A DNA stretch of 49,672 bases from Phlegmacium glaucopus. Lineage: Eukaryota; Basidiomycota; Agaricomycetes; Agaricales; Cortinariaceae. The position numbers and the translations under genes were made by a program. The notes under the pieces were generated by a model. That model was not told the origin of the DNA. It made no database searches and was given only the letters and a program-made list of their open reading frames with translations. The stretch lies in the NCBI GenBank assembly GCA_015039465.1, contig MU130477.1, positions 88,635-138,306 of the forward strand. The letters are read 5' to 3'. The first letter of the stretch is position 1; every line of letters begins with the position of its first letter. Shown in pieces: positions 1 to 49,672 of the stretch.

Positions 1-120
1 GTTCTTGAAGCGTGGTGCATAAGTCAAAAAGAAGGTGATCCTCATCAAACTTTCCCCATTGAGCTCATGAGGATGGAGATTCGCAAGGTGAAGGAGGTCT
101 TTAACGCTCATCTTATGTGA
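1..120 (+). CDS. 3' end of an unidentified coding region (partial)
   Basis: Frame 1 is open from the window edge to a TGA at 118-120 and gives 39 residues ending in a lysine- and glutamate-rich stretch. The opposite strand is also open over the same bases, so the strand is not certain. I do not recognise the protein. It could be the tail of a gene left of the window or internal sequence of the element whose probable LTR follows. Confidence 0.2.
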   Translation, partial: VLEAWCISQKEGDPHQTFPIELMRMEIRKVKEVFNAHLM

Positions 121-147
121 GTGATAGCGTTGTGATAGCGCAGTAGA

Positions 148-654
148 TGTGATGTGATATGATGTCTTATGTAATTGACTTGTATGACTCGTACGGCTCG
201 TAAATTCGAATCCCGGAACGTCCTCGGAAAAGGAGTACGGGCAGGAACGGGCGCGCGCAAGGAAAGTGAAAAATGAAGATACCTAAAAAAGAGCTAGGAC
301 GCTCTTAAATTTAATTAAAGCAGCATAAAATTTCTTAAAGATCAGACGCTAAGAGATTTCATTTTAAAATTTCTTTCCTTTCTACATATAAAAGCAGCTA
401 GTATTTACTGTAGAAAGACAGTGGAAAATCACCCCTCATTAGCTAGCTCAAGTTCTTATCTCATTCTCATAAAGGGACCTTAAAAATCTCTTTACTGCAC
501 TATTTCTCGAATCTCAATACGGATTACATTTAATTGTCATCGTATATCACGTCACGTGACTTAAGCGCTCGCACCATCGGAAATCAATATTTCCGACTTA
601 CCCTCAATAAACTTACTGTATCCGTTACGAACCAGGAACGTTTACGCACTTACA
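148..654. mobile_element. Probable LTR (retrotransposon end) that truncates the Hsp70-like gene
   Basis: The stretch starts TGTGATG and ends CTTACA, the TG...CA ends expected of an LTR. It holds a TATA-like CATATAAAA at 385-393 and an AATAAA about 45 bp before the right end (606-611), in promoter-to-polyadenylation order for plus-strand transcription. The right edge is well supported because protein similarity of the neighbouring Hsp70-like gene stops exactly at 654/655. The left edge is a guess. The five bases after the right end (GTGTG) are not repeated before 148, so the element may extend past the window edge or be rearranged. Confidence 0.45.
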
Positions 655-2252
655 GTGTGCCTTGGTGTATAGCCAGTCACTAGCCGCGAACCCGCCCACG
701 AGCACGACATGCTAAATTCACAAGTTGGAAAACCATTGTTTGGAGAACGGCGTAAAAAACTTACGAAGATCGGTTTATGTGCAATCCTCTTCTGGTCAAG
801 GACTGCTTTGACAATACAATCCACTGAAGGCTGAAAAAATTGGGCCACATCAGTCCTAAAAAAAATTGAGGTCCGGCAGAATCTAATCAATGGGAAGGAC
901 TAACCCCGTCAACTTCAGTTGACCGAATCGAATGTTGTAGTTCTCGTTGTTGTCTCTCGTCGATCCAAATTTCACATATTGGGGTTCCTCAGCCTTCTTA
1001 AATCGAAGTTTCGTTGTCTTGTCAAAACAACGGATGATATGGTCCAAATCGTCGAGAAAAAATGAATCAGCCAAATAATCTACGCAATGAGGATCAATCA
1101 TAATATGATAGTCATAGTTTGGTGGAGACATACTCTCCAAGAACAGTCTTGCATGCATGGTGACGAAAACGGAACCATGGAAATGACCTGATGTATAGTG
1201 AGCGGGAGCAGGAATATTTCAAAGCAATGGTAACGGACATTGTGGAGCAGCTATTTCTTCAAAGCTTTCCTTTGGCGAATTTGGGTTTCTGTTATACGAA
1301 CTAATATCGATGGTTCCACCTCCTGCATCGACGATCACGATACCATCACCATTCTAGCGATATCAGTATTCCGTCTGAATGCTTTGACTTGCACTGCCTA
1401 CATACCTTCATCGCTCCGGCTGGCAATCCATTGTGGATAGAGAAGTGCAAGCTAGCCTCTCCTTCAGTCACGAACGACAGGCGAGCATGGCCACTCGTGT
1501 TATCAGGAATAAGCCCGGCTAGAATTGCAGCTCGCCGCATCTCACTCTGTTGTGTACCCTCCCACCCATTCGGATGCGAAAGTACGAAATCGATGTGAAA
1601 CTTCACTGAGTTCCATAGGTCGATACCATTGACATGCGTATCTTGGATATAACTAGATGCACATTCTAGGAGGTATCTGAGGAAGTCTGCGAAGACTTCT
1701 ACCACAGTCTTGTTGAGTGGAAGTGGAGGTATATCAGTACCGACGGTACGACCAGCGCCAACTTTCGATCTAAGGTGCAGTTTAAACCTGGGAAAAATTA
1801 TGTCGATGATGAATAAATGTAGTATCCTAGAGTCATATTAATAGCATTACCATTCAGCTTTCACCCAGTTCTCGTCTTCAGCTACCTCGTATATGCCCTC
1901 TTTCATAGCTTCCGCACCCACTGCTCTAACCTTTCCATTCCGATCGTAGTAGATCAGTGTGGGGATTTTGGAGCCATTGATGTGCTCAAGAGCGGGAAAT
2001 CTACACTTAGGATGGTCAACACCTGATGATTTCTGACTGTTACCGAGGTAGTACTACTGAACCTTGTAACTGCTTTGATCTCGGGTACTTGACCGGGGTC
2101 GAGGACGCTATGATTAAAGTATGAGTATGGTCACCTATTGAACCAAGTCTTGAAGTTTTTTACCTGTAAGAAATGCCACTATATGTCGTTCCCACATCGA
2201 ATGCAAGCACTAATTTGCGTCGAGGACCGTGATAGACTGATCTGGTCGACAT
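625..2252 (-). pseudogene. Hsp70-like ATPase (fungal actin-like ATPase family), C-terminus lost
   Basis: Nine exons on the minus strand join in phase: 2252-2164, 2107-2063, 2000-1851, 1787-1406, 1353-1239, 1187-1134, 1079-905, 855-765 and 711-625. Together they encode about 395 residues. The N-terminus has the phosphate-1 loop FDVGTTYSG. The phosphate-2 motif VDAGGGTIDIS lies in exon 5, and an adenosine-type motif VVLVGGFAASDWL lies in exon 9. This is the divergent Hsp70/actin-like ATPase family that is expanded in mushroom-forming fungi; its members usually run on for well over 100 more residues. Here the frame enters the probable LTR at 654 and stops at 627-625 after nine foreign residues. 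All earlier splice sites look sound, so loss of the tail is probably recent. The ATP-binding core is present but the substrate-binding part is gone. Confidence 0.85.
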
Positions 2253-2879
2253 GTTAGAGAAACAAGGTTGTGCCTGAGGGTATCGACAAGAACGGGCCAC
2301 GGGTACTGTGACAGTTGTTGGACGGCGTCAAAAGCTATGTCCTCGCCGCCAGCCTGACACCACCCTGGACCTCATGTTGATCTAGTCTCTCGTATGTAGA
2401 CAGCTTCGATATATGATGTGACATGAGTTATGCATTTATTAGTGTTACCAAAGTTCGGTTCGGTTCGGTTCTTCAACCTTTTTTGAAGAACCGAGAACCG
2501 AACCGAAGGGTTCCTCATTGAACTGAACCGGAACCAGAACCAGAACCGATAGAACCGGTTCTGTCGGTTCTGTCCGGTTCTAGAACCGGTTCGAACTGTT
2601 GAACCGATGATAAAAACCTTTAAATTAAATTATATTGTAATTTGCTTGATTTAACAAGCTACTAGTAGTCTACTATGCTCCTAGCATGGATGCTGTTGTT
2701 GTTATAGTATATTTAAATAGAAAAAAAACCTTGTTCATTTGACGTCTGTTCATTCACTGTTGTCGAGTTTCCAGGAAATTTACAACTTATATCTATTCCA
2801 GTAGATTGACATTCAGTAGCCGTCATACAGAATACATAAGGTTCAAACATACCTCATCTTTTGATGTGTTAAACAGTTG

Positions 2880-3710
2880 TGTGTCTATGTTCATTCGTCG
2901 TTCGTTCGTTCTCATCGTTCGTTCGTTCGTTCATCATTCCTTCATCCCATTTCAAGTTGTTCATTCATTTGTCGTCCGTCCGTTCGTTTGTCATCCGTCC
3001 GTTGTCCATTCATTCATGCATTCATCGTCGTTTGTTTGTGTTAATTCGTCATTCATTTGTTCATTCGTCATCTGTTGTTGTCACCGGCGTTCCGATCCAT
3101 TTGTTGTTGTTGTTCGTGCGTTGTCATTTATCTGCTGTAGATTAAATTAGAATTTAAGTATCATAAATCATCCGATGGTGGAACGGGACCAGGATAACTA
3201 ATATCCTCGTTATCAGCTGGTATCAACGGTAATGGAATCGAGAAAAGCGGCGGTCAAAGTTGTCATGTCGGACATCATTCTAGGATCGGATATAGCGAGA
3301 ACCATTTCCATGAGGGACGTTGCTGCGGGCTGGTGTCAAAGATAGCGGTCGCGGTCGTCGTGGTATTATCTTTCATTCGTCCATTCGTTGTCTTTGGTTC
3401 ATTCGTTCGTCGTCGTTTGTTTATGTTCGTTCATTCATTTTTGGCGTTCGTTGTTCGTTGTTTGTCTGTAGTAGGTTATATTAGATTTAAATTTAAATTT
3501 AAAAAAAAATACCGGCCAAGGTAGTAGGGTTGCTCGTCATCGTTCTGCTCGGCATTCGTCCATTAATTGTCCTTGGTTCGTTGTTCATTGTCATTTGTTT
3601 ATGTTCGTTCATCCATTTTTGGCGTTCGTTGTTCGTTTGTTCGTTGTCATTTGTTGTCGTCCATTCGGCATCGTTGTTCGTCATCATTTGCCTGTCATAG
3701 TCTACATTAG
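2880..3710. repeat. Low-complexity GTTCATTC / TTCGTTCG repeats inside the hAT element
   Basis: Imperfect runs of GTTC, ATTC and GTCG units occur at about 2885-3130, 3350-3470 and 3530-3700, separated by less repetitive DNA. They create long spurious frames rich in Ser, Phe, Val, His and Arg. The third block is a partial copy of the second: both contain a GTTCGTTCATyCATTTTTGG segment followed by an A-rich stretch, which suggests internal duplication. Confidence 0.7.
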
Positions 3711-3793
3711 AAATAAATCAAAACCTAAAAAAAATTCCTTGGAAGGGGTAGTGTCCATGTCCGTTATCGTTGTGCTAATTCTTGTTGTGATTA

Positions 3794-4130
3794 TTGAGAT
3801 GTTCCTCAGGACCAATGCCGCTATCGAAGTGTCAGTACTAAGAATTTCAAGTTCTGATTAAAATGACAATATATACCTGAGCATCAGAACTTGTGGGGAT
3901 CCAAATGCTCCTGCGCACAGGATTATTTCACATCGGGCACGAACCTTCCGATCAGGCGACTCTTTTTTAGTCGATCGAAGAAGAACCGAACGGGCCCTCA
4001 AAGCTTGATATTCGCCTTCAGTTTGGATCTTGAAAGCGGTTGCATTTGTACAGATGTGTGGAGTAGCCTTGCGTTCATTGACAACATTCCGTGGTGAGAA
4101 GGCGCTAAACGTCGAGCTCCGATGTCCGTT
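3794..4130 (-). pseudogene. Captured fragment of a GMC oxidoreductase gene
   Basis: On the minus strand the frame contains a segment ending ILCAGAFGSPQVLML. A 56-bp intron (3876-3821, GTATAT...ATAG) follows, and the next exon continues as SGIGPEEHL. This is the second signature region of glucose-methanol-choline oxidoreductases (AGAxxSPQxLMLSGIG), FAD-dependent enzymes that oxidise alcohols and sugars. Similarity begins near an S-x-FSPRN segment at about 4130 and ends abruptly after EEHL, where a stop follows a few codons later. No FAD-binding N-terminus or catalytic histidine region is present, so it cannot be active. The intron shows it was copied from genomic DNA rather than mRNA. Confidence 0.75.
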
Positions 4131-5317
4131 GTTGTGCTTATCGTTGTCATCCCTGTGTGATTTCATAGTTATATTGTATTAATTAAATCAAGAAACTCAC
4201 CAAAAATAACTTCCCTAGTGGGGAGTTGTTGGTGTTAGCATCGTTATCGCTGGTGTTGTTCGCGTTGCGTTGTTGTGACAGTTGTGTTTTGTTGATAGCT
4301 GAGAGTCAATGAGATTTTTAAAACTCCGACTCCCAAAATATGGGTTCTGGCGCTTGTCTGGCGCCTAACAATATTTTATAGATTTTAAACTCAATTCTGC
4401 ACGGAAAAATTAGAAAAAAATATTGACAGAAAGTTCGGTTCGAACCGGTTCGAACCCGGTTCTCAGAAATTTAGAAATGTGAGAACCGAGAACCGAACCG
4501 ACAGCCCAAAATCCCTGGACTGAACTGAACTGAACCTGAACCGACGGTTCGGTTCTTTCGGTTCTCGGTTCTTGCGTCGGTTCGGAACCGAACTTTGGCA
4601 TCACTAGCATTTATGGATCACGATATATGATGGAAATGACGCTGACTATATTACATAAGCAATTCAGGTACACCAGCATCAGCAAAACATGTTAGTCCTT
4701 GAACCTCTCTTGAAACCCCCTTGACTCGCTTGATGCCATTTCAAGAAGCGGATCAAGGATTGGAAAATCTTCTTGACAGTCACTTGTTCAAGGAGGTTGT
4801 TCTTTTTCAAGCCCAGTCACTAACTTAATTTCCACTTGTTGACCTTTTTCGCACTTGAGTCCGTCCTTGTATGTACCTATAGCTAGAAAGCGGATCAAGT
4901 AGATATTCAAGTACTAAATAAGTAAGCAAATTAAGAACAAAAAGGACTCAAGGGCTGGTTAAGGGTCACAAAAAGCCGGCCATAAGCATCGGAAAGGGTG
5001 ATTAGTAAGTGATTCAAGTATCAAAGCGGATGTCACAAGTAGATGAAAAAGGTTGAAATAAGTGCATTCAAGTTATTAAAGTAAAGGAGTAGTAAGTAGA
5101 CATAGATTTTTGTATGAGAGGGGGAGTAAAAGTTGTCATCCATGTTGAAATGATGAGTTCAGCAAGCGTATAGTAGAGTAGTAGTATCATGATGGCCTAT
5201 GTTGAAATAAGCCAAGGTTGGTCTGAATTCAGTATGTTAATAGGAAGAGTCCGAGTCTGAGAATGGCAGAAAACATGAGCTGCTATTTGCTGTGTGAATA
5301 TTTTACTCTTACCTTTG

Positions 5318-8300
5318 CTAGTAAATATGTCCAGCAGCATCCCCGGCTTCATCATTGCTGTAATCAGCATACATCCCCTTGTCATTGTCGCTCTCGTCAC
5401 CATCCGGGTCCCTTGTTTGAACATCCGTGTCACTCTCATCATTGCCGCTCTCGTCATTGCCGCCCTCATTGCCCCTCGCAGCGGTAGTACATTCTTCTTG
5501 ATCTGAGTCGTCACTCATTACACCAGCACGCTCTTCAATCTCACAATCCGAGTATTGATGACTGACCGACAATTTGTTTTTTCCGGTTAGATGACAAAGT
5601 TCACACGCCTGCTCGCAGACCTTGGCAAAAAAATTAGCATCCTTTTTATGCTTCTCTCGTATACGTTCCAGCCATCCCAGAGTGGATGACCTATAATTAG
5701 TACTGCTGAAATCTTGTGCGCTTGATGTTCTATGGTGCTTGACAGTACCGCGTTCGTATTCTAGATGATTGTCACGCCACAAAACAAGGGCACGCTCAAC
5801 CTGCAATTAAATTAGTTTACCGACTATGTAATTTGGCCATAATTGCTTACCGCTGCAGTTGCCAATGCAAGGGCAACTTCTGGTTCACCAATCTCGAAGT
5901 TTGGAAGTTTTTTCTTCAGTGTTGCAAAGGTGTAGTGGACTGACATTGTCTCTATGATCATTTTGTTCTTGAATTGGGCCTTTCTCTTCCCCTGTTATAT
6001 AAAAATTGTCAATAGCATTCACAGAAATTGAATACACTCACTAGTGCTTGAAAGTCTGGTTAATTAACCGGAAAATAACCAAGACTGGACTGGACCTAAC
6101 TGCAAAAAGACCGGACCGCAGTTAGTGGTTAGTTGATTCTGAAAATAAAATAACCGGTTATTTTGCGGTTAGCTAACCGTTAAAAAACCGGTAATAACCG
6201 GCTATAAACGACCCTATTATACCCCTTCAAAACGCACCCAAAAACGTGAGAAACGCTAAAAATCTGACTGAGTTATGGTCAAATCTTTAAAATATTGGCC
6301 AAAAGTAGACTTTCAAGAATATTATCATAGCTTTGTCAATTCTTCATCAAATTTAGCGTTCTTGGGCTCATTTTAAAGCTACGATGCGTGAAAATAATGT
6401 TTATTGAGAGAAATATGTACGGTCTTGCCCGGTTATAACCGGTTTTTCATTTTTTCGGTCCTAACTGGTTAGTAACTGCAACTAACCGGTTTTGGTCAGT
6501 TATTTTCGGTCCGGTTAGGTTATTTTGGGCTTTGGAACGAAGCCTAACCGGTCTCGGCCTCGGTTAGAGCCCCTGGGCACCAAATAACCAGACCTAACCG
6601 GACTTTCAAGTACTAACACTCACATTCTGGTTGATTATTTTGAATGTGAAGTTGTGTTCTCCTTTAGTACATAAAAATTTGCCAAACTCCATCCTTTTTC
6701 TCTCGTCTTTCAACGCTTCTCCACCATACTCAAGAATGAAAGCATCTTTGATGGCCTGCAAGGCCCTGCTTTTCATCTGACTATGATAATCCCAGAGTTG
6801 AGTTTGTGTGGCCTGGCGAAATGTTAGCAATTCAGTTGCGATTCAGTCAGAGCGATGATGGTACATACTTTTTTCCATACTTTGCTGTCCTCCTTCGAGC
6901 TTTAGTTCTTGTCCATAAACGTGGTCGCAGATATCCTGTAGAATCGGTATATAAGTCTTAGAAGGGGTTTCCCAACCATTCCCATCAGCAAAAAATTTGC
7001 CGATGAAAGTGGGAAGAGCGATGGTGGAGAACAGCGGCTCAGCTTCCTTAGGGAGACGGGTAAGATAGGCTTCTTTTTCTTTCTTTGTGCGTGTTGCTTT
7101 GATTTGAGTCTGATAACAGAAAATGAACATCAGTCAGGACAATAGAGACATGAATTGCTCAACTTACCTTGCTCGACTTTCATGACTCTGCTTCTTTCTC
7201 GGGGCTCTTCAATGCGGCTTGTCTTTCACGTGAGTCATCCTCATCGCTGAGCTTGCCAGTGATGACAAACTCTAAATCACCCTCAACTGTATTAGCTCTT
7301 TTTGAAGTCCTGGCCTTACCTATCAGCCTTGGTTTATTTTTTGATTGTAAGGTCGAAATTTTGTTGACAGTGACATTATTCAAGGCGGTCGTTCGAGGTC
7401 GAGCAGCCTCCTTGGATTTAGGAGCCGAGTGAGTAACAGCTAAGCTCAATGCATGGGAAGTGGGAGCAGGAGCGGGATGAGAGGTGTTAGAAGCTCTAAA
7501 TGTAGTACAATGAGAGGACTTAGAGAGCCCCGATGTGAGTCACTTACTGTGTTCCCGTGGTTGATGGCTTCTATAAAAGGAAATCCATATGATCATTATC
7601 AATGGTTATCATTCAATAATCTACACGAGGGCTCACCCAGCTTGTTGTCTTGTCAACCGCTGAGCCTTTGTTCTTTCGTTCGTCTGTTCCCACCCATTTC
7701 ATTTCAACTCCCTCTATTTCAGATGTCTCTTCAATTTCACTGACTGGCGCTGCTTGTTTCTTTGCTTTCTTCAAAGCTGGGGGTGTCTCAAACGGTTCAA
7801 TATCTTCATTGTCTGTATCAGCTATGGTGTTTTGACTTTGCTGGAAATCACCTGGCTGCAGCGTCTTTTCCTCTCCAGAGTCTGTATCAGAAAGAACTTG
7901 AGGTTGATCATTGGCTAAGTTGGAGATATCGGTAGGTCGTCGAGTTATTATTTTGGATCCCTCAAACCTGATCAGTGTTTCTAGAGATCTTTTTAATCAA
8001 TGCCCTACTTGCATTCTGTGACTGGACGATGAATACCTGTATGTTGGAGGGGTTGAGGTTTGTTCAATCCGGCCCCTTTATCTGTTTTGATTTTCTTTGA
8101 TGGACAAACAGGTGTTACCAGATCGTTCAAATTTTCAACATCTGCAATATCATTGTCATCATAGCTTGAGCACTTCCTCATAGGCAGCCTAGGGTGGCCT
8201 TGGCTCTCGTCCTTGTCCGGCATCATTGCTGTCATGGTTACATTGGAGAGCAAAGTTTCAGATGTTATGGACGCTTGAGTGGAGGTCCCTTTCTTCCAAG

Positions 8301-9539
8301 TTGGACATGGTACAGGATGCTGAGGAGGATTAATCTTTGGTGCAACTATTTCTTTGCTATCGCTGGCTGGCGCGGTAGCTTCTGTGTGGGGGTATGTTTT
8401 TGTGTTTACTGCTGATGTTAGTTGAAGTTGTTGTTCAGGGAGGATTGACCCTTGTCTTCTTTGCTGGCACAACTATTTCTTCGCTATCGCTAGCTGGCGT
8501 GGTAGCTTCTGTGTGGGGTATGTTTTTGTGTTTATTGGCTCTATTGTTGATGTTAGTTGAAGTTGTTGTCTGGGGAGGATTGATCCTCGTCTTCTTTGCT
8601 GGTGCAACTATTTCTTTGCTGCTGTTGGCCAGTGCCATAGCCTCTGTGTGGCCTACATTTTTGCGTTTATTCGCTTTATTGCCAACATTAGTGAGGTCTT
8701 TACTCTCCCCCACCTAATCCGCGCGGAGTCCGTGCGGAGTCCAAGCTGTCCGCACAAAATTTACACCCTAAACCTTAAAATTAAAAGCTTCTGTAATATA
8801 TATATATGTGGACAGCTCAGACTCCGCACGGAGTCCGAGCTGTCCACACAAAATTTACACCCTAAACCTTAAAATTTAAAACTTTTATAATATATATATA
8901 TACCTATCCTAATTCTAACCCTAACCTTAACACTAACTTTAACTCAACCCTAACCAATTCCTAACAAATCCGTGCGGAATGCTAAGAGTCCGCACGGACA
9001 GCTCAGACAGCTCAGACAGCTCGGACTCTGCACGGACTCCGCATGGAGTAGGTGGGGGAGTGTAAAGTACAGACATTAGTTGAAGTTGTTGGATGACGGT
9101 TTGGGACTTCTGCTATCTCTTGTTCTTGGAGATCCGACAAACTTGAAGGAGCTAACTTTATTTTTACCTTGCCAGCAATGGGTTTACTATAACCTATTTA
9201 ATCGCATCAGTCTGAGAAAGCTCAAAATAGTCGATATCATATACCTCTGGGTTGCTGACATGGAAACGCAGTGACTTCATTCTCAACATCAACCTCTTGC
9301 TGAGCCCGGTATTCTTCTAGCTCAAGTTCAAGGGCCTCCTGCTTGGCGTTCTCTTCCAGCTTTTCCCTTGCCTTCTCTTCTCTTTTTGCTTTCTGTTCGT
9401 CCTTCTCCCTCTGTACAACTTCAGGAGCGCGGCGTGGTTTATGAGCCCTCAAAGCAGCCTGTGCTTCTGCTCTGGGATGTTTGTTAACATTTGTGCTCCA
9501 TGTCTGAACACGACTTGTTTCAATAGCAGCCTTAGGCAT
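5318..9539 (-). CDS. Companion protein gene of the Plavaka element, function unknown
   Basis: This is a multi-exon minus-strand gene. The start at 9539 gives an N-terminus with the motif STNVNKHP, followed by a Lys/Glu/Ala-rich coiled coil. Next come Ser/Thr-rich repeats (8700-8005), a basic linker (7449-7180), a folded-looking region (7130-6606) and a piece with ALALATAAVERAL across an intron near 5810-5850. The tail is acidic Asp/Glu/Asn-rich and ends at 5318. Exon limits between about 9240 and 7450 are uncertain. I recognise the general pattern (MPK... start, coiled coil, acidic tail) from uncharacterised agaricomycete proteins that occur with such elements, but know no function. It shares a 146-bp intergenic region with the transposase gene. 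A MITE at 8703-9062 interrupts it and may have inactivated it; another lies harmlessly in an intron. Confidence 0.55.
6042..6615. mobile_element. hAT-type MITE inside an intron of the companion gene
   Basis: A perfect 8-bp duplication ACACTCAC (6034-6041 and 6616-6623) flanks inverted ends TAGTGCTTGAAAGTC and TAGTACTTGAAAGTC. The arms are rich in AACCGG and GGTTA motifs. The 574-bp element codes for nothing. It lies in the intron 5992-6623 of the minus-strand companion gene, whose GT donor falls inside the duplicated bases. Removing the MITE and one duplicate restores a 50-bp intron, the normal size here. Confidence 0.92.
8340..8695 (-). repeat. Tandem repeats of about 130-145 bp in the companion gene
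   Basis: Three imperfect units encode, on the minus strand, copies of a segment like SKEIVAPAKKTRINPP followed by TTSTN and a Lys/Asn-rich spacer. The units differ by substitutions and small length changes. The repeated part is probably disordered and basic, like a spacer with nuclear-localisation-type clusters. Confidence 0.7.
8703..9062. mobile_element. MITE with TA target duplication and telomere-like interior
   Basis: Inverted ends CTCTCCCCCACCTA and CACTCCCCCACCTA are followed by further matching GCGGAGTCCGTGC-type sequence. They are flanked by TA on both sides (8701-8702 and 9063-9064), as for Tc1/mariner-type elements. The interior has two copies of a unit with ACACCCTAAACCTTAAAAT and an alternating AT run. 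A degenerate CCCTAA/CCTTAA array follows at about 8905-8970. The insertion lies in what looks like coding sequence of the companion gene, between two stretches that both encode TNV. Confidence 0.8.
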
Positions 9540-9685
9540 AAGCGTGGTATGTGAATTGTTGTCTCAAAAGAGAGTAAAGTTTGACAAATAATAGTGTGAT
9601 CATTTCAATTGAAATTTTTCACTAAGTCAAACCATACTACACAAATGCCACCCTTCTGCAATAACCTCCTCCAGTTCCATTATAC
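9540..9685. promoter_or_regulatory. Divergent promoter region of transposase and companion gene
   Basis: The 146 bp between the start codon of the minus-strand companion gene (9539) and the start codon of the transposase (9686) must contain the promoters of both. It is AT-rich with several TTTGACAAA- and AATTGAAATTT-like stretches. I see no clear TATA box. The arrangement implies joint expression. Confidence 0.45.
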
Positions 9686-12600
9686 ATGCCTCGATGCCCA
9701 ACTGTTCACACCATAGAACCAAACGAATGGTTTCCTTGTCTAATTCAAAACTGTCAGAGGAAATTCCAAACCATCGGCGGCCGTACCAGACATATTCAAA
9801 CAAGGCATGACGACCATGAGCCACAAATTCCTCATTTGCAAAATGTCCCCGAAGCACCCAGAACTCTGTCACCTCTGGCACCCAATAACCTCTCCCCAGG
9901 AGCTGAAGATGACTTTCCTCCAGATGACTTCAAAATCCCTGGACCATCCACTCCATTGCCTACTTTGACAGATCTCTCGGCTCTCGCTTTTGGGGATGAT
10001 ACCTCACCCATAGTCTCCCATTTATCTTTGCCGTCCTCTTCCCGTTCAAGCTCATCTTTTCAAAGTGATGAGTCTGTTCCGTCCACTTTTACCGAGTATC
10101 ACCCCCTTATCAATGGTGAGTCCATCACACTATATTCTTATTCTTCAGCTTACTGACAAACACTTGTAGGTGAACCATGCAATGAGGATGGGACTCCACT
10201 GTTGGACCCGGAATCACAACTGCCGGCTGCTAAAACTCGTGAGCCGAACGACTGGACACCATATAAAGATCGTGTTGGGTTTGAGACTGCTGAGTTCCTT
10301 TTCAAGCGCAGAAAGATGTCTGCAGCTGATATTGATTTTTTGTGTCAGCTTTGGGCAGCAACGCTAGCGCCACATGGAGATTCACCGCCTTTCTCAAACC
10401 ATGCCAAACTATATAAGACAATTGATGCCACATCTGTTGGTGGTGTTCCATGGCAAAGTGTCAGTCTATCATACGATACTGATGGTCCACAACCCAAAAA
10501 CCCTCCAACTTGGATGGATAACGAGTATACAATCTGGTTTCGGGACCCACATCTACTTTTAAAGAACATGTTGGAAAATGCTGACTTCACCAAGGCCTTT
10601 GATTACACGCCACAACAACAATATGCAAATGGCATTCGTCGCTATGAAAATTTTATGTCTGGCGATTGGGCTTGGAAACAGGCAGTGGGTCGTTACTTAA
10701 TTTTCAATTGCCATGTACTGATGGAATTCTTAGGATATTATTGCAAAGAATCCAGCGACACATGGTGCGATGTTTGTGCCAGTCATACTTGGCAGTGATA
10801 AAACAACAGTCTCCGTTGCAACTGGTCACAACAAATATTGGCCGCTCTATGGATCTATCGGAAATATCCATGATGATATCAGGCGGGCGCATGGTGCTGG
10901 GCTAGTTCTTATTGGGTTTTTGTCAATTCCGAAGAGTATCTACTATCCGTCTCTGTATATATCCCAGTCATTTAACAATATTTCCTGTCAGCCAACAACA
11001 TACATTCTGGATGTCCTCACTTCTGTCAGTTTAGACGGAAGCTTTACCACTTCTCTCTGTTGTTCATATTGGAGTTGCTCTGCCCTGGCGAAACCGCCCC
11101 TGAAGTATATCAATGTCCTGATGGGCATTTTCGCCACATTTTGTGGGGAATTGGCCCATATATTGCCGATTATCAGGAGCAAATTTTGCTTGCCTGTGTT
11201 GTGCAGCACTGGTGTTGCCGGTAAGTAGTAATCCTCTTCCCTTCATTTCTTCTTGGTTTACATCTTCTTTCGTAGCTGTCAAGGGGATCAAAATAATCTC
11301 GACGGCCCACTCTCCAAATTGCCGCGCACTTGTGATCTCACCGAAAAGCTCATAACAGATTGCCAAGTTGGTGAATTGTGGGATAAATTTGGTATAATTC
11401 CAGACGTTGTGGTCAGTAGAAATGCAGTTTTCTGTCATTATACGACTAACAATTATATACGAATAGCCTTTTATGAATGACTTTGAACGCACCGACATTC
11501 ATGAACTTCTCGCTCCAGACCTGCTTCATCAACTCATCAAGGGCACGTTCCAGGATCATCTAGTGTTATGGGTGAAGGAGTATGTCTATGCCAATAATCA
11601 TCCAAAAGCAAAGGCCAATGCAATCATGGATGATATTGATCGACGGTTAGTGACAAAGTGTACTCCTTACAGGAAAGAAACTCATCCTTTGAATAGCATC
11701 GCAATTGTCCCAGCCTTTTCAGGCCTTCGACATTTTTCAGAAGGCCATGGTTTCAAACAATGGACAGGAGATGACTCGAAGGCGCTTATGAAGGTTAGTC
11801 CAGAGGTACAGAATCCATAAGTTTAGCATATCTGATGACCGAGTTAGGTCTATCTACCCGCTATACAAGGTCATCTACCTCCAGATATTGTTTGTGCGAT
11901 TTGCGCCTTCCTAGAATTCTGCTACATAGCTCGAAAGAATGTCCTGACTGAAAATGATTTATCTGAGTTGCAAAACGCCCTCTCCCATTTCCATCAATAT
12001 TGCGAGATTTTTATCTCAACCGGCATACGAAGACACTTGTCATTACCACATCAACATGCCATGGTCCACTACCTTGCACTTATACGCCTTTTTGGAGCAC
12101 CAAATGGACTCTGCTCATCGATAACGGAATCAATGCATATCAGAGCCATTAAGGAACCTTGGCAGCACTCAAATCGCAATGAAGCACTTGGCCAGATGCT
12201 CATCACTAACCAGCGACTTGACCAATTGGCTGCCGCCCAAACTGATTTTGAAAGCCGTGGGATGCTCAACGGGACATGTTTGGGAGCCACATTAGAAGCT
12301 CTCAGTGAGTTGTACAGTTGCTATTCGTAATTTGATACTAAGATGACTTGGGTTAGTTACTATCACAACTACTCTGGCCCCCGACTCGGACTCCACCGAT
12401 GAACCGGAACTTGCCCCAGCCTTGAACAATACAAGACAGGATGCCTCAATACCAGATGAAGATCCTAACGATGAAATTGTGGATGATGATCATGTAAATG
12501 TACTCGCTGAGGTGAAACTCTCCTCTACCATCTGTATGTTGAGTTCATTATCTCTTTCGTTTCCTGACTTATCTGACCATATTCTACAGAACGCAGGTGG

Positions 12601-13245
12601 TCTCTTCATACCGCTGCAAAAAATCTTGAACTGACGTCATTCCCAATCATGGTCCGGAAATTCCTATACAACCAACTTTATCCTGATTCCACAATACCAT
12701 TGGAAGACGTTTTGGAGGATTCATATCCTCAAATTACTGGGAAAATCTTTGTATTCAACTCAGCCATCGCAACATTTTATGCGCCAAGCGACATTAGTGG
12801 TGTCACTGGCATGCATCGTGAACACATCCGGGCAACATCTTCCTGGAGAAGAGGTGCCCCCCGATATGACTGTGTTCTTATTAATTCTCATCCTGATATT
12901 GATGGTGCACGTGGGTTTGAAATCACTCACATTTTCTTATTCTTTTCCTTCAAACATAATCGTGTTGTCTATCGTTGTGCACTTGTCCAATGGTTTTCAT
13001 TTGTGGGCGTCGAACCCAACAAAGAAACAGGGCTCTGGAAGGTAGAGCCTGACCTTCGGGACTCAGGAGAACCCCATTTTGCCATCATCCATATCAACAG
13101 TATCTACCAAGCTGTACATCTCATACCCGCCTATCAAAATGCTGAGCCTGTCAAAGCTACAACCACCATGCATTCATCATTGGATACCTACAACATTTTT
13201 TATGTCAACAAATTCGCTGACCATCATGCATTTGAGATACTATGA
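9686..13245 (+). CDS. Plavaka-family transposase
   Basis: Ten exons fit: 9686-10115, 10170-10684, 10734-10935, 10992-11220, 11276-11411, 11467-11645, 11697-11793, 11848-12304, 12357-12533 and 12590-13245. They encode about 1,025 residues. The N-terminus has a C2H2 zinc finger (C18, C23, H36, H41) for DNA binding. The Plavaka transposase core follows, with segments such as PVILGSDKTTVSVATG, CPDGHFRHILWGIGPYIADY, IHELLAPDLLHQLIKGTF, RGFKQWTGDDSK-like and FGAPNGLCSSITES. It ends VNKFADHHAFEIL. These proteins catalyse cut-and-paste movement of CACTA-like elements through acidic active-site residues. All phases agree, but the codon joining exons 9 and 10 becomes TAA (T|AA) with the only visible splice sites. 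The copy may therefore be dead or use an unseen site. Confidence 0.85.
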
Positions 13246-14320
13246 TGGAGTCAAAGCCACTGGCAAAGATCAGCTGCAATTAATGTAATCTGGGTACTAT
13301 CTAAAACACTGTACATATATATCTTAGTTTTATTGCAAGTCAGAGTGATCAGCTCGGATTGAGTGTACATTTGAACAAGATGAAATTTTGAAGAGAATGG
13401 GAGCGCATCAGTCCCAATTCACTCAAAAGAGCACATGATCTTTGTTTATGGACCTCACAACGTCTCAACATCAATTAATATATATCTTAGTTTTATGGCA
13501 AGTCAGAGTGATCAGCTCGGATAGTGTACATTTGAACAAGATGAAATTTTGAAGAGAATGGGAGTGCATCAGTCCCAATTCGCTCAAAAGTCACGAGCAC
13601 ATGATCTTTGTTTACAGACCTCACAACATCTCAACATCAATTAATATATATCTTAATTTTATGGCAAGTCAGAGTGATCAGCTCGGATTGAGTGTACATT
13701 TGAACAAGATGAAATTTTGAAGAGAATGGGAGTGCATCAGTCCCAATTTGCTCAAAAGAGCACATGATCATCTTTGTTTACGGACCTCACAATGTCTCAA
13801 CATCAACCTCAGTGAAACTTGCTTCCCTCTTCAACGTCTGCAAGGAAAGTGTCAGGCCTTTTCTTGCTTCTTTTGGCGACTTATGGTTCGATAGCTTGCG
13901 CTCACTTGATATCTTCTGTAATAGAGTGAGATATTGTTGCAGATATCGCATGCCATGGTGAGACAAGGCCGTGACCCTCAAGGTACAAGATAATTTTGTT
14001 GGTCTGGTGGCGAATCTGATTGACACCATACTAGTGTTGTCATACCATTTTCTCGTCTATTGGGGGAAGCGACACCCCGACAAGATGTTACATTCCGTCA
14101 TACGTTACTCCGGTCCGACTCCGTCGGAGTTGTCTCCGGTAGTCCGTACTCCGTTCCAGTACTTTCCCTTGTCTCCGGATCTACTCCTCCTATGTCCAAC
14201 TCCGAGACTTCTCCGTATCATTCCAGCTCTTCCGACGTTACTCCAAACTCATTTCCACATCTTCGTCACAACCACTATTTCTTTGTCATCACTTTCCCAC
14301 TATCAGTCAGCACACCAGCT
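13246..14320. repeat. Three tandem 163-165-bp units downstream of the transposase, then unassigned DNA
   Basis: Units begin at about 13316, 13478 and 13643 and end near 13806. Each holds TATATCTTAGTTTTATTGCAAG-like sequence, GTCAGAGTGATCAGCTCGGA and GACCTCACAA. They differ by a few substitutions and small indels and look non-coding. From 13,807 to 14,320 there are fragments of frames and TCCG-rich sequence that I cannot assign. Confidence 0.75.
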
Positions 14321-16490
14321 ATGGATTATTCACCCCAAGAATGCAGGACCTTCCGGGAGCAGAACGCAGCACTTATATTTATATTTTATATTTCGGTTGC
14401 TATTCCTTTTATTATTTAAGTACTCGAAACTTGTATGTTTTCCCTCAGTTCGAATATCGACTTAGTTTCCCACTCTTGGTCTTCCTCTAAGTTCTTTGCA
14501 ACTTCCGGTTCCGTTCCGCTCCGTCTTACTCCGAAATTAGGACACGAAGGTTCTGGGTAGCACAGCACATAAGCTGAGGCTAAGTCCTATCCTTTCCGTG
14601 ACTCCGTTCTGGTACTCCGTCCGTTACTCCGTCCGAAACTCCGGAATAGAGTTCTCGAACTTAACACAAGACCTCCAATGACTCAACCTCATGTCCTGTC
14701 GTCTTGCTCTTTAGAAGCCTCATCTACTTTGTACTCGGTCTTCACATGGCTTTGTGAGTTATCAAGTACTTTTTCTCCTTTCAATGCTAATATTATATTT
14801 TTAGCATATATGGTCAGTGTACTAGAGCACCAAAGTCGCCTACTGCATATCTTATCAATCAATTTTTTGATACTGCAGGTATATTCTAACCAACTAAATT
14901 ATCTTTCTGGATTAGCTCTACAGAACCCAACGAGTTCCAAGTCCCACCAGTTCCACCTCTACCCTCATCTTATGCTCCAATGTTACCAATATCTGCGAAT
15001 CTCGCTGATGCAGACTCGTTCAGAAGGGACCTTCCACCACTTCCAAACCATCCAAGGGCTCAGCTTGGTTCTCAAAGCTCCTGGTTAACCTCTTCAAACG
15101 GATCGCATACAACAATCACTTCTTGGTTGTACCCAACAACCCACTATGATGATACAATTCCTACTGCCAGTACTCCAGATTTTCAAACTGCCTTGGCAAC
15201 TGCAATCATGCATCCAACTATACCTGCCCTAGTTGATGCCCAAGTGCTTTGCCATTGACGGTTGTACAGATATCTCTCATTCTTTCGGTAACATTGACAT
15301 CTCCACTCCTGGTTCTTAATATTTTGCGATTTTTGGTTTATTTGACATTCATGGACCAGGCAAATCCATCCAAGCCTTCACGCCTGAAAGTTTGCCTCCG
15401 CACAAATGGTCTCATGAATGATGAATACAAGTGCTAGTCTAACGGTTGAAGGTCATCGCAGCGGTGATGTCTGGCTCAGCAAAGGCGACACCATTGATGG
15501 TAAAGGAAAGCTTGGGTGAGTGATGATGTTGCTATCAGCCAAGCCTAAATTAATGGTTGGTCCTACCACCTGAGGACTGCAATGAATTTCGCAATCATGA
15601 TTGCGCAAAGACATTACTCTGAGTTGGCCCTTGCTCAGACCGTTGTTGTACCTGGTGGAGCGACCACAACCACCAACCACGATTCAGCTGGGGCCGATGT
15701 TTTGTTAAATACGACCTACCGGTGTTACCAAGAACAAATGTACAAGTCATTCGTCCCACCTTCCAACTTGGTCTGCATCCTCGATTAATGGTCCCGCAAT
15801 GTCTAAAAGTCAAGACGGCTTCAGTATCAGTCCTCCCCCTTCCTCCAATGCTCCCGAATGTCAGAGCATCTCACTTCGCTATTGGCAACCTTGGAAACAA
15901 GACTGAATAATGCCGAGGGGAATTGCAGATTGAATTAGAAGAAAATGAAGTCGGACAGCAGGTGCTCAATTTTTGTTTATGCCTTCATTTCATGCTGAAT
16001 CTATATTTTAGGCTCAGGTCTATTGAATCTGCCCTACGTGAACAGTTAAAGCATTTAGACGAAAAATACGGCACCCTGAAAGACGTGAAAGAACGTAATA
16101 AGGGTATGTTTTCCGTATTTTGACCATTCACCACAATGCTAAATAAATACTTGAGCCAGCTTTAACAATGCTGGAGGGCCCCACCCCTAGAACGCGTCGA
16201 AATGGATTTTAATAAAGAAAACAAAAACAAAAGAACGCCAGTGCCACCGCACAAGAAATGTTGAATCTCAACTATTCCAAATTCCAAGAACCTGATCTCT
16301 TCTACTGCAAAAAGCCAAAAATCACAACAAGATCGAAACCGGTGTCATCAACCTCGAGGGTGAATCCAAGGTTGCTCTCACTTTCGGCCAAATAAATGAC
16401 TCAGAACCTCCTGGTGCTCATGCCCACGTCGCCCTAGTACCAGTGTTTGACCATCGCCAACGCCAACTTGAAGTATGGAGCATTACTTAG
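14321..16490 (+). pseudogene. Third, decayed coding region of the Plavaka element (Ser/Pro-rich, coiled coil)
   Basis: Several stretches look coding but do not join into one frame with the splice sites I can see. A start-like MDYSPQEC is at 14321. A proline-rich part with FQVPPVPPLPSSYAP lies at about 14,930. SKSQDGFSISPP occurs near 15,800. A coiled coil with LLATLETRLNNAE and REQLKHLDEKYGTLKD lies at about 15,880-16,110, with one apparent frameshift between its halves. A final segment with INLEGESKVALTFG is at about 16,340-16,480. I do not recognise the family. It could be a gene with introns I mis-assign rather than a pseudogene. Confidence 0.35.
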
Positions 16491-16948
16491 CAAACTTTAT
16501 GTCTTGATTTGTTCCTGAAATCTTGATTCGTTCTTGATATCTTGATATCTTGATTCGTTCTTGATTCGTTCTTGAAAACAAAGGTTTTACTTGAAATTTC
16601 CATCTCCGACTTGAATTCTACTTTTTGTACTTAAGTATTTTTTCTACAAGTAAATTACTCGAAAATAAGTAGCTCAAGAAAGATTCAAGCCTTGAAAGGG
16701 GTAAAAGTAACTGTCAAGTGAAAATGTGTTTTGCTGATGCACTTTTGGCTACATTTCCTACCGACGAGGAAGTCACATAAACACCGACCCTCTGAGCCCC
16801 AAATTTTAATTTCTATGGTGCCTAAGCTAAATATAACAACTATCACAGTACAAAGTAGCAAAAGGCCTCTGTCGTCGCGTGAGCTCGACGCGGCGATAAT
16901 TCAAAGTCCGAAGATTACATAATGATTTTCTAGCACACACAGGACCAA

Positions 16949-17039
16949 TGTTGATCAGGTGGGAATTGGCTGAGGATTCCAGATCTTATCTAATCACGAA
17001 ATTCACACAGTATGGTTCATCTATGATAAGTATAACCAA
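16949..17039. other. Target duplication of the outer element and short spacer
   Basis: The right copy of TGTTGATC (16949-16956) is followed by AT-rich spacer. Before the transposons arrived this DNA was joined directly to position 2382, upstream of the Hsp70-like gene. Confidence 0.7.
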
Positions 17040-17160
17040 CAATATATAGAGCATATGTCCGGTTTCCACATCGAAGCATACACAAATTTTGCGACGAGGA
17101 CCTGGTTGAGAACAATGGACGGCGTCAGACTCAAAAGCTAAGTACTGCGCCGCCTACTAT
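17040..17160 (-). pseudogene. 5' fragment of a second Hsp70-like gene
   Basis: The bases at 17045-17155 resemble 2170-2345. They share TCCACATCGAA, AATTTTGCG(A/T)CGAGGACC and GGACGGCGTC with an AAAAGCTA stretch, which are the first exon and upstream region of the Hsp70-like gene on the minus strand. The start codon region is altered and no later exon follows, so only a 5' relic remains. With the transposon nest removed, the two copies lie a few hundred bases apart in the same orientation, pointing to an old tandem duplication. Confidence 0.65.
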
Positions 17161-17800
17161 TCTAGACTCCTATCCAACTCCTATCTTTCATGGCCCACCC
17201 AGCCGTATAATAGTGAGAAGCGTCAGGAGCAGATGATCCAAGTCATCAGCAGCTTGTAACCTTCAGCCTGTTTGACACCCTGATCGACATGAGGTCAGCG
17301 GGCCCCTCAGGACTCAGATAGTGCTCATCGTCGATCGAGCACAGCAGCACAGCAGGCTTAACAACCTGATAACTGGACGCATTTTCCCAATTGTAACATG
17401 CTTCGGATCCATAATCAACTGCGAAGCAGACTGTAACATTTCACAGTGCGATCGATACATAAAAGGTCACTTCACCAGTGGAAACTGCCCAATCCTCGGA
17501 ACCAAGTTTCGCCTCTTGTAGGTTTTGAGACGAAGGATTCGATTGATTAAAATCACGACTGCCTCGAAACCCCAGTCCAAAGAAGAAGGACCATACATTT
17601 GTCTGATTCATTTTAAGTTCGATCGAATAAACCTCACAACAAAGGGCTACCTCATGGAACGAACACGTTGGAACAAAGGAACATGAGCGTGCCCATATGT
17701 GACTCGTCCTCACTCCTCTGGCCTCTCTAAAGGACTTGAGTTCAAATTCGAAAGACCCACTGCAGTCTTTTCGTTTCCATCACACCAGGGCATACTTGCG
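17161..17800. other. Intergenic region, no gene seen
   Basis: No coding pattern or repeat family stands out. An in-frame ATG at 17699 would extend the following gene by 34 residues, so the promoter or 5' leader of that gene lies here. Confidence 0.5.
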
Positions 17801-20105
17801 ATGTCTCTGTTAGTCTCTGTATCCAAATTTATCGGTAAAAACCGAACACGTACAAGGCGCACCCCCCAGGTGCAACATGTGGCTCAAGAAAATGAAGGCA
17901 GTCAAAGCAAAATGCGCGTCGTAGCCGATCCCACCCCATCCACTGTGATATCCGCCATCTCATCATCAGAGGTTGAGTCCTCGAAAGCCAACTCCCAACC
18001 GGAAACTCTGCCCAAGGAGCAAGATTTCTCGTTTCCGCCTTCTTTATCTCGTAAAAGCGAAGTTACCAAGTCTCATGAAAGGAAGACCGAGGCTTTCGAA
18101 GAGCCCGGCTACGACGTAGTCTTACAGCCATCAGCCAAAGCATCCTTTGGAGATTGGACCGAGCTTAACACTGAACAACAGGCAAGCCACCCTGCCGCAA
18201 AGGATTTCGACGCGGAATTGGCCCAGTCTGGAATCGACCACAACGAGGAGGACGAGCCTTTAGCCAAATCTTCTAATGCCACAAACTGGACTCCGTTCGA
18301 CATCGGCGAAAAGGCAGGGGCGCCTCTACGTCAGCCTTCCCTCCCAGATTTGACTCACCTCGAGATTGATGAAAAGCCAGAGGAGCCTTCAGCCAAGGTC
18401 AAGCCTTCCGACGCCGAATGGCTCCAGCTCGACATTGACGAGAAGAAAAAGGAGGAAGAGGGGGACGTAGCCGTATTGGCTGTCGAAGATAACAGAGCAA
18501 TCATGTTAGAAACCCGTTTACAGGAAGAGAGAGCGGAACATCTGGAAGAGTTGCGTATTGTGACAGAGGCGAAGGAGAAGCTTGCGGAACGGGTGAAAGA
18601 GCTGGAGGAAGAGTTGCACCAGGCCGAACACGAGCTCCAGCTGAAGATGGAACAGATATCCAAGTTTATTGTCGACTTCTATCGGAAGGAGGAGGAAATC
18701 GAGGGGTTAAAAGGGGAAAAGGAACGTATTCAACAGGAGGCTAAGCGTGAGAAGCAAGAATCTCTCGACGAGGTACGGGCCGTACGGCTGTTGAACGAGG
18801 TGCTTGCTGCTGAGCGGCAAGATGCCAAAGATGCGGAGACTATAGCATTGATGGCGAAACAGGACGATATCCAAGTAAAGTTCGACGCGATGACCGAGGA
18901 TCTGTCCAAATCGCAGGAACGAGCCGCCGAGTTGGAGTCAGCAAACGAGTTACAAGCAAAGAAGATATTGGAACAGGACACTACATTGGCCTCTCATAGC
19001 GAGGTCATCGCGGGCCTCAGAGGGCAGAAGGCCGACTTGATTACTCAAGTCCATACACTCAGAGCCAACGCCACAGTCAAGGAACGCCAAAACTCCATGC
19101 TTATGATCCAACTTAGGCAGCAATCCGACGATATTGTCGCATGGAAAGGGACTACATCCAGTGTCGCCATTATCAAGCCTGTACGACGCACAACCGGACC
19201 GACTCTGGTTGCGCAAGCTGTCCGAACAATCAAAGCATTGAACGAGGAGATTTATCAAACTGCAGCGTCTTTGACAGATTGTGTGGATGAGATTGAGAAG
19301 AGGTTCGTCGAGCAGCCCGATGACATGGCGGCCGCGTTGGAACTTGAAAGCCTGAAATCTTTGCTTGGCACAGAGATCTACAACGAATTGGAAGACCAAA
19401 GTTGCATGATGAAGGACGAATACAACCCATTTGTCCTCCAGACAGGATTCCAAGCATGCCTGATCGCTTGCTGCATGCGCATCATCACTTCGTGGTACCC
19501 TGCCGAACCGGAGTATGGTAAATTCCTAGAGGCGGTCCACGAGAGGATTAGAGTATTAGGTAAGTTTTTTTTCTTTCTTTCGACTGGCCGACCTGGTAAC
19601 TAGCATTATAATGACTATAGGGGGAACGGAGAACGCGGCTCAATGGCGGAAATGGACCATTCAAAGCTGCGCACTCTCCACCAATGCCGGAATGAAAAGC
19701 GCTTTGTTCGATTGTATCGCCGATAACCTTTATGCGATGTTGAGTATGTCTGGATGGCCCAAGTCGGGGAAAACAACGAACTTGCTGGACAAGTTTAACG
19801 GCAAGATATCGGAAATAGTCAACTTGGCACTTCGTCTCAATGCACTAGCAACAGAAACGACCATTCCCAATCTCATAGCTACAACGATTGAGGGAGGAAA
19901 AGATTACGTATCTCAGGACATGGCTGACGACACTCCAGAAGGCGGGTGGGATGACACGTACTGCGAAGCACCATACTCGCAGGTGGTCTTTGGATGCGTC
20001 GGATTGGGTTTGACATGGCGTGAAGGCGATACGTGTGAGGCGCAGTCAGTGCTGAAACCGAGGGTGATTCTGCGCAAGGTGTATAAGCTTCAATCATGGG
20101 CATGA
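17801..20105 (+). CDS. Coiled-coil protein, lineage-specific family, member 1
   Basis: Two exons (17801-19559 and 19621-20105, phase 1) encode 747 residues. The start at 17801 (MSLLVSVSKF) is chosen because the upstream ATG at 17699 adds an unremarkable extension; either is possible. The first 230 residues are polar and look disordered, with repeated W(T/L)xLxIDEK-like segments. A long coiled coil rich in Glu, Leu, Lys and Ala follows (about residues 235-470). The C-terminal domain contains ALNEEIYQTAASL, and an intron interrupts it at the same place as in the genes at 20,769 and 42,768. The function is unknown. The architecture suggests a scaffold or self-assembling protein. Nothing indicates secretion or an enzyme active site. 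Confidence 0.85.
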
Positions 20106-20768
20106 CACGTATGTTATTGCTTGCAAACGCATATTCCGGGATAGTTTTGGATCGTGATTGTCTTATTATGAATGATAACGTCGTTTGAGCATGCCTTGTT
20201 CTTCTTAAAAGTTACTGCCTTGCCGTTCGTTGTCCACAAGGTGGAGAAAGTTGAAGCGAAACACGAGGCCATGCACTGTAAAAAAGTCAGATTCCAGGCT
20301 TAATCACGTCAGAATGGATGGATCTCTTACAGTTCCGACAAGGACGTCGGATTAAAATAGCCAGGAACTTTTCACTCCTTTTCACCGCCGGAATGTCCGA
20401 AATTATTAATGTCAAAAGCATGTTTCCCTGAAAGGTTCCGGAAATAGACTAACAGAATTGAGTTAAGAAATTGAAACTACGAATCAAACGTGCAAAGTGA
20501 AAGATACTACGGTTTCATTCCTCGACTCCTCTATATATTGGAACAACTGCGCAATGATATGTGCACACCCAACCTATCGGTCCGTGGATCAGGTAAGGAC
20601 AACCAGCGCGATGCGTGTTTTGTGGTCATGACTCGTCCATTTGATGACACGAGGCCAGCAGAGGCATGGAACCTAGGCTCTGAAACAGCCAAGTAAACCC
20701 CACGTTTTCGCCTCATGGCATTTTGCATCAGTTGAAAGCAACAAGAAAGAACAATGCAGCCATAGAAA
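20106..20768. other. Intergenic region between two coiled-coil paralogues
   Basis: Holds the 3' end of member 1 and the promoter of member 2. A TATATATT stretch at about 20,530 is too far from the start codon (about 240 bp) to call as its TATA box with confidence. No gene or repeat is seen. Confidence 0.5.
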
Positions 20769-22266
20769 ATGGATACGAGGCAGGCCCACTATACCGCTAA
20801 TACTATGCAGCTCTTGAGGCCGAAAATCGTTCCATCATGCTTTACTCCTTCACGTAGGGTGTTCTATGCTGGCGTAGCTGGTCTTTCCCTCTGTGGCCTC
20901 TTCACGTGTTGCAGTATTCATATTCGCAATCGCATTCGGAAGGCGAAGGAAGAAGATGTAGAAAAGGGGAGGAGGCATGCGGAAGAGTTGGCCTTCCTTC
21001 GGCGTTCGTTGAGCGACAGCCATGCAGAGATCGGGGAGATGAAGAAGTCATTGACAGTCTGTATGGAGGAAATCGAGAGGTTAAAAAAGCGTCTTGCAGA
21101 AAATGCAAGGGATCTCGCTGGCATGGAGAAACAAAATCAAACACTCGCAGACCAAACGAGAAATCTGAGTGCCCAAAATCAGACACTCGCAGACCAAACG
21201 AGAAATTTGAGTGCCCAAAATCGAAAGCTTGAAGCCGAATTACAAAAGACCAACGCCGAACATCGAGATTCAACCGACCTCCTTCGCGTCCGTACTGCTG
21301 AACTCAAGGGAGCGCAAGCCTTCTTGACCAAGGCTGATATACTCTCTGGGGCGGAGGTTATCAAATTGGTAGATGAGCTGAATGGAGAAATCATGCAAAC
21401 GGCGGCGGTCATGGCCGAGTCGTTCACCATCGAGCAGAAGATCGGTGTAAAAGATGGGGATTTAGAAGAGATGAGCAAGGTATATGGTAGGGCGAGTGAG
21501 ATCCTGGGATATCGTATGGCCGAATTGCTGAAGACTTCGGAACATCACGAAGATCCTATTCTGGTTCAAATGGGACTCCAAACCGCCATGGCTGGTTATA
21601 CCCACTGGGTCATATCTTCATGGTGCTTCGAAAGTCCGGAGGATGAACGCATGCTCAACGAAGTCTACGCGAGGGTGAGGGAAACTGGTAAGTGTTTTCC
21701 CAATAATTCCCAACGAAACAGAGAAAAACGAACTTACCATCTTTTTGACGAACCACGAAGAAGAACAAGCAGTCTCAGGTCGATGGCGACAGCTAACCCG
21801 GACGCACTTCCAACGAATGGTTGCAGCACCAAATTTTGCAAACGACATGGTCGAAATCTTGGCCAACATATTCATCGCAGCTGGATTCAAAGAAAGCCTA
21901 ACGGCTCTCCAAGTTCAAATCGCAACCTGCTTTGGAGAACGAATCCACATAGTCATGCAATGCGCACAGCAGCTGAACAAGACTATCGGCGAAGGAGTCA
22001 CGTCGTGTGACCTGGACACTCTCTACTTAGAACCTGACATTCCATTTGACAGCCACACGATGGACGATAGTTTGAACGCATCTGATCCATTGATTAGCGA
22101 AGAAAAGGTTTTATGTACAACGGATTTGGGTTTAGGGCGGGCAGAGAAAATCTCTGGGACAACGGGAGAATGGCAAGAAGTGACACTGCTCAAACCCAAA
22201 GTAATTTTGCTGTCGAGACTTTTTGGGTTCATTGAAGCCACGCCGCCAGATGGAGGAGCTTTATAA
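20769..22266 (+). CDS. Membrane-anchored coiled-coil protein, lineage-specific family, member 2
   Basis: Two exons (20769-21687 and 21761-22266, phase 1) encode 474 residues. An N-terminal hydrophobic stretch (about residues 31-50, VFYAGVAGLSLCGLFTCCSI) followed by Arg/Lys suggests a single membrane anchor. A coiled coil follows (about 58-185) with two identical 14-residue units containing QTLADQTRNLSA. The conserved domain starts at AQAFLTKADILSGAEVIKL and includes LNGEIMQTAAVMAE. After the intron it continues with EEQAVSGRWRQLTRTH. The same blocks occur in the 42,768 gene and, more diverged, in the 17,801 gene. It lies 660 bp behind member 1 on the same strand, consistent with tandem duplication. 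The function is unknown. Only this member has the membrane segment. Confidence 0.88.
21132..21222 (+). repeat. Two 42-bp tandem units in member 2
   Basis: Two in-frame, nearly identical 42-bp units, differing by a few bases, encode two 14-residue heptad-type units in the coiled coil. The period is exactly two heptads, so the coil stays in register. Confidence 0.9.
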
Positions 22267-22403
22267 GATGTGTCCCTTTTTCTTTCTTCTTTTTGCATAC
22301 GTGATCACTTGTATTTCTGGAGACCGATTTACTTAACGTCCGATTCTCGGGTGTATTGTTTTGCCAATTTCCAGAGAAGTCAGAGAGTACAGGGCCCAAC
22401 TAA

Positions 22404-22488
22404 GGGAGAATCGAAAGTAATCGCTGACAAGGGATTATTGTTACTAACGATACTCCCTTGCCAGCGATTACTTTCTCGACAAAACCGT
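22404..22488. repeat. Near-perfect hairpin (63 bp) bracketed by an 8-bp direct repeat
   Basis: Bases 22413-22475 form a palindrome with arms of about 31 bases and no spacer. The outer arms GAAAGTAATCGCTG and CAGCGATTACTTTC are exact complements; a few mismatches lie near the centre. The direct repeat CCAACTAA at 22396-22403 and 22489-22496 flanks it. This may be a tiny fold-back element or the trace of one. It lies 140 bp after member 2. Confidence 0.75.
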
Positions 22489-22496
22489 CCAACTAA

Positions 22497-23328
22497 ATAC
22501 GCTCGTTGCATCGAACACTGTATTTATGATGAATATTACAATCATACATAAGGGACTAGGTGAACGACTCGGATTACTTACCAACAAAACAACTGAAGAA
22601 TAGCAGACATCAGGCGGAATCCTTAAGCAGGCCTCTTCTTTTTCTTGAAAAGCTTCAATGTCGATGATGTCCCAGTTATCCATCTTCTATTTGAGGCGAT
22701 ACACGCTTTTTCTTAGAATTTAAGCACTATTCCTGTTAACCACGTTGATCCTGAGGCTGCACCAATGTTGACAAACACCCACCCACTGCAAAGTCGGGTT
22801 TGTACCTGCTCAATCTCTACCAACTTGAATTGGGTGAATTGAGAATAATCTCTTTAGCGTGTCCTCCAGATCGCCATCATCCATCCGTGATTCGTGATGC
22901 TAATTGAAAGGGAAGCCTCATTAATACAATTAGCAGCCTCAATCCACTTAATACGAGTTTCAATCCCGACATCCATTAAAATGGGCAAATTCCAAGTAGG
23001 CGGGGGATCAAATATTGCGGAATGTCGAACTACTAGAGTATGTCAAGTGAGTGATTAAAAAGACGGAATGTGAAATCCATGGACCATAAATCCCGACGAG
23101 GTTTCGGCACATCTCAAGGAGCGCCCTCATTGAATTGAGTCGTGCAATTTCGGCCGTGAACTTCTTTTCTTGAGAAATCAATCAGGGGGTTTCCATCGGG
23201 TCTTCGGGCGTGACACAGTCGCTGCAGAGTTGATGCTCTCGCCTTTTATCATGAACTGTTCAAGCGTCACCTGTGTGATGGGTATTGCTTCTAGCAGTCG
23301 AACACTCTGAAAACGCAATCTCCAATTT
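22497..23328. other. Intergenic region, no convincing gene
   Basis: A minus-strand frame beginning at 22683 (MDNWDIIDIEAF) runs about 37 residues to a possible GTAAGT donor, but no following exon can be found before the hairpin. It may be a relic first exon. The rest shows nothing recognisable. Confidence 0.35.
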
Positions 23329-23686
23329 TTAAAATTGAGACAGGGTTTGGATTTCCAATAGACTGATACTGGTGAGTGTCGGAAGATGAAGCAGAGGTAA
23401 GAACACCTTTCGCTGGCGTGGCGACATCCAATCGAGCTTCCTACCTGGTTTGGTGACCGAATAGAGCAAGAATAGCGTCTGTAACCTCACTGGTTTCTTG
23501 AATACGAACGGCAGACATTGAATAGGTCGACATGGCATACCCATTTTCGAATGTACATAGCTAGATGTGGTGAATGTAGTTGAGATCATAGGTAAGGAAG
23601 CAAAAAAATATCCCAGGTGTCGACACTGTGAAGCAATTGTGGCTGTTTGTGGCTGTGCAGATACGCGGCTTGTCCAAAACAAAATA
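23329..23686 (-). pseudogene. Possible relic of an F-box/leucine-rich-repeat gene
   Basis: The minus-strand frame contains SPRQRKVFLPLLHLPTLTSI followed by SLLEIQTL, a pattern like one repeat of the agaricomycete F-box/LRR-type proteins. Upstream the frame overlaps the promoter and exon 1 of CCT8 on the other strand, and there is no start or F-box region. Only about 60 residues look real. It could equally be chance, so the call is weak. Confidence 0.25.
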
Positions 23687-25787
23687 ATGTCCCTCAAAGT
23701 CCCAAAAAACAATAGTCTCCAGCTATTCAAGGATGGATTCAAAGTATGTCTATATATTAACTATCTATACTCACAGAATAAAAACATAAAAACAAAAAAA
23801 GCATCTTCAAGGACTCGATGAAGCTGTTCTACGAAACATTCAAGCAGTGAACGAGCTTTCCGATCTCGTACGAACGAGTTTTGGTCCAAATGGCGCGTCT
23901 TTTTTTCTTGAATACGTCCTAGCGATGATTCTAATGGTATTTCTTTGTTATAAAAAACAGGTCGTAATAAGTTATTGATAAATCACCTTGGACGACTGTT
24001 TGTTACTTCGGATGCTGCAACGATAATCAGAGAGATCGAAGTCGTTCATCCTGCTGCAAAACTGTTGGTTATGGCATCTCAAGCTCAAGAATCAGAGGTA
24101 TGGGGAGTTGTTTGCTTGATCGACTTTATGACGTTGATGGTTGGATTAGATGGGAGATGCTACGAATATGGTTCTCATCCTGGCTGGCGAACTGTTGAAA
24201 AAAGCAGAACATCTGCTCATTATGGGTCTTCATCCAAGTGAAATCATCAAAGGCTACGAACTTGCATCAGAAAGAGCTCAAGCTGAACTTGAAAGTACGT
24301 TTTTTGATTTTATGGTTAGAGTCATAAACATCTAATAGGGAGACACCATCTATAGAGCTTTCGACATACAGTCTACCTTCTCCACTCACTCAAACTTCTC
24401 TCGCATCTGCTTTAAAACCCGCTATTGCTTCAAAACAATACGGTTACGAAGATACACTCGCATCATTGGTTGCTGAAGCCGCAATGTCTATCATGCCCAC
24501 AAATCCTAAAAATTTCAATGTTGATAATGTACGCGTGGTGAAAATCATGGGTGGAAGTCTTGCTGGAAGTAAAGTGGTGCAAGGAATGGTTTTTGGTCGA
24601 GAACCCGAAGGTAAGCTCTGACGATGTTAAAAGTCTTTGAACCTTTATTGATGGCTTTCTTTTCAGGTGTGGTTAAGAAGATTACGAGAGGAAAGGTTGC
24701 CGTCTTCACTACAGCTTTGGATATTGCCCAAACGGAGACGAAAGGGACGGTACTCATCAAGAACGCTGACGAGATGCTCAATTTCACGACGGGAGAAGAG
24801 AAACATATCGAAAAGGTGCGCCATTCGTAACCCCCAACTCGTCCGATCCTAACACTTTTTTTTCGAAAGATCTTCAAAGAGATCGCAGACTCCGGTATCA
24901 AAGTTATCATCGCAGGGTCAAGCATAGGCGAACTATCTCTGCATTACCTCAACCGATTCAACATCGCCGTCCTAAAAGTCCTTTCCAAATTCGATCTTCG
25001 TCGTCTATGTCGAGTCGTAAACGCTACGCCTCTAGCCCGAGTAGGTGCTCCCACTCCAGAAGAAACCGGTTTCGTCGACATTTTCGAAACTATTGAAGTT
25101 GGTGGAGATCGCGTCACAGTTCTACGACAATTAACACCTGGAGATGATGGTTTCGACCCAACCACCCAAGGAGAAAAAACGCGTACAGCAACGATCGTAC
25201 TACGCGGTGCTACTTCGAACCATTTGGATGATCTGGAACGAGCTATTGATGATGGTGTGAATGTGATCAAAGGGTTAATGAAAGATGCACGATTGGTGCC
25301 TGGTGCTGGAGCTACAGAGTTGGAGTTGTCGAAAAGGGTGGAGGCGTATGGGAGTGGGTTGAAAGGGCTTTCACAGCATGGAGTAAAGAAATTTGCGAAT
25401 GCTCTCGAGATTGTACCAAGGACGTTGGCTGAGAATGCGTTAGGTGGTGCTGAGGGAAATGAGGTGCTCAGTCGTTTATGGGCGAAACATGAACAGAAAG
25501 GGGGTGAGGGTTGGGGAGTAGATGTTGAGGTTTGTTCTTCTTTCTTTTTCTTTCTCCTTACTTCGATTCACTTAAAACCTAACTCTTTATTGCAGGCGGA
25601 AACTGACGGTACTCTACGATCTGATCAACACAAAATCTACGATTCGCTCGCTGCAAAGTCTTGGGCTATCCGTCTAGCTACTGAAGCTGCCAACTCAGTT
25701 CTCAGTGTGGACAGTATTATCATGAGCAAACCTGCTGGAGGTCCTAAAGTCCCTCAACAGGCCGGTAATTGGGATGCAGATGATTGA
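23687..25787 (+). CDS. CCT8: T-complex protein 1 subunit theta (CCT8)
   Basis: Eight exons: 23687-23743, 23802-23892, 23961-24097, 24150-24294, 24356-24610, 24667-24815, 24870-25529 and 25596-25787. They encode 561 residues, the usual size for this subunit. CCT8 is one of eight paralogous subunits of the cytosolic chaperonin TRiC/CCT, which folds actin, tubulin and WD-repeat proteins with ATP. Group II chaperonin landmarks are present: SFGPNG, FVTSDAATI (nucleotide loop), VHPAAKLLVMA, a GDATN motif where most subunits have GDGTT, and late VPGAGATELEL. The theta-type tail is PKVPQQAGNWDADD. The start MSLKVPKN fits the family. Intron 2 appears to begin with GC (23893) instead of GT, since only that joint gives GPNGRNKLL. 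It is the most conserved gene in the window. Confidence 0.97.
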
Positions 25788-26144
25788 AAGTGGTGATTTC
25801 TGGATGATATGTTCACTGATTGGATAGACAATCACAATTACCGTAGCATACATTAAAAACGTATATGAGCCAAAAATTGTAATTACGATAAAATGGAAGA
25901 AGCCTTACGGTTCTTGCAGTTTGCCCAAGTTTGGCCCTTGTACCTGTCAAGGCTCCTCTTATCTGCGATCTTAGGCGATCTTGAACTCGGACTAACAGTT
26001 TGGACATTTGAAACCTGAGGCCTGGGGCCTGAGATCTGAGAGCTTGACCTTGACCTTGAAGCGCGTGCCAAGTTGCCAACTTGAAATCGCCAGAGCGCTG
26101 GAGCTCCCACCCACGCCACTCAATCGCCTTCAAGTTATATTTCT
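25788..26144. other. Intergenic region downstream of CCT8
   Basis: CCT8 3' end and promoter of the next gene. It contains short GGCCTGGGGCCTGAG-type direct repeats at about 26,010-26,040. No gene is seen. Confidence 0.5.
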
Positions 26145-28307
26145 ATGGGCAAAGGAAAGAACAAAGCCTTCAAACTGAAAGTCAGTTGTTTATCACATCT
26201 TATAACAAAGAAAAATCAACCAAGAAGAGTTAACGGTCCAACTTTGTAGGAGTATAAAGTACCCCCAGAAAAATATGTAGTCGTCGTAAACGCATGGGGC
26301 TTGCCTGATAAATTGGACATGAACACAAAGATGAATGAAATTGCGGCATGGTTCGAACTGTTGTTGAAGAATGATTACCCCGATGCCCGAGTACGAGAAA
26401 TTTTCTATCAAAAGACAGTATGTATTACCCCCCTCTATAACTTTGACTATCACAACATTTTTCAGTTTCTGAAGAAGTCCTATAAAATTTTAGCATCGCA
26501 CCATCATCGTTGAATTGCCACGGGAGGTTGAGATAGAGAAATACCTCGGAGCATACCACTACTCCCAATTCCATAAGAATATACCCCCAGACAACAATCC
26601 GAGCCGCACTGCTTACCTTTACGAATATCATTATGCGAAGTTTGGACATCCAGGCAACAAGAGTCAGTGCTCCAAAAACACATTGCACAAAAAACTCATT
26701 TTGTTCTGAACGTAAACTCTCCCTCTTTTGTAGATTGGTCTGGTGTAATTCCCCCAAATCATGCCATTCCAGCTGGTCTACTTCAGATTATGAAGGATCC
26801 ATTTCCACGTCCCCATCCGGCTCCACTTCCAACATCGGAAACACCATATGCGCGGCCTGTTCCAGCCAAAATACAATGTCAGCTTGCTATCATGCGCGAT
26901 GTGCCGCTGATCGCCAGCGCGTCAGACAACACAGGTGAAGGTAGATCGATGGAAGAGCCCCCTCTGCCACCTCTAGAGTCTCCATGTGCAGCTCAAGCTC
27001 CAAATGTGGATTCGAGTTCTTTCGACTTACCTCCTACTGAGTCACTCTTTACACCGTACGAGCCACCAAGTCATTACGTAGCACACGTGGAGTCATCAAA
27101 GTCAAGGCTCAATCAACAAGAACAAGTTTCTCCTGAGCTGCTACAAGTGAAGAAGATGGATCCTTACGAGGAAGGTAAGAAATTTACTGTGGTTTTGGTC
27201 AAAAATTATCGGTTCGCCTAACAATTCTTTGACGTTTTTCGTAGAGGAGGTGGAAAGGGCTCTTCTGCGGTCGTTGTCGCCTGTCAAGAAAGATGAATCA
27301 AATGAGGCGGTTGACTTTCTCAATTCATTCCTACCTAACATCAAGAGCGAAGAGCAACCGACTCCGGTATTCCCATATAGTATGTCTCGAGAAGTTTCAA
27401 ATGCGGCAACCCTTGCTTCTGATGGTAAGTAGGATCGTAGGATCTCATGGACCTCAATTGAGACTCTTCGAAACATCACTAGGTGACGGTGATGGCGATT
27501 ATGAGCCTTCGGCAGACCTTCAAGAATTATTCAACACACTGCCTACTGAGTTATCCACTGGAGAAGGTTCGTCAACGGCACGAAGGGATGTTGTCGTCAA
27601 GTCAGAAGTGCTTGATACGGACTTATGGCATGGCGGTATGTTCTGCTTTTCAATTTAACTGTTATTCTTCCACTGCCGGCTCACAGCACTCTAAGACGGG
27701 GATTCTTCAAGTGATCGTAGGGACATTATCGTCAAGTCGGAAGTTGTGGAAACGAAATTAACGCATGGTATGTTGTATATCCTTGGATTCAAACCATCCT
27801 TCAGCACTAAGGCTTATAATCGTATATTTAATAAGATGAAGGGTATTTTCCTTCTGATGAACTTCTTGCTGCTTTTGCGAACCTTCAAGGCGATATCGGA
27901 TGTAATGAACAGTCAATCAAACCGGAGCCACAAGGTAATTATAATACAATTTTTGCTCAAAATGTCGATTTTTTTTACAATTGTTATGATAGGCTCCGCG
28001 TCTGGACTGAGAGTCAAGGAAGAGCCTACCGAAATCCAGTTGTCAGGAAGAATCTCTTCCCTTTCACAACAAAAACAGCTACCTCGCGATCCACGACGTT
28101 CCCTCCTTCCGAGTCGCCCTGAAGATAGAAATTCTGATTCTCAGTTGTCGAGAGATCCAAGAAAACGGCGTAAGGGAAACAACCATTTTATCTGGAAGAA
28201 AAATTCTGATTAGTTTATTATTTTGGGTAACAGCATCTACCATCCTTCCTATAGAGCATGAGAGAAATTTGGAGGACCGTAATGCCGAGGACAAAGGTGG
28301 AGACTAA
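26145..28307 (+). CDS. Conserved agaricomycete protein of unknown function
   Basis: Ten exons join in phase: 26145-26180, 26250-26417, 26494-26662, 26734-27174, 27245-27424, 27483-27635, 27696-27767, 27836-27934, 27993-28169 and 28255-28307. They encode 515 residues. The first 150 residues look folded, with VVVVNAWGLP, HRTIIVELPRE and a conserved W-S-G-V-I-P-P. I recognise the pattern from uncharacterised mushroom-fungus proteins. The rest is acidic and rich in Ser and Pro and ends in a basic RKR-containing tail. Four short segments of the VKSEV/VKEEP/IKPEP type lie in the tail half and look like sumoylation-type K-x-E sites. Exons 6 and 7 both encode RRD(V/I)(V/I)VKSEV and probably arose by exon duplication. 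A nuclear regulatory role is a guess. Confidence 0.8.
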
Positions 28308-28364
28308 TTGTTTTTTTATTGCTCCTATTTCATTTTGTCTGAAACTGTGTGTGTGTGGTGCGTG

Positions 28365-28440
28365 CAGGTTCTATGGTATTTCGGAAACGTTTAAAGATGG
28401 AGGAGCATTGAGACTCTTCTCCGAGGTCTCCAGGTGCCGG
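28365..28440 (-). pseudogene. Relic of NACHT gene exon 1
   Basis: On the minus strand the sequence encodes FKRFRNTI directly after an ATC codon, matching residues 2-9 of the intact NACHT protein after its ATG. Similarity is lost a few codons later. It is the downstream edge of the duplicated promoter segment. Confidence 0.6.
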
Positions 28441-28822
28441 TAATAGGGAATGGTGATGTGTGCTCCGTGGCCGACCTCGGGCAATTTTGGCAATCAATCC
28501 CACAGACATTGTTAAATGATAAGTGTGTGTAATTTAGAAATCTTGCTATTTAACAAGGTGATGAATGTCACCTTGGACCTTCAAAAAGATCGAGTTGACC
28601 AAAGGCTGACTCAAAATTGGAACACGCAAAGTCAAACCCGGGTCGGGCAGAGCGGGAGCAATGCACATGTCACAATACCTAAATTCAGGGTGGCGGCGCT
28701 GTGGTGGAGAGATTCGAGGCCGAGGACTATCTACTGGCGGAATCTACCTAAGTATTTTTTTTGTTCAAGTCGAAGGATCCGAGTAAACTGGCGAGCGATT
28801 TAAAAAAAATGCCACCAAATTG

Positions 28823-29350
28823 TTAGTCCTGTTTCTACCGCGCCCCTAAAACCGTGTCAGAAACTTCTTATGTAATCTTCGGAGCTTCAATTATCGTCGC
28901 GTCGAGTGGACGCGACGGGGTGGATATTTTGCGACGTTTTATATGCAAGGGATATGGAATTAGTTTAAAGAATATCGGGTGAAATTTTCGTCCTGAGCGG
29001 CTGAGTTCTCGTTGTCGATTTCGTTCCTGTGGGTCAGACGAGAGAAAGTACCTTACATAATCATTGAGATTGCCTCGAACTGCTCACCCATTTGCCTAAC
29101 TCTTCCACATCAGCTCATAAGCCCCTAAATTTTTACAACAATGATTATTGTGATATCTTAAAAGTCTTGTTCTCTAAATTTTATCCAACAACCTCTTCCT
29201 CGTTGAGAAAAACGCCGACCATATTTTCAAAGTCCGAAGATTACATAACAACTTTCTGACACGGTTCGGAGGGCGCGGTAAACAACAGACTTCATATATC
29301 GTGATCCGTAGGGCACATCACATATATCGAAGTCTGGCTAGGAGAGACTA
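28823..29350. mobile_element. Intact hAT-type MITE (528 bp)
   Basis: A perfect 8-bp duplication CCAAATTG lies at 28815-28822 and 29351-29358. Ends are TTAGTCCTGT and, inverted, TAGTCTCTCC. Inside are subterminal inverted repeats of about 50 bp containing ACCGTGTCAGAAA and TATGTAATCTTCGGA. The duplicated segment at 33,360-33,385 lacks it, giving an empty site. It is the same family as the outer element at 2383-16948. Confidence 0.93.
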
Positions 29351-29499
29351 CCAAATTGTAGAACCTCGATTCATGAGGGTACCAATCCAATAAATATTAT
29401 CTCCATATATATGTAGATAAGGAAAGTTTGAAGGGTAAGTGCGAAGGGGGTCAAGGACAGATTTGCAAAGCTTTCATCGGTATTTGCTGCCCCTGCTGA

Positions 29500-29821
29500 C
29501 AGCTATTTGCGAAATGGTAGACGTTTTGGAAAATTTCTCATCTGCGCCTTTGTTTACGGTAAACAACCAGATGTAGTATAGCGCAAACAAACCGCCTCAT
29601 TGTTCCACTTTCCCCCACCTTGCTTGAAAATCACTATTGTCATCGCGATATATTGATTGTTGACCCTGTTGGTGACAAGGAGCCTATACTAGATGTAAAT
29701 AGCGCAGCCGCTCCACTGCTTTCCACTCATGCGCATCAATTCTACCTAATTATGGGTATTTATACAAACAAAGGCGCACATGAGAAATTTTCCAAAACGT
29801 CTACCATTTCGCAAATAGCTG
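29500..29821. repeat. Inverted repeat with about 57-bp arms
   Basis: The left arm 29500-29556 and right arm 29764-29821 are nearly perfect inverted copies containing GCTATTTGCGAAATGGTAGA and CGTTTTGGAAAATTTCTCAT. About 207 bp separate them. I find no clear target duplication. It may be a MITE of another type or a source of hairpin RNA. Confidence 0.85.
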
Positions 29822-30464
29822 GAATCAAAAGGTTGAAATTTTGCTCTCCCCGGCCGTGGATGATTTTGGTACGAGGGTGCCTTGATCTATCGAAGTGCCT
29901 TGGATTCTCGCAGCTGCCAGATTTGGTACCTTTTTCGATGGAATGATTTCGATCCAGTACTAGTTAAACTGTCGGTGACGAGGGGCCATCGCTCATTAAA
30001 TGTCCCCAAGTGATTCCCAAACTTCGACTCGAGATCCATGCAAGGAAAATAGGGAGGACAACTTGAAGACCTTCTATATTATTAGTGTAAGATTGATCTC
30101 TCAGTATGAGAGACAATGACCTTTGGAGAACTTTCGGACCAGGAAGATGCCGACATTTCTAGAGCCATGGATGGACATGGGATCAACACAGACGTTGGGA
30201 GAGAGAAACTCACAGCCAAATATGCTTTCACGGCCAACCTCAGAGAAGCGAAGCCATGCTCACAGTGAACTTTGGCTTTGGCAGGATTTTGAAGAGGGTG
30301 ATCCCGAAGGCAGATGTAGAGATCTGTCAGTGGAGCAGCCTTCAAGAGAAGTTTTGATACAGCGTCGAGACCGTCACTATAATTTGGGACTAATATCTCC
30401 CGCTGTGAGGCCACGTCCTCAGTTAAAGACATAAACGACTTGGCGTCAGGTAGTTCAATCCCCA
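29822..30464. other. Unassigned region downstream of the NACHT gene
   Basis: On the minus strand 30465-30082 is open and could hold a further exon of the NACHT gene if an intron begins at GTGAAA near 30,485. Codon content is not persuasive. Nothing else is seen. Confidence 0.35.
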
Positions 30465-32617
30465 TTATGAATGGATACGGATTAAATATTTCACTTGATT
30501 ATCATTGAGAAATGCTAAAAAATATTGAACAGCTAACACATACTCGTCGTTTGGATTACCCATATTTCGAAAGCATTCAAGCGCGGCATGAGCATAAACT
30601 ATACCATCTACATGGTATTTGCCAGACCTATTTTTATCCTCGAAAAATTCGATAAGTAAATGTCGATATGGTTCCTCATCAACCAGATAAACGGGATATT
30701 CTACTCCCTGAGGGGGAAAAATGACAGGGACTCGAGAGGTTCCTGAAATCAGAGAGAACCAGGACGAATTCCACGGAAAAGGAAAGAATATCAGCCCCGC
30801 AATATCAACGTTGCTTCCGTTAAGTTTATATTCATCGAGCTTTGTAGTGAGATATTGGTCCAAAAGCAATCGGAAGCGGCTCGAGAGTTCTTTAGCCCCC
30901 GTGTCAGCCTGAGATTCATGGATTAATTTCGAAGTGAAGAATATCCATAGGGACATAACAGACCTTGTACAGCCAGTCAAATAAAAGCGGGATGGGATAA
31001 TACCAGAGGCGCTCCTTGATTTCACACAACGGCTGAAGGTCAGAGACTTGCATGAGATCGTTTTTGAGATTGGCAGAGTCCGTTGAAGCTCGAGGACAGT
31101 GATATAAGAAAGAAAATTCTAAGTATTCTTGAGCAGATCCTTCCGACCGTTGGGGACTTCGCTCTATTGCATTTATGGACGGCGTACTGACATGACGTAG
31201 GCACTGCTGGGTTAGATCCGTATGAAATGCCTCTTCGTCAATATAATACCTTGCAGATCGTAGTGTGTCAACAAGGAAATCTTGTAGGGAAGCGTGGATC
31301 ACTTTGATCGACAATTCACTTGTCCTGGGTGGAGGAATATAAAGGATAGAGTGGAGTTCGGATAAGCAAAGGTGGACATCTTCTTCGTCCAAACCAAGTA
31401 GATCTGCCACAAAACTTGGCGTGACTGTCTGGGTGTATGCCCGGAGCCGGAAAAACAAAAATCCGAATATCTTTAGCGTACTGGCCCAATCGTCAACGCA
31501 GGAGAGGATATGGCTATACAATGCATCCAATTCTTTGTACGGCATGTCGCCGTCAACAGGTATTAACCCTATGATAACGTCCAACCGCTTCATGGGCCGA
31601 TGATTAGGAGAATCCAGATATTTCATGACAGTCGAAGCGTAAATAAACTGGCCCGAAGACTTTCGGACCAGCCGATCAATGATCTCCGCAGGTGGCCAGG
31701 ACTTGGGAATATAGACTGCAAGTGGGTGGTTCTCTTTAATTTCCTCGAATCGACTAAGGAGAAATACCTTGATGTCGGCGTCTGGTTCGTACGAGTCGTC
31801 TAAGACAATGTGATGAGAGGCGTGATGTTTGTTCAGAAGATTGAAGGCATTCCGAATATGTGGCTCAGGACGGCTGGCGACGAGAAGGATGAGTGGGACT
31901 GGGATGCTAAGAAGAGCTGTCGCAAGTAGACGGATGATGGAGGATTGAATGACAGGACCATGACATTCGTCAAGACCGTCTATAACGATAAGCCTTGGCC
32001 ATTTCTTCCTAACGGCCGGATTGACAACGGCACATGCGTTTTTCAAAGGCTGGATGATGAGCGATTCTATTTGGGTGTCCAAAGACTTGTCAAATACCGC
32101 AGGGTCGCTTTGGACGGCGGCTTCAACGTATGTTCGAGTCGCTGGAATGGAAAGGGCAAGCTGATATGCAATTGACGCAATCAGATGTTTCTCACTATTC
32201 CGTGATTGGGATGACCTAGAAAAGAAAAAACTGGCGACGAGGAGGCCCAACTTTGCGCAAATCTCCGCAATTGTTTGAACGATAGCTGATTTTCCAGCTC
32301 CCGCAGACCCATAAAGCCACAAAACATCCTCTAATTCGTCGATGTTTTGTATCCACTGCATAATTTCTGCTAGGACGGCCTTACGGGTATTTGGATGGCA
32401 TTTGGGTGCATCGAAACGTTCTCCGGAGTCATGGAAAGCGCCAGTCGCGGTATTTGCATGGAGAATCTTGAAGCCTGTTCAGCATTAGATACGATTTTCA
32501 GGTTATCTAAACGTTTAAAATGAGTAGGAACTCGAACTGACCTTTTGATGTGGGTGGTGCAGTGGTCTGTACGAATGTGCCACCTTGGATGATGGTGTTT
32601 CGGAACCGTTTAAACAT
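30465..32617 (-). CDS. NACHT-domain NTPase (STAND-type fungal protein)
   Basis: Three exons (32617-32542, 32474-30964 and 30908-30465) encode 676 residues. The N-terminal segment has the family pattern AFHDSGERFDAPKCHPNTR. The NACHT NTPase follows with Walker A GSAGAGKS (residues 81-88), Walker B LIVIDGLDEC (187-196) and a sensor-type ASRPEPHIR. A winged-helix-like region and a C-terminal part without recognised repeats complete it. STAND NTPases switch between ADP- and ATP-bound states and are linked in fungi to non-self recognition and cell-death control. No effector domain (HET, patatin, HeLo-like) is visible at the N-terminus. The start ATG follows the promoter that is duplicated at 28,365. 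The 3' end is uncertain. Confidence 0.9.
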
Positions 32618-33435
32618 GGTAGGGGTTGCGAAGAGCTTAGAGAATCGAGCCTTGCTTAGCCCTTCATCGATATGATCTACCCCGGTCCCTCAAGCCATCC
32701 GTTTTGGGTGCCTACGTCAGGAAAACCGGAATGGTGAATTTAGCACAAAGTAACGGACTTAACCAGTGACAATGCTTAAAATAAAAGGAATTCATTCACT
32801 GGTGAATGGTTTTACGAACGCTATTCAATTCAACTTCGTTTGCAGAAGTTGATGGCCTATTGATTGTTGATGAATCGTATCTTTATCCTATGATTTTGGT
32901 AATGATAAGTTGCGGGTCAACCTGGAATTGAGTCACTGTTGATGGGGCAGCCGTGAATGGGTTACATTAGTTTTGAGAACCGGACTGCAGCTGGAAGTCC
33001 AGGTTCAGTAGAATTTGAAGAAGTTCGAACTGAACGCCGTGGCCCGGGACAGGTTTTTTTTCATGATTTTGTGACCATTTTGGTTGCGTATTCGTTAGGA
33101 ACGATAAGTTTGTGTAGAAATCTCGCTATTCAGCAAGGTGGATTTCAAGAAGATGGGGTTAACCAAGGGGTGACTCAAATTGGAACACGCAAGGTCAAAC
33201 CTGGGTCAGGCGAGCTGAGGAATGCACAGTTGATGTCATAAACCCAAATTCAGGCAAAATTCAGGGTGAGGTCACTACTGCGCACCACTGGCGAAATATA
33301 AGTACTTACTTTGTTGTTCAAGTCGAAGGATGCGAGTAAACTGGCGAGCAATGTTTTTATAAAAACCTCATCAAATGTAGAACCTCGATTCATAATTATA
33401 AGGAGGTCAAGGATGGATTTACAAGGCATTGTTAG
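32585..33435. repeat. Duplicated NACHT promoter region, copy B (in use, no MITE)
   Basis: Counterpart of 28,365-29,475. It contains the start of NACHT exon 1 and its upstream region. At 33,360-33,385 it is continuous where copy A carries the MITE. Divergence is moderate with several indels, so the duplication is not recent. Confidence 0.8.
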
Positions 33436-35365
33436 AAATAAAAAAATGTGTTACATAAACCGTGAGTTCTACTAGTAAGAATCTACAGCGGTCGATTACG
33501 GATTGATTCTATCAGGAGACAAAATATGAATTCGAAGGTGGGGGGTTATATCATTGCCATCAAGAACTTTAGTATTATATAATGAGGACCTTTTTTTTTT
33601 TTGGATCTTGATTATGGGAATAAGAAGAAGATATTTTGGAGGAGGTCGTTGAAGTATCAAATGATATGTGGAAAAGCTAAAACCGACGTGGTCTCGATAC
33701 TGACCTAACGGGAGCATTTTCCACTCCACCTCGGCCTCCTATTTGCTGTCATAACTGAATATATTATTTATATGTCAAGGAAGCGTGAGATGACGACTCA
33801 CTTGACGGTTTTGAAAGTGCTGAGAATTCTCGAAGGGTGTTTAAATTATGCGAGAGAAAAAAAGACCATCGATACCAGGATCATTAAAGAAAGATATCTT
33901 ATTATGAATTGGGTTCGTTGACCGTGACCTCGGGTGTGCTACATAATTAGATCATTAGAGTTTGCTCATGCGAAAAAAAAAAAGAACTTAACAAGGATAA
34001 CAAAACTGTTTTCGATGGGTCGCAAAATTTAATTTTGACGGGGAGGTCTGGCGATGTGATTAACTTGAGGACCAGTGTGCCTATACTAGGAACTTTGCCT
34101 CGACTCTTCATTACCTTGCGTGGAAGAAAAAAAAGAACCCAAGACAAAACTGTGCTTCAGTCCGAACTGGAGCAACCCTGGAGCACCCTGCAGGCTGACA
34201 TGGGTAAAGAACCCGAAACTTCTCGACAGCTGTTCAATGGTAAATGATTATTGAAAAGATTTTCAATTGAATTGTTGAATAGGATTTGATTGTTTTGACA
34301 CGAATGCCTGATAATCCTTCCCGTAAGTAAGTGAGTTGGAACTGCCAGTGATGATAAATTAATACACGACCACCCCGTTTTCAGGCCCAACCAGTAGCAA
34401 CCAGTATGCCATTCGTGCAGTACTATTTTTGGATTCTCGACGCCTGGTGCAGACTCCCACAGGGATGATGGACGGAGGGAATCTTAGAAAAGCCACACTG
34501 CATTGGCATGTATGCCAAATGTTCTGTGGAGTTAGCCGAAGCCCAGGGAAATCCAATGCGTCGGGTTTGACTACAACCACACACGCGTTGCGCTTCCTCG
34601 CGTGCGGCGCGTTGGAAGTTGCAAGCCATGGCAGGAGAACCTAGACGGCTTGAATAAGCCTTATTTTGTAACGCGGCGGATAGGTGGTGATCATGATGAG
34701 GCTCGGTTGCTATGCGTGGATTCTGCAAGGGCACAAAACCAAGCGAGTACGTGATACATTCGGGAGACCTCATGGAGTTTGAACGGCGAAACGGGGGCGG
34801 CACGCCACAGCGAATCATCGCAGAAGGATGTTGTATGGATGTCGGGGTAGCGAGACTGTTAATTGACTGGTATCGTGTGGTTCGTATAGATAACTGAGTT
34901 GTATGATTTCAAGGCTGGCGGGTTTGATACCAAAATAAGGTGGGCGGGGGGGGTAACGTAAGGTATAAGCTAGCAATGACATTTCTGTCATGACTTGTCG
35001 AGCATGTCCCGCGCTTCTCCTCATCTCATGACAAAATCGGGAATCAAGGTCGCGATCTCGGATTGAGGAGAATCATCCGGTAACAATTAGATGACTTGTC
35101 AATTAATAGGATTGTGGGTAAACTCCGATTTGTTTACTTCTTTAACCACGTCGTTCATGTTGACTTTGGTTTTTCCATTCTTTTTTCCTTTGTAAATAAC
35201 GATTGGGTACGTGTCAGTTTTATTTATTTTCTAGTCCTAGTTAATGGGCTGTCAATAGGTGGACTTCCTGGTGGCACCATATTTCAACTTTCTTTTCAAG
35301 AAAAAAGCCATATATAACCTTGAATCCTTTCGTTCACGACACTTTTTCACGATTTTATCACCAGC
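33436..35365. other. Long intergenic stretch, no gene recognised
   Basis: Nearly 2 kb upstream of the RhoGAP gene. It has poly-T and poly-A runs (33,590, 33,965), and open frames on both strands near 34,423-34,818 that overlap each other and resemble nothing known. A TATA-like element lies at the right end. Confidence 0.5.
35310..35318 (+). promoter_or_regulatory. TATA-like box of the RhoGAP gene
   Basis: CATATATAA lies about 48 bp before the start codon at 35366, after an A-rich stretch. Its position would suit a TATA box with a very short leader. Confidence 0.4.
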
Positions 35366-38300
35366 ATGGGGCCAAGACGCGGAAGTACGCTCCCCCCACC
35401 AGATTCGTTGGCGCCAAATGGGTCTTTAGCTCAACAACCACGCTCAGCTTCTCCTTCATCGGCATTTACTCATTTCTTGACAAAGCCTTCAAGGTGGTTC
35501 AGTCGCAGTGTGTCGGCGTCAAAAGCACCTTCAATTAATCCTGAGCCAAGGCCTAGTCTTTCGAGTGGTAGAAAACACAAGATCTCTCATCCGACAGATC
35601 CACGGCCAATTCTTGATAATCACGCTGGGGGTGCAAGTCGGTGAGTAGTTCTTATCTTGCACTATTAGCATAAAAATCAACCATTTCGTAATTCTTTATC
35701 TTATTTTTGAACCATCCAACCCCCCCTGTTTCTCACGCGACTTTTTCTTTCCTTCGCTAGGTCTGTCCTTGATCTATCCATACGTTCACCGGGATCTGTT
35801 GAGCTATCAAGGCGTCGTGGCCCTAGTTCCCCTGCTAGCCCTTCCTCGAAGAGTTTTACGGGGCTTGGGGACCTTAGGAACATCTCAAAAAAGGGATGGT
35901 CAAAATCTGCAGACGACCTCAGTAAAGTTTCGCCTGCTGAATTTTCTCCCGTCAAAGCTTCCTTCCAGGAGCGGATAGTGGAATACCGCAATCGAAGTCG
36001 TAGTAATGCCAGTTCTATTCCCCCCTCTGGCGTCGTCAATGGTCGCCACCCTTTTCCATCTGTCAGTTCGACACCTCCATCATCGTCATCGTCATCATCA
36101 CCTCCTCGAAATACCATTCTTCCATCGGTTTCTATTTCTATTTCAGCACCCGCACTTGATGATGAGCTGCCTATTACCCCACCTACCCATGTCCACACCC
36201 GTTCACAATCATTTACGCCCAAACTACCTTCTAAACTGACGATGCCCCGACAGTCTCCTAGTCCTCAGAGGACTCCTCCGAGTTCTAACGATAGGGAATG
36301 TGATGGAAGGGACCACGAAAGATCTCCGATTAGTCCCACTCGAGTCGTCTTTGGATTCGGTTCGAGTGGTCTGAACCATAGTAAAATGATGCCCGATCCA
36401 AACGCGGCTGCTTCTCCGACATCCCATCGACCTACAACGCTTTTGCCCCCACCTTCCATGATCTTGCCAGTTCAGAACCAAGAAGTGGAAGAAAAGTCGG
36501 ATACGAAGAGATCTTCCCAGATTGTCTTCCATAGCGGGTTCATCAACCGTCTCGGAGACGCGCCGAATAATTTCCACCAAGCCCATTCATTCCTCTCTAA
36601 AGGCTGGAAACCTTACAAAGTTGAGCTTAAAGGCTCCAAACTCTACTTCTACAAACCTCCTGGGGATAGGGCCGCTGCCGTCAAGGAGCTTTTCCCCACT
36701 GGCCTTGTTCCTCCATCTGAGGAGGATATGGAAGAAGTCGATTCTGAACATAGGTTGGAAGCTTCGGATGACGCAACACTCAGGAAACCCAGGGCAAGAG
36801 AAGAGGGGGCCGGGACTATAGGAAGGCGGAAGAGGGCGTTTTGGGGTAGGAGAACCCATCCCGATTTGATTATGGACACAAATGGTATTATCAAAAAAGG
36901 AACCTTCGAATCTCTCGTTCATGAAGCTGTTTTTGCTACTACCTTCCTCGATTCGAAAGCCGCTGATACGGGAAAGCAAGATGGGGATAAGATAGCTAAC
37001 CGGAAACGATGGCATGAATTTGCGTCCTCCGTTCTTTTCTCCATTCCTCCAATTGTTGGCAGGCAGGCATTCGAATTGGAATTCACCCGATGTTGCTCTT
37101 ATCTCGTCAGTGGTGTTGAAGATGGGATCAAAAACGTTCAGCGGTCGCATGTTACTTGGTTGGCAAATGAATACCTCGCATACCATGGTCAGCCAGTTGA
37201 TGTGACGGCTTGGGAACAGTGGAAACAGGAGACTATCCCAGGGGTTTCTCTGAGCGCTGAGACAGCTGCGTTCTCTTCAGGCTTGCCCGTGTCCACTTCC
37301 ACGCAGGCAGTCTACCATCCTTCGCCCTTGGTCGGTAATATGTCGCCTAACGCCAACACATTTTCGCCTAGGCCTGAAGACAGTTCGAAAACACTTCCCC
37401 TGCTGGATGCTCTCTTCCCAGCATCCAGTCACGAACAACAATCTCACACTTTAAGACCGAGTTTGGCATCCCCGGGCATCCGATTCCCATGGGGTGCTCT
37501 GAAGGAAGACGGCCTCACAAGAGATCTTCTCTTCTTGTTAGACCCGTATCTAATTGCGCACAGTTTGACACTTTATCACCGTTTCGTCCTGGACCAATGC
37601 CCAGAAAATTTGACTGCCGAGTTCATTACAAGCCAAGAAGAAAACGAAGAGAATGAACATGATTCTACTTCATCCTCTAATCCCCTATTTGGAAGCGAGG
37701 ATAAGCCCCATTGGCTGACTAAGTTACTCCTTCTCCAGATCCTTGGGGCAGACACTTCTGCTGGGCACAATCCGTCCAACTCTTTCGCCAACCCGTCTTC
37801 TCCAATCCGTAGGTCTGAAGACCGTAACGGCCAAACATCACGTACTCATTCCAGGTCAGAAGTTATCTCCATCTGGGCCAAAGTCGGTGAACTGTGTCGA
37901 ATTGCTGGTGACGAATGTTCGTGGCAGGCTATTTCTGCTGCTCTTTGTTCGCGCCCTATCTCTAGGCTTGACAAGGCATGGAAGAGAGTTGACCCCCAAG
38001 CGTTATCGGCTATTGAGTCTTGGGTACATGCTACAAGCGAGAAGGAGAATATTTCAGTGGGTCAGCCTCAAGTAACACCTTGGGGTGGGGATGTCAAGGT
38101 CCACATCGCTGAAGCACTAGGAAATGCGAGAGGTGATAACGGTGACTCGATGATCAACACGAGGTGTATAGTCAAAGCAAGGTCGTTGTTTGATGAGTTC
38201 AGGACTTCATTCTTGCTTTGCCCAAGAAAGACTTACGTCATGGAGAACGAGGTCAGCGAGGATGCTCGTAGGATGGTCGCTTTCTGGCGTGATATGGCCG

Positions 38301-41300
38301 CCGATGGGGGCGGTATAAGTGGTATGGCAGTGAAATTTCAGCGGTAAGCCATGACTTTTTTGGCATTTTACACTCGTCTTTGAATACAAAGCTCATGCGT
38401 TTACGCGTAGGTTGGAACAGTTCATGTCTTTATCTCTGATTGCTGAACCTCGACGAAAAGGCCTGTTTGAACCTTACTTCTGGACTCGTTCAAACCATGT
38501 GCATACATCGTACACTTCGCTGATTCCTCTATTATTCCCGGATCCTCTGCCTACCTTGACCCTTATCGACAGGTCCAAGCTGGTACGCGGCCGTTTAGAG
38601 AGTGATGCTTCTGAAATGCAGCATTTGCGTAGCGTCGATGCTCAATTACGACAAGAATCCGGCAGAAAGCTTCATAGCCTTGACGAGGACTATGACTACG
38701 TCAAACGTCTAATCCTGGGCTCTGGCGGCACTGTTATATCTCTGTACAATGGAGATCTACGTCTTGTAGTGCAGAGTGGCGTATTTGAGCCAGAGTCTAG
38801 TTCGCGACCATCTTCATCACGTCCTCCAAGCTCAGTGGTTGATCATGGTTCAGAGAAAAATCTGAGTCGAAACCCATCTATTCGCGTAAAACCCAGTACT
38901 TCGCAGGGTTTAGACCGAAAGACTAGTATCGCCAGACGCAGCTCATTGCCCTCGGTGTCACTCTTGTCACGCCAAAACTTGGTCACTTCTGAACCCTCCC
39001 CTGACCCTCCCCTTCGCGTTGTGGTTCAAGCAGGGACCTTGAACAATCTGATCAATGTCTTAGTCCATGGATTAGAGAACATCTCCGTCTCAGTAGCTGA
39101 TGATAACGGAGAAATGAGTCTTCGAGAGGGTATGAAACGTGAAGTTGTCATCGATCGTGCAGAGTTTGCGAGAGTCTGGTGGAATGTTTTCCGAAGTTTC
39201 GTTTCGCCTTTGAACTTTTTTGAGGTGATTTACTCGTTGTTGTCGTTGTTGGAATATTCTTTACTGATGGAAGCCTCTCCAGCATTTGCGCAAGATTTAT
39301 TCCACTACACAACCCGCCGGGTCATCGCCGGCGGCATCTGGCCATCTCCTTGTTGCACGTATCCGGAATGAAGTGTTGATTACGATTCAAGAGTGGCTCA
39401 CAATCGGTGGCGGTGCCCAAGACATCCTGGATGATGTCCAGCTCTTTAACGCCATACAATCTTTTTTAGAGATTCGTACTGAGCAGTATACGGTCAAGCC
39501 GGATGATATCCCAATTGTGGAACAAGCATGGGAATCACTTGTAGAAGCGAAACGCTCACTAAAACGGACTTTTATGTCCCAAACTATGAGACCGACTATT
39601 TCTCGTGGATTTCATAATTTGCGGCCTCAAGGCAATAGTCGAGGCGCGAGAACGCGGAATATTAGTACCCGTGACCCACCTGACATGGACCGAATGGACC
39701 CCGATGATTTCGTTGATAATTTGGATGGTATGGCAGGTGCTGCCTTTAGCAACGTTACTCAGGAGGTGTGTACCATGACCGCATTGTTTGTTTCTATATC
39801 TTGCTTATCTTTATATAAGGATCTTTACATCACTGCAGACCTGCTTGAAGTACAAACATCGGATCGTACGGGCTGGTTTTCATCTCGAGACGTCGGCTCC
39901 ATCGAAGAATCAGTCGAGATTCAGACTATTTATTCGCACATACAGGAGATTGAGCCGTCTTCGATGATCTCTGAGCTTACTCAAGACGCACTCTATCGAC
40001 TTCTTCCACCTGGTGTCCGCAGTTGCATCCGCGCCTATGGCATTATTCGCAAATGGTTGATAGCGAAGATTGTTGCTCCAAGGCTTGGACTTCGAGCGAG
40101 ACAGGCTCGTATAGAGCTTTTAATTCAAGCTATTGAGGTATCACGACTACGAAACTCAGAGTCATCGTCAACTGCTCAACTTCTGGAGCAACCTTGTATA
40201 CGGTCATTTGTAGAGGCCGTCACAACTTCCGCACTTCTGAGTGTGGAAAGTCGCATGCACCATCGTGCGTGGCAGAGTGTAGCCCTTAGTCGAGGCTGCT
40301 CCTGTGATTCCTTATCGTCGTTGTTGCTCCGCCCCTATATACAATGTACGTCCTCGAATGACTCATTGACGGTTGATATGGGTTGGCTGCTGGAGCGGAT
40401 GCTTGAAGTGATTGCTACGCCAGATATCATCGAGACATCCTTCCAGGACGGTCAAAGTCTAGTAAACTTTGACAAGCGCAGGTTAGAGTTGTTGTTTTGT
40501 CTTTTTGTCTTTACAGCCATCGTCTCACCTTCATTTCACAACTTTTTTTTTTTTTCAAGGCATCTTTGTAATCTTATCAGCAAATCTTCCTCTTTAACTT
40601 CAGGTCGGAAGAATATTTACTCAGACGAGTCGAATAGACGTGGCTTTGAACGTCTAAACAACATTGAAAGAGAGGTTCTTACGTTACAATTTGACCATCG
40701 TGGCATCAAAGAGGAAGCTGTTCGGGAAGCTGCAAACCCGGGCATGAATGGAGCACCACCAACCAAGAAGGCTATCCGACCTTTCCACAAGGTTGTTGCA
40801 ATCCAGATCGAGAAGAATCGCAGGGACAAGAATTTACGCATTCGCCTCCAGAGAGAGAAACTTCAGGAACAATCAAAGAATGAACGACGTGATGATCTCC
40901 TCAATAAAGCAATGCGGCCACGAAAACAACCCCTTTCTATCGTTCAGAAGCAACATCGAAATAAGAAGAGCATGTCGGCTTTCTTGAGCTTCATGCGTCC
41001 TATATCCAGCGCATTTGGCGCCGAAACCCCACAACCTCTTGCCCTCAAAAGAACTGCCTCAGAGTTGGATTTTCCCTCAACTTCAAAGCCTTCTCTAGTC
41101 CTCAGCGTTATGGACGCGCAAGTCGCTCAATTCATCAATAATGAACGGTCGTATACGTTCCAACTTGACACCGACGATGGGGGTCACTATTTACTTCAGG
41201 CTATGACTAAACGGGAGATGAACAAGTGGCTTGAAACTATCTCTCGTGTCACGAAGATGGCTGCCAAACGAAGACTGACGTACCTCGGTCATTCTCCCAA

Positions 41301-42411
41301 ACCACAAATTTCTGATCACATTCACTCTACTCCGATTGTGGCCTCTCGAGACCCAAAAGCTGGTAAGTTACCTTTCAGGCGTTCTTACATATATGATGGT
41401 GCCTTCTAACAAAAATACTTCTAGTCTTTGGTGTTGAGCTTGAGTTTCTGCTGCGAAGAGAGACCGGAAGTGAACATGTACCATTGAGTACTGTACCCAC
41501 TATCATCGAACAGTGCCTATCCGAGGTAGAATCCCGCGGGTTGAGCGAAGTTGGGATATGTACGTGTTCATTATTGATTATTGTCCTGAGCCACCATGAA
41601 CTGAAGCCTATTCTTAAATAAAGATCGGATTGCGGGGGCTACGACCGAAATCAACTTCCTCAAGGACGCCTACAATAGAGGCGAATACCCCATCAGAGAG
41701 TCGACTGATATCCATGCCATTTGTGACTTGGTGAAGTCCTGGTTCCGGGTTCTGCCAGAACCTGTGTTTCCTTCTGCGTCGTATCATGACGTGATGGATG
41801 CAATGAGTAAGTGTGGTACGGGGTGATTTATTAGCATCGTTTGATCCTTTACTTTTCCAGAACTGGATAATCTGGATGAACGTTTGTTGAACATCCGCAG
41901 AGTTGTTCAAGGTCTTCCCCAAGCCAATTTTGATATCCTTCGACGAGTTTCAGAACATCTTGACAAGTACGTTTCATTACGTTGTAGTTTCACTATTCAA
42001 TGAATCAAACTGACCCCTTTTCTCCCGCTAGAGTTACGGATTACGAAGAGCACAATCACATGACAGCTGAAGCCTTGGCCATTGTTTTCAGCCCAAACTT
42101 GTTGAGAGCCCCCCAAAATGATTTTGTGATGATTCTTAATAACATGGGACATTCCCATAAACTTGTCAAGGCACTCATTACCCACGTACGTCAATGGTCT
42201 TGTATATTACGAAAGCTTTTTTGGGTTGCTCATTTTATTTCTTCGCTGATAGTTTCACGTTATCTTTGACGAGGGTGATCCTGAGGGTGATGCCCCTTCT
42301 GAAGATGAGCTCGAGTCTCCTATTCCAGAAGAAGACGAGGACGAGCTGGAGGAAGAGGAAGAGTCAGAAGGCCGCAGCCTTTCACACGAACCCTCTGATG
42401 ACAGGAACTAA
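35366..42411 (+). CDS. BEM2: Rho GTPase-activating protein, Bem2-like
   Basis: Eleven exons: 35366-35640, 35761-38343, 38411-39224, 39283-39765, 39820-40481, 40560-41362, 41425-41559, 41624-41806, 41861-41966, 42032-42185 and 42253-42411. They encode 2,118 residues, close to yeast Bem2 (about 2,170). Order: a Ser/Pro-rich disordered N-terminus, a PH-like segment near KGWKPYKVELKGSKLYFYKP, RasGEF-type helical regions, another PH-like segment (SYTFQLDTDDGGHYLLQAMT) and a C-terminal RhoGAP domain. The RhoGAP arginine-finger motif is GIYRIAG, followed by FRVLPEPVFP and AIVFSPNLLR. The tail is acidic. Bem2-type proteins stimulate GTP hydrolysis by Rho/Cdc42 and act in polarity and septation at the membrane. 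The intron at 39766-39819 is a multiple of three without stops. The symbol follows the yeast homologue by architecture, not by alignment. Confidence 0.93.
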
Positions 42412-42767
42412 TATACCCTCGTTGATACCTTTTGATAACCCCCCCCCTCCTTTTTTCCTACGCTTTCACTCTAGCCCCCATGCCCCACCCCTCCCTTGTC
42501 TAATCAACCCCATGTGCACAACGCTCCATACCATTGGCATAAGTAGTATAATTTTTCTTCCCTGCTCATCGGACGATACCACTCGCAATAATCATTATTC
42601 TTTTAATTTCTATCCACTTCCATTTGTAAACCTAATGCATGTTGATTTTAAAAAAATCCATATTATTGGGCCGACAGTTTGTTTGACAGGCCGTTGGCTG
42701 CATAGCCTCAATTTGAAGATCGCATGCGGGCGTCTAGTACCTTACAGCTCTGTCCGTTACGGTCATC
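42412..42767. promoter_or_regulatory. RhoGAP 3' region and promoter/5' leader of the next gene
   Basis: Pyrimidine-rich (runs of C at about 42,440) and 356 bp long. The last 50 bp or so before the ATG, beginning TAGCCTCAATTTGAAGAT and including CGGGCGTCTAGTACCTTACA, recur at 45,347-45,397. Confidence 0.5.
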
Positions 42768-44963
42768 ATGCCTGCTACGAATACCCCAGATGAGACAACT
42801 ACTTCATATCCCCCTCAAGTTCTCATAGATGTGGACACACCTTCCACTAGAACTCGAACATCACAACCTACAGGTCCAGTAAACGTTCAACAACCAGAGG
42901 GCCGATCTACTACACATCGTCCTCCTCGTAATTCGCAAGATGTAAAGCCCCACGTCGGCGAGCGAGAATCAAAGAAACCGCAGCCCGATCTCAATTCACA
43001 TCCCCTTCTCGGAGATGTGGACACACCTCACACTAGAATTCGAACATCACAGCCTACAGGTCCAGTAAACGTTCAACAACCAGAGGGCCGATCTACTACA
43101 AATCGTCCTCCTCGTAACCCGCAAGATGTAAAGCCCCACGTCGGCGAGCGAGAATCAAAGAAACCGCAGCCCGATCTCCCAGATGCCCCTTCCGTCATCA
43201 TCGACACAGCTACTACTACCACTAAACAAAGATCTCCACAATCCCCTATCGATCAGCCTGATGAACGATCTGGCGTCAACACCCACACGGAAACAACATC
43301 AGACTCGGATTCATCAACCTCCTTGCTAGAGGGCTATGATGATCTTGGTGTTCCCAGTGATGACCCCAAGGAAGGAGGAGAGTGGTCCAGTTATCCTAAA
43401 GGGCCGCCGACGACATCAACCGCTGGTGGTAAACCGATCCGTGTTGGACTCACTCAGGCTTCGGTTCAAGCTCAGGCTCACGCTGCAACATATCCACAAG
43501 CTATAGGAGGGAGACCCCCAAATATCCAGGTCGTTCCAGGTCATCTTCCAGAGGAAGAACAACAGGAAATGGTAGAGCACAGACAACCTAATCAAGGTGG
43601 CAATTACAGTCAAGGAGTCATGGAAACTATTAGGTCTTTCATGCCAACGGTAGTAGCAAGCCCACAACCTCCGAAAGACAGGTACCAGATCTTGAAGGAG
43701 GACTTCCGTCAATTGCAATACGATTTGAAACGAACCAATATGTACCTCGAGGGTTACAAACAGGAACTGCGAAGGACTCGTACGGAACTACGCAATACCA
43801 GTCATTACGCCAACGAACTTCATCACGAAAAACAGAGATGGAAAGATCAGATGAACGGTTTACAGAACGAGTTGAACAACATTCATCAGCAACTCAACGA
43901 CGCCAAAAATCTTTCTGACGTTCGCGGGAAAGAGCTTCATGGTGCTCAGGTCTTTTTGACTAAAGCTGATACCTTGTCGATCTCAGAAGTTGGCGAGAAA
44001 GTGACCGCTCTTAATGAAGAAATCTTCCAGGCTGCAGCTACGCTCGGAGAGGCTCTTATTCATCAACGTCATGAATTACCGCTGGAGGATTTGAATGCTG
44101 CCGCCGCAGAGGCTCAACAAATGGTTGGCAGTACGATATCGAATATTCTCATCACCCAAGGCCAGAAGCCAGAACCTGAAGTGAATCCATTACTCGTCCA
44201 AGTCGTCCTTCAAGTCTTCATGGTCAAGTTTTGCGCCTCCAAAATTCAATCTTGGTATCCCAGCGATGCTGTCATTGAAGGATTCTTGAACGCGATATAT
44301 TCCGGCATTCGTTTATCCGGTAAAGCTGTCCCCCTCATCTGATTCAAACCAACTCTTTTCACATAATTTTTTTTTTAAAAAATTTCAGAGGAACAAGCCG
44401 TTTCAGGGCGATGGCGTGCTCTTACTCGTACCCATACTAGACCGACCACAGACAAATGGACAGACGAGTTATTCGAGAAACTTATGTCTGTTTTGAAGAT
44501 TGCATCATGGATGCCTGGTTCTCCCGACAATCAAGAATCATTTAGACACCGTCTCCCTCCCATTTTCAAAGCCGTCAACGAACTACGTATGGCTATTGGT
44601 GAAAAATTCACATCTGCCGATCTCGACGTTTGCACACACGATTGCGGGACGGGTTATGTGCCTTCTTACATGGAAGACGGGTATGGAGATAGTAGACAAC
44701 AACAATCTAACGATAAACGACTACCTGAAATCGTAGCTGGTACTACCGGTATTGGCCTGATGAAATTTATGGTGGAACGTGGTGCGAATGATGCCCTCCG
44801 GCTCGAGAGTGTGATCTCTGCCAAGATTGTGTTAGAGTCGACTTTGAAGGAGGCTTTGGAACCTGCACAGACTTCGGGTAGGAGGCTTAAGAAGCCGAAG
44901 AAACCGGTTGAGAATACGGATGGTGCTGCTGATCAGGAGGGTCGCAAGTCGAAACCTACCTAG
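42768..44963 (+). CDS. Coiled-coil protein, lineage-specific family, member 3
   Basis: Two exons (42768-44319 and 44389-44963, phase 1) encode 708 residues. The N-terminal third is disordered and rich in Pro, Thr and Gln. It contains two near-identical units of about 55-62 residues starting DVDTP and ending KKPQPDL. A charged coiled coil (about residues 305-385) precedes the family domain, which starts AQVFLTKADTLSISEVGEK and includes LNEEIFQAAATLGEAL. After the intron it continues EEQAVSGRWRALTRTH as in member 2. The tail is basic. The intron sits at the same codon and phase as in members 1 and 2, showing common descent. The function is unknown. It lies 20 kb from the other two on the same strand. 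Confidence 0.88.
42828..43181 (+). repeat. 186-bp in-frame tandem duplication in member 3
   Basis: Unit 1 starts at 42828 and unit 2 at 43014, both with GATGTGGACACACCT. They are more than 90 percent identical by eye, which suggests recent duplication. Both copies are rich in Pro, Arg, Gln and Thr. Confidence 0.92.
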
Positions 44964-45346
44964 CCTTGCATAGGTGTATTTATTATGATTGGCAATTGAT
45001 AGGGTTGGTTGGTTGAAACGAATGTACAAGTGTATAAAATTTATTTTTCCTGTCCCAAGCCAAAAACGTCAAGTTACAGATGTGTTTACTGAGAAGGTAT
45101 ATAACTCTGTTCAAACCCTCCTTATGCATTGAAAATTGCTTGCTTAGGATGCACAGGCAAAAAACTGCGAATCGACGAGGTATAGATGTTTGAACCTCCT
45201 GCTTTTATTATCAAGTTCCTAACGAGGGAACTAAAAAAAAACCAAAAATCTCTTCGATGCAGATATATATCTGAAATAGTTAAGATTTCTATCCCGGATT
45301 CTCTCTCCTAGAATCACGCCCTCCAAAAACTGCTCGATGGTCGAAT
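44964..45346. other. Intergenic region after member 3
   Basis: 3' flank of member 3 with an A-run at 45,232. No gene is seen. Confidence 0.5.
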
Positions 45347-45397
45347 AGCCTCAATTTAAGATGATATGCGGGCGTCTAGTACCTTACAGCTCTGTCG
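45347..45397 (+). repeat. Relic copy of the member 3 5' leader
   Basis: About 50 bp almost identical to 42,706-42,756, the sequence immediately before the member 3 start codon, including ATGCGGGCGTCTAGTACCTT. No coding sequence follows. This is the last place where normal polarity can be demonstrated. Confidence 0.8.
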
Positions 45398-47038
45398 GGA
45401 GGGCAAGACTGCATTCTGTTTGGTTTGTGCCGAGCAACGGCATGTGCTCTCCTCTCCAGATGTATTATATAATTTTTAAGAAATCGGTTCAGTGGCAGCT
45501 GAAGAGCGACGAATAGTACACAATGCGCCTCAGTACGAGGAAAGTGATAGAACGCCTGTATCATAAATTAGGGGTCTTGGCCTTTTGAGAGGATTCAACA
45601 GGATTCTATGGACCCAGCGATCTCAAAGTTTGCTCAAAGTAGCAACATATACTTAGTACCGATGATTTACCGGCTATGGCCGGATTCAGCTTGGTCATCA
45701 CCCGTTTTGGCGCTTCGCGTCGCCGCCTCGCTGTGTCTGGTACCTCTCTACTCCCCTAGCGCCGCGTATGATGTTCGTTGACATTAGAGCAGAGACTACT
45801 AGCAGACTAGAGAGCACGTAACTAGACTGGACGGAAAATTTTAAAGGTTGCAGTTAGTGAGAGCGAAACTGCGAAGGTTAGGCCCGTATACGGGTCTGCG
45901 TTTTAAATGTTGTACAAGTCCAAACCTTAGTCTAACCTTGCTCTACAGTACTTCGACCGACTCCTTCCACGACACTCACCCCTTGTACGTTCCATACACG
46001 AGGTAGCTGTTGACACACGCGGAACGAACCCGATTGAAACCAGTTACAACCGAGTTCGAGGTCTAACGGTTCGGAGACACCGAGAAACACTGCGGGGTCA
46101 CGGACACCAGTACATGGCGTAGAGCTGCTCACAGGTTCAGTGGTGAGTGTCCGACGGTCTACATGCGACATGCGGTAGGGGAGAAGGAGGTACTACCAAC
46201 TACTACTAAAGGGGATATCATCACAGACACATGACCGTTACTTGTTAGGGAGACTCGATATGTACCACACCGTCCCTCAGTGATGTGCCAGTCAAATGTA
46301 TCATAATCTACTGTCGATCGATCCCCATAGATATGACGGAGCGTTACACTGTACGTTAGCTTTCAGATAACTGGACGAATTTCGGATAACTGTAGGAATT
46401 CTCTGACTCACTATCTATATGGGGATACTGTTGCGCTGCGTTCCGTGTTTCCTGAGAAGTATCCAAGTTTCCAATCCAAGTATCCAATCCGATTTAATTA
46501 AACTCATGGGCTTGAGCTTGAGTCCAAGTAGTCAGGTACCATTTAACTCGCATTTAACTCGACGAAGTAGAACAATTTGGCATTTAACTTGATCAACCAC
46601 AGTGTGACAACATTTAACCCACATTTAACTTGAACTAAATGGCATTTAATAGTCCGGAATTCGTGAATTAGTGACTTTAGCTCGTGAATTGTTGAATTAC
46701 GGGTACTGTTTGACATGGCATGACATAATCGTCACTGTGCAGGTACGTTACAAGGGGTGAACGTTTCGTGAAGTTGTTTGGAGGTTAAAAATAACTGAAC
46801 ATCGAACTGTAACGGTGTCACATCATGTCATGCCTTTTACATTAACATTCGATCGATTGACATAAAGAATGGAGAGACATGACAGGAACATCGTATATCT
46901 CGCACGGACGGTATACTAGCTCTATACACTAGCGGCGGAGCCAGTTTACGGATCATGTATTTTTTCACTCTGTACCGACGAGAGGGCTTTCTTGTGGTCG
47001 AGTACTCGAGAACTTCGAGACTAGAGGAGACCGGAGAG
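45398..47038. other. Unassigned region containing the left junction of the wrong-polarity segment
   Basis: No gene is found in normal reading or in complement reading. CATTTAA-containing short repeats occur at about 46,540-46,650. Somewhere in this stretch the sequence changes from normal polarity to complement-without-reversal. A possible zone is the GC-rich patch at 45,710-45,780, but I cannot place the junction. Confidence 0.4.
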
Positions 47039-49451
47039 TACCGACGTTTTTTTCCCGATATAAGACTGGGAAGGCCTCCGTGACTGGACTTCGGTTTCCA
47101 TAGACCTTGTTTCTTTGGGTCCTTACGGTGTAGTTCGGAGCTTTGGGATGTCTTTTAGTTTCTCAGCTCGGCACGACTCGTACCAGCAGGCTTTTCCTGT
47201 GCCCTATTAATACGTCCGATGCATCTTGCTCCTTTCAGTAAGGAACTCCTAGAACACCGACTTTCTGCCCGTTTACAACTATCCCAGCTACCGTTGAGTT
47301 TTCAGAGTTTAACACTACAAGGTCTACTACTATAACTGCAACTGAACGACCTCTTTCGCAAGCTGTTGGGTGGTTTGTTTATAAGACACTACCACTACCT
47401 CGACATGGACCAAGTCTTTACGGAATGGCTCTTGTCTCCCTTTTCGTGGCGTCGACCCTAGGTTCCTCGCAAACGGCTGATAACCCTGTTGTACACTCAA
47501 AATTTGGGGTTCCTGACAGTACTGAGTACTATTTACGACTTGATTGGCGGTAACAGAGGGTGACGTCCCTACCACTGTGGATACCACCGGGTATATCGAA
47601 ACTGTTCCTCTGCCTCTGACAGTTCCCTACAGGTCGTGCGAGAAGGTGGTAGTTCAGTATGTAGTTTCATTAACCAAGGTTTAGCCCTCGATTTCCTCGC
47701 CGTCGCCGCCCAGCTGTGGTACGTCTCCGTTACTCCTAACTTCTCGACTTTTTTTAGTACCTTACCAGTCTTTGACTCATAGGTAGGTTCAGGAACTGCA
47801 GTCGACGTCTGAGTGACCACCTAGAACTGCTTAACTACGAACGACAGCTCGTGTGATACTACGCTCGTAAATACTGAAGTCCTAAGTGTGACACCTGTTC
47901 CATAGTAGGGGGTGTGGCCAGTCACAAACCCACGATTTGCTGACTAGATGTTTAATAAGTCCTTGAAACTCGAGTGGCCAGACGTTCGTGCGCTGTAGTA
48001 CATGCCGAAACTCCCAGGTCGTGGTATGAAGGTAGGAATGAAGTTCCACGTAGAACTTTTAGCGTTCCCCACCGTCGCGTTCGACCCTGTGCTACCTGGC
48101 GAACTCTCATCCACGTACAACGTACAGTACCACGAGACCAATGATTGTTACGACTTGCCAGCAGTCCGTTGTGGATGTTGTAGATAGTCGTCCTGTAGGA
48201 GCTCTAGCTGTACATGTGGGTAGACGCTTTCACCTAACGAGAGGAGTTTCCAGCGGAGCCAGCACTTGACCTCGGACTACTGATGTATAAAGGTGTGAAG
48301 AGCGGGTTACCGTAGGACCTGGGACGAGCTGTCTACTGTGTGCTGTACCATGTCTAAGAATAGTGATCTAAACGCAGTTCACGGCCGGAGTGTTTCGGTA
48401 TGTGGTGCGTGACGAAGGCCTCCCCACCGCGGGTCATGTCCAAATACATACGTGGTTAACCCTCTGCCACCAGGAACACGTTCTAGGCGACCACCCCACC
48501 CACCCGCTAGCCTCTTGTACATTCAGGAACTTCAAGCGGTATGTAGTGGACACTGGAAGAACCACTACTAGTACACAGTTTGTCCACCTATGCGACTACT
48601 TCATAGAGCAACTGAGGGACGTTTCGATACTCTTACTGATACCGTTGAGGGAGACAGGCCACGTCTTACTCGGACTGGTCTCAAAGTACCCTCTTGTGCG
48701 TGAGGACTTCGGTCAGTGACAGGTGCTTAAAGCGTACAAACCATCAAGATAGTACAGTCGCGATTTCTGCTGAAGCTGGTGATGGTGTACGAGGGTTTAG
48801 CGACCAGAAAGCTTGGGCTTACAACGAAGACGGGGGTACAGTTACAGGTGATGTCCCGAGAGTTAGTTCAGCTAGGGCTAGAAGGGATAAGGATAAAGAT
48901 GAGGCTCAGGTCAAGGCTGACGGAAGTGTTGAGACTGAGGCTCGACGAAGGTTGGACTCTCGCTTGTCCGTCGGTGAAACCAATGATGTTTGTTGAGTCG
49001 ACACCCGTGACCGTTCACATAAGGTGAACGACCCCAAACGTAAGGTCTAGACGGAGCCTCAGCTCCGTCGACCGCATAGCGTGAAGCGGTTACCATACTA
49101 CAGCTGGGGTTTTGACCTGCGCGAGACTTCCTGACCGGCCTGCTCACCAAGTTTCTGAGGTACTCTCCCTTTTGCCGGCGCTTTGCCAGGGTTGCTCGGG
49201 AATAACGAGTGCTTATACTGGACACTCAAACTCAGAAATGAGAACACAGAGTTTGGAGGTTGACTTGGAACCACGCTTCGAACCCACCGTGGGTACTGTT
49301 GAAAGAGCGGCGAATAGGCCTCCGGCTAAGGTGCTCCCAGTCACTAGACGAACTCCATTAAGCTCCGTTTGTGCCTGACGCGTCTTTTTCAGCTTTGACG
49401 TGTGGCCTCGTTTCCGTGTTGGTGTCAGGTCTCGACAGGTGTGGTATAACT
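47039..49451. CDS. Crypton-like tyrosine recombinase gene stored in wrong polarity
   Basis: Complementing each base but keeping left-to-right order gives six exons: 47039-47493, 47568-47900, 47962-48107, 48167-48519, 48585-49222 and 49280-49451. They encode 698 residues from ATG to TGA with no internal stop. All five introns are GT-AG (56-74 bp) and several have a branch-like CTAAC or CTGAAC before the acceptor. The protein contains KRTRDNYAGYVERGKSFL, KVHLENRKGWQRKLG, a catalytic-type THCFRRGGAQYRF (H393-x-x-R396), RWWGGWAIGEH and a candidate nucleophile Y436 in DTLMKYLVDSL. This is the H-x-x-R...W...Y order of tyrosine recombinases, and I recognise the family from agaricomycete Crypton-like proteins. 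A C-terminal part has IPDLPRSRGSWR and LKDWPDEWF. The strand is left blank because neither physical strand encodes it as the window is given. Confidence 0.9.
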
Positions 49452-49672
49452 TCTGTACTCATCGTACTCGTCATGCACTAACGGTAGAACGAAAGAAAGC
49501 ATAACATAAAGGATGGATACAAGCTCGGGCCCCGGAGGACGGTTTTTCCGACTGTTACAGCTCGAGGACGGTAAACGAACCCGAGCGAACAAGAGCAAGT
49601 TATCATGGTATAAAATAAAAGAAGTTGGATAAGTGAAGCATCATCATTAAGATTAAGTACATCATCGAATGA
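49452..49672. other. Probable 3' flank of the wrong-polarity gene
   Basis: Downstream of the mirrored stop codon to the window end. Complement reading shows a T-rich, 3'-UTR-like stretch. Nothing indicates a return to normal polarity before the window ends. Confidence 0.4.

What the first reader, a model, noticed from the sequence alone, without database searches (positions are those of the whole stretch)
47039..49672. A whole gene is present only as complement without reversal
Read normally, this stretch has only short, family-less frames on both strands. Complementing each base without reversing the order produces a 698-codon gene with six exons, five GT-AG introns, consistent phases (2,097 nt, divisible by three), a start and a stop. 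It also has recognisable recombinase motifs such as THCFRRGGAQYRF. Such agreement by chance is not credible. Antiparallel DNA cannot carry a gene in this polarity and no copying process is known to make it. The likely causes are an assembly or file-handling error (complemented but not reversed contig piece) or deliberate alteration. If it were shown to be physical it would be extraordinary.
Basis: partly seen in the sequence, partly recalled or inferred. Interest (0 to 1): 0.97.

Follow-up and report, generated by a model that had tools for sequence, protein, structure and literature searches.

The report
Gap-edge DNA written backwards in assembly
The last 3,856 letters before a gap in this mushroom genome record are a mobile element written backwards, as happens at other gap edges of the same assembly, most likely because gap-filling software left out one strand step, so the DNA in the fungus would be ordinary.

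Summary
Window 45817-49672 (3,856 nt, up to a 4,884-N run) is a mobile-element copy written in reversed letter order, in place. Its complement matches scaffold C240 of the same genome at 99.4%; as given it does not. Cutting exactly between 45816 and 45817 and reading the rest backwards gives one 4,037-position alignment with 120 of 120 letters right across the join; 21 neighbouring cuts give 74-86.

It recurs. At 6 of 16 gap edges examined such a tract touches the N run and one base-exact cut restores it. Mirrored probes of two dispersed repeats give 40-52 matches per search; a mirrored chaperonin gene gives none. A letter-order model found a seventh tract unprompted.

The genome is identified as Phlegmacium (Cortinarius) glaucopus. 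JGI's hybrid assemblies were patched with PBJelly, which extends contig ends into gaps it cannot close. Most likely a one-sided extension was complemented without being reversed; the tool is inferred. The hidden gene is an ordinary fungal tyrosine-recombinase-like gene.

The parts
45651..45816 (-). End of the mobile element in normal polarity; inferred original contig end at 45816
   Evidence: matches C240:354161-353996, minus strand, within a 171-nt match at 99.4%
45817..49672 (.). Mirrored tract: 3,856 nt written in reverse letter order, reaching the N run
   Evidence: read backwards in place it continues the match to C240:353995-350125 at 99.4%; the exact cut gives 120/120 letters across the junction
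47039..49223 (.). Tyrosine-recombinase-like gene, readable only in the unreversed complement
   Evidence: P0001 matches the complement in 5 pieces at 96-100% and the given letters in none; 343 homologues of its first 501 aa
49672..49672 (.). Last base before a 4,884-N run (C164:138307-143190); the far side of the run starts with another mirrored tract, C164:143191-144102

Best explanation
The stretch is a mobile-element copy that the assembly writes in reversed letter order in place, most likely because gap-filling software extended the contig end into an unclosed gap with sequence from the other strand and complemented it without reversing it. Shown here: 45817-49672 read backwards continues the element of 45651-45816 without a break; the tract touches an N run; the same pattern occurs at five more gap edges, on left and right sides alike. 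Inferred: that 45816 is the original contig end, that the extension came from long reads, and that the tool was PBJelly or something that behaves like it. The DNA in the fungus would then be a normal reverse-strand copy of the element.
For: Complement match to C240 at 99.38% over 3,872 positions. A single 4,037-position alignment after reversal in place, and 120/120 letters at exactly one cut against 74-86 at 21 neighbouring cuts. All six mirrored edges found by alignment have one base-exact cut (97.5-100% of 80 letters; next best at most 76%). Every listed mirror match of 40 nt or more in 310 kb (20 kb of it N) involves one of those six gap-touching tracts. Genome-wide: 61 and 66 first-look candidates for the two mirrored halves of one repeat (40 scored in each search; 40 and 52 matches), against 768 for its first half in normal polarity; 59 (40 scored, 43 matches) against 1,142 for a second repeat. 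Mirrored chaperonin gene piece: 0. Unprompted seventh tract at C1:20002-20975, with mirror copies at 99%. JGI used ALLPATHS-LG plus PBJelly for hybrids (passages of PMC7550596); PBJelly incorporates flank extensions and shrinks gaps it cannot cross (passages of PMC3504050).
Against: No source read here says that this particular assembly is a hybrid patched with PBJelly; that was said of hybrids as a class. No paper found describes such a bug (listings). At 10 of 16 edges no mirrored tract was detected (short ones without a relative could be missed), and whether any extension was ever written correctly could not be told. N runs could in principle be stretches withheld by the operators and not assembly gaps. 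Two mirrored 22-mers of bacterial rRNA found nothing in about 85,000 prokaryote genomes, so the error is not seen there. Gap adjacency of the mirrored repeat copies, and of the C1 tract, was not seen.
Confidence: 0.95

Rival explanations
1. A later file-handling step or a deliberate alteration of the record reversed this piece.
For: It would give the same letters at one place.
Against: Six tracts of 79-3,856 nt each run from a base-exact inner boundary to an N run, and mirrored repeat copies lie on dozens of scaffolds. By inference, that pattern needs knowledge of the original contig ends, which the assembly software had.
Confidence: 0.04
2. The mirrored DNA is physically present in the chromosome, made by copying with parallel polarity.
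For: None beyond the deposited letters.
Against: No known polymerase or recombinase makes it (established knowledge). The six tracts whose two ends were seen all stop at an N run, a feature of the record and not of a chromosome.
Confidence: 0.002
3. The gene in the complement is a chance resemblance.
For: None.
Against: 99.38% identity over 3,872 positions, 343 homologues of the predicted protein.
Confidence: 0.001

Closest known systems
PBJelly flank extension of gaps that cannot be crossed (PMC3504050, passages read)
   Same: Sequence is added to contig ends and a shortened N run is left; extensions can occur on either side of a gap
   Different: The passages read describe no polarity error; here the added letters are reversed in place
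Chiral (mirrored) DNA controls, 'sequins' (PMC6430799, passages read)
   Same: Same letter relation: reverse order without complementing
   Different: Those are synthetic by design; here it is an unintended error in a genome record
Fungal tyrosine-recombinase-like genes (Crypton-like; the name Crypton is recalled)
   Same: The hidden gene has 343 relatives at E<=0.001, 120 of them listed, many named Tyr recombinase or integrase by a source
   Different: Only its polarity in the record is odd; Pfam PF00589 stays below its cut-off

Membership tests
One-sided gap-extension artefact | Tract runs up to an N run | tested here: met
   6 of 6 mirrored tracts found by alignment touch an N run; for the seventh, at C1, the outer end was not fetched
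One-sided gap-extension artefact | Reversal in place restores colinearity at one exact base | tested here: met
   97.5-100% of 80 letters at one cut for each of 6 tracts
One-sided gap-extension artefact | Recurs across the assembly | tested here: met
PBJelly-specific error | This assembly was patched with PBJelly | tested here: inconclusive
   The paper states it for JGI hybrid assemblies as a class; which class this species fell in was not seen (main-text passages only; supplements could not be looked up)
PBJelly-specific error | The program version writes extensions without reversal | not testable with these tools
   no source code at hand
Tyrosine recombinase (hidden gene) | Catalytic Arg, His-x-x-Arg and Tyr (motif recalled) | tested here: met
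   R269, H399, R402 and Y442 are among the invariant columns of 9 aligned proteins chosen from the 120 listed; that these are the catalytic residues is inferred
Tyrosine recombinase (hidden gene) | Pfam PF00589 above cut-off | tested here: not met
   13.8 and 13.0 bits against 27.1; relative P0071 25.7 bits, also below

The most novel reading that the evidence does not exclude
A polarity bug in contig-end extension has silently put mirror-image tracts into many published hybrid genome assemblies, where no six-frame search can see the genes and transposons they hold, so repeat content and gene counts near gaps are understated across a whole generation of genomes.
Probability: 0.35. Interest if true: 0.6.

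Novelty: not a real feature. Interest (0 to 1): 0.38.

Why it matters
It turns an apparent impossibility into a concrete, testable data-quality fault. In this genome there are about 5-8 mirrored first-look candidates per 100 normal ones for two dispersed repeats (61 to 768; 59 to 1,142; only 40 scored in each). Homology searches miss such copies, and gene finders could call nonsense genes in them. The species was used in a comparison of transposon content and age (PMC7550596, passage). The test is simple: compare each gap edge with the unreversed complement of the rest of the assembly.

Tried and rejected
Letter-order model: cross-validated 500-nt blocks average +14.3 (sd 10.6, 7% below zero, 376 blocks). 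In the window all nine blocks from 45501 on are negative (-1.3 to -23.2; the last is partly N). Its best change-point, 45740, is 76 nt off the exact junction. Of the seven segments it listed with gain 15 or more, four hold mirrored tracts (C164 134375-144066, C222, C18, C1), one is a false alarm (window 14030-14714, gain 21.7, a normal-polarity repeat copy with 1,142 candidates), and two were not followed (C164:146584-147141, gain 20.3; C2:28914-29806, gain 16.4). At gap edges it gave little for the short tracts (gain 1.4 for the 79-nt tract of C222, 6.7 for the 131-nt tract at 168572).

Mirrored bacterial rRNA 22-mers in genome contigs: 0 and 0, without a positive control. The empty answer carries the tool's own caution; the copy number of that gene was not checked. 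Solved-structure search with the protein: nothing meaningful (best E 0.067). Paper searches for a report of such a bug: (listings only; one search returned no paper); none seen. Papers read in part: passages of PMC7550596, PMC3504050 and PMC6430799. Searches looked for the species' assembly.

Selection: of the 16 edges, the finding's own and the three at C222 and C18 were known from mirror matches; among the other 12, two are mirrored (143191, 168572).

Full report
WHAT WAS CLAIMED.

IS IT THERE? Yes. The given strands have no stop-to-stop frame of 120 aa or more past 45,000, while the unreversed complement has five. The spliced complement protein (first 501 aa) has 343 relatives at E<=0.001 among 7,997 scored candidates, 120 listed; the best is P0001 of Phlegmacium glaucopus at 98%. 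P0001 matches the complement of the window in 5 pieces (96-100%) and the given letters in none. In the whole genome 59 exon matches were found, none on C164.

WHERE IS THE REAL COPY? The window is C164:88635-138306 of a 60.5-Mb genome in 259 contigs. The complement of the tract matches C240:350124-353995 at 99.38%. C240 is 697,528 bases long, the length given for the contig of P0001, which identifies the species. The tract is not identical to C240 (9 mismatches, one gap of 15 positions), so it is, by inference, another copy of the same element and not the same piece used twice.

EXACT ANATOMY. As given, only 45651-45821 matches C240, on the minus strand, ending inside the element. Read backwards in place from 45817, the whole of 45651-49672 becomes one alignment of 4,037 positions at 99.4%. 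Of 22 cuts tried, the cut after 45816 gives 120 of 120 letters and the other 21 give 74-86. The right end is the start of a 4,884-N run. So the letters between 45816 and the N run are reversed as a block.

IS IT ISOLATED? No. I compared 309,672 bases (19,993 of them N) with their own unreversed complement. Every listed match of 40 nt or more involves one of six tracts, each touching an N run: C164:134451-138306, C164:143191-144102, C164:168572-168702, C222:68855-68933, C222:71779-72819 and C18:22406-25024. Each has one cut that restores colinearity with a relative: in that order 100, 97.5, 98.8, 100, 100 and 100% of 80 letters, the next best cuts at most 76%. For C18, the base at the N edge (22406) pairs with C164:901682 and the base past the tract (25025) with 901681: neighbours in the relative, 2.6 kb apart here. 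Two tracts lie left of an N run and four right. Of 16 edges examined, 6 are mirrored; 4 of these 6 were known or fetched because of mirror matches, the other two come from 12 unselected edges.

GENOME-WIDE. Two mirrored halves of a dispersed repeat gave 61 and 66 first-look candidates (40 scored each; 40 and 52 matches, on dozens of scaffolds), against 768 for the first half in normal polarity (40 scored). A second repeat gave 59 mirrored (40 scored, 43 matches) and 1,142 normal candidates. A mirrored piece of the TCP-1 chaperonin gene gave none (copy number not checked). The letter-order model also flagged C1:20002-20975, in a stretch fetched only as training DNA; its complement has an open frame of 250 codons, against 154 at most as given, and its complement matches C35 and C223 at 99% among 17 matches. 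Its outer end lies beyond the fetched stretch, so a gap there was not seen.

HOW IT LIKELY AROSE. The JGI paper that analyses this species says hybrid assemblies were ALLPATHS-LG drafts patched with PBJelly. The PBJelly paper says that if a gap is too large to assemble across, flank-extension reads are incorporated and the gap is made smaller. The anatomy fits such one-sided extensions, provided they were complemented without being reversed (or reversed without being complemented; the letters are the same). The program and version are inferred, and so is that the N runs are assembly gaps and not withheld stretches. Apart from the C1 tract, whose outer end is unseen, no mirrored tract was found away from an N run in the fetched DNA; fully closed gaps may therefore have escaped, but the sample is small.

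WHAT THE HIDDEN GENE IS. It belongs to a large mushroom family many of whose members sources name Tyr recombinase or integrase. Arg, His-x-x-Arg and Tyr positions are invariant in 9 members; the Pfam integrase model stays below cut-off. By comparison with the other copies, the element on C240 spans about 349734-354161 and has TAAGT at both ends, compatible with a Crypton-like element (recalled).

VERDICT. Real letters in the record, unreal polarity: most likely a systematic assembly artefact. It is worth reporting to the database holders.

Noticed in passing
C240:349734-354161 (L029/L030): About 4.4-kb element carrying the recombinase-like gene; the 5-mer TAAGT stands at both ends, perhaps the crossover repeat of a Crypton-like element.
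   Followed up: partly
window 14030-14714: Dispersed repeat with 1,142 first-look candidates in the genome in normal polarity and 59 mirrored ones.
   Followed up: yes
C1:20002-20975 (L020): Mirrored tract found by letter order alone; its complement has an open frame of 250 codons.
   Followed up: yes
window 30919-32478, minus strand: NACHT / NPHP3_N domain protein, as in fungal NLR-like proteins; arrays that look like WD40, TPR and ankyrin repeats (by eye) occur in other fetched stretches.
   Followed up: no
   Followed up: partly
C164:168057-168571: N run of 515; the relative has about 528 nt there (C164:91948-92475), so the N count fits the length left after the added letters.
   Followed up: partly
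C222:68934-71778: N run of 2,845 where the relative C240 has about 1,570 nt; the gap size is off or this copy differs.
   Followed up: no
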